A stretch of DNA of 64,000 nucleotides from Streptomyces sp. NBC_00708. Its GTDB lineage: Bacteria; Actinomycetota; Actinomycetes; Streptomycetales; Streptomycetaceae. The DNA is taken from positions 806,001-870,000 of the forward strand of contig CP108997.1 of NCBI GenBank assembly GCA_036226585.1, in the 5' to 3' direction. Below are positions 1 through 64,000 of the stretch, in pieces. Every line of letters begins with the position of its first letter. Position 1 is the first letter of the stretch. A model generated the notes under the pieces. The model made no database searches. It worked only from the letters and a program-made list of their open reading frames with translations, and was not told the origin of the DNA. The position numbers and the translations under genes were made by a program.

Positions 1-2
1 GC

Positions 3-296
3 ACGGAAACGGTGCTGATGCCCAGCGAGCCGTCCCCCGAGGACGTCGGCTCGACGCCCTGGAGCGCGCCGCACTCCGTCGTCTTCGACATGTCGGCGGC
101 CGAGCGGGAACTCGGCTACCGGCCGGTGACGGGGTACGCGGAGTCGCTGCCGGAGACCGTCGAGTGGATCACCGGGCAGCTCGCGGGACGGGACTGGCGG
201 GACGCGTACCCGGCCATGCTGCGGGCGTACGGCACGAGCCTGTTCGACTACGCGGCGGAGGACGCCTGGCTGGCGGAGCACGACCGGAAGGGGTGA
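3..296 (+). CDS. NAD-dependent epimerase/dehydratase, C-terminal fragment (cut by window edge)
   Basis: The frame is open from the first bases of the window and stops at the TGA ending at 296, so only the last ~97 residues are seen. The segment ELGYRPVTGYAESLPETVEW is the typical substrate-binding tail of extended short-chain NAD(P)-dependent sugar epimerases and dehydratases. The Rossmann domain and the catalytic Tyr-Lys pair lie upstream of the window, so the substrate cannot be inferred. It converges on the TetR gene, with only 12 bases between the two stops. Family assignment is moderately sure; exact function is unknown. Confidence 0.6.
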   Translation, partial: TETVLMPSEPSPEDVGSTPWSAPHSVVFDMSAAERELGYRPVTGYAESLPETVEWITGQLAGRDWRDAYPAMLRAYGTSLFDYAAEDAWLAEHDRKG

Positions 297-308
297 GGCC
301 GGGCGGGG

Positions 309-938
309 TCAGCCCGCCTTCACCGCGTCCATCGACATCAGCCCGCGCAAGCCGTTCTCCAGGACCTCCGGGCCGGTGTCGCCGAACATGGCGAGCTGGG
401 CGATGAACCCCTGGGCCGTCGCGATCAGGGCTCTGGCGACGTGCTCGTCGGGCACGTCCGCCCGGAGCACCCCGGCCTCCCGGTACAGCCCGACCAGTTC
501 GGTCCAGGCCCCGCGCAGCCCGCCGAACGCCTCGGTGAGGGTGGCCGCCAGCCGCTCGCTGCGCAGGGTCTCCGACCACACCTGGATGATCAGCCCCGCG
601 TACGCCCGGGGTTCCAGCCCCCGCCCCGATTCGAGGTCGTTGCCGAACAGGGACCGCGCCACCCGGCCGATGAGGACGTCCGGGGCGGGGACGGGGGTGT
701 CCCGCGCCGCGCCCTCGAAGGCCCGGCGCACCCCGTCGACCGCCTCGGTGGCGATGGCCGCGATCAGGTCCTCCTTGCCGCTGAAGTAGCGGTAGACGGC
801 GCCTGCCGACAGGCCGGCCTCCCTCAGCACATCCTGCATCGAGGTGCCGTGGAAGCCGTCGCGGGCGAAGCAGCGCGCGGCGCCGTCGAGGATCTGCCGG
901 CGGCGGGCGTCGAGGTGCTCCTGGGATACGCGTGCCAT
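309..938 (-). CDS. TetR/AcrR family transcriptional regulator
   Basis: 209 residues. The N-terminal helix-turn-helix is clear: RRRQILDGAARCFARDGFHG followed by TSMQDVLREAGLSAGAVYRY and FSGKEDL, at residues ~12-58. The C-terminal ligand domain is the usual divergent helical bundle. ATG at 938 is preceded at exactly 6 nt by a TAGTTT -10 hexamer, suggesting a leaderless transcript. A palindrome-like 18-bp operator abuts that -10, and a second copy lies near the divergent membrane protein gene, so this repressor probably controls itself and that neighbour. The effector is unknown; by family habit it is a small hydrophobic or toxic compound. Confidence 0.88.
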   Translation of the reverse strand: MARVSQEHLDARRRQILDGAARCFARDGFHGTSMQDVLREAGLSAGAVYRYFSGKEDLIAAIATEAVDGVRRAFEGAARDTPVPAPDVLIGRVARSLFGNDLESGRGLEPRAYAGLIIQVWSETLRSERLAATLTEAFGGLRGAWTELVGLYREAGVLRADVPDEHVARALIATAQGFIAQLAMFGDTGPEVLENGLRGLMSMDAVKAG

Positions 939-949
939 GCCCCCAAACT

Positions 950-967
950 AAAACGAACATTCATTCT
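950..967. promoter_or_regulatory. Operator copy 1 for the adjacent TetR regulator
   Basis: An 18-bp element, AAAACGAACATTCATTCT, shares 16 of 18 bases with the element at 1008-1025. It directly abuts the TAGTTT -10 hexamer (945-950, minus strand) of the TetR gene, so binding would block that promoter. Confidence 0.65.
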
Positions 968-1007
968 TGACAAGGAAGCGAGAGCGGGGCGACAGTGGCA
1001 GAGACAT

Positions 1008-1025
1008 AAAACGAACGATCATTCT
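1008..1025. promoter_or_regulatory. Operator copy 2 in front of the membrane protein gene
   Basis: AAAACGAACGATCATTCT. Its core GAACGATCATTC is a 12-bp palindrome with one mismatch, the GAAYGATCRTTC form common for TetR-family sites. It lies 22 nt before the ATG at 1047, and 58 bp start-to-start from copy 1. Confidence 0.68.
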
Positions 1026-1046
1026 CTTTGAATCGAGGCCTGTGCC

Positions 1047-2039
1047 ATGTCCCTCACCCCGAACCGCCGCATGGTGGGGGTCGTCCTGCTGGTGCCGGTG
1101 GTGGTGACCCTCGCCCTGTGGGCCTTCGCCTGGCCCGCCGCACGGACGGCGCCGCGCGACCTGCCCATCGGAATCGCCGGATCCGCGCCGGCCGCGGACC
1201 AGGTCCAGCAGCGGTTCGAGGAGCGCGACGGCGCCTTCGAGATCCACCGCTACGCCTCCGAGGCCGCCGCCAGGGAAGCGATCGAGGACCGGACCGTGTA
1301 CGGCGCGGTCGTCGTCTCCGAGAAGGGCCCCGCGCTGCTGACGGCGAGCGCCGCCGGTCCCGTGGTCGCCCAGCTGCTGCACGAGGCGGTGAGCGCCGGC
1401 GCACCGGCCGGCTCCGTCGTCCCGGTCACCGACGTGGTGGCCGCCCCCGCCGCCGACCCCAGGGGCGCGGTGCTCGGCTCCAGCATCATGCCGCTGGCCA
1501 TCGCGGGCGTCGCCGCCGGTGCGGCCGTGACCCTGCTGCGGCTGCGCGGCGCACGGGCCGGTGCCGCACTGCTCGGTGTGTCCGTCGCGGTGGGGCTCCT
1601 GGCCACCGCCGTGACGGACAGCTGGCTCGGCGCCCTCACCGGCGACTGGTGGGCCGAGGCCGGGAGCATCGCCCTGACCGTACTCGCCATCGGTGCGCCG
1701 GTGGCGGGGCTGGCCGCCCTGATCGGGACACCGGGCATCGGCCTCGGCGCCCTGCTCATGGTGCTCCTGGGCAATCCGTTCTCCGGAGTGACCAGCGCAC
1801 CCGAGCTGCTGCCCCGGCCGATCGGCACGCTCGGCCAGCTGCTGCCGCCGGGATCCGCCGGGTCACTGCTGCGCTCGGTGGCGTTCTTCGACGGCGCGGC
1901 GGCGGGCGGCGCGGCCCTGACGCTCTCCGTGTGGGCGGTGCTCGGACTCGCCGCCGTACTCGTCGGCGGCCGTCGCAGTACCACGGTGGAGGACGCCTCG
2001 CCGGCCACGGCCGCGCGGGAGCCCGCGCTCGCGGGCTGA
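1047..2039 (+). CDS. Integral membrane protein, ABC-2/YhgE-like permease
   Basis: 330 residues. An N-terminal membrane helix (~8-30) is followed by a ~115-residue extracytoplasmic segment containing the [18 protein letters not shown] and [10 protein letters not shown] blocks seen in YhgE/ABC-2 type permeases. About five further hydrophobic helices lie between residues ~148 and 310. No ATPase is adjacent, so it may act alone or with a distant ATPase, probably in export. ATG 1047 has a weak GAGG eight bases upstream. It is divergent from the TetR gene and sits behind one of the two operators, so it is the likely regulated efflux target. Substrate unknown. Confidence 0.68.
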
Positions 2040-2052
2040 TCCGCCCGCACAC

Positions 2053-2098
2053 CACGGCAATGCGCCCCCGTCCGCCGGGACGGGGGCGCATTGCCGTG
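2053..2098. terminator. Strong bidirectional hairpin terminator
   Basis: A perfect 20-bp stem (2053-2072 with 2079-2098) and a 6-base loop lie between the converging membrane protein and antitoxin genes. No U-tract is visible, as is usual in this group. Confidence 0.85.
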
Positions 2099-2106
2099 CG
2101 CGGAGG

Positions 2107-2391
2107 TCAGTCGCCCCGGCCGTGGTGCCCGCGGTGCTCGGCCGCGATGCCGAAGCGCTGCCGTTCGCCCGGAGCGGACGCCCCGGAGCCGATCGAGGAG
2201 ACCGAGCTGATCACGTGCTCCTGCTCCGCCGCCTCCTCCTTCTCGAGTCGTTCGAGGTCAGCGGCCGATACGAGGGCGACGAGCGGTTTTCCGTGCCGTG
2301 TGACGACCACGCGCTCGCCGCCGTAGACGACGCGGTTGATCAGTTCGGCGAGTTCAGCTCGGGCTTGCGTCACCGGAATCTCGTAGGCCAT
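2107..2391 (-). CDS. Type II antitoxin, Phd/YefM family (orphan)
   Basis: 94 residues. The N-terminal [20 protein letters not shown], then [19 protein letters not shown], is the Phd/YefM DNA-binding fold. This family neutralises a YoeB/RelE- or Doc-type toxin and represses its own operon. No toxin gene lies on either side: the flanks are a terminator and a ClpP-like gene. The C-terminal ~35 residues, which would wrap the toxin, are low in complexity (Ser/Gly/Glu-rich). ATG 2391 is preceded at 6 nt by a TATGAT -10 hexamer, and a TGTAC palindrome lies just upstream, as in known yefM operators. It is probably a solitary antitoxin or regulator. Confidence 0.85.
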
Positions 2392-2397
2392 GCTCCC

Positions 2398-2424
2398 ATC
2401 ATAGCCTTCTGTACGTCCTGTACA
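2398..2424 (-). promoter_or_regulatory. yefM-type promoter and TGTAC operator
   Basis: On the minus strand a TATGAT -10 hexamer (2398-2403) lies 6 nt before the antitoxin ATG. Upstream at 2410-2424 is TGTAC-GTCCT-GTACA, a perfect 5-bp inverted repeat containing a TGTACA hexamer, the core bound by E. coli YefM. Its place in the promoter spacer fits autorepression. Confidence 0.7.
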
Positions 2425-2487
2425 TTTTTTACGGAAGCGTGTGCGGGTGCTCCGCTGCGCCCGCGTCACCGGAGGAGAGGCACAGCC

Positions 2488-3120
2488 GTGTACCGTCCCG
2501 CCGCCCGTCACGTCCTGCCCGAGTTCACCGAGCGCACCTCCCGGGGGACCCGCACCCTCGACCCGTACTCCAAGCTGCTGGCCGGGCGGGTCGTCTTCCT
2601 CGGCACGGACCTCGACGACCCCGCCGCCAACGATCTGGTCGCGCAGCTGATGTATCTGGAGCACGACGCGCCGGACCGGCCCGTCTCGCTGTACATCAAC
2701 TCGCCGGGCGGCTCGTACGGGGCGATGACGACCCTCTACGACACGATGGCCTTCCTCAGCTGCGAGGTGGAGACCTACTGCCTCGGCCGGGCGGGGGCCG
2801 GCGCGGCGGTCCTGCTCGCCGCGGGCGCTCCGGGCCGACGGCACATGCTGCCGGGCGCCAAGGTGGTCGTGAGCCAGCCCGCGCTCGACGAGCCCCGGCG
2901 GGGGCAGCCGTCCGACCTGGAGATCGAGGCGCGCGAACTGGCCCGGATGCGCGAGACGATGACCGGCATGCTGGCCCGGCACACCGGCCGCTCCGCCGGG
3001 CAGGTATCCGAGGACACCGAACGCGACCTCGTCCTCGACGCGGAGGGCGCGCTGGCGTACGGGATCGTCGACCACATCGTGCGGGGCCGTGTCCCGGTGC
3101 CGCCGCGCTCCGAGCGGTGA
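2488..3120 (+). CDS. ClpP-like protein lacking catalytic Ser and His (pseudoprotease)
   Basis: 210 residues with the ClpP fold: [20 protein letters not shown], then [16 protein letters not shown], then [15 protein letters not shown], then [20 protein letters not shown]. Aligned to active ClpP (GQAASAAAVLL and IHQPA), the nucleophile Ser position is Ala104 and the His position is Ser129. The 25-residue spacing between them matches the canonical Ser-His spacing. The Asp region (near 180) is kept. Proteolysis is therefore not expected; a structural or dominant role in mixed ClpP rings is possible. GTG 2488 has a strong GGAGGAGAGG site at 2471-2480. A small gene follows 7 bases downstream and may be its partner. 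Confidence 0.85.
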
Positions 3121-3127
3121 ACCGGGG

Positions 3128-3436
3128 ATGCAGCCACCGGAGTTCTCGCCGCTGCCCGCCCTGACCGGGGCCGAGTGCGAGTTCATCGACCGCTATCTGC
3201 ATGTCCTCGACGAGCTGGGCCGGATCAACCCGGCCCGCGGTGACGACATGTACACCGCCCTGCGCGCCGCCCAGGCGCTCGCCTCGCACGCGGCGGCCCT
3301 GCGGGACGCGCTCGCGCTGATGCACCGGCGCGGCGAAACACGCATCCACAGCACCACGTTGACCCGGGCGCTGCGGACGCTGGACGGGGAGCGGCGGGCG
3401 GCCCGGGTCACCCTGCCGCCCGCTCCGCCGAGTTGA
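3128..3436 (+). CDS. Small all-helical protein of unknown function
   Basis: 102 residues. I do not recognise the family. It begins MQPPEFSPLPALTGAECEFI, and the middle (residues ~40-90) is predicted helical and amphipathic, with Ala/Arg-rich stretches such as MYTALRAAQALASHAAALRD. It has no signal peptide or membrane helix. It starts 7 bases after the stop of the ClpP-like gene on the same strand and is very probably cotranscribed, which makes a role as adaptor or regulator of that protein a fair but unproven guess. The start is taken as the first in-frame ATG after a CCGGGG stretch. Confidence 0.6.
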   Translation: MQPPEFSPLPALTGAECEFIDRYLHVLDELGRINPARGDDMYTALRAAQALASHAAALRDALALMHRRGETRIHSTTLTRALRTLDGERRAARVTLPPAPPS

Positions 3437-3751
3437 CGGAGCGGATCGCGCCGACACGCCCGACGGGCGAACGGGTTTTCCTCGCTCGTTCGGCGTAGGC
3501 GTTCCCTCTCACGAGCGACGGCTCGATTTGCCTTTTCCTGATGCGCGCGGGGTGGATTCCTTCGCGACACCGCTGGTACGGCCACGGCCGCGGGAGGCGG
3601 GCGAACAGCCGGAAAGCCCCCTGTCCACCTGAACGGACCATCCGTGACGATCTTCACTTATGGCTGTTTCGCCTCGGAAAACGGGCCCGAGGTGCGTCAA
3701 GATCCCTGGGACGACAAGCCCCCGCCGCCGCGGCGGGGCGGTCCGGGCGGA
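3437..3751 (+). other. Gene-free stretch, presumed promoter and 5' leader of the riboswitch gene
   Basis: No convincing coding frame. It should contain the promoter of the downstream riboswitch/hydrolase transcript, but I cannot pin a clear -35/-10 pair. A GC hairpin (CGCCGCCGCGGCGG region, ~3723-3737) lies just before the aptamer. Confidence 0.4.
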
Positions 3752-3923
3752 CGCCGAGTCCTGCCGCCGTCCGGATGACTGGTCGACAGGAGTGGATCGG
3801 CAGGAGTGGAGGACCCGAGCATTACGGGACCGCCGGATCTCCGGTTGTCCCTCGGGGTGAAGCCGCCGAGCGCGGCCGGGCAACTTCGCCAGCCCGAACC
3901 CGACAGGTCATCCTTCACAGGCG
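3752..3923 (+). ncRNA. c-di-AMP riboswitch (ydaO/yuaA type)
   Basis: The leader carries the conserved blocks of the actinobacterial ydaO aptamer in order: CGCCGAGTCCTGCC, then CGGCAGGAGTGGAGGACCC, then CTCGGGGTGAAGCCGC, then AGCCCGAACCCGACAGGTCA, and a closing CACAGGCG that pairs with the 5' CGCC. These motifs bind cyclic di-AMP, and in streptomycetes they precede muralytic enzymes such as rpfA and NlpC/P60 hydrolases. The downstream gene here is an NlpC/P60 enzyme, which matches. Ligand binding is expected to switch hydrolase expression off. The aptamer end is 18 nt before the ATG, so control may include the ribosome site GAAGGG at 3930-3935. Confidence 0.9.
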
Positions 3924-3941
3924 GCTGACGAAGGGTTGCGC

Positions 3942-4415
3942 ATGAGTGCGCAGGTTCAGGTCCCGTCTCTGCTCGCCCGAGCCACCACGGCCTCGGTCAT
4001 GACTCTCGCCGCCGTCGGCGGCACGTTGTTCGTCCCCGGTGCCGCGTCCGAGGCGCAGGCGGCGGGCCATGCGATGAAGGCTCTGAAGATCGCAGCGTCG
4101 AAGAAGGGGGCGCCCTATCGCTGGGGTGCCACCGGGCCCAGCAGTTTCGACTGTTCGGGCCTGACGCTCTACTCGTTCAAGAAGGCCGGCAAGAAACTCC
4201 CCCGGACGGCCCAGCAGCAGTACAACAGGACCAGGCACATCTCGGCGTCCAAGCGGCAACGAGGTGACCTGGTCTTCTTCCATGCCGGGCGCAGCGTCTA
4301 CCACGTGGGCATCTACGCCGGCAGTGGGAAGATCTGGCACTCGCCGAAAACCGGTGCCGTGGTCCGCCTGGAGAAGATCTGGACCAGGAGCGTCTACTAC
4401 GGCCGGGTCGGCTGA
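3942..4415 (+). CDS. Secreted NlpC/P60 peptidoglycan endopeptidase
   Basis: 157 residues. An N-terminal signal peptide (hydrophobic core ~14-30, likely cleavage after AQA at ~40) is followed by a minimal NlpC/P60 domain. Visible catalytic elements are the Cys in SSFDCSGL, the first His in YHVGIYAG and the last His in IWHSP. It should hydrolyse D-gamma-Glu-meso-Dap or similar stem-peptide bonds outside the membrane. It is small: no LysM, SH3 or coiled coil. Expression is probably set by the c-di-AMP riboswitch just upstream, tying wall turnover to c-di-AMP. ATG 3942 is chosen because GAAGGG lies 6 nt before it. Confidence 0.92.
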   Translation: MSAQVQVPSLLARATTASVMTLAAVGGTLFVPGAASEAQAAGHAMKALKIAASKKGAPYRWGATGPSSFDCSGLTLYSFKKAGKKLPRTAQQQYNRTRHISASKRQRGDLVFFHAGRSVYHVGIYAGSGKIWHSPKTGAVVRLEKIWTRSVYYGRVG

Positions 4416-4444
4416 CGCCGGCGGGGCGGGCGTGCCCTGCCTCA

Positions 4445-4876
4445 TCAGGGCTGGACGGGGACCTGCCACGGGAGCTCCACCCAGACGGTCTTGCCCCCGT
4501 CGGCGGTGGGTGTGACGGTCAGCCGGCCGCCGTACTCCTTGGCCAGCGAGCGGATGATGACCATGCCGCGCCCGTTGTCCTGCTGGACGGCGGCGGGCAG
4601 CCGCTGGGGCCGGCGGGGGTGGCTGTCCGTCACGCCGAGGAGCAGCCGCTCCTCCCGCTCCAGCCGCAGGTCGATGGTGAAGGTGGGTGACTGGCCGAAG
4701 GTGTGCAGAACGGCGTTGGTGGCCAGCTCCGAGATGATCAGCCGCAGGGAGTCGGCGGCCTCCGCGTCGTCGGGCATGCCCCACTCGGCCAGTACCCGGG
4801 CCACGTATCTCCGGGCAGCGGAGACCGAGACCGGCTCGCTCGGCAGAGTGACACGTGCTTCTTGATGGTCTGCCAT
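4445..4876 (-). CDS. RsbW-like ATP-binding protein (HATPase, triad member)
   Basis: 143 residues. The GHKL ATPase fold shows an N-box SELATNAVLHTF (~50-60), a G1-like GVTDSHPRRP and a G2 region DNGRGMVIIRSLAKEYGG (~100-117). It resembles anti-sigma-factor kinases such as RsbW and the small ATPases that accompany XRE-DUF5753 and DUF397 genes in streptomycetes. It may phosphorylate or sequester a partner; no anti-anti-sigma gene is adjacent. It is divergent from the XRE gene across ~205 bases, so the two probably share control. The start is ATG 4876, with an AAGGGA ribosome site about 6 nt upstream. Confidence 0.85.
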   Translation of the reverse strand: MADHQEARVTLPSEPVSVSAARRYVARVLAEWGMPDDAEAADSLRLIISELATNAVLHTFGQSPTFTIDLRLEREERLLLGVTDSHPRRPQRLPAAVQQDNGRGMVIIRSLAKEYGGRLTVTPTADGGKTVWVELPWQVPVQP

Positions 4877-5081
4877 GGCGAGCCGTCCCTTTCCCACCCA
4901 GTACCGGCCCGGCAAGCCGTCCGGTCGCGCTTCGCGCCAGATTGCCACCGATGCTGCCCCCCGCGGGGGCGATCGGCCAAGATATGCATATATCTGTCGC
5001 TCAAACCGGTGAACTCTTCCCGCAAGGCCTCCCACGGGAGCCACACTGTCCCCTCGTCAGGCAGCGGGAGGGAGCCATCAG

Positions 5082-5942
5082 ATGCAGCACGGTCCTGCGG
5101 TGCGCCGCCGCAAGCTCGGGGAGGAGCTGCGGAGTCTGCGTCACGCGTCGGGTCTCACGAGCCGGGAGGCCGCGGGACTGCTCGGCTGGCACCAGTCGAA
5201 GGTGAGCAGAATCGAGACAGGTGTCAGCGGGGTGCGGCCGGATGACGTGATCCGGCTGCTGGACGCGTACGGCATGGACGATCCGAAGCTGCGCGAGGTC
5301 CTGGGCGCGCTCGCCGGATCGGCGGGCGGGGGCGGCGCCGGCTGGTGGCACGCGTACCGCGGTCTCATCCCGCCGCAGTACCGCGACTTCATCAGCCTGG
5401 AGTCACAGGCGCGCACCGCCCGCACGCTGGAGACCTCCGTGGTGCCGGGCCTGTTGCAGACGGCCGACTACGCCCGCGCGGTGACCCGGGCCGCCCTCGA
5501 CGGGCTGCCGTCCGGTCAGCTGGACTCCCTGGTGGAGGTACGGCTGACCCGGCAGGGCGTGCTGCGGAACGACCCGCCGCTACGCCTGAGCGCGGTGCTC
5601 GACGAGGCGGTCCTGCGCCGGGAGGTGGGTGGCCGAAGAGTGATGCGGGAACAGCTGCGCCATCTCGCACGGGTGGCCCAACTTCCACACGTGCAACTCC
5701 AGTTGCTTCCGTTCTCGGTCGGCGGGTATGTGAGCCTCACCAGCCCTTTCGTCATCTTCTCCTTTCCGACCGCTTCTGATCTTGACGTGGTCGTACTTGA
5801 CCACTTGACGAGTAGCCTCTATCTGGAACGGAAAGAAGACCTTGCGGCGTACAGCTCGGCCTTCCGAACCCTTCAGACGCACGCGCTGTCGCCGGAGCAC
5901 ACGCTGGACCTGATCGCCGCGATCGACCGCGACGATCGGTGA
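5082..5942 (+). CDS. XRE-family regulator with DUF5753 domain
   Basis: 286 residues. The helix-turn-helix at ~8-60 contains LRSLRHASGLTSREAAGLLG and HQSKVSRIETG. The rest is the DUF5753 domain (RTARTLETSVVPGLLQTADY, then VQLQLLPFSVGGY, then YLERKEDL), the ligand- or partner-sensing half of the WhiJ-like regulators common in Streptomyces. It pairs with the DUF397 gene 25 bases downstream, a small protein that in studied cases antagonises the DNA-binding partner. ATG 5082 follows GGGAGGGAG with about 8 nt spacing. Such regulators affect development or antibiotic production; which one is controlled here is not visible. Confidence 0.92.
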   Translation: MQHGPAVRRRKLGEELRSLRHASGLTSREAAGLLGWHQSKVSRIETGVSGVRPDDVIRLLDAYGMDDPKLREVLGALAGSAGGGGAGWWHAYRGLIPPQYRDFISLESQARTARTLETSVVPGLLQTADYARAVTRAALDGLPSGQLDSLVEVRLTRQGVLRNDPPLRLSAVLDEAVLRREVGGRRVMREQLRHLARVAQLPHVQLQLLPFSVGGYVSLTSPFVIFSFPTASDLDVVVLDHLTSSLYLERKEDLAAYSSAFRTLQTHALSPEHTLDLIAAIDRDDR

Positions 5943-5967
5943 CCCCCCACCGCCCGGAGGAAGCGTC

Positions 5968-6165
5968 ATGCCCGATCGCCTCGCTCAGCACGTCTTACGG
6001 TGGCGGCGCAGCAGCCGCAGCACAGGGATGAACAACTGCGTGGAGACCGCGCCGTCCGAGAGCGGACGGCTGCTGGCCGTGCGCGACTCCAAGGATGTGG
6101 CCAGGACACCCCTGGAGTTCTCCGCCCCGGCCTGGACGTCCTTCGTCTCCGGCCTGAAACGCTGA
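5968..6165 (+). CDS. DUF397 protein (triad partner)
   Basis: 65 residues. [20 protein letters not shown] followed by LLAVRDSKD and [14 protein letters not shown] is the canonical DUF397 pattern (W+SS-S-NCVE ... V-DSK ... W-F). The family is almost confined to streptomycete-type actinobacteria and works with the upstream XRE-DUF5753 protein. GGAGG at 5956-5960 precedes the ATG. It ends 13 bases before the converging bioF stop, with no terminator between. Confidence 0.92.
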
Positions 6166-6178
6166 AACGGACCGCGCC

Positions 6179-7321
6179 TCAGTCCCGGGGCGCGGTCTGC
6201 CGCACCGTCGCCACCGCCCGCGCGATCTGCCCGTCCGTCAGGTCGGCGCGGGCGGTGAGCCGCAGCCGCGAGATGCCGTCGGGGACGGACGGCGGCCGGA
6301 AGCAGCCGACCGCCATCCCGGCAGCCCGGCAGTCGGCGGCCCACCGGACGGCGGCGTCGGGCGAGGGCGCCCGGACCGAGACAACGGCCGCGTCGGGCCG
6401 CACGGCGGTCAGACCGGCCGCCGTCAGCCCCTCGTACAGCGCGGTGGCGACCGTACGCGCCCGGAGCGCGCGCTCCGGTTCGCGGCGCAGCAGCCGCAGT
6501 CCGCCCAGGGCCGCGCCGACGGCTGCCGGAGCGAGCCCGGTGTCGAAGATGAACGTACGGGCGGTGTTGACCAGGTGGTCGATGACCCGGGCGGGCCCCA
6601 GGACCGCGCCGCCCTGGCTGCCCAGCGACTTGGAGAGGGTGAGCGTGGCGACGACGTCCTCGTCGCCCGCGAGTTCCGCCGCGGCGAGCGCGCCGCGTCC
6701 GCCGTCGCCGAGCACGCCGAGCCCGTGCGCGTCGTCCACCAGAAGCGCGGCGTCCTCCGCCCGGCAGGCGGCGGCCAGCCGGTCCAGCGGCGCGGCGTCG
6801 CCGTCGACGGAGAAGACCGAGTCGGTGACGGCCAGCTTCCGGCCCGGGTGCCCGCCCAGTGCCTTGCGGAGGGCTTCGGGATCGGCGTGCGGGACGACGG
6901 CGGTCTCGGCCCGGGAGAGCCGGCAGCCGTCGACGATGGAGGCGTGGTTGCCCGCGTCCGACGCGATGAGGGAGCCGCGTCCGGTGAGCGCGGTGAGGGC
7001 CGCGAGGTTGGCGGCGTAACCGGAGGAGAGGACGAGAGCGGCCTCGAAGCCGCAGAACGCGGCGAGTTCGCGTTCGAGTTCCGCGTGAAGCGCGGTCGAG
7101 CCCGTGACGAGACGGGAGCCAGTCGATCCGCCGCCCCAGCGGCGTGCCGCGTCCGCCGCGGCGGAGGTGATCTCGGGGTGCCGGGTCAGGCCGAGGTAGT
7201 CGTTGCTCGCGAGATCCAGCAGATCCGCGTCGGCGTCCCGGGGCCGCAGCCTGCGGACCAGCCCCGCGTCCGCGCGCCGGCGGGCCTCGTCGTCGATCCA
7301 GTCGAACGGGGTGGCGGGCAT
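6179..7321 (-). CDS. bioF: 8-amino-7-oxononanoate synthase
   Basis: 380 residues, the usual BioF length. It is a PLP enzyme condensing pimeloyl-ACP (or -CoA) with L-alanine, the first committed step of the biotin ring. Visible motifs are [40 protein letters not shown] and the PLP-lysine motif [14 protein letters not shown]. It is divergent from bioB-bioA-bioD, so all four steps after pimeloyl formation are encoded here. No bioC/bioH or other pimelate gene is in the window. ATG 7321 has GAGGGA 6 nt upstream. Confidence 0.95.
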
Positions 7322-7462
7322 GGGCGTCCCTCTTGTAGGCAGTTCACAGACCCTAACCGCGCTCACGACGAGACACGGTGTGGCAATGCACACACCCCCC
7401 GTGAGCTCTGTTGTCCGGTTCCTCCTTGGCTCCGGGCGGTGCCGTGCGTCAGGATCGTCGCC
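7322..7462. promoter_or_regulatory. Divergent bioF/bioB control region
   Basis: 141 bases between the divergent starts must hold both promoters. At 7378-7393 there is GTGTGGCAATGCACAC, an inverted repeat with a one-base bulge, which could be an operator. I see no clear BioQ- or BirA-type box. Confidence 0.4.
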
Positions 7463-8686
7463 ATGGACCTCCTGAACACGCTGGTGGACAAGGGGCTGCG
7501 GCGCGAGCTGCCGACCCGTGAAGAAGCGCTCGCCGTACTGGCGACCCCGGACGACGAACTGCTCGATGTGGTGGCCGCGGCGGGCAAGGTGCGCCGTCAG
7601 TGGTTCGGGCGGCGGGTGAAGCTGAACTATCTGGTCAATCTGAAGTCCGGGCTCTGCCCCGAGGACTGCTCGTACTGTTCGCAGCGGCTCGGCTCCAAGG
7701 CCGAGATCCTCAAGTACACCTGGCTGAAGCCCGACGAGGCGTCGAAGGCGGCGGCCGCGGGGGTGGCCGGGGGCGCCAAGCGCGTCTGCCTGGTGGCCAG
7801 CGGCCGGGGCCCGACGGACCGGGACGTCGACCGGGTCTCGAAGACCATCGAGGCCATCAAGGAGCAGAACGAGGGCGTCGAGGTGTGCGCCTGCCTCGGT
7901 CTGCTCTCCGAGGGGCAGGCCGACCGGCTGCGCTCGGCGGGCGCCGACGCGTACAACCACAACCTCAACACGTCCGAGGGGACGTACGGGGAGATCACCA
8001 CCACCCACACCTACGCCGACCGCGTGGACACGGTGCACCAGGCGCAGGCCGCCGGTCTCTCCGCGTGCTCGGGGCTGATCGCGGGCATGGGCGAGAGCGA
8101 CGCCGACCTGGTCGATGTGGTCTTCTCACTGCGCGAGCTGGACCCGGACTCGGTGCCGGTCAACTTCCTGATCCCGTTCGAGGGGACCCCGCTCGCCAAG
8201 GAGTGGAACCTGACGCCGCAGCGCTGCCTGCGCATCCTGGCGATGGTGCGGTTCGTCTGCCCGGACGTCGAGGTGCGGCTCGCGGGCGGGCGCGAGGTCC
8301 ATCTGCGCTCGATGCAGCCGCTCGCCCTCAACCTGGTCAACTCGATCTTCCTGGGCGACTACCTGACCAGCGAGGGCCAGGCGGGCCAGGCGGATCTGGA
8401 CATGATCGCGGACGCCGGTTTCGAGGTGGAGGGGGCGGGTACGACGACGCTCCCCCGGCACCGCGCGGATGCCCTGGCCGGTTGCGGCTCGCACGCGGGC
8501 GGCTGCGCCACGGAGTCGGAGGGCTGCGGTTCGCACGAGGGCGGCTGCGGGCCGTGCGGCGAGGCGCCGGAGGCGGAGGCCGTTCCCGCCGCCGAGGCGC
8601 CGGAAACCCAGGTGCCGGGTGCCCGTACGGATCTGGTGGCGGTCCGCCGCCGTGGCGCGGGTACGGATCTCGCCCCCAATGCCTGA
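7463..8686 (+). CDS. bioB: Biotin synthase with unusual Cys/His-rich C-terminal tail
   Basis: 407 residues. It is a radical-SAM enzyme converting dethiobiotin to biotin. The [4Fe-4S] motif is [12 protein letters not shown] with Cys65, Cys69 and Cys72. Other BioB blocks are [30 protein letters not shown] and [18 protein letters not shown]. BioB normally ends near residue ~335. Here a further ~70 residues carry a duplicated 14-residue unit CGSHxGGC (Cys341/His344/Cys348 and Cys355/His358/Cys362, plus Cys365), then a Glu/Ala/Pro linker. The tail looks like a metal or Fe-S site and is the oddest part of the gene. The gene overlaps bioA by 8 bases. Confidence 0.96.
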
Positions 8687-9983
8687 GCCGCTCTCCCCCG
8701 CCGTACTCCGGGACCTGGACCGGGCGCACGTCTGGCACCCCTACGGCCCGATGCCGGGCCGGCAGGAGCCGCTGGTCGTGGAGTCCGCGTCCGGGGTCCG
8801 GCTGCGGCTCGCCGAACCCGCCCACGGGCAGCACGAGTTGGTCGACGGGATGTCCTCCTGGTGGTCCGCCGTGCACGGCTACAACCACCCGGTGCTGAAC
8901 GAGGCGGCGCGCGGCCAGCTGGACCGGATGAGCCATGTGATGTTCGGCGGGCTCACGCACGAGCCCGCCGTACGGCTGGCGGCCCGGCTGGTGGAGATCA
9001 CCCCGGAGCCGCTGCGCCACGTCTTCCTCGCCGACTCGGGCTCCGTGTCGGTCGAGGTGGCCGTGAAGATGTGCCTGCAGTACTGGCGCTCGGCCGGGCG
9101 GCCGGCCAAGCAGCGGCTGCTGACCTGGCGCGGCGGGTACCACGGGGACACCTGGCAGCCGATGTCGGTGTGCGACCCCGAGGGCGGGATGCACGAGCTG
9201 TGGTCGGGCGCACTGCCGCGTCAGGTCTTCGCCGACGAACCGCCCGCCGGATACGACGCCGAGCCCGACCCCGCGTACGCGGCACACCTGCACGAGCTGA
9301 TCGAACGGCACGCGGACGAGCTGGCGGCCGTGATCGTGGAACCGGTGGTCCAGGGCGCCGGAGGGATGCGCTTCCACTCCCCCGCCTATCTGCGCGTGCT
9401 GCGCGAGGCGTGCGACGCACACGGAGTGCTGCTCGTGTTCGACGAGATCGCGACGGGCTTCGGCCGCACGGGCAGCCTGTTCGCCGCCGGCCACGCGGGG
9501 GTCTCCCCGGACGTCATGTGCGTGGGCAAGGCGCTGACCGGCGGCTATCTGACCATGGCGGCGACGCTGTGCACGAGCGAGGTGGCCGAGGGCATCTCGC
9601 GCGGCGAGGTGCCGGTGCTCGCCCACGGCCCGACGTTCATGGGCAATCCGCTCGCCGCCGCGGTGGCCTGCGCCTCCATCGACCTGCTGCTCGGCCAGGA
9701 CTGGGCGCAGGAGGTCAAGCGGATCGAGGCCGGGCTGAACGAGGGGCTGGCGGCGGCGCGGGCGCTGCCCGGGGTCCGCGATGTGCGGGTCCTCGGCGCG
9801 ATCGGCGTGGTGCAGCTGGACCACGAGGTGGACATGGCGGCGGCGACAGCGGCGGCGGTGCGCGAAGGGGTGTGGCTGCGGCCGTTCCGCGACCTCGTCT
9901 ACACCATGCCGCCGTATGTGACCGGTGACGACGATGTGGCACGGATCTGCCGTGCCGTGTGCGCTGCGGCGCGGGAGGGCTGA
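8679..9983 (+). CDS. bioA: Adenosylmethionine-8-amino-7-oxononanoate aminotransferase
   Basis: 434 residues. It is a class III PLP aminotransferase that makes 7,8-diaminopelargonate. Motifs: HVWHPYGPM at the N-terminus, [16 protein letters not shown] (typical of BioA), [11 protein letters not shown] and the PLP-lysine motif [16 protein letters not shown]. The ATG at 8679 lies inside the end of bioB, eight bases before its stop closes, so translation is coupled. bioD follows 3 bases after its stop. Confidence 0.96.
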
Positions 9984-9986
9984 GAC

Positions 9987-10676
9987 ATGGGCGTTCTGGT
10001 GGTGACGGGCACCGGCACGGAGATCGGCAAGACGATCGTGACGGCCGCCGTGGCGGCGGCCGCCGCGCACCGTCGGGTGGCGGTGCTCAAGCCGGCCCAG
10101 ACCGGTCTGGAGCCGGGCGAGCCGGGTGACGCGGCCGAGGTGGCACGGCTGGCGGGCACGCAGGTGACGGCGGTCGAACTGGCGCGGTTCCCCGAGCCGT
10201 TGGCGCCCGCGACGGCGGCACGGCGGGCCGGCATGGAGCCGGTACGCCCGTACGAGATCGCCGAGGCTGCCGAGAAGCTGGCCGCCGACCACGACCTGGT
10301 CCTGGTCGAGGGCGCGGGCGGGCTGCTCGTACGGTTCGACGACGAGGGCGCGACCCTGGCGGACGCGGCCCGGCTACTGGCGGCCCCGGTCCTGGTGGTG
10401 GCCCCGGCCGGTCTGGGCACGCTGAACTCCACGGCGCTGACGGCGGAGGCGCTGCGGGCCCGGGAACTCGACTGCCTGGGCGTGGTCATCGGCAGCATGC
10501 CGGGCGCGCCGGACCTGGCGGAGCGCTGCAATGTGGCGGACCTGCCGGTGGCCGCGGGGGCCCCGCTGCTCGGCATCGTCCCCGAAGGTGCGGGGTCGCT
10601 CGCGCCGGCGGACTTCCGTGCGCGGGCGGCGGGCTGGCTGGCAAAACCGCTGGGCGGGCACCGGCCGCTGGGCTGA
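9987..10676 (+). CDS. bioD: Dethiobiotin synthetase
   Basis: 229 residues. It is the ATP-dependent carboxylase that closes the ureido ring. Motifs: P-loop VTGTGTEIGKTIV, the LKPAQTGLEPGE substrate loop, and LVEGAGGLLVRFDDEG. It is the last gene of the bioB-bioA-bioD operon, starting 3 bases after bioA. About 220 bases without a clear gene follow. Confidence 0.95.
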   Translation: MGVLVVTGTGTEIGKTIVTAAVAAAAAHRRVAVLKPAQTGLEPGEPGDAAEVARLAGTQVTAVELARFPEPLAPATAARRAGMEPVRPYEIAEAAEKLAADHDLVLVEGAGGLLVRFDDEGATLADAARLLAAPVLVVAPAGLGTLNSTALTAEALRARELDCLGVVIGSMPGAPDLAERCNVADLPVAAGAPLLGIVPEGAGSLAPADFRARAAGWLAKPLGGHRPLG

Positions 10677-10899
10677 GCGGAGCGCATGCCGGGGGCCGCG
10701 GTGTCCGGCTGGGCGCCGGGGTCGCCGGCGTCCCCGTCCGGCACGGCCGCGGGACGCCCGGTTCGTCCTCCTTCGCCGCCCGGCTGCGTCGCCCGGAACG
10801 GGGCAGAATCGAAGGTGCCGGACCTTTCCCGGCCGCGCGGGCCGTGCGGGGCGTACGCCGCCGCCGGCGCGGGCGATCCGGTCCTTCGAGGAGGTCGCC

Positions 10900-11583
10900 A
10901 TGCGGCTGCGGAGTACGAGAACCCCCAGGGACGCGGTGCACCACCCCGTGTTCGCGCGCTGCTACGCACGGATGAGCGTGGCCGCCGAGTCCGCAGCCGG
11001 TCTGGCAGCGATCCGGGCGGAGCTGCTGGCCGGGCTCACCGGGCGGGTCATCGAGATCGGCGCCGGCAACGGCCTGAACTTCGGCCACTACCCGCCCGCG
11101 GTGTCGGAGGTGGTGGCGATCGAACCCGAGCGCACGCTGCGCCGCCTGGCCGTGCGCTCGGCGCTGCGGGCGGGCATCCCGGTGGACGTGGTGCCGGGGA
11201 CGGCGGAGGCCCTGCCGGTGAAGAGCGAGGCCTTCGACGGGGCGGTGGCCTCGCTGGTGCTGTGCACCGTGAGGGACATGGAGCGGTCGCTCGCGGAGAT
11301 CCGGCGGGTGCTGCGCCCGGGTGCCGAGCTGCGGTTCTTCGAGCACGTCCGGGCGGACGGGCGGGCCATGGCGGCGACCCAGCGCGCCCTGGACCGTACC
11401 TTCTGGCCCTGGGTGGCCGGGGGCTGTCACACCTCGCGCGACACGCTCGCGGCGATCACGGCGGCCGGCTTCACGGTGGAGTCGTACCGGCGGGTCAACC
11501 TGCCCGAGAGGGGCATCCGGCTGCCCACCTCGTCCTGCGTGCTGGGCGTAGCACGCGGGCCTGTCGTGACGGCACGGCGGTAG
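10900..11583 (+). CDS. Class I SAM methyltransferase, METTL7-like
   Basis: 227 residues. SAM-binding motif I is VIEIGAGNGLNFGHYPP, followed by VVAIEPERTLRRLA and a motif IV-like FDGAVASLVLCTVRDMERSL. The GxGxGxNFxxYPP form, plus FFEHVRADG and FWPWVAGGCHTSRDT near the end, resembles the METTL7/TMT1 thiol methyltransferases, though the substrate is not proven. GAGGAGG at 10888-10894 supports ATG 10900. It follows bioD but is 223 bases away and probably separately transcribed, so it is unlikely to be BioC. No membrane anchor is seen. Confidence 0.8.
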   Translation: MRLRSTRTPRDAVHHPVFARCYARMSVAAESAAGLAAIRAELLAGLTGRVIEIGAGNGLNFGHYPPAVSEVVAIEPERTLRRLAVRSALRAGIPVDVVPGTAEALPVKSEAFDGAVASLVLCTVRDMERSLAEIRRVLRPGAELRFFEHVRADGRAMAATQRALDRTFWPWVAGGCHTSRDTLAAITAAGFTVESYRRVNLPERGIRLPTSSCVLGVARGPVVTARR

Positions 11584-11596
11584 GCCACACCCTCGC

Positions 11597-11968
11597 TCAC
11601 AGACTCCACTGGCGCAGTTCGTCGGCGATGGCCCGGACGTCGGCCTCGCCCTGTTTCACCAGCAGGGCCAGATCCCGCACCTGCTCGGGCGACGTGATGA
11701 CCTTGAGTCCGGACGCGACCAGATAGCCGTAGGCGACGGCGGAGGCGAACATGGCGTTGGAGCGTTCCAGTGCCGGGACGTGCAGCAGCAGTTGCAGCAG
11801 GGCCGCGGCCCTGGAGTGCGGATCGCTGTAGACGGGGCTGCCGAAGATCTCCGCCTCGTGGCGCGCGACGGCCGCGACCAGGGCGCCCCAGTCGGTCACC
11901 TGCGGGTCGCCGGGCGTCTTGTGCTCCGCGACCATGAGAAGCCAGGAGAGTTGGATCCGGAGGTTCAA
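11597..11968 (-). CDS. Fic/Doc-like toxin component with degenerate active site
   Basis: 123 residues. The helical core SRAAALLQLLLHVPALERSN then AMFASAVAYGYLVASG aligns with the Doc/Fic central helices. The catalytic motif HPFxDGNKR is replaced by VPALERSNAMF, so the His and the Gly-Asn-Lys-Arg phosphate loop are missing. It overlaps the upstream ribbon-helix-helix antitoxin by 4 bases, a typical toxin-antitoxin layout. It may be an inactive Fic-fold remnant or a toxin using other chemistry. The family call rests on length, context and helix pattern. Confidence 0.65.
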   Translation of the reverse strand: MNLRIQLSWLLMVAEHKTPGDPQVTDWGALVAAVARHEAEIFGSPVYSDPHSRAAALLQLLLHVPALERSNAMFASAVAYGYLVASGLKVITSPEQVRDLALLVKQGEADVRAIADELRQWSL

Positions 11969-12192
11969 CAGGTGCCTTTGCCCTCCGTGCCGAACTCCTC
12001 GGCGAACACCGATTCGTACTGCTTCATGAAGTCCGCCGCGGCCTCGACGAAGGTGTGTCCCACCTCGCCCGCGTCCTGTTTGACGAGCTCCTCTATGTAG
12101 CGGTTCACGCTCATCCCCCTCTGGAGCGCGCGCTGCCTCGCGGCCTCCGCGGTGGCCTCGTCCACTCGAACGTTCAGCTGTGTCTTGGGCAC
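11965..12192 (-). CDS. Ribbon-helix-helix antitoxin
   Basis: 75 residues. TQLNVRVDEATAEAARQRAL and RGMSVNRYIEELV form a ribbon-helix-helix DNA-binding domain in the first ~45 residues. The acidic C-terminal part (EAAADFMKQYESVFAEEFG) would bind the partner toxin. The start is GTG 12192 with GAGGGG just upstream. It overlaps the Fic-like gene by 4 bases, so antitoxin is made first. The two CGCTAGC repeats directly upstream are a likely operator for autoregulation. Confidence 0.82.
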   Translation of the reverse strand: MPKTQLNVRVDEATAEAARQRALQRGMSVNRYIEELVKQDAGEVGHTFVEAAADFMKQYESVFAEEFGTEGKGTC

Positions 12193-12198
12193 CCCCTC

Positions 12199-12220
12199 AC
12201 GCTAGCGCGCAACCGCTAGC
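12199..12220 (-). promoter_or_regulatory. Twin CGCTAGC operator / promoter of the toxin-antitoxin pair
   Basis: Two exact copies of CGCTAGC (12200-12206 and 12214-12220) are spaced 14 bp. Each contains the palindrome GCTAGC, as expected for two ribbon-helix-helix dimers. A TAGCGT -10-like hexamer on the minus strand overlaps the first copy. Confidence 0.6.
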
Positions 12221-12427
12221 ACCGGCAAGAGGAGGGGCGCGGGCGGGCGTCCGGGGGTGGCCGCGCGCCCGTACCGCCGGGATGTCGCGGACACATTCCC
12301 CACCCCGGCCCCCCAGTGCTCGAACACGTGGTCATAATTCCTGCTCAGGTAGCCGAAGTCACCGCAGTCGGCCACGTCTCGGCGCCGCAGGTGCGCCAAC
12401 CGACCAGATCTCGCGACGACTCATGGA

Positions 12428-13717
12428 GTGACATTGAGTACGACGACGTTCCGTTCCCGCATCACCGCCCGGCTCGGACGCAGCTACCTGGCCCGGATCC
12501 AGAAGCACGGACTCGGGTCCTCCACCATCAAACTGCTCCCCGAACAGCTGCTGATGCCGCTGCGCAGGGAGGGGCTCGACCCGGTGCGGCAGCTCGCCGA
12601 CGTCAGGGCGAGCGCACCGGTGACCAGGGTGGCCCTGCCCTTCGGCATGGACGCCTGGGTGGTCACCGGCTACGAGGAGTCGAAGGCCGTGCTCGGCTCC
12701 ACCGAGGGCTTCAGCACCGACTTCGCCCATCTCGCGGGCAACGCGGGCATAGTCGCCGAACACAGCCCCGGCGGGCTGGGCTTCAGCGATCCGCCGGTGC
12801 ACACGCGGCTGCGTCGCATCCTGACCCCGGAGTTCACGATGCGCCGGCTGCGCCGCCTGACGCCGAGGATCGACGCCATCGTCGCGGAGCGCCTGGACGC
12901 GATGGCCGCCGCGCCGGGACCGGTCGACCTGGTGCACGCCTTCGCGCTGCCCGTGCCGTCCCTGACCATCTGCGAACTGCTCGGGGTTCCATACGAGGAC
13001 CGCGACGACTTCCAGAAGCTGGCCATGGACCGCTTCGACCTGTTCGCCGGGACGACCGCGCCGTTCGGCGCCATGTCCGCGTCGCTCGACTACTTCCGGG
13101 GCGTCGTGCGGGCCCAGCGGCGCGACCCAGGCGACGGCCTGCTCGGCATGATCGTGCGGGAGCACGGGGACAGCGTCGACGACGAGGAACTGGCGGGCCT
13201 GGCCGACGGGGTGCTCACCGGCGGGTTCGAGACGACCGCCAGCACGATCGCGCTCGGCGCCCTCGTCCTGCTGCGGAACCCGGAGGTGGCGGCGCGGCTG
13301 CGTACGGACGACGGCGTGACGGCGCCCTTCGTGGAGGAGGTGCTGCGCTACCTCTCCGCCGTGCAGATCGCCTTCCCCCGGTTCGCCCGCGACGACATCG
13401 AGATCGCCGGGGTCGTCATCCCGCGCGGCGACATGGTGCTCTGCTCGCTGAGCGGGGCCAACCGGGACCCGGCGTACGTCACGGACGACGGGCGTTTCGA
13501 TGTGGACCGGGTCACTCCGGCCGGCCACCTCGCCTTCGGGCACGGCATCCACCGCTGCATCGGCGCGGAGCTGGCCCGGATGGAGCTGCGTTCCGCCTTT
13601 CCGGCCCTGGTCAGGCGGTTTCCCGAGATGGAGCTCGCCGTCCCGCCGCAGGACCTGGCCTTCCGCAAGCTGTCGATCGTCTACGGCATCGACGCCCTGC
13701 CGGTACGGCTGCGCTGA
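12428..13717 (+). CDS. Cytochrome P450
   Basis: 429 residues. Heme-binding loop FGHGIHRCIGAEL has the thiolate ligand Cys377. The I-helix oxygen motif is LTGGFETTAST (acid-threonine pair kept). ExxR is EEVLRY. The N-terminal helix TFRSRITARLGRSYLARIQK is basic and not a membrane anchor, so it is a soluble bacterial P450. No ferredoxin or reductase gene is adjacent. GTG 12428 lacks a clear ribosome site. Substrate unknown; it stands alone with its own probable terminator. Confidence 0.94.
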   Translation: MTLSTTTFRSRITARLGRSYLARIQKHGLGSSTIKLLPEQLLMPLRREGLDPVRQLADVRASAPVTRVALPFGMDAWVVTGYEESKAVLGSTEGFSTDFAHLAGNAGIVAEHSPGGLGFSDPPVHTRLRRILTPEFTMRRLRRLTPRIDAIVAERLDAMAAAPGPVDLVHAFALPVPSLTICELLGVPYEDRDDFQKLAMDRFDLFAGTTAPFGAMSASLDYFRGVVRAQRRDPGDGLLGMIVREHGDSVDDEELAGLADGVLTGGFETTASTIALGALVLLRNPEVAARLRTDDGVTAPFVEEVLRYLSAVQIAFPRFARDDIEIAGVVIPRGDMVLCSLSGANRDPAYVTDDGRFDVDRVTPAGHLAFGHGIHRCIGAELARMELRSAFPALVRRFPEMELAVPPQDLAFRKLSIVYGIDALPVRLR

Positions 13718-13723
13718 GCGGCC

Positions 13724-13751
13724 CCGTACAGCCGCGAGCCGCCCTGTACGG
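13724..13751 (+). terminator. Hairpin after the P450 gene
   Basis: CCGTACAG (13724-13731) pairs perfectly with CTGTACGG (13744-13751) across a 12-base loop, just after the P450 stop. A third CCGTAC copy follows. Confidence 0.5.
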
Positions 13752-13821
13752 CGCTGAGCCGGCCCCGTACCGGGCGGGAATCCGCTCGCACAGGAAAACG
13801 ATCGTCTGATTGGCTCACCGC

Positions 13822-14262
13822 ATGAGTGATCTCGACATACGCCGCGCAGTCCCGTCCGACATCGACGCCGTGCTGGCGTTCTGGCGCACGGCGGCGGAAG
13901 GCACGAGCATCAGCGACGACCACGAAGGCGTGGCCCTGCTCATCACCCGCGATCCCGGCGCGCTGCTGCTCGCGGAGCGGAGGGGCACACTCGTGGGGAC
14001 GGTCATCGCGGGCTTCGACGGCTGGCGGTGCTCCGCCTACCGGCTGGCCGTGCATCCGGACCACCGACGGCAGGGCATCGCGACCGCCTTGCTGGAGGCG
14101 GCGGAGCGGCGCTTCACCGAGCTGGGCGGCCGACGGGTGGACGCCATGGTCCTGGAGGAGAACGAGCGCGCGCACCACACCTGGCAGGCGGCCGGCTACG
14201 GCCGCGAGAACCACTGGCGGCGATGGGTGAAGCCGCTCGGGGGCGGGAACAGGGGCAGGTGA
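13822..14262 (+). CDS. GNAT family N-acetyltransferase
   Basis: 146 residues. The acetyl-CoA pyrophosphate loop is LAVHPDHRRQGIATALLEAA (RxxGxA pattern), preceded by LVGTVIAGFDGWRCSAYRLA and followed by LEENERAHHTWQAAGYGREN. It is a single-domain GNAT of normal size. An in-frame TTG lies four codons upstream, but ATG 13822 fits the family start better. The substrate cannot be inferred. The reading frame directly after its stop stays open into a possible leader peptide of the next operon. Confidence 0.88.
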   Translation: MSDLDIRRAVPSDIDAVLAFWRTAAEGTSISDDHEGVALLITRDPGALLLAERRGTLVGTVIAGFDGWRCSAYRLAVHPDHRRQGIATALLEAAERRFTELGGRRVDAMVLEENERAHHTWQAAGYGRENHWRRWVKPLGGGNRGR

Positions 14263-14295
14263 CCGAGAAACAGGCCACTTTGCCGATCCTTTACC

Positions 14296-14430
14296 ATGAG
14301 GGTTCAGTCCTTCCCTTCCGACGAGAGGTGTGAGCGTCCGCCCATGGGCGAGCCTCCCAGTAGCCGCAGCCGCCGACATCGCGCGGTCCACCAGTCCCTG
14401 CCCGATCATGGGACGGAGGTGAACCGATGA
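14296..14430 (+). CDS. Possible leader peptide coupled to the CNNM operon
   Basis: A 44-codon frame with an internal second start (ATG 14344, 28 residues) ends in TGA overlapping the CNNM ATG as ATGA. The product is Arg/Ser/Pro-rich (PPSSRSRRHRAVHQ). Its DNA contains the perfect palindrome CGCCCATGGGCG (14338-14349) and a GTCCC...GGGAC hairpin (about 14394-14414) just before the CNNM ribosome site GGAGGTGA. Third-position G/C is lower than in neighbouring genes, so translation is uncertain. It could equally be an untranslated structured leader. Confidence 0.3.
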   Translation: MRVQSFPSDERCERPPMGEPPSSRSRRHRAVHQSLPDHGTEVNR

Positions 14431-15764
14431 CCGAAGTGCTTCTGCTGCTCGTTGCGGTACTGCTCTCCCTCGCCTGCGGCGCCTTCGTCGCGGCGGAGTT
14501 CTCCTTGACCACGGTCGAGCGCGGCCAGCTGGAGAAGGCCGTCGAGCAAGGTGAGCGCGGGGCCGCGAGCGCGATGAAGGCGGTACGCGGTCTCACCTTC
14601 CAGCTGTCCGGGGCCCAGCTCGGCATCACCGTCACCAACCTGGTCGTCGGCATGCTCTCCGAGCCTTCCATCGCGAAGCTCATCCGGGGGCCGGTGGAGG
14701 CCGTCGGCCTGCCTTCCGGCGTCGCGTCGTCCGTGGCGCTCGTCATCGGCACGGCCCTGTCGACCGTGTTCCTGATGGTCGTCGGCGAGCTGGTCCCGAA
14801 GAACTGGGCCATCTCCTCGCCGCTCGCGGTGGCGAAGGCCGTCGCCACCCCTCAGCGGGCCTTCACGGCTGTCTTCCGGCCCTTCATCAGCCACCTCAAC
14901 AACACGGCCAACCGGATCGTGCGCCGCTTCGGGCTCGAACCCACCGAGGAGCTGGCCTCCGCACGCAGCCCCAAGGAGTTGGTGGCGCTGGCCAGGCACT
15001 CCGCGAAGGCGGGGGCGCTGGAGGCGGACACCGCCGAGCTGTTCGTCCGCACCCTCAGCCTGCCGGAGCTCACCGCGGAGAACGTGATGACCCCGCGTGT
15101 CCAGGTCACCGCACTGGAGGTCGGCGCGACCGCCGAGGACGTCGCCAACGCGACCCGGGCCACCGGTCTCTCCCGCTTCCCCGTGTACCGGGGCAGCCTC
15201 GACAGCGTCGTGGGCGTGGCCCACATCAAGGACGTCCTGGCGATCCCCGCCGAGCAGCGGCCCCGCAAGCGGGTGTCCGAGATGCTGCGTGAGCCGGTGC
15301 TCGTCCCCGAGACACTGACCGTGGACCGGCTGCTCGACCGGCTGTCGGGCAAGCTCGCCATGGCGGTGGTGATCGACGAGTACGGCGGCACGGCGGGCGT
15401 CGTGACGCTGGAGGACATCGTCGAGGAGGTCGTCGGTGAAGTGCGGGACGAGCACGACCCGCACGAGACACCGGACCTCGCACCGGCCGGTGAGGACACC
15501 GACGGGCGGGTCCTGTGGTCGGCGGACGGCGCCGCCCGCACCGACCAGCTGGAGGCGATCGGGCTGCGGGTGCCGGACGGCCCCTACGAAACCCTCGCGG
15601 GCCTGATCGCCACGGAGGTCGGTCGCATCCCCGCCGTGGGCGACTCGATCGAGCTGGCCGGCTGGCGGCTCGATGTGGTGGACGCCTCCGGGCGCCGCGC
15701 CGCCCGAGCGCTGCTGCACGCGCCGCTGACCGGTTCCCACCAGCCGTCGGAGGATGAGCGATGA
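14427..15764 (+). CDS. CNNM/CorC-family membrane protein with CBS pair and CorC_HlyC domain
   Basis: 445 residues. The N-terminal CNNM (DUF21) membrane domain spans ~1-180 with FVAAEFSLTTVERGQLEKAV and LSGAQLGITVTNLVVGM. A CBS pair follows (~205-330: ENVMTPRVQV, GLSRFPVY, VVIDEYGGTAGVVTLEDIVE), then a C-terminal CorC_HlyC domain (~355-430). The family includes Mg2+/Co2+ transporters or exporters and was formerly labelled hemolysin. It overlaps a second CNNM gene by 4 bases (ATGA), so the two are translated together and may form a heteromer. Mg2+ export is an inference from the family. Confidence 0.93.
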   Translation: MTEVLLLLVAVLLSLACGAFVAAEFSLTTVERGQLEKAVEQGERGAASAMKAVRGLTFQLSGAQLGITVTNLVVGMLSEPSIAKLIRGPVEAVGLPSGVASSVALVIGTALSTVFLMVVGELVPKNWAISSPLAVAKAVATPQRAFTAVFRPFISHLNNTANRIVRRFGLEPTEELASARSPKELVALARHSAKAGALEADTAELFVRTLSLPELTAENVMTPRVQVTALEVGATAEDVANATRATGLSRFPVYRGSLDSVVGVAHIKDVLAIPAEQRPRKRVSEMLREPVLVPETLTVDRLLDRLSGKLAMAVVIDEYGGTAGVVTLEDIVEEVVGEVRDEHDPHETPDLAPAGEDTDGRVLWSADGAARTDQLEAIGLRVPDGPYETLAGLIATEVGRIPAVGDSIELAGWRLDVVDASGRRAARALLHAPLTGSHQPSEDER

Positions 15765-16780
15765 CCGCCGTACAGCTCTTCATCGGTCTGCTGACACTGG
15801 TGGTGAACGCGTTCTTCGTCGGCGCGGAATTCGCTCTCATCTCGGTGCGCCGCAGCCAGATCGAACCACAGGCCGAGGAGGGCAACCGGCGGGCGCGCAG
15901 CGTCATCTGGGGGCTCGAACACGTCTCGGCCCTGCTCGCGGCGGCCCAGCTGGGCATCACGCTGTGCACCCTGGTCCTCGGTATCGTCGCCGAGCCCGCG
16001 ATCGCACATCTGCTGGAGCCCGTCTTCGACGCGGTGGGCGTGCCGCACGGCCTGGTCCATGCGATCTCGTTCGTCATCGCGCTGTCGGTTGCGACCTATC
16101 TGCACATGCTGCTGGGCGAGATGGTGCCGAAGAACATCGCGCTGGCCGAGCCGGTGCGGTCCGCGCTGCTGCTCGGCCCGCCGCTGGTGACGCTGGCCCG
16201 AGCGCTGCGCCCGGTGATCTTCGCGATCAACGCCTTCGCCAACGCGCTGCTGAAGCTGTTGCGGGTGGAGACGAAGGACGAGGTGGCGGCCACGTTCTCG
16301 GACGACGAACTGGCCCGTCTGGTGAAGGACGCCGGCGATGCCGGGCTGGTCGACGACCGGGCGGCCGAGCGGCTGCGCCATGCGCTGGAGCTGGGACGGC
16401 GGCCGGTACGGGACGTGGTGCTGCCGGTGGACCAGGTGATGTACATCCGGGTCGGGGCGACGCCGGAGGATCTGGAGCGGCTGTCGTACGAGACGGGGTT
16501 CTCGCGCTTCCCGGTGATGGACGCCGAGCAGCGCATCCTCGGGTACCTCCATGTGAAGGACGCGCTCGACGTCACCCCGCGCGACATGCCGTTCCCGGTC
16601 TCCTCGATGCGGCCGATCGCCCGGGTGCGGGCGGCGACACCGCTGGACGACGCGCTGACCGCGCTGCGGCGCAGCCGTACGCATCTGGCGGCGGTGCTCG
16701 ACGACGACGGCCGGCTGGCCGGCATGGTGACGATGGAGGACGTGCTCCGGGAACTGGTGGGGCGTCCCCAGAGCCGCTGA
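15761..16780 (+). CDS. CNNM/CorC-family membrane protein, short form
   Basis: 339 residues. It has the same CNNM membrane domain (NAFFVGAEFALISVRRSQIE, AAQLGITLCTLVLGIV, MLLGEMVPKNIALAEP) and CBS pair (GFSRFPVMD, LDDDGRLAGMVTMEDVL). It lacks the CorC_HlyC tail present in the upstream partner. It overlaps that gene by 4 bases. A strong terminator hairpin directly follows, closing the two-gene operon. Confidence 0.92.
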   Translation: MTAVQLFIGLLTLVVNAFFVGAEFALISVRRSQIEPQAEEGNRRARSVIWGLEHVSALLAAAQLGITLCTLVLGIVAEPAIAHLLEPVFDAVGVPHGLVHAISFVIALSVATYLHMLLGEMVPKNIALAEPVRSALLLGPPLVTLARALRPVIFAINAFANALLKLLRVETKDEVAATFSDDELARLVKDAGDAGLVDDRAAERLRHALELGRRPVRDVVLPVDQVMYIRVGATPEDLERLSYETGFSRFPVMDAEQRILGYLHVKDALDVTPRDMPFPVSSMRPIARVRAATPLDDALTALRRSRTHLAAVLDDDGRLAGMVTMEDVLRELVGRPQSR

Positions 16781-16784
16781 ACCT

Positions 16785-16828
16785 TGATCGGTGGCTCCGG
16801 GGGCCCCGTCTCCCGGAGCCACCGATCA
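16785..16828 (+). terminator. Strong hairpin terminator of the CNNM operon
   Basis: A perfect 17-bp stem (16785-16801 with 16812-16828) has a 10-base loop and starts 5 bases after the stop. Confidence 0.88.
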
Positions 16829-16869
16829 CCCGGCGGCGCCGTGGCGCACCGCGATACGATCGCCTCGCC

Positions 16870-17715
16870 ATGGAAATCAATGCCTCTTACACCAGTCTCG
16901 TCGCGGTCGGCGACTCGTTCACCGAGGGAATGTCGGACCTGCTGCCCGACGGCTCGTACCGGGGCTGGGCCGATGTGCTCGCCTCCCGGCTCGCCGCCCG
17001 TACGCCCGGCTTCCGGTACGCCAACCTCGCGGTACGCGGCAAGCTCATCAGCCAGATCGTGGACGAGCAGGTGGACGTGGCGGCGGCGATGCGGGCGGAC
17101 GTGGTGACGCTGGTCGGCGGCCTCAACGACACTCTCCGCCCCAAGTGCGACATGGGCATGGTGCGCGGACGGCTGGAGGAAGCGGTGGAGCGCCTGGCGC
17201 CCTCCTGCAAGAAGCTGGTGCTGATGCGCAGTCCCGGCCGCAACGGCCCCGTGATGGAGCGGTTCCGGCCGCGCATGGAGGAGCTGTTCACCCTGGTCGA
17301 CGAGCTGGCGGCGCGCCACGACGCCGTGGTCGTCGACCTGTACGGCGCTCCGGCGCTGGGCGATCAGCGCATGTGGGACGTCGACCGGCTGCACCTGACG
17401 GCCGAAGGGCACCGCCGGGTCGCCGAGGCGGTCTGGCAGTCCCTGGGGCTGCCGCAGGAGAGCGACTGGCAGACCCCGCTGCCCGCCTCCGCCCCGCCGC
17501 GCTGGGCCACCCGGCGGGTGGAGGACGTGCGCTTCGCCCGGCAGCACCTGCTGCCCTGGATCGGCAGGCGGCTCACGGGGCGCTCGTCCGGCGACGGACG
17601 GGCGGGAGCGCAGTTCAACGCCGAGCTGGGCCGGGCGTTCTGGGTCACCCCGCACGAGGAGGGCGCGGCGGCTCCGGTGGCCGCGTGGCGCCGGGTGGAG
17701 AGCAGCGAGCACTGA
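16870..17715 (+). CDS. SGNH/GDSL hydrolase
   Basis: 281 residues. Block I is VAVGDSFTEGMSD (nucleophile Ser); block II Gly is in ANLAVRGKLISQIVDEQ; block III Asn is in TLVGGLNDTLRPK; block V DVDRLHLTAEGHRRVAE provides the catalytic Asp and His. It has no signal peptide, so it is probably a cytoplasmic esterase or lipase. The ~80 C-terminal residues after the SGNH fold are rich in Arg/Trp and specific to this group. ATG 16870 follows the terminator of the CNNM operon. Confidence 0.9.
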   Translation: MEINASYTSLVAVGDSFTEGMSDLLPDGSYRGWADVLASRLAARTPGFRYANLAVRGKLISQIVDEQVDVAAAMRADVVTLVGGLNDTLRPKCDMGMVRGRLEEAVERLAPSCKKLVLMRSPGRNGPVMERFRPRMEELFTLVDELAARHDAVVVDLYGAPALGDQRMWDVDRLHLTAEGHRRVAEAVWQSLGLPQESDWQTPLPASAPPRWATRRVEDVRFARQHLLPWIGRRLTGRSSGDGRAGAQFNAELGRAFWVTPHEEGAAAPVAAWRRVESSEH

Positions 17716-17727
17716 GGCGCGGCGCTC

Positions 17728-17757
17728 GTCCGGTTCGTAGCAACCCACAAACCGGAC
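17728..17757 (+). terminator. Hairpin after the SGNH hydrolase gene
   Basis: GTCCGGTT (17728-17735) pairs with AACCGGAC (17750-17757) over a 14-base loop, between the hydrolase stop and the purB promoter. Confidence 0.6.
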
Positions 17758-17785
17758 CTCGGCGCTGAGCTGCACAAACCGCCAG

Positions 17786-17791
17786 TAGAAT
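17786..17791 (+). promoter_or_regulatory. -10 hexamer of purB (leaderless)
   Basis: TAGAAT lies 8 nt before the GTG start of purB, and no ribosome site intervenes. The transcript is probably leaderless. Confidence 0.65.
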
Positions 17792-17799
17792 CAGGACAC

Positions 17800-19242
17800 G
17801 TGACTGCTGTGTCTGCGAAGCCTCGCATCCCCAATGTCCTGGCCGGCCGCTACGCCTCCACGGAGCTGGCCGTCCTCTGGTCCCCCGAGCAGAAGGTGAA
17901 GCTGGAACGCCAGCTGTGGCTGGCGGTGCTGCGCGCCCAGAAGGACCTCGGGATCGAGGTGCCCGACGCCGCCCTCGCCGACTACGAGCGTGTCCTCGAC
18001 CAGGTCGACCTGGCCTCGATCGCCGAGCGCGAGAAGGTCACCCGGCACGACGTGAAGGCCCGGATCGAGGAGTTCAACGCCCTCGCCGGTCATGAGCACG
18101 TCCACAAGGGCATGACCTCCCGCGACCTCACCGAGAACGTCGAGCAGCTGCAGATCCGGCTCTCCCTGGAGCTGATGCGCGACCGCACCGTGGCCGTCCT
18201 GGCCCGCCTCGGCAAGCTCTCGGCCGAGTACCGCGAGCTGGTCGTCGCAGGCCGCTCCCACAACGTCGCCGCGCAGGCCACCACCCTCGGCAAGCGCTTC
18301 GCGACCGCGGCGGACGAGCTGCTGGTGGCCTACGGCCGGCTGGAGGACCTGCTGGGCCGCTACCCCCTCCGCGGCATCAAGGGGCCGGTCGGCACCGCGC
18401 AGGACATGCTGGACCTCCTCGGCGGTGACGCCGGGAAGCTGGCCGAGCTCGAAGAGCGCATCGCCGGCCACCTGGGCTTCGCACAGGCCTTCACCTCGGT
18501 CGGCCAGGTCTACCCCCGGTCGCTCGACTACGACGTCGTGACCGCGCTGGTCCAGCTGGCGGCGGCACCCTCCTCGGTGGCGAAGACCATCCGGCTGATG
18601 GCCGGCCACGAGCTGGTGACCGAGGGCTTCAAGCCGGGCCAGGTCGGCTCGTCCGCGATGCCGCACAAGATGAACACCCGCTCCTGCGAGCGCGTCAACG
18701 GCCTCATGGTCATCCTGCGCGGCTACGCGTCGATGACCGGCGAGCTGGCCGGCGACCAGTGGAACGAGGGCGACGTCTCCTGCTCCGTGGTCCGCCGGGT
18801 GGCCCTTCCGGACGCGTTCTTCGCGTTCGACGGGCTGGTCGAGACGTTCCTGACGGTGCTCGACGAGTTCGGCGCCTTCCCCGCCGTCGTGGCCCGCGAG
18901 CTGGACCGCTACCTCCCCTTCCTCGCCACGACCAAGGTCCTGATGGGCGCGGTGCGCGCGGGCGTCGGCCGTGAGGTCGCCCACGAGGCCATCAAGGAGA
19001 ACGCCGTCGCCTCCGCCCTCGCCATGCGTGAGCAGGGCACCGAGCGCAACGAACTGCTGGACAAGCTCGCGGCCGACGAGCGCATCCCCCTGGACCGCGC
19101 CCAGCTGGACGAGCTGATGGCCGACAAGCTCTCCTTCACCGGCGCCGCGGGTGACCAGGTCACCGCGCTCGTCTCCCGGATCGAGGAGATCACCAAGCAG
19201 CACCCCGAGGCCGCCGCATACGCCCCGGGCTCCATCCTCTGA
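17800..19242 (+). CDS. purB: Adenylosuccinate lyase
   Basis: 480 residues. PurB cleaves SAICAR to AICAR and adenylosuccinate to AMP in purine synthesis. Signature FKPGQVGSSAMPHKMNTRSCE (Ser-rich loop) is present, along with the conserved His in AGRSHNVAAQATTLGKRF and HVHKGMTSRDLTEN. The Ser-Ser-Ala-Met-Pro-(H/Y)-Lys core is intact. GTG 17800 is chosen since it begins the conserved N-terminus and has a -10 hexamer 8 nt upstream. The next gene (Mug) starts 25 bases downstream. Confidence 0.96.
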   Translation: MTAVSAKPRIPNVLAGRYASTELAVLWSPEQKVKLERQLWLAVLRAQKDLGIEVPDAALADYERVLDQVDLASIAEREKVTRHDVKARIEEFNALAGHEHVHKGMTSRDLTENVEQLQIRLSLELMRDRTVAVLARLGKLSAEYRELVVAGRSHNVAAQATTLGKRFATAADELLVAYGRLEDLLGRYPLRGIKGPVGTAQDMLDLLGGDAGKLAELEERIAGHLGFAQAFTSVGQVYPRSLDYDVVTALVQLAAAPSSVAKTIRLMAGHELVTEGFKPGQVGSSAMPHKMNTRSCERVNGLMVILRGYASMTGELAGDQWNEGDVSCSVVRRVALPDAFFAFDGLVETFLTVLDEFGAFPAVVARELDRYLPFLATTKVLMGAVRAGVGREVAHEAIKENAVASALAMREQGTERNELLDKLAADERIPLDRAQLDELMADKLSFTGAAGDQVTALVSRIEEITKQHPEAAAYAPGSIL

Positions 19243-19267
19243 CGGCGACGGCCACCGCATCCCGCAG

Positions 19268-19813
19268 ATGACGCCCGAAGAGCTCCGGGCCGCCCGCGAC
19301 CGCGTTGTTCCCGACGTGGTCGCGGGCGGCCTGCGCGTCCTGTTCTGCGGGATCAACCCGAGCCTCACCACGGCGGTCACGGGACACCACTTCGCCTTTC
19401 CCGGCAACCGCTTCTGGCCCGTGCTCCATCTTTCGGGCTTCACCCCGCGACAGCTACTCCCCGCCGAGCAGGCCGAACTGCTCGACCACGGACTGGGTAT
19501 CACCAACGTCGTCGCCAGGGCCACCGCACGGGCCGACGAGCTGTCCGCCGAGGAATTCCGGGCCGGTGGACACATTCTGACCGCCAAGGTCGAGCGACTG
19601 CGCCCCCAATGGCTGGCCGTGGTGGGCATCACCGCCTATCGCACGGCGTTCGGCGACCGCCGGGCCCGGATCGGGCCCCAGGAGCGGACGGTCGGCGGAG
19701 CCCGCGTTTGGGCGCTGCCCAATCCGAGTGGCCTCAACGCCCACTGGACGGCCCGGACCATGGCCGAGGAGTACGGCCGCCTGCGCACCGCCGTCGAGGC
19801 CGGCTCCCCTTAG
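19268..19813 (+). CDS. mug: G/U mismatch-specific uracil-DNA glycosylase (Mug/TDG type)
   Basis: 181 residues. The active-site motif FCGINPSLTTAVTGHHFAFP corresponds to GINPG in Mug, and the intercalating loop is ALPNPSGLNAHWT. GHHFAFPGNRFWPVL is also characteristic. It removes uracil or ethenocytosine opposite G. The second Gly of GINPG is Ser here, a variation I believe occurs in actinobacterial members. It lies 25 bases after purB and may be cotranscribed. Downstream is a short run of imperfect direct repeats. Confidence 0.9.
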   Translation: MTPEELRAARDRVVPDVVAGGLRVLFCGINPSLTTAVTGHHFAFPGNRFWPVLHLSGFTPRQLLPAEQAELLDHGLGITNVVARATARADELSAEEFRAGGHILTAKVERLRPQWLAVVGITAYRTAFGDRRARIGPQERTVGGARVWALPNPSGLNAHWTARTMAEEYGRLRTAVEAGSP

Positions 19814-19850
19814 CGCGGGGCCTCCCGGCCAGCCCTGCGCACCCCGGGCG

Positions 19851-19960
19851 TCGGCCCCGTGTCCCTGGTGCCGGCCCCGTATCTCTCCCGGGTTCCAGCC
19901 CCGCGCCGCCCAGGCGCCGGCCCCCGTGTCTCTCCCTGGTGCTGGTCCCGTGTCTCCCGG
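19851..19960. repeat. Imperfect tandem repeats, CGGCCCCGTGTCTC type
   Basis: Four degenerate copies of a ~25-30 base unit (CGGCCCCGTGTCCCTGG, CGGCCCCGTATCTCTCCC, CGGCCCCCGTGTCTCTCCC, GGTCCCGTGTCTCCC) lie between mug and the converging unknown gene. No gene is seen here. Confidence 0.6.
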
Positions 19961-19966
19961 GCGCGG

Positions 19967-20401
19967 TCAGGGCGGGTCGATCTCTGTCACGACCACGCTC
20001 AGCTCGCAGCCGGAACCGCCCTCTTCCAGGGAGAGCGCCAACGCTATCCAGCGCTCCTCGATGTGCCAGAGGTGCAGGTACTCGCCCCCCGCGACGGTGT
20101 CCGCCCACGGCGCGGGTATCTCCTCGCCGGACACCAGCCGCTCCTGGGCGCTGAACAGGCTGACCAGCTCCGGGTCACCCCAGCGGCTGCCGAGCAGCGT
20201 GACCAGCGCCTCGTGGTCCGCGAGGCACTGGGCACGGCGCTCCAACCGCCCGGCCTCGTCGTCCTCCCAGGCGTCGTCCATGTGGAGGAACGCCGTGTGG
20301 TAACCGGGACCGCTGACTCCCGAACCCGACCGAACACGTTCCACAGGGAACTCACGGGTGCGCATCCCGTCGATGAGGCGGAGGTGATGTGCGGTGGTCA
20401 T
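19967..20401 (-). CDS. Unknown protein, acidic and Trp-rich
   Basis: 144 residues from ATG 20401 (MTTAHHLRLIDGMRTREFPV). I do not recognise the family. Features are a charged middle (DDAWEDDEAGRLERRAQCLA) and a C-terminal stretch with EYLHLWHIEERWIALALSLE ending in a beta-like ELSVVVTEIDPP. There is no signal or membrane helix. It is downstream of the ABC exporter on the same strand but separated by 89 bases. An upstream in-frame ATG exists, but the chosen start removes a poorly coding extension. Confidence 0.7.
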   Translation of the reverse strand: MTTAHHLRLIDGMRTREFPVERVRSGSGVSGPGYHTAFLHMDDAWEDDEAGRLERRAQCLADHEALVTLLGSRWGDPELVSLFSAQERLVSGEEIPAPWADTVAGGEYLHLWHIEERWIALALSLEEGGSGCELSVVVTEIDPP

Positions 20402-20490
20402 GCCGTCAGTAAACCTCCCTCCACTGACAATCGGAGTTTCGCTCCGCACTTTGAGACGGTTTCATCCACCTCGTCCCCCGGACGGGTTGC

Positions 20491-21228
20491 CTAGGCGTCC
20501 CGGCGCTTCAGCGACCACCAGCCGGCGAGCAGGGCCGCGGCGGCCCAGGCCGCGGTGACGGCCAGTCCCGCCCAGGGGCCGAGGCTCCCCTCCGGGTGCT
20601 GGTGCAGAACCAACTGCCCGGCCCGGTCGGGCAGATAGTCCGCGGCGCTGCCGGCGACGTCCCCGACCACGAACGAAACGATGAGGATGAAGGGTATGAG
20701 CACGCTGAGGACAGCGACCGCGCTTCGCAGCAGGAACGTCAGACCGGCTGCGAACAGCGCCATCAGTGCCAGGTAGACACCTCCCCCGAACGCCGCGCGC
20801 AGTGCGCCCGGTTCGCTCAGCCCTATGGCGTCGTCCCCCATGAACAACTGGCCCACGAGAAAGGCACCGAAGCTGGTGACGAGCCCCACCCCGAGCCCTG
20901 CCGCCCCGATGAGGGACACCTTGGACGCGAAGAAGAGGGTGCGATGCGGAACCGCGGCGAGCGACATGCGCAGTGCGCCGTTGGCGTACTCGGTCGATAC
21001 CGCCGTCGCGCCGAAGCTGATGGCCGCGATCTGGCCGAAGTTCAGCGCGTAGAAGGCTCCGAAGAGCAGCTCGGCATCGGCTTCGTCCGCCTCCGCCCGG
21101 CCGACGGTGGCGGCGGTGAGCACGGTGATCGCCATCGTCACAAGGAGGATCGCCGCCAGCGATCCGAACACGGACCGCACCGACCTGATCTTGATCCATT
21201 CCGAGTGCACAACGGTGGTGACGGGCAT
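20491..21228 (-). CDS. ABC-2 type transporter permease
   Basis: 245 residues, six membrane helices (~22-40, 60-80, 100-125, 150-170, 175-200, 220-240). The N-terminus VVHSEWIKIRSVRSVFGSL is the typical ABC-2 permease entry. It starts 2 bases after the ATPase stop, so they form an ATPase-permease pair, probably exporting a drug, lipid or peptide. The divergent histidine kinase/response regulator pair nearby resembles bacitracin-type or antibiotic-stress modules. Confidence 0.9.
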   Translation of the reverse strand: MPVTTVVHSEWIKIRSVRSVFGSLAAILLVTMAITVLTAATVGRAEADEADAELLFGAFYALNFGQIAAISFGATAVSTEYANGALRMSLAAVPHRTLFFASKVSLIGAAGLGVGLVTSFGAFLVGQLFMGDDAIGLSEPGALRAAFGGGVYLALMALFAAGLTFLLRSAVAVLSVLIPFILIVSFVVGDVAGSAADYLPDRAGQLVLHQHPEGSLGPWAGLAVTAAWAAAALLAGWWSLKRRDA

Positions 21229-21230
21229 GG

Positions 21231-22154
21231 TCAGACCTCCTGACGGGCGGCGGACGTGAACTCCGTCGCGTCTGCGGTGAGATCGAGGTATGCCTGCTCC
21301 AGCGTGGTGTGCTCGTCCATCAGCTCCACGACCGGGATGCCTTCCCTCGCTGTCATTGCGCCTATCTCCTCGGCCTTGACGCCCTCGACCGTCCAACGGC
21401 CGTCCTCACTCGGCACGGCCCGGTATCCCTCGCGGGTCAGGACCTCCCCGAAGCGGGTGGGGTCGGTCGTGCGCACCCGGACACGGGGCCGACTGCGGGA
21501 GTCCAGAAACGTACGCATCGGGAGATCTGCCAGCAGCCGCCCCTTTCCGAGAACGATCAGGTGGTCGGCGAACGAGGACGTCTCGTTCATCAGATGGCTG
21601 GAGACCAGCACCGTGCGGCCCTCACGGGCGAGTCGCCTCATCAGTTCGCGGATCCAGACGATGCCTTCGGGATCCAGCCCGTTCGACGGCTCGTCCAGCA
21701 TGATGATGTCCGGGTCTCCGAGGAGGGCGGCCGCTATGCCCAGGCGTTGGCGCATGCCGAGGGAGAACGTCCTGATCCTTCGGCCGCCGACGGGCCCGAG
21801 ACCGGTCTCCTCCAGCACCTCTTCGACCCGGGCGGCGCCCAGGCCGTTGCTCACGGCGAGGGCCAGCAGGTGGTTGCGCGCCGTCCGTGCCCCGTGGGCG
21901 GCTTGTGGATCGAGCAGGGCTCCGACGCGCCGCAACGGGTCCGTCAGTGCCGCGTAGGACTGCCCGCCGATCGTCGCGGTGCCGCTCGTGGGGCGGTCCA
22001 GGCCGAGCACCAGCCGCATGGTGGTGGACTTCCCGGCGCCGTTGGGGCCGAGAAACCCGGTCACGCGACCGGGCCGCACCTGGAAGGTGAGGCGGTCCAC
22101 GGCAAGCGTCCCGCCGTAGTCCTTGGTGAGCTCGTGGACTTCGATGCTGGTCAT
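21231..22154 (-). CDS. ABC transporter ATP-binding protein
   Basis: 307 residues. Walker A is GPNGAGKSTTM, signature FSLGMRQRLGIA, Walker B IIMLDEPSNGLDPEG, and the H-loop is LVSSHLMNE. A ~90-residue C-terminal extension (RVRVRTTDPTRFGEVLTREG onward) is typical of ABC-2 drug exporters. It is cotranscribed with the permease 2 bases downstream. ATG 22154 faces the divergent kinase gene across 106 bases. Confidence 0.94.
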   Translation of the reverse strand: MTSIEVHELTKDYGGTLAVDRLTFQVRPGRVTGFLGPNGAGKSTTMRLVLGLDRPTSGTATIGGQSYAALTDPLRRVGALLDPQAAHGARTARNHLLALAVSNGLGAARVEEVLEETGLGPVGGRRIRTFSLGMRQRLGIAAALLGDPDIIMLDEPSNGLDPEGIVWIRELMRRLAREGRTVLVSSHLMNETSSFADHLIVLGKGRLLADLPMRTFLDSRSRPRVRVRTTDPTRFGEVLTREGYRAVPSEDGRWTVEGVKAEEIGAMTAREGIPVVELMDEHTTLEQAYLDLTADATEFTSAARQEV

Positions 22155-22260
22155 GTCCTCAGCCTCGCCTCCGGGCCGGCTCCTCTCCTCCCCCGCGCGT
22201 GTGGATCACCTCCCTCGCTCGGGGGAGTTGCCGTGCTCCCCCCACTGGCACGATGGCGGC

Positions 22261-23436
22261 ATGTACCACTTCCTTCGCCCGTTGACCGCCTCGGTCACGT
22301 ACACCCGCTGGCTGCACCTGCTCATGCCCGCCGCCGTCGTGAGCGTGTGGCTGTTCATCTCGATGGACACGCCCTGGGTGCCCGTGGTTCTCGCCGCGAT
22401 GATCGGCCTGATACCTGGGATGCGCCTCGCGGAGGGAATCCAGGCGCAGTTGCTGCTTACTCCCGCGGAGCGCGGTAATCCGGACGCCACCATCTCGGTG
22501 GCTCCGTCGACTTCGTGGTCGGAGCGCTGGAGGACCGCTCTCTGGCTGGAGATACGGCTGCTCGGTACGGGACTGACCGGGCTGGCCACGGTGTTGCTGT
22601 CGACGACCGCTGTCGACCTGGTGCGGTCCTCGTTCGGTTCGGCGCCGACCGATCAGGGGTTCGCCACCGGGCTGGGGGCGCACTGGTGGGCGGCTCTCCT
22701 GTCCCCCGTCCCTGTCGTGATGTTGTTCGCCGTGGTGGTGAGCTGCGGCGAGATCATCACGGCCGCCGCCCGGTGGCTGCTGGGTCCGACACCGGTACAG
22801 CGCCTGACCGCGCTGGAGGAGCGCACCGAGCAGCTCCTCGAACGCAATCGGATCGCACGCGAACTGCACGACTCGATCGGGCACGCCCTGACCGTGGCCG
22901 TGGTGCAGGCGGGTGCGGCGCGGGCGACACAGGACCCGGACTTCACCACCCGGGCCCTTGCGGTGATCGAGGAGACAGGACGGGACGCCCTGGAGGATCT
23001 GGAAAGGGTGCTGCGAGTGCTGCGCGAGACGGACGCACCCCCTGGGCAGCGGCCGTCGCTTGCCGAGGCCGACCGGCTGCTGGATTCCGCGCGGGGGTCC
23101 GGCGCCAAGGTCGACGCCGAGGTGACCGGGCCGCTGGAGCTGGTGCCGGGGCCGGTGTCCCGGGAGGGGTATCGCATCCTTCAGGAGTCCCTCACCAATG
23201 TCCTGCGGCACTCGGGAGCCGTTCCGGTCCGCGTCCGCATCCATGTCGCGGACGGCCGGCTGGAGCTGGAGGTGAGCAACCCGCTCCCGGTATCCCCGGG
23301 AGCGCCGGGCGGCGGTGGGAGCGGGCTGCGGGGGATCCGGGAGCGTGCGGCGCTGCTGGGCGGAAGGGCCAGGACAGGGCCGTCCGACGGGGAATGGACG
23401 GTGCACGCGAGCCTCCCGCTGCACGGAATAGGCTGA
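22261..23436 (+). CDS. Sensor histidine kinase (HisKA_3 type)
   Basis: 391 residues. Four hydrophobic helices (~18-35, 40-58, 95-115, 143-165) form the sensor half. The phospho-acceptor is His203 in RIARELHDSIGHALTVAVVQ, the NarL-type dimerisation domain. The ATPase part shows LQESLTNVLRHSG and GSGLRGIRERAALLGG. It pairs with the response regulator 4 bases downstream. The divergent ABC exporter is the likely output. The stimulus is probably cell-envelope or antibiotic stress, inferred from context only. Confidence 0.93.
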   Translation: MYHFLRPLTASVTYTRWLHLLMPAAVVSVWLFISMDTPWVPVVLAAMIGLIPGMRLAEGIQAQLLLTPAERGNPDATISVAPSTSWSERWRTALWLEIRLLGTGLTGLATVLLSTTAVDLVRSSFGSAPTDQGFATGLGAHWWAALLSPVPVVMLFAVVVSCGEIITAAARWLLGPTPVQRLTALEERTEQLLERNRIARELHDSIGHALTVAVVQAGAARATQDPDFTTRALAVIEETGRDALEDLERVLRVLRETDAPPGQRPSLAEADRLLDSARGSGAKVDAEVTGPLELVPGPVSREGYRILQESLTNVLRHSGAVPVRVRIHVADGRLELEVSNPLPVSPGAPGGGGSGLRGIRERAALLGGRARTGPSDGEWTVHASLPLHGIG

Positions 23437-23440
23437 CGCG

Positions 23441-24091
23441 ATGCCGGTAACCGTTCTTCTGGTCGACGACGAGCCCCTGGTCCGCACGGGACTGCGGGCG
23501 GTCCTGGAGGCCCAGCCCGATATCGAGGTCGTGGGTGAGGCGGGCGACGGCGCCGCGGTCATCCCCCTGGTACGGCAGTTGCGCCCCGATGTGGTGGCGA
23601 TGGACGTCCGCATGCCGCTCATGGACGGCATAGAGGCCACCCGGGTAGTGCTGCGCACCGTGCCCGAGCCTCCGAAGATCCTGGTGGTGACGACATTCGA
23701 GAACGACGAGTACGTCTACGAGGCGCTGCGCGCTGGGGCGGACGGCTTCCTCCTCAAGCGGGCCCGGCCGGCGGAGATCGTTCACGCGGTCCGGCTGGTG
23801 GCGGAGGGAGAGTCCCTCCTGTTCCCGGCGGCGGTCCGGCAGCTCGCCGCCGAATACGGCACGAACAAGGCGCGCGAGGCGCTGAAGCGGGCCGCGCTCA
23901 CCCAGCGTGAGGCAGCGGTGCTGCGGCTGATGGCCCGGGGGCTGACCAACGCGGAGATCGCCGACAAGCTCGTGGTGGGGGTGGAGACGGTGAAAACCCA
24001 TGTCAGCGCCGTGCTGGCGAAGTTGGGCGCGCGCGACCGCACCCAGGCGGTGATCGCCGCCTACGAGTCGGGGTTCGTCGCTCCAAGCTGA
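23441..24091 (+). CDS. NarL/LuxR-type response regulator
   Basis: 216 residues. The receiver domain (1-120) has the acidic pair DDE, phospho-acceptor Asp55 in VVAMDVRMPLMDG, and Lys in FLLKRARP. The LuxR helix-turn-helix is LTQREAAVLRLMARGLTNAE followed by VETVKTHVSAVLAKLGARDR. It forms a two-component pair with the upstream kinase. Target sites were not identified; the short region in front of the divergent ABC gene is the natural candidate. Confidence 0.95.
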   Translation: MPVTVLLVDDEPLVRTGLRAVLEAQPDIEVVGEAGDGAAVIPLVRQLRPDVVAMDVRMPLMDGIEATRVVLRTVPEPPKILVVTTFENDEYVYEALRAGADGFLLKRARPAEIVHAVRLVAEGESLLFPAAVRQLAAEYGTNKAREALKRAALTQREAAVLRLMARGLTNAEIADKLVVGVETVKTHVSAVLAKLGARDRTQAVIAAYESGFVAPS

Positions 24092-24190
24092 TCGCGGGCC
24101 TTTCCCGACAGCACCGCAACCCACGGTCGCCCTCCCCCTGAGCAGCGAGTACCATCCGCCTGACATGCGCACGAGCTGGGAGGACACACC

Positions 24191-25348
24191 GTGGGCCGGC
24201 TGACCGGTGGGGACCCGTCGCTGCTGCGACGGATCAATTCCGCGGTGGTACTGCATGCCCTCCGGGGCGCCTCCTCCTCGACCCTCACGGACCTGACCCG
24301 CATCACGGGCCTGTCCCGTCCGACGGTCGAGGGCGTCGTGGAAGGGCTCTTCGAAGCCGGCCTGGTCGTCGAGTGCGCTCCCGACGGGGCCGAAGCCCGC
24401 CGCCAGGGCCGACCGGCCCGGCGCTTCCGCTTCCGGGCCGAGGCCGGGCACCTGCTGGGCATCGAGATCGGCCCGCACCGCGTGTCCGCTCTGCTCTCGG
24501 GGCTGGACGGCCGGATCATCGGTGCCGGCTCACGCGCGGTGTCGGAGACCGCGAGCGCCGACGACCGGCTCGACCGGGTCCGGGCCGTGGTCGCCGATGT
24601 CCTGCGCCGCACCGGCGTGGCCCGCAGCAGCCTGCGTGCGGTGGGGGTGGGCAGTCCGGGCATCGTGGAGGCCGACGGGACGGTACGGCTGGGCACCGCG
24701 CTGCCGGACTGGACGGGCCTGGCTCTGGGCGAACGGCTGAGGCGCTCCTTCCGCTGCCCCGTCCTCGTGGAGAACGACGCCAACGCCGCCGCCGTCGCCG
24801 AGCACTGGAAGGGCGCGGCCACGGAGTCCGACGACATCGTGTTCGTGCTGGCGGGGCTGAGCCCGGGGGCCGGCTCCCTGATCGGTGGGAGGCTGCACCG
24901 GGGGTTCGGCGGCGCGGCCGGGGAGATCGGCGCGCTGCACCTGCTCGGCCGGGACGTGACACCGGAGCACCTGCTGTCGACGACGGACACCCCGCTGGAT
25001 CCACTCGACGAGCACGCGGTCGCCGCGGTCTTCGCGAAGGCCCGGCACGGGGACGAGCAGGCGCAGGCCGCGGTGGAGCGGTTCATCCAGCGCCTGGTGC
25101 ACGACGTAGCGGCCCTGGTGCTGGCGCTCGACCCGGAGCTGGTGGTGGTCGGGGGCTGGGCCGCTGGGCTGGACGGTGTGCTGGACCCGCTCCGCGGCGA
25201 GCTGGCCCGGTACTGTCTGCGCCCGCCCCGGGTGGCCCTGTCGCTTCTGGGGGAGGCCGCGGTGGCGACCGGTGCGCTGCGGCTCGCGCTGGACCACGTG
25301 GAGGAAGAGCTGTTCGCCGTCGAGGGAACGGTGACGGCCCGCCGCTGA
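24191..25348 (+). CDS. ROK-family transcriptional repressor
   Basis: 385 residues. The N-terminal winged helix (~10-70: LLRRINSAVVLHALRGASSS, TGLSRPTVEGVVEGL) is followed by a ROK sugar-kinase-like domain with GVGSPGIVEADG and NDANAAAVAEHW. The second half has FGGAAGEIGALHL. The zinc-binding CxCGxxGC motif of active ROK kinases is absent, as in many ROK regulators. It is likely a sugar-responsive repressor, but no sugar transport or catabolic gene is next to it. GTG 24191 has GGGAGGA 7 nt upstream. Confidence 0.9.
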   Translation: MGRLTGGDPSLLRRINSAVVLHALRGASSSTLTDLTRITGLSRPTVEGVVEGLFEAGLVVECAPDGAEARRQGRPARRFRFRAEAGHLLGIEIGPHRVSALLSGLDGRIIGAGSRAVSETASADDRLDRVRAVVADVLRRTGVARSSLRAVGVGSPGIVEADGTVRLGTALPDWTGLALGERLRRSFRCPVLVENDANAAAVAEHWKGAATESDDIVFVLAGLSPGAGSLIGGRLHRGFGGAAGEIGALHLLGRDVTPEHLLSTTDTPLDPLDEHAVAAVFAKARHGDEQAQAAVERFIQRLVHDVAALVLALDPELVVVGGWAAGLDGVLDPLRGELARYCLRPPRVALSLLGEAAVATGALRLALDHVEEELFAVEGTVTARR

Positions 25349-25350
25349 GC

Positions 25351-25485
25351 GCGACGGGCCGTGGGGTGAGGACCGGGGGGCGTGCGGGCTCGCACCCCGG
25401 CGGCGTCGCGCCGCACCGTTACGGCCCGTCGCGGTGCGACCGGCCGCTGGGGGCGAGCCTCCCTGTCGTGCGGGCTCGTACCCGG
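25351..25485. repeat. Nested inverted and direct repeats; probable terminator region
   Basis: GCGACGGGCCGT (25351-25362) is perfectly inverted at 25421-25432. Between them, GTGCGGGCTCGCAC is a small hairpin. That unit, CGTGCGGGCTCGCACCCCGG (25381-25400), recurs as CGTGCGGGCTCGTACCCGG at 25467-25485. It lies between the converging ROK and GntR genes. Confidence 0.6.
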
Positions 25486-25497
25486 TGCCGGCCCGCG

Positions 25498-26265
25498 TCA
25501 GGACGCCTGGCGCTCCTGCCCGGGGTGGCTGATCTCCAGGTCGCCCGAGTCCCCGAAGGTGAGGCGGCAGGTGTCGGCCCGGTACGTGGCGATCGAGACC
25601 GCCGCCGTGCCGCCCGCGGCAAGGTAGCGGGTGGTGACCACGAGGACGGGGGCGCCGGGAAGCCGGTCCAGTTCCTTGGCGTCGTCGGCGCGGGCGGAGC
25701 CCAGCTCGACGGAGCGGTCCTGGCCGTCGAGGCCGAGGCGGTGCAGTTCGCGCACGACGTTGCGGGCGCGGGCCGCGCCGGTCGGGGCGTCTATGCCGGA
25801 CAGATCGGGCACCGAGGACGACGGCACGTAGAGCAGCTCCGCCGCGACCACCTGGCCGTGGCTCGTCCGGATGCGGCGCACGATGTGCAGGGGCTCCTCG
25901 GCGCCGACGTTCAGCGTCGCGGCGACGGCGGCCGGGGCGGGGGCGCTCTCGCAGTCCACCGGCTGCCAGGATTCGCCGTTCCCGCCCTCGTTCCAGTCGT
26001 TCCGGGCCGTGGAGACGGCCACGCCCACGCGAGGCGGGGCGACCGTGGTCCCGACGCCGCGGCGGCGGTGCAGCCTGCCTTCGAGTTCGAGCTGTTCCAG
26101 AGCCTGCCGGAGCGTGGCCCGAGCGACGCCGAACCGGGCGGCGAGCTCGCGCTCGTTGGGAAGGATCTCCCCCACCGCAAAGTCCGAGTCGAGTGCCTCA
26201 CTGAGCACGGTCTTGAGGTGCCAGTACTTCGGCTCCTGCACCGTTTCCAGCTGCGTGGTCCCCAC
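25498..26265 (-). CDS. GntR/HutC-family regulator, DasR-like
   Basis: 255 residues. The GntR winged helix (~10-75) contains LPNERELAARFGVARATLRQ and LELEGRLHRRRGVGT. The C-terminal UTRA domain (~95-240) is the HutC/DasR type that senses sugar phosphates or similar small ligands. Its own promoter holds two palindromes, one very close to the DasR dre core, so autoregulation is likely. GTG 26265 starts the protein. With the ROK gene it suggests carbohydrate sensing, but the target genes are elsewhere. Confidence 0.9.
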   Translation of the reverse strand: MGTTQLETVQEPKYWHLKTVLSEALDSDFAVGEILPNERELAARFGVARATLRQALEQLELEGRLHRRRGVGTTVAPPRVGVAVSTARNDWNEGGNGESWQPVDCESAPAPAAVAATLNVGAEEPLHIVRRIRTSHGQVVAAELLYVPSSSVPDLSGIDAPTGAARARNVVRELHRLGLDGQDRSVELGSARADDAKELDRLPGAPVLVVTTRYLAAGGTAAVSIATYRADTCRLTFGDSGDLEISHPGQERQAS

Positions 26266-26323
26266 CCTGTCCTCCGCAATCGCCCAGCGGCTTTTTCCGC
26301 GACGTTATTTATTAAAGGTTCCT

Positions 26324-26372
26324 GTCTTAACGTTGAGACCATAGGACGGCGCACCCCCTTGGTCAAGACCAA
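26324..26372 (-). promoter_or_regulatory. GntR promoter with two overlapping operators
   Basis: Minus strand: -35 TTGACC (26361-26366), 17-bp spacer, -10 TATGGT (26338-26343). The palindrome TTGGTCAAGACCAA (26359-26372) covers the -35 and matches the DasR core TGGTCTAGACCA at 11 of 12 bases. A second one, GTCTTAACGTTGAGAC (26324-26339, one mismatch), covers the start point. Confidence 0.78.
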
Positions 26373-26394
26373 TCCTGCGCCGGGGACCCCGTGA

Positions 26395-26676
26395 ATGGAC
26401 GGTCCGCCGCACAGCGTTCACAGGACGTTCGCGGACCGGTGCGCCCAGCGCAGCACAAAACCCCACGTCGGGACGGGCACGCGGGGCTGCGGAACGATTC
26501 CACCGTGACCATACGGAATCGGCCATATCGGCCGAATGAATCGAGTGCCGGATCACGTCGAGCGAAGACGGACGGACCTCTTGAACTGGAAGCTACTTGG
26601 CGGTAGTTGTTGTTGACGCAATGTCTAGCCGCTTGCCGGCACGGCTTCCCGTGTCGCAACGACCGGGAGCACCGCC
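26395..26676. other. Intergenic region before the alpha/beta hydrolase
   Basis: No credible gene. It contains the inverted repeat TCGGCC-ATATC-GGCCGA (26519-26535). A TTGACG motif at about 26613 could belong to the hydrolase promoter, but no good -10 follows at normal spacing. Confidence 0.4.
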
Positions 26677-27507
26677 ATGGCCAGCACGGTCTCTTTCAGC
26701 GTCGATTCCCCCCGAGGGCCCCGGACCGTGTCCGTGGCGTACGAACGGAGCGGTTCCGGGGAGCCGTTGCTGCTGCTCCACGGCATCGGCCACCACTGGC
26801 AGGCCTGGGACCCGGTGATACCGATCCTCGCCGTGGAGCGGGATGTCATCGCCGTCGACCTGCCCGGTTTCGGCGTCTCGCCCGCGCTTCCCGAGGACGT
26901 TCCGTACAACCTGACGACCGTGGCGCCGCTGCTCGCCGGGTTCTGCGAGGCCATCGGCGTGGACCGCCCCCACGTGGCGGGCAACTCGCTCGGCGGGCTC
27001 CTCGCGCTGGAGCTGGGGCGTACCGGGGCGGCCCGGTCGGTGACCGCCCTCTCGCCCGCCGGTTTCTGGACCGAGCACGAGCGCGTCTACGCCTTCGGGA
27101 CCCTGCGCGCGATGCGGCTGGCCGCGAAGTCGATGCCGCTGCCCCTGATAGAGCGGCTGTCCCGCACGGCGGCCGGGCGCACGGCGCTGACCAGCACCAT
27201 CTACGCCCGGCCGGGCCGCCGCTCGCCCTCGGCGGCGGTTTCCGAGACGCTGGCGCTGCGCGAGGCGACCGGCTTCCACCAGACCCTGACCGTCGGCCGC
27301 GACGTGCAGTTCACCGACGACATACCGGGGCTACCGGTGACCATCGCCTGGGGCGGCCGCGACCGGCTCCTGTTGCGCCGCCAGGGTGTCAGGGCCAAGC
27401 ACACCCTCCCCGGCGCCCGGCTGGTCCGGCTGCCCGGCTGCGGTCACGTCCCCATGAACGACGACCCCGCTCTGGTGGCCCGGGTGATCCTCGACACCAG
27501 CCGCTGA
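26677..27507 (+). CDS. Alpha/beta hydrolase
   Basis: 276 residues. The oxyanion HG motif is LLLHGIGHHWQAWDPV; the nucleophile elbow is VAGNSLGGLLALEL (Ser); the acid is in AWGGRDRLLL (Asp) and the histidine in LPGCGHVPMND. It belongs to the esterase/haloperoxidase-like group of cytoplasmic hydrolases. Substrate unknown. ATG 26677 follows a GGGAGC site. Its last 177 bases are also covered, on the other strand, by the reading frame of the neighbouring DMT transporter. Confidence 0.9.
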   Translation: MASTVSFSVDSPRGPRTVSVAYERSGSGEPLLLLHGIGHHWQAWDPVIPILAVERDVIAVDLPGFGVSPALPEDVPYNLTTVAPLLAGFCEAIGVDRPHVAGNSLGGLLALELGRTGAARSVTALSPAGFWTEHERVYAFGTLRAMRLAAKSMPLPLIERLSRTAAGRTALTSTIYARPGRRSPSAAVSETLALREATGFHQTLTVGRDVQFTDDIPGLPVTIAWGGRDRLLLRRQGVRAKHTLPGARLVRLPGCGHVPMNDDPALVARVILDTSR

Positions 27508-28413
27508 ACCCGCCGCCCGGTCTTCGTCACGCCGCCCCAGCACCCCCGAGCCGATGGCCACGCCGACGCCGACGAGGCAGGAGCCCGCGGCCTGGGCGAG
27601 TCCGTACGAGCCGGTGCCCACCAGCGGGGCGGTGAGCGCGGCGGAGACCGGGATGAGGCCGGAGAAGAGGGTGGCACGCTCGGCGCCGATGCGCTGCATG
27701 CCCATGTACCAGCAGACGAACCCGATCACGGTCACGACGGCCGCCTGCCAGATCAGCGCCAGCGCCTCGGCCCCGGTCGGCACGCGCAGGAAGCCGCCGC
27801 CGTCCAGCACCAGGCCCAGGACCGCCGACTCGGCCGCCGCGATCACGCAGACCGTCGTGGAGAGCAGCTTCGGGCCCAGCGGACGCAGCACCGGCACCGC
27901 GAGGACGGCGAAGCCCACCTCACCGGCCAGCGCGCCGACGGAGCACAGGATGCCGGCCAGGTCGGTCCGTCCCCAGCCCTGGACCGTGAAGGCACCCGCG
28001 GCGACCAGAGCCGCCGCGTACAGCACGGATCGTGCGGGCCGGCGCCCCTGAGACAGGGGCGCGAGCACCGCCACGAGGATCGGGGCACAGCCGACGAAGA
28101 CGCCCGGAACAGCGGGTTCCGCGGAGCGTTCGGCGGTCAGGACGGCGAGGTTGAAGCCGACCATGCCAACAGCGGCGAGCAGGGCGAGCCGCCCCCATTG
28201 CCGGCCGGTGAGCAGCCGCAGCGTGACGGCGGGGCGCGGCTCGCCCTCCCGGTGGATCAGGGGCAGCAGGAGCAGGGCCGCGAGGCCGTAGCGCAGCGCC
28301 TGGCCGCCCGCGTACGGGTAGTCGCCGAGGACGCTGTTGGCGGTGAAGGAGGCGCCGACGAGGACGCAGGCGAAGGCGGCGAGCAGGGGGCCGCGCAGAG
28401 AGGTCACGTTCAT
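27331..28413 (-). CDS. DMT/EamA-family transporter with extended C-terminus
   Basis: 360 residues. Ten membrane helices fill ~1-300 (for example LLAAFACVLVGASFTANSVL and VVTVIGFVCWYMGMQRIGAE), the two-EamA-repeat architecture. The family normally ends soon after helix 10 at ~300-305 residues. Here the frame stays open for ~55 more residues (GRRDEDRAAGSAAGVEDHPG onward), running 177 bases into the 3' end of the converging hydrolase gene. It is divergent from the MocR regulator, with only 47 bases between starts, and is its likely target. It probably exports an amino acid or metabolite. Confidence 0.88.
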   Translation of the reverse strand: MNVTSLRGPLLAAFACVLVGASFTANSVLGDYPYAGGQALRYGLAALLLLPLIHREGEPRPAVTLRLLTGRQWGRLALLAAVGMVGFNLAVLTAERSAEPAVPGVFVGCAPILVAVLAPLSQGRRPARSVLYAAALVAAGAFTVQGWGRTDLAGILCSVGALAGEVGFAVLAVPVLRPLGPKLLSTTVCVIAAAESAVLGLVLDGGGFLRVPTGAEALALIWQAAVVTVIGFVCWYMGMQRIGAERATLFSGLIPVSAALTAPLVGTGSYGLAQAAGSCLVGVGVAIGSGVLGRRDEDRAAGSAAGVEDHPGHQSGVVVHGDVTAAGQPDQPGAGEGVLGPDTLAAQQEPVAAAPGDGHR

Positions 28414-28446
28414 GGGACCGACGCTAGGGAGCGGGATGGTCCGGCT

Positions 28447-28452
28447 TAAGGT
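28447..28452 (+). promoter_or_regulatory. -10 hexamer of the MocR gene
   Basis: TAAGGT lies 8 nt before ATG 28461 with no ribosome site between, suggesting a leaderless transcript. It shares the 47-bp divergent region with the DMT gene. Confidence 0.55.
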
Positions 28453-28460
28453 CCACTTCC

Positions 28461-29918
28461 ATGACGACTTCGGGGACCAATTCGCCCGCCGGAAGCAGCG
28501 GTGGAGGCCATGAATCCGTCTCAGCGGCCTGGGAGTTGCTGTTGCCGGTGGCATCGGCTCCGGTCCGTGGCCGGGGCCGGGCGCTCCAGTCGGCGCTGCG
28601 TGAGGCGGTCCGCTCCGGCCGTCTGGCCGCGGGGACGCGGCTGCCGTCGAGCCGTGAACTGGCCGCCGACCTGGGGGTCTCACGCGGGCTGGTGACCGAG
28701 GCGTACGAGCAGCTGACGGCCGAGAGCTATCTGCGCAGCGGGCGTGGTGCGGGGACCTGGGTGGGCGGGTCCGCGCGGGCGGCGGCGGGCGGTGCGCGGG
28801 ACCTGGCGCCGCGCGCCCACGGGGTCCTCGTCGACTTCCGGCCCGGCACGCCCGATCTCTCCCTCTTCCCGCGCAGCGCCTGGGCCGCGGCCCACCGCTC
28901 GGCGCTCGGCCGGCTGCCGCACGCCGCCCTCGGCTATCCGGATCCGCGCGGTCTGCCGGAGCTGCGCGACGCCCTCGCCGCCCTGCTGACCCGGCGGCGT
29001 GGAGTGGTCGCCGATCCGGAACGGCTGCTGGTCTGTTCCGGAGTCGCGCAGGCGACGACCCTGCTCGGGTTCGTCCTGCACGGGCGCGGGATGCGCACGG
29101 TCGGAGTGGAGGACCCCGGAAGCCCCGAGCACTCGGCGCTCTTCGCGTCCGCCGGGGTCGCCACGGTCCCGGTCCCGCTCGACGACGAGGGCCTGGCCCT
29201 GGAGCCACTGGTGCGCTCCGGAGTGCGCGCCGTGGTGACGACCCCGGCCCACCAGTTCCCCACCGGCGTGGCGTACTCCGCGTCCCGTCGCAGCCGGCTG
29301 CTGGCCTGGGCACGGGAGACGGACGGGCTCGTCGTCGAGGACGACTACGACGGTGACTTCCGCTACGACCGCGCCCCCGTCGGCGCCCTCCAGGGCCTCG
29401 ATCCGGAACGCGTCGCCTACACCGGCTCGGTGAGCAAGTCGCTGGCTCCCGGGCTGCGTCTGGGCTGGCTGGTGGCGCCGGCTTCGATGACCGGCGAACT
29501 CGTCGACCGGAAGCGGACGATGGACCTCGGCAACCCTGCCCTCGATCAGGCGGTGCTCGCCGACTTCGTGTCCGGCGGTGGCTACGACCGCCAGCTGCGG
29601 CGCTGCCAGCGCGCGTACCGCGAACGGCGTGACGCGCTGACGCGGGCACTGGCCGAGCACTTCCCCGGCTCCGAGGTGAGCGGTGTCGCGGCGGGCCTGC
29701 ACGCCATCGCACGGCTGCCCGAACGCTGGGGTCCGGAGGACGAGTTCGCCGGGCGCGCGGCCGGTGCGGGGATCGCCGTGCGCCTGCTGCGCGACTACGG
29801 AACGGCGCGGCCCACGGACGGCTGCGTCCGTCTCGTACTCGGCTACGCCCACCTGGCGACGACGGACATCGTCCGTGGGGTGCGCATGCTCGCCGGCCTT
29901 GGCCAGAACCCGCGTTGA
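28461..29918 (+). CDS. MocR/PdxR-type regulator (GntR + aminotransferase-like)
   Basis: 485 residues. The N-terminal GntR winged helix (~35-105) contains LPSSRELAADLGVSRGLVTE and SYLRSGRGAGTW. The C-terminal type I aminotransferase domain (~125-480) shows ALGYPDPRGLPELRDALA, VVEDDYDGDFRY and a PLP-lysine motif YTGSVSKSLAPGLRLGW. MocR proteins sense PLP or amino acids. It is divergent from the DMT transporter, a common pairing in which the regulator controls the transporter. Confidence 0.94.
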   Translation: MTTSGTNSPAGSSGGGHESVSAAWELLLPVASAPVRGRGRALQSALREAVRSGRLAAGTRLPSSRELAADLGVSRGLVTEAYEQLTAESYLRSGRGAGTWVGGSARAAAGGARDLAPRAHGVLVDFRPGTPDLSLFPRSAWAAAHRSALGRLPHAALGYPDPRGLPELRDALAALLTRRRGVVADPERLLVCSGVAQATTLLGFVLHGRGMRTVGVEDPGSPEHSALFASAGVATVPVPLDDEGLALEPLVRSGVRAVVTTPAHQFPTGVAYSASRRSRLLAWARETDGLVVEDDYDGDFRYDRAPVGALQGLDPERVAYTGSVSKSLAPGLRLGWLVAPASMTGELVDRKRTMDLGNPALDQAVLADFVSGGGYDRQLRRCQRAYRERRDALTRALAEHFPGSEVSGVAAGLHAIARLPERWGPEDEFAGRAAGAGIAVRLLRDYGTARPTDGCVRLVLGYAHLATTDIVRGVRMLAGLGQNPR

Positions 29919-29952
29919 CCTGCGACGAAGATCGATTGTCAGTGGCGGGTTC

Positions 29953-29958
29953 TACGGT
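29953..29958 (+). promoter_or_regulatory. -10 hexamer of the SWIM gene
   Basis: TACGGT ends 6 nt before ATG 29965, with only TTTTCC between: a leaderless-type start. Confidence 0.5.
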
Positions 29959-29964
29959 TTTTCC

Positions 29965-31338
29965 ATGACCCGAACCGTGCAGGCCCTGGCCTACTCACGT
30001 CCCTCCGCGCTGGCTTCTTCGCAGGCCGGGCGGTTGCTCGGCCTGGAGACGGCCGGCGGCTCCACTCCGCTCGGCGCCGAGGCCCATCCGCGCTTCTTCG
30101 CGGGCTTTCTCGCCTCGCCGCACATCGCCGCGCGAGGCCTGCTCGCCGTGGCGGACGTCGCCGCCGCGCGCTACTACCAGCGGACGCTGCTGTCCTCGCT
30201 CGACCCGGTGGTGACGGGCAACGGCGACCGGCTGCGCTTCGAGTCGTTCTCCGGGTGCTGCGGGGTGTACGCACGGCTCGACGTGCTGAGCGAGGGCCTG
30301 GAAGGCGTCGAGACGGGCCACGGCACCACCAATGTGGACGTGAACAATCCGCTGCGGGAGGCCCTTTCGCGGATGGGCGGCGACGAACCGCTGCACCTGC
30401 GGGTGGGCCCGCAGGAGATGGCGGTCACCACAATGGACGGTGCTGTCGTGGAGAAGAAGGTGCCGCTGCCGGACCGCTGGCTGCGAGGCTTCGCCGAGGC
30501 GCAGGTGGTATCCGCCTCCTTCGATCTGCGGGCGGAGCTCCCGGCGGCGGAGGCCGTACGGTTCCTGAGATCGCTGCCCAAGTCGTCGGGGGCCGCCACG
30601 CGCGGCGCGCAGTGGGTGGTGCCGGCCGGGCGGGCGCTGCGGCCCACGACCCGGCCGGTGTCCGGTGCCGTCTGCCTTCCCGGCCCTCAGCGGCTGGCCT
30701 CCCTGCAACGGGTATTGCGGTACGCGTCGGCGCTGCGCGTGTACGGGCCGGTGGCCGACGGCGCGGCCACCGCGAGTGCCTGGGAGGTGGTGCTGCCCGG
30801 GATGCGGCTCACGCTGACGCTGTCGCCCGATGCCTCGCGCGGGTTCTCCGGTGAGGGCGGAGTTCTGGAGGCGCTGGCCACGGACGACGCAGCGGCCGAC
30901 GCCGAGCTGATCTCGGTGCTGCTGGCGTGGGAGCCGCGGATCGAGCCGGACCGGCTGGCGGCGGAGTCGGGTCTTCCGGTGGAGCGGGTCCGGGCCGCGC
31001 TGGTCCGGCTGGGCACGGCCGGCCGGGTGGGCTACGACCTCGCGGACGCGGCGTACTTCCACCGCGAGCTGCCGTACGACGCGGACCGCGCCGAGCGGCA
31101 CAATCCGCGGCTGGTGGCGGCTCGGCGGCTGGCCCGTGAGGGTGCGGTGGTCCTGGACGGCGAGGTGGCGGCGGTGCGTTCGGGCGACCGGAGATACCAG
31201 GTACGCCAGCGGTCCGGTGCGCTGAGCTGCACCTGTCAGTGGTGGGCGGACTACCGGGGCCGACGGGGCCCGTGCAAGCACGCGTTGGCCGTGCGGATGG
31301 TCCGTCGTGGCGCGACGGTCGCCGGAGGTGCGCTGTGA
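29965..31338 (+). CDS. SWIM zinc-finger protein
   Basis: 457 residues. A SWIM finger lies near the C-terminus: Cys422 and Cys424 in LSCTCQWW, then Cys437 and His439 in GPCKHALAVR (CxC-x12-CxH). The preceding ~420 residues are a conserved but uncharacterised region (ALAYSRPSALASSQAGRLLG at the start). SWIM fingers bind DNA or proteins. The gene overlaps the next one as GTGA, so the two are translationally coupled. In other genomes such pairs, as I recall, sit with MoxR-type ATPases and VWA proteins; none is present here. Confidence 0.88.
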   Translation: MTRTVQALAYSRPSALASSQAGRLLGLETAGGSTPLGAEAHPRFFAGFLASPHIAARGLLAVADVAAARYYQRTLLSSLDPVVTGNGDRLRFESFSGCCGVYARLDVLSEGLEGVETGHGTTNVDVNNPLREALSRMGGDEPLHLRVGPQEMAVTTMDGAVVEKKVPLPDRWLRGFAEAQVVSASFDLRAELPAAEAVRFLRSLPKSSGAATRGAQWVVPAGRALRPTTRPVSGAVCLPGPQRLASLQRVLRYASALRVYGPVADGAATASAWEVVLPGMRLTLTLSPDASRGFSGEGGVLEALATDDAAADAELISVLLAWEPRIEPDRLAAESGLPVERVRAALVRLGTAGRVGYDLADAAYFHRELPYDADRAERHNPRLVAARRLAREGAVVLDGEVAAVRSGDRRYQVRQRSGALSCTCQWWADYRGRRGPCKHALAVRMVRRGATVAGGAL

Positions 31339-33998
31339 GCACCCTGCTCGACGCGGTGCGTGAGGGCCGTGTGGACGACATCAAGGGCCTGCTGGCCCGG
31401 CTCGACCGGGGCGAACGCAAAGCGGCGCTCGACGGGTTGAAGGATCTGCGCAAGGAGGCGCGGGGCTGGGCCTGGGAGGGGCGCACCAGGGCCCGGAAGG
31501 CCCTGCTGGTGGCCGGCGCGGGCTGCCACACGGGGGCCGCCGGCTGCGCGGCCTGGCTCGGCGCCCGGGAGATGCGCGACTGGGTGCACTCGCCGTACCC
31601 GTGGGTGCTGGAGGTGCTCGCCGACCGCGATCCGGCCTGGCTGGCCGATCTCGCCCGGCGGCTGGCGGCGCGCGCCGTGGAGTCCGACGCGGAGTACCGG
31701 CTCGTCGTGGAGCTGTCCCGCAGGGCGGGCTGTCCGCTGCCCGCCTCCGACGGCATGGTCCGGACATGGGCCGAGGGGATCAACGGTGCGCAGTGGCAGT
31801 CGCGGCCCGGGAAGGCGCTCGTGGACGTCCTGCGCGCGGACGCCCATCTCGACGTCCTGATTCCACACCTCCTGACGATGCCGGAGCTGCCGCCGGTGGT
31901 GGCGTGGGTCGACAGCCGCTCCCCCGAGGGGTACTGGCCGGCGGCTCTGTCCGCCCTCGTCGAGGAGGGCCTGCTCGATCGCGGCGCCCTGCTCGACAGC
32001 TGCGTCACACGTCTGCTGCGCGGCGGGAAGCCCACCGATCTGCGCTTCTGCCTGCTGGTGCTGCGTGGTCTCGAACCCACCGCCGGCGAGGAGGCGGCGC
32101 GGGTGGCCGACTGGATGGCGATGGCCGCCGACGGGCCTTCGCCGGTGGCCGGCCACGCCCAGGAGGTGCTGGCCCGGCTCGACGCGCAAGGGGTGCTCTC
32201 CGTGCGTCAGTTGGCCGAGGTGTCCGGCGCGGTGCTGTTCCGCACGGAGAAGAAGCTGGTGCGCGCCCAGTTGGTCCAGCTGGGGAAGGTGCTGCGCCGG
32301 GACCCCTCGACGGCCGATGCGCTGCTCCCCGTCATCGCCGACACCTTCGGGCATCCGGACACCGATGCGCAGGAGCGGGCGCTGAAGCTGGCCGCCCGCG
32401 CGGTTCCTGCCGCGACGCCCGAGGTCCGGGAGGAGGCGGCCCGGATGGCCTCGCTGCTGGCGCCGGTGCACCGGGAGGCGGCGCGTGCCGTGTTCGGGGA
32501 GCTGCTGGAGGACGAGCCGGAGGCCGACGCCTATGAGGAGATCCTGCCGCCGCCCCCGGCCCCGCGCCCCGTCGGCCCGCCGCCGGCGTCCGTGGCCGAG
32601 CTGACCGAGGAGGTGGTGGCCCTGCTCCGCTCGGCGCCCGAGGACATCACCGCGTTCGAACGGGCCCTGGACGGGCTGATCCGGTTCGCCCGCACCGGGC
32701 GGGAGGAGCTGACCGAGGCGCTGGGGAGCGCCCTGTCCGGGCAGTGGTGGGACGGGCTCCCGCGAGGAGAAGTCGACTGGCGGATGACCCGCAACCACGA
32801 CGGCCTCCACATCGTCGCGGCCTCGCTGCTCGGACATGTCTCGGAACAGGCCATCGGTGAGGGACAGGCCCGGCGGACGGCACCGGGGGCCTGCTGCCAC
32901 GAAGTGCTCGACGGAATCCTGTACGCCCGCCTGTGGGAGGCGGCCTCCGAGGTCCGGACGGGCAGGGTGCCCTATCTGCTGGCCACGCCCACCTGGCACA
33001 CGGGGCACATCGACGCCCCGGAGCTGGTCGGGCGGCTGCGCGGATACAAGGCTCTGGGTGTCCCGGCCGGGCCCGTCGACTTCGCCCAGGCGCTGCTGCG
33101 GGTGCGGCGCACGGGCGAGGAGGACGCCGCGAGCCAGGCCGCCGCGCTGGGCACCGAGGAGGGCGACCGGCTGGCGGCGTGGCTCCGTGCGGACGAGCCG
33201 GTGGCCGCCGTGGCCCCCCGCCATGTGGACACGGACGTGGCCGTCGCCCGGGACTGGCTGCTGCAAACGGTCACCAAGGTGCAGCGCGTGCTGCTGGCCA
33301 CCAGGGAGAACGTGCTCGTCCAGCGGAAGTTCCCCCGTCCGTTCCACTGGCTCGGGCGCCCGCACTCCCCCCGGAACCAGCGCTGCTACCACTGGAGTCC
33401 GGAATCGCCGCACTGGACCGCCACCCTGCCCGAGGACGGCGAGACGCTCGCGGCCTGGCTGCTGCCCACCGTCGCGACATGTGTCGAGGAGCAGCGGGGG
33501 ACCACGTCGCTGCTGCCCGCGCTCGCCGAGAGCGGCGGACCCGCCGCCGGGGCCCTGCATCTCGCTCTGGCCTACGGGCTGGGCGCGCGGCACGCGGACG
33601 ACCGGCTCGCGGCGGTGGACGCCCTCCTGGTGCTGGCCGCCCGGGGCCGGCTCGATGCCGGGCTCCTCGGAGGCGAGCTGGCCACGCTGATCGAACGGGA
33701 CTCGGTCAAGCCCGGCCGTCTGGCGGACGCGGCCCGCACGGCGGCGGGGACCGGGGCGTACGGAACCGTCCTGTCCGTCCTGGTGCCCGTGCTGCCCGCT
33801 CTGCTGGCCCGGGAGCGGGCGCCCCGGGGGCTGAGCGATCTGCTCGCCGTGGCAGCGGAGTGCGCGGAGCGCTGCGGGCCGCCGGGCAGCGGCCCCGTAC
33901 CAGGCCTGGCCGCGACGGCCGCGCGTGGCGGGACGACCCAGCTGGTGCGGCAGGCGATACGCCTGGAGACCGCGTGCCGGGCGGGGGCCTCCGCCTGA
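31335..33998 (+). CDS. Large helical-repeat protein, DUF6493-like
   Basis: 887 residues, with no signal or membrane helix. Its N-terminal half is built of Leu/Ala-rich helical pairs resembling HEAT or ARM repeats. A Pro-rich linker (PPPPAPRPVGPPPASVAEL, ~400-420) precedes a second half with QRCYHWSPESPHW and VPYLLATPTWHTGHID. I associate this with the DUF6493 (or DUF5691-like) family from its partnership with a SWIM protein, which it overlaps by 4 bases. Function is unknown; a scaffold binding the SWIM protein is the simplest idea. Confidence 0.72.
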   Translation: MSTLLDAVREGRVDDIKGLLARLDRGERKAALDGLKDLRKEARGWAWEGRTRARKALLVAGAGCHTGAAGCAAWLGAREMRDWVHSPYPWVLEVLADRDPAWLADLARRLAARAVESDAEYRLVVELSRRAGCPLPASDGMVRTWAEGINGAQWQSRPGKALVDVLRADAHLDVLIPHLLTMPELPPVVAWVDSRSPEGYWPAALSALVEEGLLDRGALLDSCVTRLLRGGKPTDLRFCLLVLRGLEPTAGEEAARVADWMAMAADGPSPVAGHAQEVLARLDAQGVLSVRQLAEVSGAVLFRTEKKLVRAQLVQLGKVLRRDPSTADALLPVIADTFGHPDTDAQERALKLAARAVPAATPEVREEAARMASLLAPVHREAARAVFGELLEDEPEADAYEEILPPPPAPRPVGPPPASVAELTEEVVALLRSAPEDITAFERALDGLIRFARTGREELTEALGSALSGQWWDGLPRGEVDWRMTRNHDGLHIVAASLLGHVSEQAIGEGQARRTAPGACCHEVLDGILYARLWEAASEVRTGRVPYLLATPTWHTGHIDAPELVGRLRGYKALGVPAGPVDFAQALLRVRRTGEEDAASQAAALGTEEGDRLAAWLRADEPVAAVAPRHVDTDVAVARDWLLQTVTKVQRVLLATRENVLVQRKFPRPFHWLGRPHSPRNQRCYHWSPESPHWTATLPEDGETLAAWLLPTVATCVEEQRGTTSLLPALAESGGPAAGALHLALAYGLGARHADDRLAAVDALLVLAARGRLDAGLLGGELATLIERDSVKPGRLADAARTAAGTGAYGTVLSVLVPVLPALLARERAPRGLSDLLAVAAECAERCGPPGSGPVPGLAATAARGGTTQLVRQAIRLETACRAGASA

Positions 33999-34148
33999 CC
34001 GTGCGGGAGGCGTAGAGCCTCCCCGGGCCCTCCTTCGAAACGCGTGCCCAACTCGCCCGAAACCGACGATAGGAAGCCCAATGACCCTTTAACCCATCGG
34101 TCACAGAGCGTTCGTGATCAGGCAACACGGTGCGGTCACAGTGGATTC

Positions 34149-35552
34149 ATGACTGATGTGACATCCGCGAAGAGTGCCCGCCGCCCCCACCACTGGCGGC
34201 GGGACATGATCGAACTCGCCGCGCTGTTCACGGCGGTGGCGGTCGCCGACGCGATCGCCAACCTGATCGGGCACCAGCCGGACGGCCCATACCTGCTCAT
34301 CGCCTCCGCCGTGGCGCTGACCGCGACGGCCGCGTTCCACACCTGGTGGGCACGGCGCCACAGCCACGCGCCGCCCCCGCCGCCCGAATCCGCGGGCACG
34401 GAGGTGGAGGTGCCCGACGGAGCAGCCCGACCGGCCGCGCCCGCCGGCCCCGGCGACACCGTCCTGTGGCGGATGCGGACCACCGTGCGGGACGCCCCGG
34501 GGAGCCTGGCCGCCCTGTGCACCGTGCTGGCCCGGCACGGGATCGACATCCTCACGCTCCAGACGCATCCGCTGGCGCAGGGCACCGTCGACGAGTTCCT
34601 GCTGCGGGTGCCCGCGTCGCTGCCGGCCCCGCAGCTGGCCCGTGCGGTGTCCGCCGCCGGGGGCAGCTCCACCTGGACCGAGCGGGCCGACGCCCACGAC
34701 CTGGTCGATGCCCCGACGCGGGTGCTCGGCCTCGCCACCCGTACCGCGCTCGACGCCGCCGAACTCCCCCTCGCCCTGCGGCAGCTGCTGGGCCGGTGCA
34801 CGATCCACTCGCTGCCCGCCGTATCGGTCACCGGACGCGCCACCGGCGAGACCGCCCCGGTCGAAGGGGTGCTGGAGGAGACGGTGATGCGCCTGCGCGA
34901 CCCGTCGGGCGGCGTCATCACCGTCGAGCGGCCCTACCTCCCGTTCACGCCCACGGAGTTCGCGCGGGCCCGTGCGCTGGTGGAGCTCGACGCCCGGCTC
35001 GGCCCCCGCGTCCCGCGCGGTGAACAGGTGCTCACACTGCCCGAGGGCAACGAGATCACCGTGCGCCGGGCGGACCGGTCCGACCACGAAGCGGCCGTGG
35101 CCATGCACGGGCGCTGCTCCGAGCAGACGCTGCGGCTGCGCTACCACGGCCCGGTCCGGGACGCGGACCGCTACCTGGATCACCTGCTGAGCCCGCGCTT
35201 CGGCCGCACCCTGGCCGTGCAGACAGCGTCCGGCCGGCTGGTCGCCCTCGGCCACCTCCTCTGGGACGGCGACGAGACCGAGGTCGCCCTCCTCGTCGAG
35301 GACGAGTGGCAGCGGCGCGGCATCGGCTCCGAACTGCTGACCCGTCTGGTGGCGATGGCCGGGGAGGCCGGCTGCGAGAGCGTCTACGCCGTCACCCAGG
35401 CGTCGAACACCGGCATGGTCGCCGCCATGCGCGCGCTCTCGCTGCCGCTCGACTACCAGATCGAGGAGGGCACGCTCGTGATCACCGCGCGCCTTGCCAC
35501 GACCCCGGCGCGTTCCCTGCCGCCGCTGCCGTACGAACAGGCTGAACGCTGA
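34149..35552 (+). CDS. Membrane-anchored ACT-GNAT fusion protein
   Basis: 467 residues in three parts. Residues ~18-67 hold two membrane helices (ELAALFTAVAVADAIANLIG and LLIASAVALTATAAFHTWWA). Residues ~105-175 form an ACT-like domain (MRTTVRDAPGSLAALCTVLA, HGIDILTLQTHPL). Residues ~325-455 are a GNAT acetyltransferase with the CoA loop EDEWQRRGIGSELLTRLVAM. ACT domains bind amino acids, so an amino-acid-gated acetyltransferase at the membrane is plausible. The last 71 bases overlap the end of the converging PLP lyase gene. Confidence 0.88.
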   Translation: MTDVTSAKSARRPHHWRRDMIELAALFTAVAVADAIANLIGHQPDGPYLLIASAVALTATAAFHTWWARRHSHAPPPPPESAGTEVEVPDGAARPAAPAGPGDTVLWRMRTTVRDAPGSLAALCTVLARHGIDILTLQTHPLAQGTVDEFLLRVPASLPAPQLARAVSAAGGSSTWTERADAHDLVDAPTRVLGLATRTALDAAELPLALRQLLGRCTIHSLPAVSVTGRATGETAPVEGVLEETVMRLRDPSGGVITVERPYLPFTPTEFARARALVELDARLGPRVPRGEQVLTLPEGNEITVRRADRSDHEAAVAMHGRCSEQTLRLRYHGPVRDADRYLDHLLSPRFGRTLAVQTASGRLVALGHLLWDGDETEVALLVEDEWQRRGIGSELLTRLVAMAGEAGCESVYAVTQASNTGMVAAMRALSLPLDYQIEEGTLVITARLATTPARSLPPLPYEQAER

Positions 35553-36729
35553 CCTCACGGCGTACGGGTTCCTCGCCGCTCAGCGCCTGGCACAGGTCGG
35601 CCCACAGGTCCTCGACGTCCTCCAGACCGACCGACATGCGCAGCAGCCGGTCACCGACGCCGGACGCGTGCCGGTCTCCTTCGTCCACGATGCGGTGGCT
35701 GATGGAGGCCGGGTGCTGGATGAGGCTGTCGACGCTGCCGAGGCTGACGGCGGGCGTGATCAGCCGTACCCCCGCGATCACCTGGTGCGGGTCGCCGTAG
35801 ACCTCGAACGACACCATGGCGCCGCCGATCTCCGGGTAGTGGACGCGGGCGACGCGCGGGTCGGCGGAGAGCCGGCGGGCGAGTTCGGCCGCGCTCGCGG
35901 AGGCGGCCCGGACCCGCACCGGCAGGGTCGAGAGCCCGCGCAGCAGCAGGTAGCCGGCCATCGGGTGCAGGACGCCTCCGGTGGCGAAACGCACCTGGCG
36001 CAGCACGGCGGCGAACTCCTCGTCGCAGGCGACGACTCCGCCCATGACGTCGCCGTGCCCGCCCAGGTACTTCGTCGCACTGTGCAGCACGATCCGCGCA
36101 CCGTGCTCGACGGGCCGCTGGAGGACGGGGGTCGCGAAGGTGTTGTCGACCAGGAGCGGCACCGCACCGCAGGAGTGGGCGACGGCCCGGATGTCCACCT
36201 CGGCGAGCGTCGGGTTGGCGGGCGTCTCCACGATGACCAGACCCGTGTCGGGCCGGATGGCGTCCGCGATGCCCGCCGGGTCCGTCCAGGTCACCTCGGT
36301 GCCGAGGAGGCCGGCGCCCAGCAGGTGATCACTGCATCCGTACAGGGGCCGCACGGCCACCACATGGCGCAGCCCCACGCTCGCGCGGGCCAGCAGGACC
36401 GCGGTCAGCGCTGCCATGCCGCTGGCGAAGGACACCGCGCTCGCGGTTCCTTCGAGTCGGGCCAGCGCCGTTTCGAAGCGCGCGGTCGTCGGGTTGTCGA
36501 GCCGTGCGTAGACGGGCGGCCCGTCGGGGCGCGCCCCGGTGGTGGCGAAGGTGTCGATCCGTTCCGCCTCCGCACGGGAGTCGTACGAGGGGTAGGTGGT
36601 CGACAGGTCGATCGGCGCGGCGTGCAGGCCGAGGGCCGCGAGGTCGTCGCGTCCGGCGTGCACGGCTTCGGTGGCGAGCGCCCTGGACGGGGTTGTCGTC
36701 GAGGGCGGCAGCGCGGATTCGGTGTCCAT
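35482..36729 (-). CDS. Cys/Met metabolism PLP enzyme (cystathionine or methionine gamma-lyase type)
   Basis: 415 residues from ATG 36729; an in-frame GTG at 36750 is the alternative start. The PLP lysine is in VLHSATKYLGGHGDVMGGVV, with TGARPDGPPVYARLDNPTTA and VIVETPANPTLAEVDIRAVA also typical. It performs gamma-elimination or replacement on cystathionine, homoserine esters or methionine; sequence alone does not choose. It is divergent from an Lrp regulator, the usual layout for a regulated amino-acid lyase. Its 3' end overlaps the ACT-GNAT gene by 71 bases. Confidence 0.9.
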   Translation of the reverse strand: MDTESALPPSTTTPSRALATEAVHAGRDDLAALGLHAAPIDLSTTYPSYDSRAEAERIDTFATTGARPDGPPVYARLDNPTTARFETALARLEGTASAVSFASGMAALTAVLLARASVGLRHVVAVRPLYGCSDHLLGAGLLGTEVTWTDPAGIADAIRPDTGLVIVETPANPTLAEVDIRAVAHSCGAVPLLVDNTFATPVLQRPVEHGARIVLHSATKYLGGHGDVMGGVVACDEEFAAVLRQVRFATGGVLHPMAGYLLLRGLSTLPVRVRAASASAAELARRLSADPRVARVHYPEIGGAMVSFEVYGDPHQVIAGVRLITPAVSLGSVDSLIQHPASISHRIVDEGDRHASGVGDRLLRMSVGLEDVEDLWADLCQALSGEEPVRREVSVQPVRTAAAAGNAPGSWQGAR

Positions 36730-36776
36730 GCTCGCACTCTGAACGCTCACCGGACCGGGCGGCCGAAAGCCCGTGC

Positions 36777-36782
36777 TACGTT
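36777..36782 (+). promoter_or_regulatory. -10 hexamer of the first Lrp gene
   Basis: TACGTT ends 6 nt before ATG 36789, and CGGCGA between is not a ribosome site. Leaderless start. Confidence 0.55.
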
Positions 36783-36788
36783 CGGCGA

Positions 36789-37310
36789 ATGACTGATTCC
36801 GTCGCTCTCGACACGGTCGATCTGCACATTCTGCGGCTGTTGCAGAACGACGCCCGGACCACGTACCGGGAGCTGGCGGCCGAGGTCGGTGTCGCCCCCT
36901 CGACCTGTCTGGACCGGGTGACCCGGCTGCGCCGCACCGGCGTCATCCTCGGGCACCAGCTGCGCCTCGACCCGGCACGGCTCGGCCGGGGCCTCGAAGC
37001 GCTGCTCTCCGTACAGGTGCGTCCGCACCGCCGGGAGCTGATCGGGCCGTTCGTCGAACGGATCAGGTCACTGCCGGAGTCACGTGCCCTGTTCCATCTG
37101 ACCGGCCCGGACGACTATCTGGTGCATGTGGCCGTGGCGGACACGGCGGATCTCCAGCGGCTCGTGCTCGACGAGTTCACCTCGCGACGGGAGGTGGCCC
37201 GGGTGGAGACGCGGCTGATCTACCAGCAGTGGGAGTGCGGTCCGCTGCTGCCGCCCGTGCCGGGGGCGGCAGCGGTCCCGGTTCCGGGTCAGGTCCGTCC
37301 CGCCGATTGA
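36789..37310 (+). CDS. Lrp/AsnC family regulator
   Basis: 173 residues. The HTH at ~8-60 (LDTVDLHILRLLQNDARTTY, LAAEVGVAPSTCLDRVTRLR) is followed by an RAM/AsnC ligand domain (~70-150, FHLTGPDDYLVHVAVADTAD). It is divergent from the PLP sulfur-amino-acid lyase across ~60 bases and is presumably its activator, sensing an amino acid. The C-terminus has a Pro/Val-rich extension. It is followed 38 bases later by the DUF885 gene on the same strand. Confidence 0.94.
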   Translation: MTDSVALDTVDLHILRLLQNDARTTYRELAAEVGVAPSTCLDRVTRLRRTGVILGHQLRLDPARLGRGLEALLSVQVRPHRRELIGPFVERIRSLPESRALFHLTGPDDYLVHVAVADTADLQRLVLDEFTSRREVARVETRLIYQQWECGPLLPPVPGAAAVPVPGQVRPAD

Positions 37311-37348
37311 TAGTGACGCGGGGCCCCCGCACGTACGAGGATGGCCCC

Positions 37349-39034
37349 ATGTCAGACTCTTCCAGCAGCGCGCTGCCCCGCCAGGTCGCCGACGCCTACG
37401 TCGACGCGTTCATCGAACTCGACCCCATTTCCGGCACCTACCTCGGTGTCGCGGCAAGCTCGCGCCGCCTTCCCGATTTCTCCCCCGCCGGCCAGGAGCA
37501 GCTGGCCGCGCTGGCGCGGGACACCCTCGCGCGGCTCGACCGCGCGGAGCAGCTGCCCGGTGCGGCCGAGGACGCCGAGCGCCGCTGCGGCCGGCTGCTG
37601 CGGGAACGCCTGACGGCCGAGCTGGCCGTGCACGAGGCCGATGAGGCGCTGCGCGCCGTTTCCAACCTGCACTCCCCGGCCCACTCGATCCGTGAGGTGT
37701 TCACGGTGACGCCCACCGAGACGGACGAGGACTGGGCGGCCGTCGTCGAGCGGCTGCGGGCGGTCCCGGCGGCGCTCGCCGGTTACCAGGAGTCCCTGGC
37801 GCTCGGCCTGGAGCGCAAGCTCTACGGCGGCCCGCGCGCCACCGCCACCTTCGTCGGCCAGCTCGACGAGTGGGTCGGGGACGGCACGAAGGGCTTCTTC
37901 CAGGACTTCGCCGCCGCCGGCCCGGACGCCCTGCGCACGGAGCTGGACGAGGCCGCCGCGCAGGCCGCCGGCGCCCTGGACGAGCTGCGGCGCTGGATGC
38001 GCGAGGTGTACGCGCCCGCGGTCGAGGGCGAGCCGGACACGGTGGGCCGTGAGCGGTACGCCCGCTGGTCGCGCTACTTCAACGGCACCGACCTCGATCT
38101 CGACGAGGCGTACGCGTACGGCTGGTCCGAATACCACCGGCTGCTGGCCGAGATGAAGACCGAGGCCGAGAAGGTGCTGCCGGGCGCGGGTCCCTGGGAG
38201 GCGCTGGCCCATCTCGATGTGCACGGCAAGCACATCGAGGGCGTCGACGAGGTCCAGGCGTGGCTGCAGGGCCTGATGGACGAGGCGATCGACGCACTGG
38301 ACGGGACGCACTTCGAGCTGGCCGAGCGGGTCCGCCGGGTGGAGTCCCGGATCGCCCCGCCCGGCGGCGCGGCCGCTCCGTACTACACGGGCCCCTCCGA
38401 GGACTTCTCCCGCCCCGGGCGCACCTGGCTGCCGACGATGGGCGAGACCCGCTTCCCGGTGTACGACCTGGTGTCCACCTGGTACCACGAGGGCGTTCCC
38501 GGTCATCACCTCCAGCTCGCCCAGTGGGCGCACGTGGCGGAGAGCCTGTCGCGCTACCAGGCGTCCATCGGCATCGTCAGCGCCAACGCCGAGGGCTGGG
38601 CGCTGTACGCGGAGCGGCTGATGGACGAGCTGGGCTTCCTGCCCGACGCGGAGCGCCGGCTCGGCTACCTGGACGCGCAGATGATGCGTGCCTGCCGGGT
38701 GATCGTGGACATCGGCATGCACGTGGGTCTGGAGATCCCGGCCGATTCGCCGTTCCACCCGGGTGAGCGGTGGACGCCGGAGCTGGCCCAGGAGTTCTTC
38801 GGCAACCACAGCGGCAGGCCCGCCGACTTCGTGGAGAGCGAGCTGACCCGCTACCTGTCGATGCCGGGCCAGGCGATCGGCTACAAGCTCGGTGAACGCG
38901 CCTGGCTGCTGGGCCGGGAGAACGCCCGGACCGCGCACGGCGACGCCTTCGACCTCAAGGCGTGGCACATGGCGGCCCTGTCCCAGGGTCCGCTGGGCCT
39001 GGACGATCTGGTCGACGAGCTGTCGAAGCTCTGA
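37349..39034 (+). CDS. DUF885 zinc-dependent peptidase-like protein
   Basis: 561 residues. The DUF885 signature HEGVPGHH (His380, Glu381, His386, His387) lies in WYHEGVPGHHLQLAQWAHVA, with the third ligand Glu415 in NAEGWALYAERLMDELGFLP. The family is gluzincin-like; some members are peptidases. It has no signal peptide, so it is probably cytoplasmic. ATG 37349 is preferred over an ATG at 37341 in another frame because GAGGA precedes it and the conserved N-terminus follows. It ends in a strong terminator. Confidence 0.93.
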   Translation: MSDSSSSALPRQVADAYVDAFIELDPISGTYLGVAASSRRLPDFSPAGQEQLAALARDTLARLDRAEQLPGAAEDAERRCGRLLRERLTAELAVHEADEALRAVSNLHSPAHSIREVFTVTPTETDEDWAAVVERLRAVPAALAGYQESLALGLERKLYGGPRATATFVGQLDEWVGDGTKGFFQDFAAAGPDALRTELDEAAAQAAGALDELRRWMREVYAPAVEGEPDTVGRERYARWSRYFNGTDLDLDEAYAYGWSEYHRLLAEMKTEAEKVLPGAGPWEALAHLDVHGKHIEGVDEVQAWLQGLMDEAIDALDGTHFELAERVRRVESRIAPPGGAAAPYYTGPSEDFSRPGRTWLPTMGETRFPVYDLVSTWYHEGVPGHHLQLAQWAHVAESLSRYQASIGIVSANAEGWALYAERLMDELGFLPDAERRLGYLDAQMMRACRVIVDIGMHVGLEIPADSPFHPGERWTPELAQEFFGNHSGRPADFVESELTRYLSMPGQAIGYKLGERAWLLGRENARTAHGDAFDLKAWHMAALSQGPLGLDDLVDELSKL

Positions 39035-39045
39035 GCCCCTCGGCT

Positions 39046-39078
39046 GCCGGTCCCCGGACGGTGTGTCCGGGGACCGGC
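39046..39078. terminator. Hairpin terminator between DUF885 and rhodanese genes
   Basis: A perfect 14-bp stem, GCCGGTCCCCGGAC (39046-39059) with 39065-39078, has a 5-base loop. It can serve both converging genes. Confidence 0.85.
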
Positions 39079-39083
39079 GGTCG

Positions 39084-39572
39084 TCAGCAACCGCAGTCGT
39101 CGGTGCCGGCCGGCGCGGTGAGCGGGTCGGCCGCGCGCCGCTCCTCGCCCTGCCAGGTCTCGTACGGGAAGCCCTCGCGCGCCCAGTACTCGAAGCCGCC
39201 CAGCATCTCCTTGACCCGGTAGCCGAGTCCGGCCAGGGCGAGGGCGGCGCGGGTGGCGCCGTTGCAGCCGGGGCCCCAGCAGTACGTGACCACCGGCACG
39301 GCCGGGTCGAGGAGCCGGGGCGCCTGCTCGGCGATGAGCGCGGTCGGCAGGTGGAGCGCGCCCGGGATGTGTCCCTGGTCCCAGGACTCGGTGGACCGGG
39401 AGTCGAGCAGGACGAAGCCGGGGTCGCCGCCGGCGGCGAGGGCCGCCGCGACGTCCGAGACGTCGGCGTGGAAGGCGAGCGAGGCGCCGAAGTAGTCGAC
39501 GGCGTCGGCCGGGGCGGCCGGCGGAACGCGCAGGACGGGGTGGTCGGCGAGGGCGCCGGGCTGAGGACTCAT
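39084..39572 (-). CDS. Rhodanese-domain sulfurtransferase
   Basis: 162 residues. The domain has FVLLDSRSTESWDQGHIPGA and an active-site loop VVTYCWGPGCNGATRAAL, with the catalytic Cys in YCWGPGC. It transfers sulfane sulfur between donors such as thiosulfate and acceptors; the physiological pair is unknown. The C-terminus ends in Cys-Gly-Cys, an unusual extra thiol pair. A TAGGTT -10 hexamer lies 7 nt before ATG 39572. It is divergent from an Lrp regulator. Confidence 0.9.
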   Translation of the reverse strand: MSPQPGALADHPVLRVPPAAPADAVDYFGASLAFHADVSDVAAALAAGGDPGFVLLDSRSTESWDQGHIPGALHLPTALIAEQAPRLLDPAVPVVTYCWGPGCNGATRAALALAGLGYRVKEMLGGFEYWAREGFPYETWQGEERRAADPLTAPAGTDDCGC

Positions 39573-39665
39573 GCTTGAAAACCTATGATCGCCCGGCCCG
39601 GCCCGGAAGGCGGGATCCCCGGCACCCGGGTTGATCCGCCGGGGATTCCACGGTTCCCTTTCCCC

Positions 39666-40112
39666 ATGAGCGACTATTCCCCGGACGCCACCGACTGGCG
39701 CATTCTCGACGTGCTGCAGCGGGAGGGCCGGGCCTCGTTCGCGGAGCTCGCGCGTGCGGTGGCCATGTCGCCGAGTGCCGTGACCGAGCGGGTCCGCCGG
39801 CTGGAGGAGGCCGGGGTCATCAGCGGGTACGCGGCCGTGGTCGATCCGGAACGGCTCGGGCTGCCGATCCTCGCCTTCGTACGGCTGCGGTATCCGAACG
39901 GCAACTACAAGCCGTTCCACGACCTGTTGGAGACCACGCCGGAGGTCGTGGAGGCCCATCACGTCACCGGCGACGACTGCTTCGTACTGAAGGTGACGGC
40001 CCGCTCCATGAGCCATCTGGAGAGCGTCTCCGGGAAGATCGGCGCGCTCGGGTCCGTCACCACCAGCGTCGTCTACTCCTCGCCCCTGCCGGGGCGCGCC
40101 ATCAGTCGCTGA
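39666..40112 (+). CDS. Lrp/AsnC family regulator
   Basis: 148 residues. HTH: DATDWRILDVLQREGRASFA and LARAVAMSPSAVTERVRRLE; ligand domain: VEAHHVTGDDCFVLKVTARS. It is shorter than the Lrp at 36.8 kb. It is divergent from the rhodanese gene and probably controls it. Its last 11 bases overlap the stop region of the converging sbcC. Confidence 0.94.
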   Translation: MSDYSPDATDWRILDVLQREGRASFAELARAVAMSPSAVTERVRRLEEAGVISGYAAVVDPERLGLPILAFVRLRYPNGNYKPFHDLLETTPEVVEAHHVTGDDCFVLKVTARSMSHLESVSGKIGALGSVTTSVVYSSPLPGRAISR

Positions 40113-43100
40113 GCCCGTTGGCCCCCGCCCGGAGGCGCACGGCCGATCCGTGCCGTTCCTTCACCACCTGGAGCTGGGCGGGGATGCGACGGCGCAGATC
40201 CGCGACGTGGCTGACGATGCCCACGCTGCGGTCCCGTTCCCGCAGCGAGTCCAGCACATCGAGCACTTCGTCGAGCGTCTGGTCGTCGAGGCTGCCGAAC
40301 CCCTCGTCGATGAACAGGGTGTCGAGGCGTACGCCGCCCGCCTCGTCGGTGACGACGTCGGCGAGGCCGAGCGCCAGGGCGAGCGAGGCGAAGAAGGTCT
40401 CGCCGCCGGAGAGCGTGGCCGTGTCGCGCTCCCGGCCGGTCCAGGCGTCGATGACGTGCAGGCCGAGCCCCGATCTGCGGGCGCCGGTACGGGCGTCGGA
40501 GTGGACGAGCTGGTAGCGCCCCGCCGACATACGGCTCAGCCGGGCGGTGGCCGCCGCCGCGACCTGTTCCAGCCGGGCGGCCAGTACGTACGACTCCAGC
40601 CGCATTTTGCGCGCGTTGTCCGCCGAGGTGCCGGCGGTGAGCCCGGCGAGCCGGGCGACCCGTTCGTACTCCTCGCGCACCGGCCCCAGCGCGCGCACCT
40701 CGTCCGCCACCCGGCGCGAGAGCCTGGCGAGCTCGGCGCAGCGTTCCCGGGCGGCGTCGAGTCCGGCCGCGGCCTCCCGCAGCGCGCGCTCGGCCCGGTC
40801 GAACGCCTCCCGCGCCGCGTCCGGGGCGGCGGCCGGACGCGCGGCGGCGTCCCGGGCCGCGGTCTCGGCCAGCCGGTCCGCGACCGCCGCCGCCTCGGCC
40901 TGCCAGGCGTCGATCCGGTGCTGGAGCGTACGCTGCCCCGCGTCGTCGAGCAGCGTCGCGGCGGCGGCCTCCGGGGTCTCGAAACCGGCCCGGAACGCGG
41001 CGTCCGCGAGCCGGTCGTCGGCCTCCTTGAGCCGTGCCGCCGCGCTCTCCTCCTCGCGCACCGCACCGGCCGCCCCGACCAGCAGGTCGACCCGTCGCTG
41101 CAGGACGGCGGCGTGCTCGGCGACGCTCGCGTACCCGCCGCGTGCCCGGTCCAGGACCTCGTCGAGCGCGGCCCGTTCGGCGTCCAGCGACTCGCGCCGC
41201 GAGGTGCGGGCGGCGGCGCGCTGCTCGGCCCGCTGCCGGTCCTCGGCGCGCCGGCGCTGCTCACGCTCGGCCGCCGCCAGCGCCTCCCGCGCGGCGTGCG
41301 CCCCGGCGGCGGTCCGGTACGCCTCCGCGTGCTCGCCGGCCAGGGCGTCGACGAGGGCGGCGAGCGCGGCGACGGTCGGAGCCACTCCGGAATCGGCGCT
41401 GTCCCCTGCCCCGACGGGGGCGGAGACCACGTCGCCGGCCTGCCCGGTGGCGTCCGGATCCGTCGCCGCACCGGTGGCGGCCGTGGAGGAGCCGGTGGCG
41501 TCGGCCGGGTCCGTCCCGCTGTCCGCCGTTCCGACGGGCCCCGGGTCCGTCCCGCTGTCCGCCGTTCCGACGGCCCCCGCCGCCTCCGCGCGAGCCGTCG
41601 CGTGGCGTTCGCGGACCACCGCGAGGGCCTGCTCGGCGTCCGCGCGGGCCTGCTCCGCGGCGCGGTGCGTGCGTTCGGCCGCCTCCTCCGTCGCCCGGTC
41701 GACATGGCCGTCGCCGGCGCGGGCCGGGGCCGGGTGCTCCGTCGCGCCGCAGACCGCGCAGGGCTCACCGGCGGCCAGCTGCCCGGCGAGTTCCGCCGCG
41801 ATGCCGCGCAGCCGGCGCTCGCGCAGGTCGAGCCAGTGCTCATGGGTGTCGAGCGCGTGTGCGCGGGCGTCGGTGAGCCGCTGCTCGGCGGCGGTCGCCT
41901 GCGCGGCCAGCGCGTCGCGGCGGCGGGCCGCGTCGAGGCGGCGGCGGGCCGGATCGAGGCGCCTGGCCAGCAGTTCGGTACGGGTCGCTGCCTCCAGCGC
42001 CGCGTCGAGTCGGGCCTGAAGGTGCTGTCGGGTGGTCTCCCAGCCGGCCAGCCAGCCCTCGGTGTCACGGACCAGTGCGTCGTCGGCCCCGGCCTGGCGC
42101 TCCAGGGCGGCCCGCTCGTCGTCGATCTCGGCACTGCGCCGCTCGGCGCGGCGCGCGGATTCGAGGCCGCCCCGTTCCTCGCGGAGCCGGTGTTCCAGGC
42201 CCGCCAGCTGTTCGGCGCCCGCGTCGGCCAGGGTCTCCGGCAGCCGGTCCCGGGCGCTGTCCCGGGCCTCGCGCGCCTGCCGGCAGGCGCGCTCCGCCGC
42301 CTCGCGCAGCTCCAGCGCCGGGGCCACGAGGTCCGCCTTGCGGGCGCGCGCGAGGCGTTCGAGCGCGTCCTCGTGCGCGGCGCGGCCGGTCTCCACGGCA
42401 TCGGCCCGGCGCCGGGTTTCGGCGTACCGCTCCTGGAGCGCGGCGAGTTCCCGTTCGGTGTCCAGGGCGCGGTGGGCGCCGGCGTGCCGGTGCTCGGCCG
42501 TGGCCAGGACCGACGCGGCGATGTCGAGCCGTTCGCGGGCGCCGCTGCGGGCGGTCGCGGCCCAGCCGAGGACCGCGTCCGCGAGGCCGGGGTCGCCCGG
42601 CTGGGCGTCGGGCAGGCCGAGCTCGCGCGCGGCGGAGCCCGCAGCCTGGGCGATGCGCTGGGCGAGCCCGAGGATCTGGTCGTCACCGGCCTTGACCTGC
42701 GCCTCGGCCGTCCGGCGCAGCTCGGCCAGGCGGTCCTCGACGGCCGCGAATCGGCGGGTGTCGAAGAGCCGGCCGAGAAGCCGGCCGCGGGCCTCGGCAT
42801 CGGCGCGCAGGAAGCGTGCGAAGTCGCCCTGCGGCAGCAGCACCACCTGGCAGAACTGCTCCCGGCTCATTCCGACGAGCTGGGTGATCTCCTCACCGAT
42901 CTCCTGGTGCGACCGGCTCAGCGCCCGCCAGCCGTCGTCGGGGTGGTACGCGCGCAGCCAACTCTGCGCTTTCTCCGTGGTGTGGCCGCCGCCGCGCTTC
43001 TTGGGGCGGGGCTGGGCGGGGCGCCGGGTGATCTCCAGCCTGCGCCCGCCGACGGTGAGGTCGAGTTGCACCTCGGTCGGCAGGTCCGGCGGGGCGTGGT

Positions 43101-43308
43101 CGCTGCGCAGCGAGGTGCCGGGGCTCTGCCGGGCGCCGGGGACCGCCCCGTACAGGGCGTAGCAGACGGCGTCCAGGACGGAGGTCTTCCCGGCGCCGGT
43201 CGGTCCGTGCAGCAGGAAGAGGCCGGCGGAGGAGAGCGCGTCGAAATCGATCTCCTCGGTGGCGCCGAAGGGGCCGAACGCGGTGATGCGGAGGGTGTGG
43301 AGCCTCAC
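40102..43308 (-). CDS. sbcC: Exonuclease subunit SbcC (Rad50-like ATPase)
   Basis: 1068 residues. Walker A near the N-terminus is FLLHGPTGAGKTSVLDAVCY; the ABC signature and Walker B are near the C-terminus (TLSGGETFFASLALALGLAD, DTLFIDEGFGSLD). The long coiled-coil middle carries the zinc-hook CxxC in GEPCAVCGATEH (~nt 41747-41770). With SbcD it cleaves hairpins and double-strand ends. The hook side contains a 12-residue tandem repeat from a 31-base duplication (GTADSGTDP twice). GTG 43308 overlaps sbcD by 4 bases. Confidence 0.96.
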   Translation of the reverse strand: MRLHTLRITAFGPFGATEEIDFDALSSAGLFLLHGPTGAGKTSVLDAVCYALYGAVPGARQSPGTSLRSDHAPPDLPTEVQLDLTVGGRRLEITRRPAQPRPKKRGGGHTTEKAQSWLRAYHPDDGWRALSRSHQEIGEEITQLVGMSREQFCQVVLLPQGDFARFLRADAEARGRLLGRLFDTRRFAAVEDRLAELRRTAEAQVKAGDDQILGLAQRIAQAAGSAARELGLPDAQPGDPGLADAVLGWAATARSGARERLDIAASVLATAEHRHAGAHRALDTERELAALQERYAETRRRADAVETGRAAHEDALERLARARKADLVAPALELREAAERACRQAREARDSARDRLPETLADAGAEQLAGLEHRLREERGGLESARRAERRSAEIDDERAALERQAGADDALVRDTEGWLAGWETTRQHLQARLDAALEAATRTELLARRLDPARRRLDAARRRDALAAQATAAEQRLTDARAHALDTHEHWLDLRERRLRGIAAELAGQLAAGEPCAVCGATEHPAPARAGDGHVDRATEEAAERTHRAAEQARADAEQALAVVRERHATARAEAAGAVGTADSGTDPGPVGTADSGTDPADATGSSTAATGAATDPDATGQAGDVVSAPVGAGDSADSGVAPTVAALAALVDALAGEHAEAYRTAAGAHAAREALAAAEREQRRRAEDRQRAEQRAAARTSRRESLDAERAALDEVLDRARGGYASVAEHAAVLQRRVDLLVGAAGAVREEESAAARLKEADDRLADAAFRAGFETPEAAAATLLDDAGQRTLQHRIDAWQAEAAAVADRLAETAARDAAARPAAAPDAAREAFDRAERALREAAAGLDAARERCAELARLSRRVADEVRALGPVREEYERVARLAGLTAGTSADNARKMRLESYVLAARLEQVAAAATARLSRMSAGRYQLVHSDARTGARRSGLGLHVIDAWTGRERDTATLSGGETFFASLALALGLADVVTDEAGGVRLDTLFIDEGFGSLDDQTLDEVLDVLDSLRERDRSVGIVSHVADLRRRIPAQLQVVKERHGSAVRLRAGANGLSD
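41507..41573 (-). repeat. Two perfect 31-bp direct repeats inside sbcC
   Basis: 41507-41537 equals 41543-41573, with a period of 36 bases (12 codons). It encodes the GTADSGTDP duplication in the SbcC coiled-coil region and keeps the frame. Confidence 0.85.
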
Positions 43309-44471
43309 CGGTTCACCTCGCGGACGCCGTCGTCGACCCGCACGTGGTCGAAGGCGCCGCGCAGCACCGCCCGTTCCTGTGCGTCGGTCCCGCAGCCGCC
43401 GCGCACGTGGGCCACGAAGTCCTCCGCGATGCTCTGGTCGTCGCGGCCGCGCAGGCGGCGGGCGTACGAGATGTCCGGGTCGTCGGGTGCCCGGTCCGGT
43501 TCGAAGACGAGGCCGAGGGTGTGCGGGAAGCGTTCGGTGAGCCGGGCCATGGGGTCGGCGGGGCGGACCGGGTCGGTCAGGGTGGCCTCCACCCAGGCGT
43601 CCTCGTGGCGGTCGAGGGCCGGGTCGTCGAGCAGGTCGTCGAGCCGGCCGCGCAGCCGGGCGAGGCGGCGCGGCACCGGGCAGTCGACGCGTTCGCCGGT
43701 GACGGCGCCCGAGGCGTCCAGGTCGATGAGCCACATGGTCTTGCGGTGGGTGGCCTCGGAGAAGGAGTAGGCGAGCGGGGACCCCGAGTACCGAACGCGG
43801 TCGGTGACGGCCTGGCTGCCGTGGAGGTGGCCGAGGGCCACGTAGTCGACGCCGTCGAAGACGCCGGCCGGCACCGCGGCGACGCCGCCGACGGTGATGT
43901 CGCGTTCGCTGTCGCTGGGTTCGCCGCCGGCGACGAAGGCGTGGGCGAGGACGACGGACCGGGTGGATTCCGGACGCGCGGCGAGGTCGGCGCGGACGCG
44001 GTCCATGGCGGCGGTCAGCACGGCCTTGTGCCCGGCGCGCTCGGCCCGCAGGGTGTCCTTGACCAGGGCCGGTTCCAGGTAGGGGAGCCCGTAGAACGCC
44101 ACGTCGCCGTGCGCGTCGCTGAGCACGACCGGGGTGGCGCAGTGCGCGGGGTCGGTGCGCAGGTGGATGCCGGCCCGGCCGATGAGCCCGGCGCCGACAC
44201 CGAGCCGGCGGGCCGAGTCGTGGTTGCCGGAGATCATCACGGTGGGCACCCCGGCGTCGGCCAGGCGGTGGAGGGCGTCGTCGAAGAGCTGCACGGCGCC
44301 GAGCGGGGGCACCGCTCTGTCGTACACGTCACCCGCCACGACGACGGCGTCGACCTTGTGCTCGCGGACGGTGGCCACCAGGTGGTCGAGGAAGGCGGCC
44401 TGCGCTTCGAGCAGGGGGACCCGGTGGAACGACCGGCCCAGGTGCCAGTCCGATGTGTGCAGAATCCTCAA
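43305..44471 (-). CDS. sbcD: Exonuclease subunit SbcD (Mre11-like nuclease)
   Basis: 388 residues. Phosphoesterase motifs: RILHTSDWHLGRSFH, VVVAGDVYDRAVPP, MISGNHDSARRLG and YVALGHLHGSQAV, all metal-binding. TTG 44471 is chosen because the family starts MRILHTSDWHLG and GGAG lies 7 nt before it; a GTG at 44519 would add 16 residues. It overlaps sbcC by 4 bases, so the complex is translated as a unit. Involved in double-strand-end and hairpin processing. Confidence 0.95.
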   Translation of the reverse strand: MRILHTSDWHLGRSFHRVPLLEAQAAFLDHLVATVREHKVDAVVVAGDVYDRAVPPLGAVQLFDDALHRLADAGVPTVMISGNHDSARRLGVGAGLIGRAGIHLRTDPAHCATPVVLSDAHGDVAFYGLPYLEPALVKDTLRAERAGHKAVLTAAMDRVRADLAARPESTRSVVLAHAFVAGGEPSDSERDITVGGVAAVPAGVFDGVDYVALGHLHGSQAVTDRVRYSGSPLAYSFSEATHRKTMWLIDLDASGAVTGERVDCPVPRRLARLRGRLDDLLDDPALDRHEDAWVEATLTDPVRPADPMARLTERFPHTLGLVFEPDRAPDDPDISYARRLRGRDDQSIAEDFVAHVRGGCGTDAQERAVLRGAFDHVRVDDGVREVNR

Positions 44472-44594
44472 GACCCGGCTCCGGTCCGCATGCGCTTCCT
44501 CCGCCCCCTGTGCCCTCACGTCCCACAGTGTCCCATCACGCCGGGGCCCCGAGGGCGCGTCCGTGAAGTCCCGCCGGGTCCGTGACGGGCCGGG

Positions 44595-45221
44595 TCACGC
44601 GTCGTCGTACGCCTCGCCGCCCAGTTCCACGCGTGCCTCGCCCGCCGTGGCGTCGGCCAGCCAGCGGCGGAACTCCTCGACCTCGGCGTCCGGCAGCCCG
44701 ATCTCGATGGTCACGTCGGCGGCGTACCGGACCGCGCGCACGGTCCGTCCGGTGGCCCGCAGTTCGTTCTCCAGCCGGCCCGCCCGCTGGTGGCCGACCG
44801 TGACGGTGGCGAGCCGGAAACGGCGGCGGGTGCGGGTGCCGAGTGCGTCGAGCGCCTCGCCGACCACTCCCCCGTACGCCCGGATCAGTCCGCCGGCGCC
44901 CAGCTTCACGCCGCCGTAGTAGCGGGTGACGACGGCGACGACGTAGCAGACCTCGCGGCGCGTCAGCATCTGGAGCATCGGGACGCCGGCGGTGCCGCCG
45001 GGCTCGCCGTCGTCACTGGCCTTCTGTACGGAGGCGTCGGCGCCGATGACGTACGCGTAGCAGTTGTGGGTGGCGGTCGGATGCTCCTTGCGGACGCGGG
45101 CGATGAACTCTTGCGCCTCCTCCTCGGTGGCGGCGGGGGCGAGCGCGCAGAGGAAGCGGGAGCGGTTGATCTCGCTCTCGTGGACGCCCGCGCGGGCGAC
45201 GGTCCGGTACTGCTCCTGCAT
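44595..45221 (-). CDS. YigZ/IMPACT family protein
   Basis: 208 residues. The YigZ core is present: ESEINRSRFLCALAPAATEE, SDDGEPGGTAGVPMLQML, VVTRYYGGVKLGAGGLIRAY. The C-terminal half is the DUF1949-like ferredoxin fold. The eukaryotic relative IMPACT acts in translational stress control; the bacterial role is unsettled. ATG 45221 starts it. It is divergent from the CoA-binding protein gene by 59 bases. Confidence 0.93.
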   Translation of the reverse strand: MQEQYRTVARAGVHESEINRSRFLCALAPAATEEEAQEFIARVRKEHPTATHNCYAYVIGADASVQKASDDGEPGGTAGVPMLQMLTRREVCYVVAVVTRYYGGVKLGAGGLIRAYGGVVGEALDALGTRTRRRFRLATVTVGHQRAGRLENELRATGRTVRAVRYAADVTIEIGLPDAEVEEFRRWLADATAGEARVELGGEAYDDA

Positions 45222-45280
45222 CCCGCCACCCTATGCTTCCTCGCGGGAATGGCCGGGGCGGGCCGCCGGTTGTGCGGTCC

Positions 45281-45688
45281 ATGGACGCAGACACGGAGAC
45301 GATCCGCAGGATTCTGGAAGACACCGGCGACACCTGGGCCGTGGTGGGGCTGTCCGGCAACCGTGCCCGCGCGGCCTACGGAGTCGCCGAGGTGCTGCAG
45401 CGCTTCGGCAAGCGCGTGGTGCCGGTGCACCCCAAGGCGGAGCGGGTGCACGGCGAGCAGGGGTACGCCTCACTGGCGGACATACCGTTCCCGGTGGACG
45501 TGGTGGACGTCTTCGTCAACAGCGACCTGGCCGGTGCGGTGGCCGACGAGGCGGCCGCCATCGGTGCGCGAGCCGTCTGGTTCCAGCTCGGCGTGATCGA
45601 CGAGAAGGCGTACGAGCGCACCCGGGCGGCCGGGCTGGACATGGTGATGAATCGCTGCCCGGCCATCGAGATCCCGCGCCTCGGTTAG
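45281..45688 (+). CDS. CoA-binding (YccU-like) protein
   Basis: 135 residues. The Rossmann-like CoA_binding_2 fold is seen in WAVVGLSGNRARAAYGVAEV, GKRVVPVHPKAERVHGEQGY, VDVVDVFVNSD and a C-terminal MVMNRCPAIEIPRLG (conserved Asn-Arg-Cys). The family binds CoA or a nucleotide; no enzyme activity is established. Its last 4 bases overlap the converging YbaK gene. Confidence 0.9.
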   Translation: MDADTETIRRILEDTGDTWAVVGLSGNRARAAYGVAEVLQRFGKRVVPVHPKAERVHGEQGYASLADIPFPVDVVDVFVNSDLAGAVADEAAAIGARAVWFQLGVIDEKAYERTRAAGLDMVMNRCPAIEIPRLG

Positions 45689-46257
45689 GGCGCTTCGGGG
45701 GCCCGCACGCCCAGGCCTTCGAGCACCACGGCGCCCGGCAGCGCGGCCAGCGCCTTGCCGGTCACGATGAGCTTGCCCCGGCGCGAGCCGCTGCCGATCA
45801 GGACCCACTCCTCGTCCACGACAGCGGAGTCGATCAGCAGCGGCCAGGCGGCCGGGAGCCCGATGGGCGTGATGCCGCCGTACTCCATGCCGGTCTCGCC
45901 GACGGCCGTGTCCATCGAGGCGAAGCGCGCCTTGCGCAGGCCGAGGTGCTTGCGGGCGACGCCGTTCACGTCGACGCGGGAGTGCGACAGGACGACGCAG
46001 GCGCCGAGCGTGACCTCTCCGGCGCGCTTGCCCGACAGGACCACGCAGTTCGCCGAGTGGTCGAGCAGCTCGGCTCCGTGGTGCGCGACGAAGACCGCGG
46101 TGTCGGCGATCTCCGGGTCGGTGTCGACGTGCAGGACCTGGTCGGGGGTGACACCTCCCCAGCCGGTGCGCACCGCCTCGGCCACCGGGGCGGTGAGCAG
46201 GTCCTGACGGTCGACGGCGGGACTGGCGTTCTCGAAGGAGCCGATGGGTGCGCGCAT
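45685..46257 (-). CDS. YbaK/ProX-type aminoacyl-tRNA deacylase
   Basis: 190 residues. The YbaK/EbsC fold shows CVVLSGKRAGEVTLGACVVL with its conserved Lys, RKHLGLRKARFASMDTAVGE, and GMEYGGITPIGLP. Such proteins hydrolyse mischarged tRNA, commonly Cys-tRNA(Pro), or act on free amino acids. ATG 46257 starts it, after which a short gap leads to the XRE-cupin gene. Confidence 0.88.
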   Translation of the reverse strand: MRAPIGSFENASPAVDRQDLLTAPVAEAVRTGWGGVTPDQVLHVDTDPEIADTAVFVAHHGAELLDHSANCVVLSGKRAGEVTLGACVVLSHSRVDVNGVARKHLGLRKARFASMDTAVGETGMEYGGITPIGLPAAWPLLIDSAVVDEEWVLIGSGSRRGKLIVTGKALAALPGAVVLEGLGVRAPEAP

Positions 46258-46300
46258 GCGCGTCACGCTAACAGCGGCGTGCGCGGGGGTGTGCGGCGTC

Positions 46301-46873
46301 TCATCTGACGGGCGGAATGCTGACGGCCATGGTGAGTTCGACCGGTTCGGTGCCCTCGTTGCGGTACGCGTGCGGGTGGTGCGCCTCGAAGGTGGCGGAG
46401 GTGCCGGCGGGCACGGCGTACGGAGTGTCGTCGACGACGAGGGTGAGGGTGCCGGCGGTGACATGGAGCAGTTCCACCGTGCCCTCGGGGTGCGGGTCCG
46501 ACCGGCTGCCGTCGCCGGGCATCAGCCGCCAGGACCAGAGTTCGAGGGGGCCGCGGGCCTCCGTGCCGACCAGCAGCGTGGTGGCGCTGCCCGCCTCGGT
46601 GGACCACAGGCGTACGGCCTGGTCGGCGGGGACCAGGCGGACCGGGGAGCCCTGTTCGTAGTCGAGCAGCGTGGTGATGCTGACGCCGAGCGCGTCGGCG
46701 AGCTTGACCGTGGTGCCGACGCTCGGGTTGGTGCGGGCCTGCTCGATCTGGATGATCATGCCCCGGCTGACTCGCGCGCGGGCCGCCAGCGTGTCCAGGG
46801 TGAAGCCGCGCTCACCGCGCCAGCGCTTGAGGTTGCGCGCGAGGGACTGCGTCAGCTGATCGAGGTCAGTCAC
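46301..46873 (-). CDS. XRE regulator with C-terminal cupin
   Basis: 190 residues from GTG 46873, which has GGACGG just upstream; ATG 46909 is an alternative 12 codons earlier. The HTH (~12-65) includes LKRWRGERGFTLDTLAARAR and SRGMIIQIEQARTNPSVG. The cupin (~110-180) includes HPEGTVELLHVTAGTLTLVV and ATFEAHHPHAYRNEG. This architecture senses small ligands and controls metabolic or transport genes. It is divergent from the DMT transporter and presumably regulates it. Confidence 0.9.
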   Translation of the reverse strand: MTDLDQLTQSLARNLKRWRGERGFTLDTLAARARVSRGMIIQIEQARTNPSVGTTVKLADALGVSITTLLDYEQGSPVRLVPADQAVRLWSTEAGSATTLLVGTEARGPLELWSWRLMPGDGSRSDPHPEGTVELLHVTAGTLTLVVDDTPYAVPAGTSATFEAHHPHAYRNEGTEPVELTMAVSIPPVR

Positions 46874-46911
46874 ATTCCGTCCAATATTCTGTATGACGTA
46901 GTCGAGCATCC

Positions 46912-46930
46912 TGCACTACGGTGGAGTGCA
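46912..46930. promoter_or_regulatory. Palindrome between XRE-cupin and DMT genes
   Basis: TGCACT-N7-AGTGCA is a perfect 6-bp inverted repeat in the divergent control region, the likely site of the XRE-cupin regulator. Confidence 0.6.
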
Positions 46931-46965
46931 CCCACTTGTTCACCGCACTGTACTGCGAGGCTCCC

Positions 46966-47832
46966 ATGACCGCGTTGTTCGCCCTGGCCACCAGCCTGCT
47001 GTGGGGACTGGCCGACTTCGGGGGCGGTCTGCTGACGCGGCGTACGCCCGCGCTCACCGTGGTCGTGGTCTCGCAGATCATCGCGGCGACGGTGCTGGGG
47101 CTGATCGTGACCGTCACGGGCGGCTGGAGCGAGGCGGGTCCCCGGCTCTGGTTCGCGGTCGGGGCGGGAGTCGTGGGGCCGATGGCGATGCTCTGCTTCT
47201 ACAAGGCGCTCGCTCTCGGACCGATGGGCGTGGTCTCCCCGCTCGGTTCGCTCGGCGTGGCCGTACCGGTGGGTGTGGGACTGATCGCCGGGGAGCGGCC
47301 GGGGCTCCTGCAGTGCGCCGGGGTCGCGGTCGCCGTCGCGGGCATCGTGATGGCGGGCGGCCCGCAGCTGCGCGGGGCGCCGGTGCAGCGGCGGGCGATC
47401 CTGCTGACGCTGGTGGCCGCCTTCGGCTTCGGGACCGTGATGTCGCTGATCGCCCAGGCGTCGACGACGGTGACCGGGCTGTTTCTCGCCCTGTTCGTAC
47501 AGCGACTGACCAATATCGCGGTGGGCGGCGGGGCGCTGTACGTCTCGGTGCGGCGCGGCGGCCGGGCGCTGCCCGAGGACGGAGGCGCGGCGGCGGTCCG
47601 GGCCGCCCTTCCGGCGCTGGCGTTCGTCGGCCTCGCGGACGTGGCGGCCAACGGCACGTACGCGATGGCCGCGCAGCACGGCCCGGTCACCGTCGCCGCC
47701 GTACTGGCCTCGCTCTATCCGGTGGTCACCGCCCTGGCCGCGCGCGGGTACCTCAAGGAGCGGCTGCGGGGCGTGCAGGCGGCGGGCGCCGGACTCGCGC
47801 TGGTGGGCACGGTCCTGCTCGCGACCGGGTGA
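46966..47832 (+). CDS. DMT/EamA-family transporter
   Basis: 288 residues, ten membrane helices in two EamA repeats (ATSLLWGLADFGGGLLTRRT at the start; VTVAAVLASLYPVVTALAAR near the end). No signal other than the first helix. It is divergent from an XRE-cupin regulator with a palindrome between them, so it is likely an inducible exporter for an amino acid or related metabolite. A strong hairpin follows. Confidence 0.92.
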   Translation: MTALFALATSLLWGLADFGGGLLTRRTPALTVVVVSQIIAATVLGLIVTVTGGWSEAGPRLWFAVGAGVVGPMAMLCFYKALALGPMGVVSPLGSLGVAVPVGVGLIAGERPGLLQCAGVAVAVAGIVMAGGPQLRGAPVQRRAILLTLVAAFGFGTVMSLIAQASTTVTGLFLALFVQRLTNIAVGGGALYVSVRRGGRALPEDGGAAAVRAALPALAFVGLADVAANGTYAMAAQHGPVTVAAVLASLYPVVTALAARGYLKERLRGVQAAGAGLALVGTVLLATG

Positions 47833-47847
47833 GCGCGGGCCGGGTCA

Positions 47848-47904
47848 GGGTCTTTCATCCGGATCAGCGCGCGAGCTGATCCGGCCTGATCCGAACGAAA
47901 GGCC
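47848..47904. terminator. Hairpin terminator between the DMT and acyltransferase genes
   Basis: CCGGATCAGC (47859-47868) pairs perfectly with GCTGATCCGG (47875-47884). An outer GGG-CTTTC / GAAAG-CCC pairing extends it. It ends at the stop of the converging acyltransferase. Confidence 0.75.
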
Positions 47905-48642
47905 CTAGCCCTCTTCCAGCTCCGCCACGGCCCGCAGCTGTTCCGGGGTGACGTCCGCGGGGATCGGCACCGGGGCCGGTGTGCGCAGGGGCGGCTCCCA
48001 GCCCCGGTCCGGATGCCAGCTGCGTACGACCCGGGCGGGAGCGCCTGCCACGACCGCCCGGTCGGGCACCTCGCCGCGGACGACCGCGCCGGCGGCCACG
48101 ACGACATTGCGTCCGAGCCGGGCGCCCGGCAGGATCACCGCGCCGGTCCCGATCCAGCAGCCGGGACCGATGGAGACGGGCTCCATCCGCGGCCACTGCC
48201 TGCCGACCGGCTCGTGCGGGTCGTCGTAGCTGTGGTTGGTCGAGGTGATGTAGACGTACGGCCCGCAGTACGTGTCCGCACCGATGGTCACCGTGGTGTC
48301 GGCGACGACATGGCTGCCGCGGCCCAGCACCACTCCGTCGCCCAGGGTGAGGATCGGGTCGGGGCCGAGATCCAGGTCGGGCATGAGTCCCGCCGTCAGC
48401 GTGACCTGTTCGCCGATGATGCAGTGGTCGCCCAGTTCGATCCACGGCTCCCCGAAGACGGTGCCCTGCGGGAACGCCAGCCGGGTGCCCCCGCCGATCC
48501 GGGCGAACCGCAGTCCCCCGGGGTGCTCGGCGGTCACCGCGCCCGCCTCGCGCGCCCAGCGCCAGCAGCGGTGGACGGCCCCGGACAGGGCGCGCCGCCG
48601 CCAGGCGGTCAGCGAGGAGAACGCGGTTCTGTTCTTGGGCAC
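47905..48642 (-). CDS. Acyltransferase, left-handed beta-helix (hexapeptide repeat)
   Basis: 245 residues from GTG 48642; GTG 48666 is also possible. The hexapeptide turns run from IGEQVTLTAGLMPDLDLGPD to ARLGRNVVVAAGAVVRGEVP, with the typical maltose/galactoside acetyltransferase active-site block YITSTNHSYDDPHEPVGRQW (catalytic His in NHSYDD). The acceptor is unknown: O-acetylation of a sugar, lipid or antibiotic is possible. It converges on the DMT gene. Confidence 0.85.
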   Translation of the reverse strand: MPKNRTAFSSLTAWRRRALSGAVHRCWRWAREAGAVTAEHPGGLRFARIGGGTRLAFPQGTVFGEPWIELGDHCIIGEQVTLTAGLMPDLDLGPDPILTLGDGVVLGRGSHVVADTTVTIGADTYCGPYVYITSTNHSYDDPHEPVGRQWPRMEPVSIGPGCWIGTGAVILPGARLGRNVVVAAGAVVRGEVPDRAVVAGAPARVVRSWHPDRGWEPPLRTPAPVPIPADVTPEQLRAVAELEEG

Positions 48643-48808
48643 GCGCTCACGGTAGTCCGCGCCCACCGGACCGTCGGCCGCACCGGCCTGTGATCTTCAC
48701 CCCAACAGGCCTGGGACGGCGGTGCGTCGCATACGGTTTCCCCGGCGGACGGCCGGGTGCCACCGTGGCCGCCGCGACCCACGGCAGCGGAGCACGGAGG
48801 AACGCGCG

Positions 48809-49339
48809 ATGGCGGAGCAGGCGTTGATCATGGGCATGGGCGGCAAGGAGCCGTCCATCGACGCGGACGCGTTCACCGCGCCGACCTCGGTCGCGATCGG
48901 CGACATCACGATGGCGGCGGGCTCCAGCCTCTGGTACCAGGCGGTGCTGCGCGCGGACTGCGGCCCCATCGTCATCGGTGCGGACTCCAACATCCAGGAC
49001 AACTGCAGCGTGCACGTCGACCCCGGCTTCACGGTGACGGTCGGCGAGCGGGTCTCGGTCGGGCACAACGCGGTCCTGCACGGCTGCACCATCGAGGACG
49101 ACGTGCTGATCGGCATGGGGGCCACCGTCCTCAACGGCGCGCACATCGGCGCGGGCTCGCTGGTCGCGGCGCAGGCCCTGGTCCCGCAGGGGATGCGGGT
49201 ACCGCCGGGCTCCCTGGTGGCGGGCGTCCCCGCGAAGGTGAAGCGGCAGCTGACCGAGGAGGAGCTCGAAGGCGTCCGCTTCAACGCGGTGGGTTACGTG
49301 GAGCTGGCCAAGGCGCACCGCGAGGCGTGCGGCGGCTGA
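48809..49339 (+). CDS. Gamma-class carbonic anhydrase-like protein
   Basis: 176 residues of left-handed beta-helix. The zinc-type His ligands are visible as VHVDPGFTV and SVGHNAVLHGCTIEDDVLIG, and the Gln/Asn in DSNIQDNCSVHV matches the gamma-CA pattern. Members hydrate CO2 or have lost activity; both are found. CGGAGG at 48795-48800 supports ATG 48809. It converges on the DedA gene with 14 bases between stops. Confidence 0.9.
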   Translation: MAEQALIMGMGGKEPSIDADAFTAPTSVAIGDITMAAGSSLWYQAVLRADCGPIVIGADSNIQDNCSVHVDPGFTVTVGERVSVGHNAVLHGCTIEDDVLIGMGATVLNGAHIGAGSLVAAQALVPQGMRVPPGSLVAGVPAKVKRQLTEEELEGVRFNAVGYVELAKAHREACGG

Positions 49340-49353
49340 ATGACGCCGTCCGC

Positions 49354-50016
49354 TCAGTCGGCGACCGGCACGGTCCCCGGTTCCGGCTCGGCGGCCGCCC
49401 CGGAGTGCGCGGCGGCGGCCTTCTTGGCGCGGTTCTTGATGATCAGCATCGAGGCGAGGCCGATCAGGACGGCGATGGCCAGGCCGAGGTAGGAGAACCG
49501 CTTCAGCCAGGCCTCGGCGACGACGCCCACCGAGTAGATGACGGCCGTGGTGCCGCCCGCCCAGGCGATCCCGCCCAGCACGTTGGCGACGAGGAACTTC
49601 CAGTACGGCATGTGCAGCACCCCGGCCAGCGGTCCCGCGAAGATGCGCAGCAGCGCGACGAAGCGGCCGAAGAACACCGCCCACATGCCCCACTTCTGGA
49701 AGGAGCGCTCGGCCAGGGCGATCTGGCTCTCGCCGAAGTGCTTGGGGAACTTGCCGCCGAGCCAGGCCAGCAGTGGCCGGCCGCCCTTGCGGCCGATGGC
49801 GTAGCCGATCGAGTCGCCGATCACGGCGCCCGCCGTGGCACAGGCGCCCAGGATCCAGGGGTTGATGCCGTCGTGGCTCGCGGCCAGCAGCGCCGCGCTG
49901 ACCAGGACGATCTCGCCGGGCAGCGGGATGCCCAGGCTCTCCAGTCCGATGACGACGCCCACCAGGACGTACACGCTGATCGCGGGGACGGTCTCCAGCC
50001 ACTCCTGGATGTGCAA
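49354..50016 (-). CDS. DedA/SNARE-associated membrane protein
   Basis: 220 residues from TTG 50016, which has AAGGA 7 nt upstream; other in-frame starts add ~27 residues. Membrane helices and DedA motifs: SLGIPLPGEIVLVSAALLAA, IGYAIGRKGGRP, FFGRFVALLRIFAGPLAGVL (the FGRF...R block). DedA proteins are flippase-like and support lipid carrier recycling and membrane integrity. Ala/Lys-rich C-terminal tail. No partner genes are nearby. Confidence 0.9.
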   Translation of the reverse strand: MHIQEWLETVPAISVYVLVGVVIGLESLGIPLPGEIVLVSAALLAASHDGINPWILGACATAGAVIGDSIGYAIGRKGGRPLLAWLGGKFPKHFGESQIALAERSFQKWGMWAVFFGRFVALLRIFAGPLAGVLHMPYWKFLVANVLGGIAWAGGTTAVIYSVGVVAEAWLKRFSYLGLAIAVLIGLASMLIIKNRAKKAAAAHSGAAAEPEPGTVPVAD

Positions 50017-50114
50017 CGCCGTTTCCTTACGTGTGATGTCCTGTCGCCCGCCGGACAACTCATCGGCGCACCGCGGGAAGCCTACCCTCAGCTTCACCGG
50101 GGCGGACAGCGCGA

Positions 50115-50151
50115 ACGGCCGCCCGGCACCTGTCCGGTGCCGGGCGGCCGT
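50115..50151 (-). terminator. Hairpin terminator after the hotdog thioesterase gene
   Basis: A perfect 16-bp stem, ACGGCCGCCCGGCACC (50115-50130) with 50136-50151, has a 5-base loop, 14 bases past the stop on the minus strand. Confidence 0.82.
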
Positions 50152-50164
50152 CGGGTCGTACGGG

Positions 50165-50617
50165 TCAGGAGTGGGGGCGCAGGGTCCAGACCACGGTCAT
50201 CTCCCCGGTGACGGCTCCGTCCCCGCGGCGTATCTCCACGGTCACCGGGAACTCGGGGCGCTCGCCCGCGTCGAGCTCCGCGACGACCTCGGCGGCGGGG
50301 CGGCCGAGGACGGCGGTCGCGGTGACCTCCCCCATGGCCAGCTTCTTGTAGCCGATCTCGGCGCTCACCGCGAGCGGCACGGCGCGGGCCAGCTGGTCGC
50401 CGAACGCGGCGATGACGATCGCGCCGCTCGCCGACTCCGCCAGCGTGAACATGGCTCCGGCGTGCGGTCCGCCGACGTGGTTGTGGTAGTCGGCCTGGTC
50501 CGGCATGCGGACCACCGCGCGGTCGGCGGTGGACTCCAGGAATTCGAGGTTGAGGGTCCGGACCATGGGGACCGTCGCGGCGAGCATCTCGCCCGCGGTC
50601 ATCTGTTCAGCGCTCAT
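50165..50617 (-). CDS. Hotdog-fold thioesterase-like protein (DUF4442/PaaI type)
   Basis: 150 residues. The hotdog motif DYHNHVGGPHAGAMFTLAES (HN-H-G-PHAGA) is clear, along with AEIGYKKLAMGEVTATAVLG. It may hydrolyse acyl-CoA or acyl-ACP. TAACAT lies 6 nt before ATG 50617 with no ribosome site, so the transcript is probably leaderless. It is divergent from the Gln-rich membrane protein gene (139 bases apart). Confidence 0.85.
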   Translation of the reverse strand: MSAEQMTAGEMLAATVPMVRTLNLEFLESTADRAVVRMPDQADYHNHVGGPHAGAMFTLAESASGAIVIAAFGDQLARAVPLAVSAEIGYKKLAMGEVTATAVLGRPAAEVVAELDAGERPEFPVTVEIRRGDGAVTGEMTVVWTLRPHS

Positions 50618-50623
50618 GGACCG

Positions 50624-50629
50624 ATGTTA
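50624..50629 (-). promoter_or_regulatory. -10 hexamer of the thioesterase gene
   Basis: TAACAT (minus strand) lies 6 nt before ATG 50617; leaderless-type spacing. Confidence 0.55.
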
Positions 50630-50742
50630 CTCATGGGTAGCAGTCTTTGGCCATGCCTTCGCGGCCACGTCCCGTCCGGCCGCCGCCCCTCCTTCACCGT
50701 TCGCACACGGGGGCGGACGTAGCACGCCGGGCGGGGCACCTC

Positions 50743-50748
50743 TATCGT
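50743..50748 (+). promoter_or_regulatory. -10 hexamer of the Gln-rich membrane protein gene
   Basis: TATCGT ends 8 nt before ATG 50757, with no ribosome site between. Confidence 0.55.
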
Positions 50749-50756
50749 TACTCGCC

Positions 50757-51839
50757 ATGTGGCCAGGACAGCAGCCGCCCGGGGGCGAGCAGAACCCGCA
50801 GGACCAGAACCAGAACCCGTACCAGCAGCCGGGGTACCAGCAGCCGAATCCCTATCAGCAGCCGGGATACCAGCAGCAGGGACAGCAGCAGCCCGGTTAC
50901 GGGTACCCGCAGCAGGGCGGGCAGGGGGGCTACGGACAGCCCAACCCGTACCAGCAGCCAACGGCTCCGCAGTACGCGGTGCCCGGACCTCCTGGCGACC
51001 CGCAGCCCGGCGGCGACAACAAGAAGAAGACGACGATCGTGGCGATCGTCGCGGCGACCGCGGTCGTGGTCGCCGCCGCGGTCACCGGTGTCATCGTGCT
51101 GAACAAGGACGACGACAAGGACGGCAAGAACGTCGCCGACGACAAGAAGTCGTCCGCGCCCGTCAAGCCGTCCGTTTCCGCCTCCCCGTCCGAGGCCAAC
51201 CCGCGCGGCGGCGACGACGAGGCCAAGCCGCAGATCGCGGGCTGGAAGGTCGTGACGAACCCCAAGTGGGGCACCCAGTTCGACGTGCCGGGCGACTGGG
51301 AGGTGTCGCCTCCCGGCGTGCTGTCCTTCTTCGAGGACGAGAAGAAGAACGACGGTCTGCCGCTCATCGGGTTCACCGGGCCGGCGGACCTCAAGAAGAA
51401 GTGGTGCACCGACGACGCCGACAAGGACGGCACCGACGACAACTACAGCCTGGCCGGCACCGGCACCCGGGGCGCCGAGGGCGCCACGGACGCCGATGTG
51501 AACGCCCGGAACGAGGCGGGCACCTGGGCCTGGGCCGCGTTCGCGCAGCACATGCCGAAGAAGACCATCAAGATCAGCAAGCCCAAGCAGTACACCACCA
51601 AGTCGGGGCTGACCGGGAGCCTGGTCACCGCGACCGCGCCCAACGTCACCAAGCGGTCCAAGTGCAGCAGTGACGGCAAGACGTACGCCTTCACGTTCAA
51701 GAACACCAAGGGCGCGTTCGCCTCGTGGGTGCTGTACGCCGCCGCCGGTGTCGACGACGAGCTGCCCAACGCGACGATCGAGAAGATCCTCAGCACGGTG
51801 CGCACCGTGCCGATCACCGACGCCGACAGCGAGTCCTGA
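50757..51839 (+). CDS. Membrane-anchored protein with Gln/Pro/Tyr-rich N-terminus
   Basis: 360 residues. Residues ~1-85 are a cytoplasmic, disordered Gln-Pro-Gly-Tyr repeat (NPYQQPGYQQ units). A basic KKK leads into one membrane helix (~93-114, TTIVAIVAATAVVVAAAVTG). The remaining ~240 residues are extracytoplasmic: a Lys/Asp/Ser linker followed by a compact beta-rich domain beginning near WKVVTNPKWGTQFDVPGDWE. The family is common in Streptomyces but its function is unknown. The repeat part is prion-like in composition. Confidence 0.85.
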   Translation: MWPGQQPPGGEQNPQDQNQNPYQQPGYQQPNPYQQPGYQQQGQQQPGYGYPQQGGQGGYGQPNPYQQPTAPQYAVPGPPGDPQPGGDNKKKTTIVAIVAATAVVVAAAVTGVIVLNKDDDKDGKNVADDKKSSAPVKPSVSASPSEANPRGGDDEAKPQIAGWKVVTNPKWGTQFDVPGDWEVSPPGVLSFFEDEKKNDGLPLIGFTGPADLKKKWCTDDADKDGTDDNYSLAGTGTRGAEGATDADVNARNEAGTWAWAAFAQHMPKKTIKISKPKQYTTKSGLTGSLVTATAPNVTKRSKCSSDGKTYAFTFKNTKGAFASWVLYAAAGVDDELPNATIEKILSTVRTVPITDADSES

Positions 51840-51893
51840 GCCCGGTCCGGGAACTCATTTGCGCAAAGGGGGCGCGGCCGCGATAGTCCCTGG

Positions 51894-53207
51894 GTGACCG
51901 ACGCAGCCGCCCCCGCCTCCCGCTCCACCCGCCCCGTCCCGGCAGGGCGCAACTACCGGCTGCTCACCGCCGCCTCGGTCATCACCGCCCTGGGCACCCA
52001 CGGCGCACTGATCGCGGCGGCGTTCGCGGTTCTCCAGACCGGCGGCGACGGCGGTGACGTCGGTCTCGTCGCCGCCGCCAGGACGGTGCCGCTGGTGCTC
52101 TTCCTGCTGATCGGCGGGGCGATCGCGGACCGGCTGCCGCGGCACCGGGTGATGGTGGCGGCCAACACCCTCAACTGCGTCTCGCAGGGCCTCTTCGCCC
52201 TGCTGGTCCTGGCCGGCGACCCCCAGCTGTGGCAGATGATGCTGCTCACCGCGCTGTGCGGCACCGGGCAGGCCTTCTTCAGCCCGGCGGCCGAGGGCAT
52301 GCTGATGTCGAGCGTCAGCGGCGAACAGGCGAGCCGTGCCTTCGCGCTCTTCCGGATGTCCACCCAGGGCGCCGCCATCGGCGGTGCGGCCCTCGGCGGC
52401 GCCATGATCGCGGCGATGGACCCCGGCTGGGTGCTGGCCGTGGACGCCGCCGCCTTCGCGGTCGCGGGAGCCCTGCGTGCCTTCCTCGACGTCAGCCACA
52501 TCCCGGCGCGGGAGCCCGGGGGCGGGCTGCTCGCGGACCTGCGGGACGGCTGGAAGGAGTTCACCGGCCGGCCGTGGCTCTGGGCGATCGTCGCCCAGTT
52601 CTCCGTGGTGGTCGCCGCCGTCGGCGCTGCCGAGGCGGTCTACGGTCCGCTGGTCGCCCGCGACGAACTCGGCGGCGCCCGGCCCTGGGGCTTCGCGCTG
52701 GCCGCGTTCGGCGTCGGCAACCTGGCCGGGGCACTGCTGATGATGCGCTGGAAGCCGCGCCGGCTGCTGCTGGCCGGAACGCTCTGCGTCTTCCCGCTGG
52801 CCCTGCCGTCGGCCGGCCTCGCCGTGCCGCTGTCCGCGACCTGGCTCTGCGTGGTGATGTTCGTCAGCGGTACGGCGATCGAGGTGTTCGGCGTCTCCTG
52901 GATGACCGCCATGCACCAGGAGATCCCCGAGGAGAAGCTCTCCCGCGTCTCGGCCTACGACTGGTTCGGCTCGGTGGCCATGGTGCCGGTCGCCACCGCC
53001 CTCGCCGGGCCCGTCGAATCGCTGGTCGGGCGCGGTCAGGCGCTGTGGGGCTGCGCGGGGCTGGTCGTGCTCGTCACGGGCGCGGTGCTCTTCGTGCCGG
53101 ACGTACGCAACCTGACCCGCCGGACCGCGTCCGTCGAGGTGGCCGCCGTCCCGCTCGTGCCGCCCGTGTCAGCCGATGCGGAAGGCGCCGTCGGGCGGCT
53201 CGGGTGA
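51894..53207 (+). CDS. Major facilitator superfamily transporter (enterobactin-exporter-like)
   Basis: 437 residues with 11-12 membrane helices. FLLIGGAIADRLPRHRVMVA carries the G-x(3)-D-R-x(3)-R/H loop-2/3 motif of MFS exporters. It resembles the MFS_3/EntS-type group. GTG 51894 starts it, with GATAGT 6 nt before. The last 39 bases overlap the end of the converging methyltransferase-fold gene. Confidence 0.92.
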   Translation: MTDAAAPASRSTRPVPAGRNYRLLTAASVITALGTHGALIAAAFAVLQTGGDGGDVGLVAAARTVPLVLFLLIGGAIADRLPRHRVMVAANTLNCVSQGLFALLVLAGDPQLWQMMLLTALCGTGQAFFSPAAEGMLMSSVSGEQASRAFALFRMSTQGAAIGGAALGGAMIAAMDPGWVLAVDAAAFAVAGALRAFLDVSHIPAREPGGGLLADLRDGWKEFTGRPWLWAIVAQFSVVVAAVGAAEAVYGPLVARDELGGARPWGFALAAFGVGNLAGALLMMRWKPRRLLLAGTLCVFPLALPSAGLAVPLSATWLCVVMFVSGTAIEVFGVSWMTAMHQEIPEEKLSRVSAYDWFGSVAMVPVATALAGPVESLVGRGQALWGCAGLVVLVTGAVLFVPDVRNLTRRTASVEVAAVPLVPPVSADAEGAVGRLG

Positions 53208-54014
53208 GGCGACCGCGTCCTCGTCGCCGACCGGCCGGGCGCCGTTGACGAACGCCTCCAGCGCCTCCCCGTGCTCCACCCGCGCCGCGAACGCGTCCGC
53301 CGCGCACCGGCGGGCCAGGGCCGCTGTGTCGAAGGGGGCACGGGAGGCGACGAGGACCACGTTGCCGAAGCGCCGGCCGCGCAGCACGCCCGGCTCCGCG
53401 ATCAGCGCCAGCTCGGTGAAGACGGCCGCGAAGGTGGCCAGCTGCGAGCGCAGGAAACCGAACGGCGGCCCGTCCGCGAGGTTGGCGGCGTAGATCCCGT
53501 CCGGGCGCAGCGCCCGCGCCGCCGCCCGCGCGTACGGGACGGTGGTGAGGTGGGCGGGCACACGCGACCCGCCGAAGACGTCCGCGATCAGCAGGTCCAG
53601 CGAGCCGGGCACCGTCTCCTCCAGCCGGGCGCGGGCGTCCGCCGCGTGCACGGTGATGCCGCCGCGCTCGGGCAGCGGCAGGTGCTCCGCGACGAGGTCG
53701 AGGAGACCGCGGTCCGCGTCCACCACCTCCTGCCGGGAATCAGGGCGGGTGGCCGCGACATAACGGGGCAGGGTGAGACCGCCGCCGCCCAGGTGCAGGA
53801 CGTCCAGCGGCTCGCCCGGGTCCGCCGCGCAGTCCACGACATGGCCGAGCCGTCGCGCGTACTCGAACTCCAGGTGCTCGGGCGCGTCCAGGTCGACATA
53901 GGACTGCGGTGCGCCGTCGACCGTCAGCAGCCAGGCCCGCTCCCGGTCCACGTCCGGGAGCAGCCGTGCGGTGCCGTGGTCCACATCGCGGATGACGGGT
54001 ATCGACTCGTTCAC
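53169..54014 (-). CDS. Spermidine-synthase-like (SAM-fold) protein
   Basis: 281 residues. SAM-type motif DVLHLGGGGLTLPRYVAATR, acidic end of strand 2 in QEVVDADRGLLDLV, and LDLLIADVFGGSRVPAHLTT correspond to the SpeE core. It lacks the N-terminal beta-domain motifs of true spermidine synthases. It may be a polyamine aminopropyltransferase-like protein or an unrelated methyltransferase. GTG 54014 starts it. It overlaps the MFS gene by 39 bases and is preceded by the tuf3 terminator. Confidence 0.82.
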   Translation of the reverse strand: MNESIPVIRDVDHGTARLLPDVDRERAWLLTVDGAPQSYVDLDAPEHLEFEYARRLGHVVDCAADPGEPLDVLHLGGGGLTLPRYVAATRPDSRQEVVDADRGLLDLVAEHLPLPERGGITVHAADARARLEETVPGSLDLLIADVFGGSRVPAHLTTVPYARAAARALRPDGIYAANLADGPPFGFLRSQLATFAAVFTELALIAEPGVLRGRRFGNVVLVASRAPFDTAALARRCAADAFAARVEHGEALEAFVNGARPVGDEDAVASPEPPDGAFRIG

Positions 54015-54027
54015 TCCCCCATTGTGC

Positions 54028-54070
54028 GGTGGGCCCGCCTCCCCGGAGAGTCCGGGGAGGCGGGCCCACC
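54028..54070 (-). terminator. Strong hairpin terminator of tuf3
   Basis: A perfect 20-bp stem (54028-54047 with 54051-54070) has a 3-base loop, 14 bases past the tuf3 stop. Confidence 0.9.
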
Positions 54071-54083
54071 GTCCTCGCAGGGC

Positions 54084-55253
54084 TCAGAGCAGCTCCGTGA
54101 CCGTGCCCGCGCCGACCGTGCGGCCGCCCTCGCGGATCGCGAAGCCGAGACCCGGCTCCAGCGGGATGTCCCGGCCCAGCTCGACGGTCATGGTGACCGT
54201 GTCCCCGGGCCGCGCGACCCCCGCCTCACCGAGGTCCACATCGCCGACCACGTCGGCCGTGCGGATGTAGAACTGCGGCCGGTACCCGGTGGCGACCGGG
54301 GTGGTGCGGCCGCCCTCGCGCCCCGACAGGACGTACACCCGCGCGGTGAAGCGCCGGCTCGGGGTGACGCTGCCCGGCGCCGCGACGACATGACCGCGGC
54401 GCACCCGGTCGCGCTCGACGCCGCGCAGCAGCAGCGCCACGTTGTCGCCGGCCTCGGCGGACTCCATCGGCTTGCCGAAGGTCTCCAGGCCGGTGACGAC
54501 CGTCTCGGTGTCCGCGCCGAGGACCGTCACCCGGTCACCGACCCGGACCGTGCCGCGCTCCACGGCGCCGGTGACGACCGTGCCCCGGCCGGTGATGGTC
54601 AGGACGTTCTCCACCGGCAGCAGGAACGGCGCGTCGGTGTAGCGCACCGGCATCGGTACGTATGTGTCGACCGCGTCGAGCAGCGCCTCCACGGCACCGG
54701 TCCAGCGCGGGTCGCCCTCCAGCGCCCGCAGCCCCGACACCCGTACGACGGGCACGGTGTCGCCGCCGTAGCCGTGCGCGGACAGCAGCTCGCGCACCTC
54801 CAGCTCGACCAGGTCGGTCAGCTCGGGGTCACCCGCGTCCGCCTTGTTGAGCGCCACCACGATGTGGTCGACGCCCACCTGACGGGCGAGCAGCACATGC
54901 TCGGCGGTCTGCGGCATGATCCCGTCCAGCGCGGAGACGACGAGGATCGCCCCGTCGAGCTGGGCGGCGCCCGTGACCATGTTCTTGATGTAGTCGGCGT
55001 GGCCCGGCATGTCGACGTGTGCGTAGTGCCGGGTGCCGGTCTCGTACTCGACGTGCGCGATGTTGATGGTGATGCCGCGCTGCGCCTCCTCGGGCGCGCG
55101 GTCGATGCGGTCGAAGGGGACGAAGGTGCCGGTGCCGCGGTCGCTGAGCACCTTGGTGATGGCGGCGGTCAGGGTCGTCTTGCCGTGGTCGACATGGCCC
55201 ATGGTGCCGATGTTGAGGTGCGGCTTGGTGCGCACGTATGCCGTCTTGGGCAT
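54084..55253 (-). CDS. tuf3: Divergent elongation factor Tu (second-type)
   Basis: 389 residues, a complete EF-Tu: G1 GHVDHGKTT, switch I RGITIN, G3 [14 protein letters not shown]4 NKAD (NKCD/NKVD in most EF-Tu), with domains 2 and 3 intact. Differences from the main EF-Tu are spread through domains 2-3, and the N-terminus [20 protein letters not shown] has YVRTKP in place of the usual AKFERTKP. Streptomycetes carry such a second gene, tuf3, reported to respond to the stringent signal. It stands alone, outside a ribosomal operon. AAGGA precedes ATG 55253, behind a stem-loop and small open frame. Confidence 0.93.
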
Positions 55254-55305
55254 GGGTTCATTCCTTGGGATGCGAAGCGTGACGTGAGGACCCCGGGGCC
55301 CGGCC

Positions 55306-55348
55306 GACCCTCCCCTCGCGGGGTCCGCCGGACAGTCGGGGGAGGGTC
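55306..55348 (-). terminator. Stem-loop in the tuf3 leader
   Basis: GACCCTCCCC (55306-55315) pairs with GGGGAGGGTC (55339-55348) over a 23-base loop. It begins at the stop of the small leader frame and ends 53 bases before tuf3, a layout like an attenuator. Confidence 0.5.
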
Positions 55349-55481
55349 AGCTTCGGGCGCCGCCGAAGGGCGCTGCGGCAGCGGTGGGCGCTGCGGCGCC
55401 ACCTGCTGCGAGGGTGTTCACGGCAGCCTCCGGCGCGTCCGCGACTGCGGACGGCGCTGCGAGGAAGGCGTACCGGAACAT
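55347..55481 (-). CDS. Small Ala-rich open frame, possible tuf3 leader peptide
   Basis: 44 residues, MFRYAFLAAPSAVADAPEAA followed by an Ala/Gly/Pro-rich half ending GGARS. GGAGA lies about 10 nt before ATG 55481. Its stop overlaps the 5' arm of the stem-loop in the tuf3 leader. Homology is unknown and the composition could be chance, so it is a candidate only. Confidence 0.35.
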   Translation of the reverse strand: MFRYAFLAAPSAVADAPEAAVNTLAAGGAAAPTAAAAPFGGARS

Positions 55482-55606
55482 GGCCCGATCATCTCCGACG
55501 GCCCGTCGGCCCGTCGAGCGAATTACGGCGGACCGTACGGGGATTGGGCACGGGCCGCCGGAGGCCGGGCAGGGGCGCATTACGGCGATCACACACCTTT
55601 GTCGGT

Positions 55607-55612
55607 TACTCT
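55607..55612 (+). promoter_or_regulatory. -10 hexamer of the TVP38 gene
   Basis: TACTCT lies 6 nt before ATG 55619; CCCCGA between is not a ribosome site. Confidence 0.5.
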
Positions 55613-55618
55613 CCCCGA

Positions 55619-56329
55619 ATGCTCGACGTCGTCCCCGACACCCGGCCCGCCCCCGGTCTCGCCGTGCGCTGCACGCGCGTGCTGCTCTCGCCGTGGTCCC
55701 GGCTCTCGCTGCTCGTCGCCGTGCTGGTGGCCGCCGCGACGGCGATGCTGCTGCTGGAGCCGCAGCAGCTGCTGACTTCCGGAAGACTCGGGCAGCTGAG
55801 CGGCGGCTCCACGGCGGCCGTGGTGTTCGGGCTGGCGTACGGCGTCTGCACGGTGGCGTTCGTGCCGCGCCCCCTGCTGAACCTCGCGGCGGGCGCGCTG
55901 TTCGGTGTGCAGGCCGGTCTCGCCGCGGCGCTCGGCGGTACGGTGCTCGGCGCGGGGATCTCCTTCATGCTCGGCCGGGTCCTGGGCCAGGACGCGTTGC
56001 GCACCCTGGTGCGGGGGCGGTGGCTGAGGGCGGCGGACGGTCAGCTGAGCCGGCACGGCTTCCGCTCGATGCTGGCGCTGCGGCTCTTCCCCGGGGTGCC
56101 ATTCGCCGCCGCCAACTACTGTGCCGCCGTCTCCCGCATGGGCTATCCGCCGTTCCTGGTGGCGACGGGGCTGGGCTCGGTCCCGAACACGGCCGCGTAC
56201 GTCGTGGCGGGCAGCGAGGCGTCCTCGCCGACCTCCCCCGCCTTCCTCGCGGCGATGGGCTTCATCGTGCTCACGGGGGCCGGTGCGGCCGTGGTCGCCT
56301 GGCGCCGCCGTCACCGCCTGGGGGTCTGA
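55619..56329 (+). CDS. TVP38/TMEM64 family membrane protein
   Basis: 236 residues with ~5-6 membrane helices. VTT/SNARE-associated-type motifs: FVPRPLLNLAAGALFGVQAG, GAGISFMLGRVLG, and LALRLFPGVPFAAANYCAAV. It is related to DedA; the family is thought to scramble lipids. It lies 188 bases upstream of uppP on the same strand. Both suggest lipid carrier or membrane handling. Confidence 0.9.
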   Translation: MLDVVPDTRPAPGLAVRCTRVLLSPWSRLSLLVAVLVAAATAMLLLEPQQLLTSGRLGQLSGGSTAAVVFGLAYGVCTVAFVPRPLLNLAAGALFGVQAGLAAALGGTVLGAGISFMLGRVLGQDALRTLVRGRWLRAADGQLSRHGFRSMLALRLFPGVPFAAANYCAAVSRMGYPPFLVATGLGSVPNTAAYVVAGSEASSPTSPAFLAAMGFIVLTGAGAAVVAWRRRHRLGV

Positions 56330-56460
56330 GGACCGCGACCGGCCGGGGCGCGCGGGGGGTGTGGCCGGCTGTTCACCCGGGGGCGATACGCTGCCCGCGA
56401 CCGAAGACGAGCCGGGGCCCCGCGCGGCCCTGTCCTCGCCACGACCGCAATCCGCACGCC

Positions 56461-56482
56461 GCCGACGGCCGACGCCGTCGGC
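56461..56482 (+). other. Hairpin in the uppP leader
   Basis: GCCGACGGC (56461-56469) pairs perfectly with GCCGTCGGC (56474-56482), 35 bases before the uppP ATG. Terminator of the TVP38 transcript or a leader element. Confidence 0.4.
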
Positions 56483-56516
56483 CGCCGCATGAGCAATCCG
56501 GGATGGCCCAAGCCCC

Positions 56517-57389
56517 ATGAGCTGGTTCGAATCGTTCGTCCTCGGCCTCGTCCAGGGACTGACCGAGTTCCTGCCGATCTCCTCCAGCGCGCACCTGCGG
56601 CTCACCGCGGCGTTCGCCGGCTGGACCGACCCGGGTGCGGCGTTCACCGCGATCACCCAGATCGGTACGGAGGCCGCGGTCCTCATCTACTTCCGCAAGG
56701 ACATCGCCCGGATCGTCTCGGCGTGGTTCAGGTCGCTGACGGACCGTTCGATGCGCGGCGACCACGACGCCCAGATGGGCTGGCTGGTCATCATCGGCTC
56801 GATCCCGATCGGTGTGCTCGGTGTCACGTTCAAGGACCAGATCGAGGGGCCCTTCCGTGATCTGCGGCTGATCGCGACCACCCTGATCGTGATGGGCATC
56901 GTGCTCGGCATCGCGGACCGGCTGGCCGCCCGCGACGAGACGGGCGGCAGGCACCGCGCGGGCAAGCAGCGCAAGACGCTGCGCGAACTGGGCGTCAAGG
57001 ACGGCCTGATCTACGGCTGCTGCCAGGCGATGGCCCTGATTCCCGGCGTCTCGCGCTCCGGCGCCACCATCAGCGGTGGTCTGCTGATGGGCTACACCCG
57101 GGAGGCGGCGGCGCGTTACTCGTTCCTGCTCGCGGTTCCCGCGGTGCTCGCCTCGGGCGTCTTCGAGCTGAAGGACGCGGGCGAGGGGCATGTGTCGTGG
57201 GGCCCGACCGTCTTCGCGACCTTCATCGCGTTCGGTGTGGGGTACGCGGTCATCGCGTGGTTCATGAAGTTCATTACGACGAAGAGCTTCATGCCGTTCG
57301 TGATCTACCGGATCGTCCTGGGCATCGTGCTCTTCGCCCTGGTCGGCGCGGGTGCGCTGAGCCCGCACGCGGGCGAGTCCGCGGGCTGA
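56517..57389 (+). CDS. uppP: Undecaprenyl-diphosphatase
   Basis: 290 residues, multi-helix membrane protein. The BacA/UppP motifs GLTEFLPISSSAHLRL and IPGVSRSGATISGGLLMGYT (Glu/Ser/Arg of the active site) are intact. It dephosphorylates undecaprenyl diphosphate outside the membrane, recycling the lipid carrier for peptidoglycan and giving bacitracin resistance. ATG 56517 starts the conserved MSWFESFVLGLVQGLTEFLP. The preceding TVP38 gene may be functionally related. Confidence 0.95.
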   Translation: MSWFESFVLGLVQGLTEFLPISSSAHLRLTAAFAGWTDPGAAFTAITQIGTEAAVLIYFRKDIARIVSAWFRSLTDRSMRGDHDAQMGWLVIIGSIPIGVLGVTFKDQIEGPFRDLRLIATTLIVMGIVLGIADRLAARDETGGRHRAGKQRKTLRELGVKDGLIYGCCQAMALIPGVSRSGATISGGLLMGYTREAAARYSFLLAVPAVLASGVFELKDAGEGHVSWGPTVFATFIAFGVGYAVIAWFMKFITTKSFMPFVIYRIVLGIVLFALVGAGALSPHAGESAG

Positions 57390-57437
57390 CCTCCGCGCGT
57401 GTGCCGCCGCCGGTCACGCCGGGGGCGGCGCACCGCG

Positions 57438-57815
57438 TCAGATCTCCGCGTCGCCGGGGCCCTCGGCGCCGAACTGCTCGGCGCGCAGGGCGAGGTCCTG
57501 CAGCACGTCCGCCGAGGTGACGTCCGTCTGCCCGGAGTCGTGCACCTGGGCCAGCATCGCGAACGCCAGGGTGAACGCCCCGACGAGCTGCTCGACCGCG
57601 CCGCCGACCTCACGGCCGACGAGGACCACCACGTCCTCGACGGTGGCGTCCTCCGGGATGGCGATCCGTGGCATCGTCTCGTTGAGAAGCGCGGTCACCA
57701 CGGTCGAATCGGTGTCGGCGTCCTCGCGGTCGGGGTTCTCCTCCAGCAGCCGGCGCATCTCCCCCGCCTCGGTGAGGATGCCGACCACACGCTTCACCAC
57801 TTCGCTCTGCTCCAT
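57438..57815 (-). CDS. Unknown small acidic protein
   Basis: 125 residues, strongly acidic and helical. I do not recognise the family. Notable is VVKRVVGILTEAGEMRRLLE at the start and GAVEQLVGAFTLAFAMLAQV later. It has no signal or membrane segment. It converges on uppP and is divergent from the universal stress protein gene. ATG 57815 is chosen. Confidence 0.7.
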   Translation of the reverse strand: MEQSEVVKRVVGILTEAGEMRRLLEENPDREDADTDSTVVTALLNETMPRIAIPEDATVEDVVVLVGREVGGAVEQLVGAFTLAFAMLAQVHDSGQTDVTSADVLQDLALRAEQFGAEGPGDAEI

Positions 57816-57961
57816 CCCGCGAGCATAGGCGGCCCGGCCCACAGGTACTACGACGTGCGGCGGTATGCCGTGCCGGGGCCCGGACGGCCGCTCCCACCTC
57901 GGCATCCGCGTCCGGACGGCCGTAGCGTACGGAGCAGGTCCGGACCGGCGGAGAGGAACCC

Positions 57962-58828
57962 ATGAGCGGCACCGAGCTTCCCGTGATCGCGGCGGTCGAC
58001 GGCTCCTCGCACAGCATGGACGCGCTGGACTGGGCGGCGCGCGAGGCGGTCGCACGAGGTCTGCCCCTGCTGATCGTGCACGTCCGGCAACTGTCCCGGC
58101 GCACCGACCAGGAGGCGCAGGAGCGGGAGGCCGGCGAGCTGCTGGCCTCGGCCGTGCACCGGGTCGCGGAGACCGCCCCGGGGCTGCGGCCCTCGACTCT
58201 CGCACCGCTCGACTTCCCGTCGGCGGCGCTCGTCTCGCTGAGCCGGGACGCCTCGCTGGTGGTGCTCGGTTCGCGGGGGCTCGGCGGGTTCCGCTCCCTG
58301 ATGCTGGGGTCCAACAGCCTGGCGACGGCCTCGATGGCGAAGTGCCCCGTGGTGATCGTCCACGGCGGCCGGGACGAGGAGAAGCCCGGCAACGGCACGG
58401 GCGAGGTCTTTCCGGACATCGTGGCCGGAGTGGCCGCCGACGAGAGCAGCGAAGGGGTGCTGGACTTCGCCTTCGCGACGGCGGCGGCGCACCCGGGTGC
58501 GCGGCTGCGGATCGTGCACGGCTGGACGATGTTCTCGTCGATGCTGTCCGGCGGGCCCGTCTTCGACCGGGACGCGGCGGCGGACGCGGCCGAGCGGTCA
58601 CTGGCCGAGCTGACCGCCGGCTGGCGCACCGCGTATCCGCAGGTAGAGGTGATGAAGGAGCCGGTCAACGGTTCCGCGACGCGCACCCTGGTCACCGCGT
58701 CCGCCACGGCGTCGCTGACCGTCGTCGGGCGGCGGCGGGGCGGTGAGTCGCTGGGGCTAGGACTCTCGCCGGTGGCCCACACGACGCTCACGCACGCCAT
58801 GGGCCCGGTGGCCGTGGTCCCCTGCTGA
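57962..58828 (+). CDS. Universal stress protein, tandem UspA domains
   Basis: 288 residues. Two UspA domains (~1-140 and ~150-288). The first has an ATP-binding loop VVLGSRGLGGFRSLMLGSNS; the second has a comparable VVGRRRGGESLGLGLSPVAH. Acidic start: VIAAVDGSSHSMDALDWAAR. Such proteins respond to hypoxia, starvation or stress and bind ATP. It follows a short divergent region shared with the unknown acidic protein gene. Confidence 0.93.
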   Translation: MSGTELPVIAAVDGSSHSMDALDWAAREAVARGLPLLIVHVRQLSRRTDQEAQEREAGELLASAVHRVAETAPGLRPSTLAPLDFPSAALVSLSRDASLVVLGSRGLGGFRSLMLGSNSLATASMAKCPVVIVHGGRDEEKPGNGTGEVFPDIVAGVAADESSEGVLDFAFATAAAHPGARLRIVHGWTMFSSMLSGGPVFDRDAAADAAERSLAELTAGWRTAYPQVEVMKEPVNGSATRTLVTASATASLTVVGRRRGGESLGLGLSPVAHTTLTHAMGPVAVVPC

Positions 58829-58920
58829 CGGACGGGCCGCGTCCGCTGCCCCACACTGGGCAGAAGAGCGGGATCGGATGGCGGACGGACCTGCCTGCGG
58901 GTGGGGCGAGGAGGCGCGGC

Positions 58921-60495
58921 ATGGGGTCAGGGGCCGGGTGGCGCGAGCGGGGCGCACGGATGCTGGACCGGACAGCGGGGCGCACGGCCGCCGCGCTGGT
59001 GGCCGGTGCGCTGCCGGCGCTCGCCTTCCCCGCGCCTTCGCTGTGGTGGTTCGCCTGTGTCTGCCTGGTCCCGCTGCTGCTGCTGATCCGGTCGGCCGGT
59101 ACGGGGCGGGCGGCGGCGCGGGACGCGTGGCTGGGCGGGACCGGCTACATGATCGCCGTGCACCACTGGCTGATGCCGAGTCTGCATGTGTTCATCGTGG
59201 TCCTCGCGGCGCTGCTCGGTCTGCTGTGGGCGCCGTGGGGGGTGCTCGTGGGCCGGCTGCTGCGCGGGCCGGTGAGCGGGTGGTCCGCGGTGGCGGCGGT
59301 GGTCGTGATTCCGTGCGGCTGGCTGATGATCGAGCTGGTCCGGTCCTGGGAGGCGCTGGGCGGTCCCTGGGGGCTGCTCGGGGCGAGCCAGTGGCAGGTG
59401 GAGCCGGCTCTGCGGCTGGCGTCGGTGGGCGGGGTGTGGCTGGTGAGCCTGCTGGTGGTGGCGGTGAACACCGCGCTCACCGTGCTGCTGGTGCACTCCG
59501 CCGCGCGGGCCGCCGCCGCGGTGTCGCTGCTGGTGGGGGCGCTCGTGGTCGGGGCCGCCTGGATGTGGGCGCCACAGCCGGAGCGGACCGGCACGGCCAG
59601 GGTGGCCGTCGTGCAGCCCGGGATCGTGGACGGGCCGGGCAGCATCCAGCGCAGGTTCGACCTCAGCGAGAAGCTGACGCGGTCGCTGGCCGGGCGGGAC
59701 GTGGACCTGGTGGTGTGGGGCGAGAGCAGTGTCGGCGTCGATCCGGCCCGGCGGCCCGACATCACGGCCCGGCTCGCGGCGCTGTCGCGGACGGTGGGCG
59801 CGGACGTCCTGGTCAACGTGGACGCCCGGCAGACCGACGGGGCGGGGCGGACCGGCATCTTCAAGAGCGCCGTGCTGGTCGGGCCGGACGGACTCACCGG
59901 GGACCGGTACGACAAGATGCGGCTGGTGCCGTTCGGCGAGTACATCCCGGCCCGGTCGGTGCTGAGCTGGGCGACCTCGATGGGCCGGGCGGCGGGCGAG
60001 GACCGGCTGCGCGGCACCGGCCCGGTCACGATGCGGGTGCCCGGCGCGGACGGGCTGCGCATCGGCCCCCTGGTCTGCTTCGAGTCCGCGTTCCCCGACA
60101 TGAGCAGGCGGCTGGTCCGGGACGGCGCCGGGCTGCTGATCGCCCAGTCGTCCACGTCGTCGTTCCAGCACGGCTGGGCGCCCGCCCAGCACGCCTCGCT
60201 CGGCGCTCTGCGGGCGGCGGAGAGCGGACGCCCGATGGTGCACGCCACCCTCACGGGGGTGAGCGCGGTGTACGGGCCGCACGGTGAGGCGGTCGGGTCC
60301 CGGCTCGGCACGGACACCAGCGGCACCGCCGTCTACGGGGTGCCGCTGGCCCGGGGCACGACGCTGTACGTACGGCTGGGCGACTGGCCGGTGTACGGGG
60401 CGCTCGGCGTGCTGGCCGTGTACTGCGCCTCGGTGGGCGTCCGGGCCGCGCGCTCCCGGAGGCGTACACGGCCGGCGGAAGCGGCAGCGGTATAG
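58921..60495 (+). CDS. lnt: Apolipoprotein N-acyltransferase
   Basis: 524 residues. N-terminal membrane helices (~20-215) are followed by a nitrilase-type periplasmic domain with the catalytic Glu268 (VVWGESSVG), Lys332 (YDKMRLVPFGEYIPAR) and Cys386 (PLVCFESAFPDM). It N-acylates the diacylglyceryl cysteine of lipoproteins at the outer face of the membrane. The C-terminal helix (~490-515) is the last anchor. Streptomycetes usually carry two Lnt copies; this is one of them. Confidence 0.94.
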   Translation: MGSGAGWRERGARMLDRTAGRTAAALVAGALPALAFPAPSLWWFACVCLVPLLLLIRSAGTGRAAARDAWLGGTGYMIAVHHWLMPSLHVFIVVLAALLGLLWAPWGVLVGRLLRGPVSGWSAVAAVVVIPCGWLMIELVRSWEALGGPWGLLGASQWQVEPALRLASVGGVWLVSLLVVAVNTALTVLLVHSAARAAAAVSLLVGALVVGAAWMWAPQPERTGTARVAVVQPGIVDGPGSIQRRFDLSEKLTRSLAGRDVDLVVWGESSVGVDPARRPDITARLAALSRTVGADVLVNVDARQTDGAGRTGIFKSAVLVGPDGLTGDRYDKMRLVPFGEYIPARSVLSWATSMGRAAGEDRLRGTGPVTMRVPGADGLRIGPLVCFESAFPDMSRRLVRDGAGLLIAQSSTSSFQHGWAPAQHASLGALRAAESGRPMVHATLTGVSAVYGPHGEAVGSRLGTDTSGTAVYGVPLARGTTLYVRLGDWPVYGALGVLAVYCASVGVRAARSRRRTRPAEAAAV

Positions 60496-60506
60496 CGGGC
60501 CGTGGG

Positions 60507-61406
60507 CTACGCGGCGTCGAGCCCGCGCAGGACCCGTTCGCACAGTTCGTGGGTCTCCAGGGCGTCGCGGGCGCTCAGCGGACGGCCCTCGCGCACGGCG
60601 TCCAGGAACGCCAGCACGCTCTGCTCGATGCCGCGCTGACGGGCCACCGGCACCCAGTCGCCGCGCCTCCGCACGCTCGGCTGCCCCTTGTGGTCGATGA
60701 TCTCCGCGAGGTTCAGCACCTCCCGCTTGGAGTCCTGGCCGGAGACCTCCAGCCGCTCCTCGGTCGAGCCGCTGAGCCGGTTCATCGCGCCGATGGCGGT
60801 GAAGCCCTCGCCGGACAGCTGGAGCACGACGTGGTGCAGCAGTCCGTCGACGAGCCTGCCGCTCACCACGGTGCGCTCGACGGGGCCGGGCACCAGGAAG
60901 CGCAGGGTGTCCACGACATGGATGAAGTCGTCGAAGACCATGGTCCGGGGATCCTCGGGGAGCCCGACCCGGTTCTTCTGCATGAGGATCAGCTCGCGCG
61001 GGTGCTCCGCGCACTGGGCGTACCCCGGCGCCAGCCGGCGGTTGAACCCGACGGCGAGACCGGTGCCGCGCGCCTCGGCGAGCTCGACCAGGCGCGCGGA
61101 CTCCTCCAGCGTGTAGGCGAGCGGCTTGTCGACGTACGTGGCGACGCCCGCTTCGAGCAGCCGGCCGACGATCTCGGGGTGGGCGGCGGTCGAGGCGTGC
61201 ACGAACGCGGCGTCGAGCCCCCGGGCGAGCAGTGAGTCCAGGTCCAGGTGGCAGCGTTCCGCCGGAATGCGGTGGGTGGCGGCGACCGAGGCCAGGGTGG
61301 CCGGGGTGCGGGTCTGCAGGTGGAGTTCGATGCCCGGCAGAGCGCCGAGCACCGGCAGGTACGCCTTCTGCGCGATGTCCCCGAGCCCGATGCAGCCGAC
61401 CTTCAC
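60507..61406 (-). CDS. Gfo/Idh/MocA family oxidoreductase
   Basis: 299 residues. The Rossmann motif is CIGLGDIAQKAYLPVL (GxGxxA-type) and the signature is VATYVDKPLAYTLEESARLV (EKP variant, DKP here). The C-terminal sheet includes FNRRLAPGYAQCAEHPRE and FDDFIHVVDTLRFL. Members oxidise sugars or their derivatives with NAD(P). GTG 61406 has GAGGAAG 5 nt upstream. It lies downstream of the FAD monooxygenase on the same strand; whether cotranscribed is unclear, with a 58-base gap. Confidence 0.9.
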   Translation of the reverse strand: MKVGCIGLGDIAQKAYLPVLGALPGIELHLQTRTPATLASVAATHRIPAERCHLDLDSLLARGLDAAFVHASTAAHPEIVGRLLEAGVATYVDKPLAYTLEESARLVELAEARGTGLAVGFNRRLAPGYAQCAEHPRELILMQKNRVGLPEDPRTMVFDDFIHVVDTLRFLVPGPVERTVVSGRLVDGLLHHVVLQLSGEGFTAIGAMNRLSGSTEERLEVSGQDSKREVLNLAEIIDHKGQPSVRRRGDWVPVARQRGIEQSVLAFLDAVREGRPLSARDALETHELCERVLRGLDAA

Positions 61407-61464
61407 AGGGTCTTCCTCTCGCTGGTCAGCGCCGTGCGCCGCGAGCGTCGGGAGGGCCCGGCCG

Positions 61465-62673
61465 CTACGCCGCGGGCGCGTCCGTCGTCGTCCCGGCAGC
61501 ATACGTGTCCCCCGGCGGCCGCCAGTCGGCGATCCCGTCGAAGGTGCGCAGGACGAGGCCGGGGCCGAGGCGGGAGGCGGCCGACATCAGGAAGTCGCGC
61601 ACGGCGACGGCCGGGGCGCCGCTGAGGCTCATGAGCCGGGAGACGCGGTCGGCCTTGCGCACGACGGCGGCGGTACGCGGCAGCCGGTCGGCGGTGTACG
61701 CGGCGAGACCCGCGCCCAGGTCCCGGCCGGGAGCCGCGTGGTGGGCGAGCACGATGCCGTCCTCGATGGCCTGGTTGCCGCCCTGGCCGAGGGTGGGGGC
61801 CATCGCGTGGGCGCAGTCCCCGAGCAGCACGGTGCGGCCCCGGTGGAAGGCGGGCAGCGGACGGTCCATCCGGTACACGTCGTTGCGCAGGATCTCCCCC
61901 GGTGCGGTGGCCGCGATGATCCGCGGGACCGGGTCGTGCCAGTCGCCGAAGCGGCGCAGGAGTTCGGCCTTTTCGTCGTCCTCGGCCCGTGCTCCGGCGG
62001 GGGCGGTCGCCGCCGCGTAGGCGTAGATCCGGCCGTCCTTGAGCGGCTGGGTTCCCCAGAGAGCGCCGCGACCCCAGGTCTCGTGCGGCGGGAAGGGGCG
62101 CTCCGGGGCCGGGACGACGACGCGCCAGGTGGTGAAGCCGGCGTACGAGGGGCCGGGGGCGTCCGGGAAGAGCGCGGTCCGTACGGCGGAGTGGATGCCG
62201 TCGGCGCCGACGACGAGTTCGGCCTCGATCGTCCCGTTCGGCGTGGAGACGACGGCGGGGGCGCCGCCCGCCGTGCCCGGATCGGTCAGGCGGGCCGGGC
62301 AGCCGGTGCGGACGGCGGAGGCGGGGAGCCGGGCGGCGATGCGGTCGACGAGGACGGACCGGTGCACGAGGACGAGCGGGCCGCCGAACCGTTCGGCGGC
62401 GGCGGCGGCGTCGGTGCGCGCGAGCCAGCGGCCGGACGGCGCGCGCATCCCGCCCTCGCCCTGCCAGGCGGCCAGGGACCTGATCTCGTCGCCGAGCCCG
62501 ACGACGTCGAGCGCACGCTGGCCGTTGGGGGCGAGGGCGATGCCGGCTCCGACCGGCTCCAGGGAGTCCGCGCGTTCGAGCACGGTGACCTGCCACCCGG
62601 ACCGGTGCAGGGCCAGGGCGGCGGTGAGTCCGCCGATCCCGCTGCCGATGACGACCGCACGGGGCATGTCCAT
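61465..62673 (-). CDS. FAD-dependent monooxygenase (aromatic hydroxylase type)
   Basis: 402 residues. FAD-binding GxGxxG is VVIGSGIGGLTAALALHRSG, the conserved DG motif is VVGADGIHSAVRTALF, and the GD motif is LLGDCAHAMAPTLGQGGNQA. It resembles salicylate or 3-hydroxybenzoate-type hydroxylases, or polyketide oxygenases. The substrate is unknown. It is divergent from a TetR regulator and lies behind two identical operators. ATG 62673 follows GGAGGGAAAGTC. Confidence 0.93.
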   Translation of the reverse strand: MDMPRAVVIGSGIGGLTAALALHRSGWQVTVLERADSLEPVGAGIALAPNGQRALDVVGLGDEIRSLAAWQGEGGMRAPSGRWLARTDAAAAAERFGGPLVLVHRSVLVDRIAARLPASAVRTGCPARLTDPGTAGGAPAVVSTPNGTIEAELVVGADGIHSAVRTALFPDAPGPSYAGFTTWRVVVPAPERPFPPHETWGRGALWGTQPLKDGRIYAYAAATAPAGARAEDDEKAELLRRFGDWHDPVPRIIAATAPGEILRNDVYRMDRPLPAFHRGRTVLLGDCAHAMAPTLGQGGNQAIEDGIVLAHHAAPGRDLGAGLAAYTADRLPRTAAVVRKADRVSRLMSLSGAPAVAVRDFLMSAASRLGPGLVLRTFDGIADWRPPGDTYAAGTTTDAPAA

Positions 62674-62691
62674 GACTTTCCCTCCGCCGCA

Positions 62692-62733
62692 ACTACACCT
62701 GTAGTGACCCGTCCAACGTACTACACCTGTAGT
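62692..62733. promoter_or_regulatory. Two identical operators between FAD monooxygenase and TetR genes
   Basis: ACTACACCTGTAGT occurs at 62692-62705 and 62720-62733, each a palindrome with arms ACTACA/TGTAGT and a CC centre, 28 bp apart. One is next to the monooxygenase start, the other over the TetR -35 area (its -10 TAGGTT is at 62742-62747). Confidence 0.85.
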
Positions 62734-62741
62734 TGCGCCGG

Positions 62742-62747
62742 TAGGTT
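62742..62747 (+). promoter_or_regulatory. -10 hexamer of the second TetR gene
   Basis: TAGGTT ends 6 nt before ATG 62754, giving a leaderless-type start. The upstream operator would cover its -35. Confidence 0.6.
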
Positions 62748-62753
62748 GCTCCC

Positions 62754-63341
62754 ATGACCGCACGCCCCACCGGCTCCGACCGGGCCGATCTGATCGCCGA
62801 CGCCGCGCTCGCCCTCCTCGCGGAACGCGGTATGCGGGGGCTGACGCATCGCGCGGTCGACGAGCGGGCCGGGCTGCCCCAGGGCTCCACGTCCAACCAC
62901 GCCCGCACCCGGCAGTCCCTGCTGGAAGCGGCGGTGCGACGGCTGGCGGAGCGGGAGGCCCGCGTCCTCGCCCCCGGCGGACTCCCGGCGGGCGGCGGCA
63001 CCGACGAGCTGGTCGCGGCACTCGCCCGCGCCCTGCACCGCTATCTGACGCACCACCCGGAGCTGCTCGTCTGCCGGTACGAACTGGCGCTGGAGGCCAC
63101 CCGGCGCCCCGAGCTGCGGGCGTTCTTCGACGCGACGGGCCAGCAGTTCCGCGCGCCGTTGGTGGCGCTGATGACGGCGGCCGGTTCGCCGGAGCCGGAG
63201 CGGCACGCGCTGTCCCTGGTCGCCTGGTGCGAGGGGCTGATGTTCTCGTGCGCGGCCGGCTCGTACCACCGCTCCGTACCGACCGAGGCGGAGCTGCGCA
63301 CCGGCTTCGACGAACTGCTGCGCGGGATGCTGGGGCACTGA
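62754..63341 (+). CDS. TetR family regulator of the FAD monooxygenase
   Basis: 195 residues. HTH: LIADAALALLAERGMRGLTH followed by RAVDERAGLPQGSTSNHART. The ligand domain has LTHHPELLVCRYELALEATR. It is divergent from the monooxygenase and sits at the two 14-bp operators, so it most likely represses both genes and is released by the monooxygenase substrate or a related compound. Confidence 0.92.
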   Translation: MTARPTGSDRADLIADAALALLAERGMRGLTHRAVDERAGLPQGSTSNHARTRQSLLEAAVRRLAEREARVLAPGGLPAGGGTDELVAALARALHRYLTHHPELLVCRYELALEATRRPELRAFFDATGQQFRAPLVALMTAAGSPEPERHALSLVAWCEGLMFSCAAGSYHRSVPTEAELRTGFDELLRGMLGH

Positions 63342-63473
63342 CGCGCCGGGCACGGGGCAGCGGCGCGGGCGCAGGGCGGCGCCCGGGGCGCGGCGCTGAC
63401 CGGCGTCACTCGTGCGGGCCAATTGCCGCGTACGGACTCACGGGCCGGTCACCGGCGCCCCAGAGTTGATCAG

Positions 63474-63932
63474 GTGCAACGAACGAGAACCACCGTGAAG
63501 CTCCTGGCCGGCCTCGCCGTCGCGGCCCTGTCGGGGTGTGTGTCCGTCCAGCCGCAGCCGGTTGCCCCGCCGCGCTCCGAGGTCAGCCGGCCGGCGCACG
63601 ACCTGGCCCCGCAGATCGCCCGTCCGCCGGTCCACGACACCCTGGAGGCCGTGCCGAAGGCGAAGCGCTCCCCCTCGGCCTCGCCGTCCGGCGCGCACCG
63701 CACGCCGGAGCCGCCGCGCGCCCGCCCCGGCGAGGCGCGCCCGCCGCTCCGTCAGCAGCCCCTGCCCGCACCGGTCCGTCCGCTGCCGCGCCGGATTCCC
63801 CCGGCCGTCCCCGCGCCGGCCTTGTCAGCGCCCGGCGGCGGAACCGGGGTGTGCGCCCTCGGCAGAGGCTACGGCCACTGGCCGGCGGGCAGCCCGCAGT
63901 CCCGCATCTGCGACCACACCTACGGCCGGTGA
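63474..63932 (+). CDS. Small Pro/Ala-rich lipoprotein
   Basis: 152 residues from GTG 63474. Signal VKLLAGLAVAALSGCVS has a lipobox LSGC, so it should be lipid-anchored. The mature part is disordered, rich in Pro, Arg, Ala and Ser, and ends in a short Cys-containing segment GVCALGRGYGHWPAGSPQSR followed by ICDHTY. I do not recognise the family. The two late Cys may form a disulfide. The short gene-free stretch before it (63342-63473) shows no feature. Confidence 0.75.
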   Translation: MQRTRTTVKLLAGLAVAALSGCVSVQPQPVAPPRSEVSRPAHDLAPQIARPPVHDTLEAVPKAKRSPSASPSGAHRTPEPPRARPGEARPPLRQQPLPAPVRPLPRRIPPAVPAPALSAPGGGTGVCALGRGYGHWPAGSPQSRICDHTYGR

Positions 63933-63941
63933 CGCGGCGTA

Positions 63942-63971
63942 GGTGACGGCGGGACCGGAGCGGCCGTCACC
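63942..63971. terminator. Hairpin after the lipoprotein gene
   Basis: GGTGACGGC (63942-63950) pairs perfectly with GCCGTCACC (63963-63971) over 12 bases. Confidence 0.6.
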
Positions 63972-64000
63972 ACTCGCGCAGCCGCCGCTCCAGCCGGCCG
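63967..64000 (-). CDS. C-terminal end of a minus-strand gene (cut by window edge)
   Basis: Reading the minus strand from the right edge gives Arg-Leu-Glu-Arg-Arg-Leu-Arg-Glu-Trp then a stop at 63967-63969. A basic helical C-terminus is plausible, and the converging hairpin fits a gene end, but the piece is too short to identify. Confidence 0.4.
   Translation of the reverse strand, partial: GRLERRLREW

Follow-up and report, generated by a model that had tools for sequence, protein, structure and literature searches.

A predicted inactive ClpP5 paralogue, a small helical partner gene and an orphan Phd/YefM-type gene in a conserved Streptomyces locus

Streptomycetes are counted as having three or five ClpP, the fifth being ClpP5, which in S. 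lividans is a monocistronic gene (PMC9765437; published sources are cited here in excerpt throughout). In S. hawaiiensis and S. lividans the catalysis comes from ClpP1 while the ATPases dock via ClpP2; ClpP2 carrying S131A retains full activity together with ClpP1, and the catalytic Ser of Streptomyces ClpP2 is dispensable both in vitro and in cells (PMC9765437). Among cyanobacteria, plastids and apicoplasts the paralogue ClpR represents a ClpP class without the triad and builds mixed Clp cores, and plastids also have small accessory proteins, ClpT, on the ClpP ring (PMC7966870). The literature on Streptomyces ClpP5 mostly mentions the gene in passing; six S. cattleya ClpP, with a numbering of their own, were tested on RelB2, and the lone 'ClpP3' made in E. 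coli together with ClpX shortened the RelB2 half-life ('ClpP4' and 'ClpP5' lie at adjacent locus tags, 'ClpP3' by itself; PMC4989188). In the openly accessible parts of the Streptomyces ClpP5 literature we found no account of triad loss, of a small adjoining gene or of an antitoxin-like neighbour, and among papers on inactive ClpP paralogues, on ClpP pseudoproteases and on Phd with ClpP in Streptomyces no title or abstract opening dealt with these features; their absence from print is thereby not established.

Here we describe a clpP5 locus in a window of 64,000 nucleotides, i.e. the whole stretch of Streptomyces sp. NBC_00708 DNA that was analysed, and compare it with its relatives. The features are (window positions):

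2107..2391, minus strand: orphan Phd/YefM-type antitoxin-like gene, 94 aa, divergent from clpP5 (PF02604, TIGR01552)
2410..2434, no strand: operator-like motif TGTACGTCCTGTACATTTTTTACGG between the divergent genes, with three TGTACA-like hexamers 9 bp apart
2488..3120, plus strand: clpP5, ClpP2-derived ClpP paralogue, 210 aa, triad Ala104-Ser129-Asp180, inactive by sequence
2797..2799, plus strand: codon GCC, Ala104, at the catalytic Ser position (alignment with 5dzk)
2872..2874, plus strand: codon AGC, Ser129, at the catalytic His position (alignment with 5dzk)
3025-3027, plus strand: codon GAC, Asp180, the retained triad Asp
3128..3436, plus strand: small helical partner gene, 102 aa (P0002), 7 bp past the clpP5 stop, no known family found

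The clpP5 reading frame starts with GTG and is preceded by the ribosome-binding-like GGAGGAGAG at 2471-2479. Its product matches the S14 peptidase family PF00574 over residues 19-199 with 189.3 bits (Pfam) and aligns with M. tuberculosis ClpP2 (5dzk) at an E-value of 7.5e-63, in agreement with the well-kept ClpP fold proposed in the initial annotation. That annotation had also placed Ala104 and Ser129 at the Ser and His positions, and in the 5dzk alignment they do fall in the columns that we take to be the catalytic Ser and His, with Asp180 retained. The same Ala/Ser pair is present in the seven nearest database relatives other than the window protein (P0123-P0129, 7/7), and the nearest genome of our Streptomyces sample (G116) has the triad ASD; because these relatives show the same residues, the substitutions are no sequencing slip. 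Judged from these residues, the window ClpP5 would be a member of the ClpP fold family without an active peptidase, i.e. a pseudo-enzyme and not a misread, as had been suggested; the counter-example named beforehand, a sequenced active homologue with the same residues, did not appear. The window genome has three ClpP genes, clpP5 and an adjacent clpP1/clpP2 pair elsewhere.

The window protein is most likely the ClpP5 of Streptomyces, a ClpP2-derived paralogue. In a ClpP tree of 135 rows (a quick tree without bootstrap and with no ClpR row), the 115 ClpP5 rows including the window protein form one clade next to ClpP2 (SH-aLRT 99), separate from ClpP1, P2 and P3/P4, and by this tree ClpP5 descends from the ClpP2 line. 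The name ClpP5 rests on P0239, a close relative of the window protein with the database name 'subunit 5', together with the literature, S. lividans being outside the examined loci. Left out of the ClpP5 tree and the triad counts were L147 (its frame enters unreadable sequence), L156 and L157 (too short) and L159 (broken), while L150, a ClpP2, and the ClpP2-like L151, L152 and L160 were counted apart from ClpP5. The triad is complete in 6/6 ClpP2 rows. L151, L152 and L160 are extra copies with intact triads that adjoin distant relatives of the small gene, with an antitoxin-like gene approximately 1.1 kb away, and look like a parallel version of the clpP5 locus.

A full ClpP5 was found in 115 of the 150 Streptomyces genomes sampled; among the remaining 35 in this tally, one holds a ClpP5-type gene whose sequence is partly N. 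Ser-His-Asp is intact in 43 of the 115 ClpP5 and at least one triad residue is lost in 72 (His is missing in 62, Ser in 26 and Asp in 17; in 30 copies more than one residue is gone), with Ser replaced by A, G, P or T and His by Q, R, S, E, D, K or G. The description of this protein as a catalytically dead type of ClpP consequently stands for the window copy, which is inactive as far as its residues tell, but not for the type, since 43/115 orthologues keep the whole triad and deadness is not fixed. On a ClpP5 tree computed with the three triad columns excluded (again a quick tree without bootstrap) the triad state changed at least 13 times, and the well-supported (starred) branches force at least five changes; per residue the changes on the whole tree vs the starred branches were 8 vs 4 (His), 15 vs 9 (Ser) and 10 vs 6 (Asp). 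Among the best 120 database relatives, window protein included, His is absent in all and Ser in 46, and in a named set ordered by similarity to the small gene part of the triad is lost in 53 of the 75 readable ClpP. Beyond Streptomyces, 20 of the 44 genomes from other genera of the family with a small-gene match were examined, and nine have losses (five of these at all three positions) and 11 an intact triad.

A candidate link between dead ClpP5 and absence of ClpP3P4 was rejected. Dead copies were present in 49/60 genomes without ClpP3P4 vs 22/53 with it (Fisher, 1.4e-5; presence was set by the number of ClpP matches, three or five, with 2/115 rows having four skipped and two genomes set by hand). 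Independent pairs on the tree gave no support (five pairs, median p 1), and we draw no conclusion because shared ancestry explains the association equally well. As a separate observation, in pairs of the clpP3/clpP4 type one member (the partner gene; L180, L181 and L182 in three genomes) reads Ser-Gly-Asp, with Gly in place of the catalytic His, and because all three reference sequences share this Gly, a second Streptomyces ClpP may be inactive.

The small gene downstream (P0002) encodes, as initially annotated, a 102-residue protein predicted to be helical, with no known role that database matches would provide: there was no match in Pfam, NCBIfam, PHROGs or PADLOC, the best PDB sequence match was a designed miniprotein (E 0.066), and the helical model is modest (pLDDT 72, best Foldseek match E 1.2). 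Comparison with known Clp adaptors (ClpS, MecA and others) gave no family match, the model being weak. The family has 1266 database relatives, of which 120 were listed. The small gene is present in 123/150 Streptomyces genomes, i.e. in all 115 with a full ClpP5 and in eight more; 27/150 were counted as having neither gene, one of which holds a ClpP5-type gene with a downstream region that reads N. The clp gene and the small gene share a strand in 119 loci (115 ClpP5, three ClpP2-like and one broken); in 77 of these they are separated by exactly 7 bp and in 108 by 3-8 bp, and the two-gene unit put forward in the initial annotation is thus conserved. Of the eight genomes without a full ClpP5, four have an intact small gene (G087, G107, G132 and G145) and three a degraded or partial one (G061, G106 and G148), while in G016 it adjoins a ClpP2-like copy.

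In wider samples a small-gene match was obtained in 74/150 genomes and 9/17 genera of a family sample, and in 38/394 genomes and 5/137 genera of a class sample (12 candidates per genome scored). Across the 34 small-gene stretches examined from this wider search a full-length ClpP adjoins in 26 and not in eight. The outcome named beforehand as contrary, a small gene never beside this ClpP type, did not appear. Three of these eight, from one other actinobacterial family (L296, L297 and L298), retain the small gene intact, with no clp match inside 3 kb; in one, its neighbours on either side are a LysR-like and an acetyltransferase-like frame (named by eye). Because the small protein can stand without ClpP5 (in these three genomes and the four above), its proposed role as an adaptor of this ClpP is unproven.

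A third conserved element lies beyond the span of the initial annotation, namely the orphan Phd/YefM-type gene with a shared operator-like motif. The antitoxin-like protein scores 53.6 bits against PF02604 (cut-off 29.8) and 61.3 bits against TIGR01552, and a gene of this type is divergent from clp in 110/120 loci and was not found in the examined flank in the other ten. TGTACA occurs in 89 of the 92 intergenic regions of 20-260 bp among the 110 divergent loci (200 shuffles: mean 1.0, largest 5), and the common pattern TGTACRTCCTGTACATTTTTTACAG has, by eye, three hexamer-like units at 9 bp spacing. TGTACA is equally common at dead (58/60) and intact (29/30) ClpP5 loci, and is also present in 12 of the 13 readable loci among L296-L315, in 60/60 named loci and in 9/9 further loci. 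The core TGTACRTCCTGTAC has one exact occurrence in the 7.65 Mb genome, at the clpP5 promoter; allowing one mismatch adds 11 places, compared with four for a reversed-pattern control. A scan for promoters and terminators gave no promoter-like site and one terminator-like site (0.5 expected).

No toxin gene was recognised beside the antitoxin-like gene in the window, where the next gene (1047-2039) is convergent and matches an ABC-2 membrane family. Short same-strand ORFs follow the antitoxin gene in 39 of 102 readable loci of relatives, and the 12 listed resemble chance frames by eye. We rejected a toxin-antitoxin reading of the locus: there is no recognised toxin, and some small-gene loci have no antitoxin-like gene. 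Downstream of the two-gene unit the window has an NlpC/P60 cell-wall hydrolase gene (3936-4415), and at 4445-6165 domain matches indicate a HATPase_c_2 anti-sigma-like gene, a helix-turn-helix/DUF5753 regulator and a DUF397 gene, a set that we presume to be a common Streptomyces regulator cluster.

Triads are lost while gene order and motif are conserved, and triad loss with kept neighbours suggests that ClpP5 has a useful job independent of cutting. Our tentative reading, to which we give a probability of roughly 0.4, is that the locus is a regulated pseudo-protease unit in which ClpP5 would enter mixed Clp rings with ClpP1 doing the cutting and the small protein as partner. Specifically, ClpP5 would be an alternative docking or structural subunit that joins rings with ClpP1 and/or ClpP2 and alters which ATPase or substrate the Clp machine serves; its active site would be free to erode because ClpP1 cuts and the role of ClpP5 is docking or structure. 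A ClpP2-derived subunit can plausibly lose its triad and keep a docking role, since Ser-replaced ClpP2 stays active with ClpP1, and this docking reading is favoured because the ClpP2 Ser is dispensable and the docking-pocket Tyr69 (window numbering) is present in 115/115 ClpP5. The 7-bp spacing suggests that the small protein is probably made from the same message as ClpP5; its most likely part would be in assembly, in capping or in delivery, and it may serve other ClpP rings as well. The Phd/YefM-type protein, which we infer regulates clpP5, would most likely bind the shared TGTACA motif and repress the two genes for as long as it escapes degradation, in analogy to the PopR circuit controlling clpP3clpP4.

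Several observations stand against the docking reading: the faster evolution of dead copies (below), the 35/150 genomes without a full ClpP5, the four genomes in which the small gene outlives ClpP5, a motif spacing of 9 bp where E. coli yefM has 12 bp, and pocket positions that are looser in dead copies (S67 in 50/72 dead vs 38/43 intact, an aromatic at position 89 in 57/72 vs 42/43). In addition, S. cattleya ClpP3 may be an orthologue of the window clpP5, because the numbering there differs and the ClpP3 gene stands alone; if so, some ClpP5 members cut, which would also count against docking.

The main rival is slow decay, in which clpP5 is a dispensable back-up, triad loss the first step, and the conserved neighbours keep the locus visible; we regard this as somewhat unlikely. 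The varied replacements of Ser and His favour it, because such variety is expected without selection for a given residue, and dead ClpP5 do evolve faster than intact ones (root-to-tip distance 0.81 vs 0.46). The clp frames moreover look broken at three loci (L156, L157 and L159), and L154 has no clp match next to an intact small gene and antitoxin-like gene. These three remnants, however, face 115 full reading frames, and retention in the dead copies of the 107 sites conserved in intact ClpP5 has a median of 97% (mean 91%), with N71, P73, G74, G75 and G100 each retained in 72/72 and Arg179, which we take to act in ring-ring contact, in 71/72; losses are most frequent in the His column, partly by construction as 'dead' is defined by the triad. 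For assembly into double heptameric rings the evidence consists of this conservation of sites. By a simple counting method dN/dS is below 1 in 31/31 dead ClpP5 pairs (maximum 0.70), with medians of 0.33 for these, 0.25 for 17 intact and 0.42 for nine mixed pairs. Several sister pairs share an identical dead triad, and the TGTACA motif is as well kept in dead as in intact loci, both of which argue against decay. We read this as relaxed but real constraint on dead ClpP5, apparently strongest outside the active site.

The well-kept sequence outside a dead active site would likewise suit a brake, i.e. ClpP5 as a poison subunit of ClpP1P2 rings that lowers or reprograms degradation once the repressor is removed, with the small protein stabilising this inactive ring, and there is a precedent in S. 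hawaiiensis, where the extra ClpP-ADEP disrupts ADEP-activated ClpP1 complexes (PMC12607617). Intact triads in 43/115 orthologues are odd for a dedicated brake, which disfavours this explanation, and ClpP1P2 activity does not fall when the ClpP2 side is dead (PMC9765437); we consider the brake quite improbable. Highly doubtful in our view is the idea that the function of the locus lies mainly in the small protein, with clpP5 a frequent companion of minor or conditional role. It would account for a median dN/dS of the small gene below that of ClpP5 (0.17 in dead, 0.21 in intact and 0.19 in mixed pairs), for the four genomes where the small gene is intact with clpP5 apparently broken or gone, and for the three genomes of another family without a nearby clp match. 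Against it, no genome with a full ClpP5 lacks the small gene (115/115), the small gene too is degraded in three ClpP5-less genomes (G061, G106 and G148), and three further copies adjoin ClpP2-like genes with an antitoxin-like gene.

The Streptomyces genomes present natural 'experiments' in which the active site is lost repeatedly and the subunit, partner gene and operator-like motif stay, which makes roles of extra ClpP paralogues beyond cutting testable; the small-protein family is a candidate Clp partner and the orphan antitoxin a likely regulator. Compared with known systems, the locus agrees with the described Streptomyces ClpP5 in having an extra ClpP outside clpP1P2 and clpP3P4 (P0239 being named 'subunit 5'), but S. 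lividans ClpP5 is described, in passing, as monocistronic (PMC9765437), whereas here the two-gene arrangement is conserved, the regulator-like gene is divergent and the triad is often lost. ClpP2, the closest paralogue in the tree, docks ATPases with a dispensable Ser (PMC9765437) and, unlike ClpP5, has an intact triad in every row. The Phd/YefM-type gene shares with Phd/YefM antitoxins the PF02604 domain and TGTACA hexamers in the promoter region, a feature also of E. coli yefM-yoeB and axe-txe (PMC7730913, PMC4803016), but it has no recognised toxin, is divergent from a clp operon, and its hexamers do not have the 12-bp centre-to-centre spacing of Phd/YefM modules, at which E. coli YefM binds TGTACA repeats (PMC7730913). 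ClpR is likewise a triad-less ClpP paralogue, but one listed as a triad-less class (PMC7966870), while in ClpP5 the loss has recurred inside a single genus and many orthologues still have a complete triad; ClpP5, which groups with Streptomyces ClpP2 in a tree with no ClpR row, likely has a separate origin. To ClpT, as small proteins on the ClpP ring (PMC7966870), the small partner would be a functional analogue only, with no sequence relation claimed. A wider parallel, which we think unlikely on balance, is that Streptomycetaceae have a counterpart of the plastid ClpP/ClpR/ClpT system, evolved inside the family, in which a recurrently inactivated ClpP and a dedicated, so far undescribed helical partner would form a conditional Clp core under an antitoxin-type switch; if true, this switch would be a toxin-less antitoxin-type repressor, itself a Clp substrate, and the protease state of the cell would set its own subunit composition.
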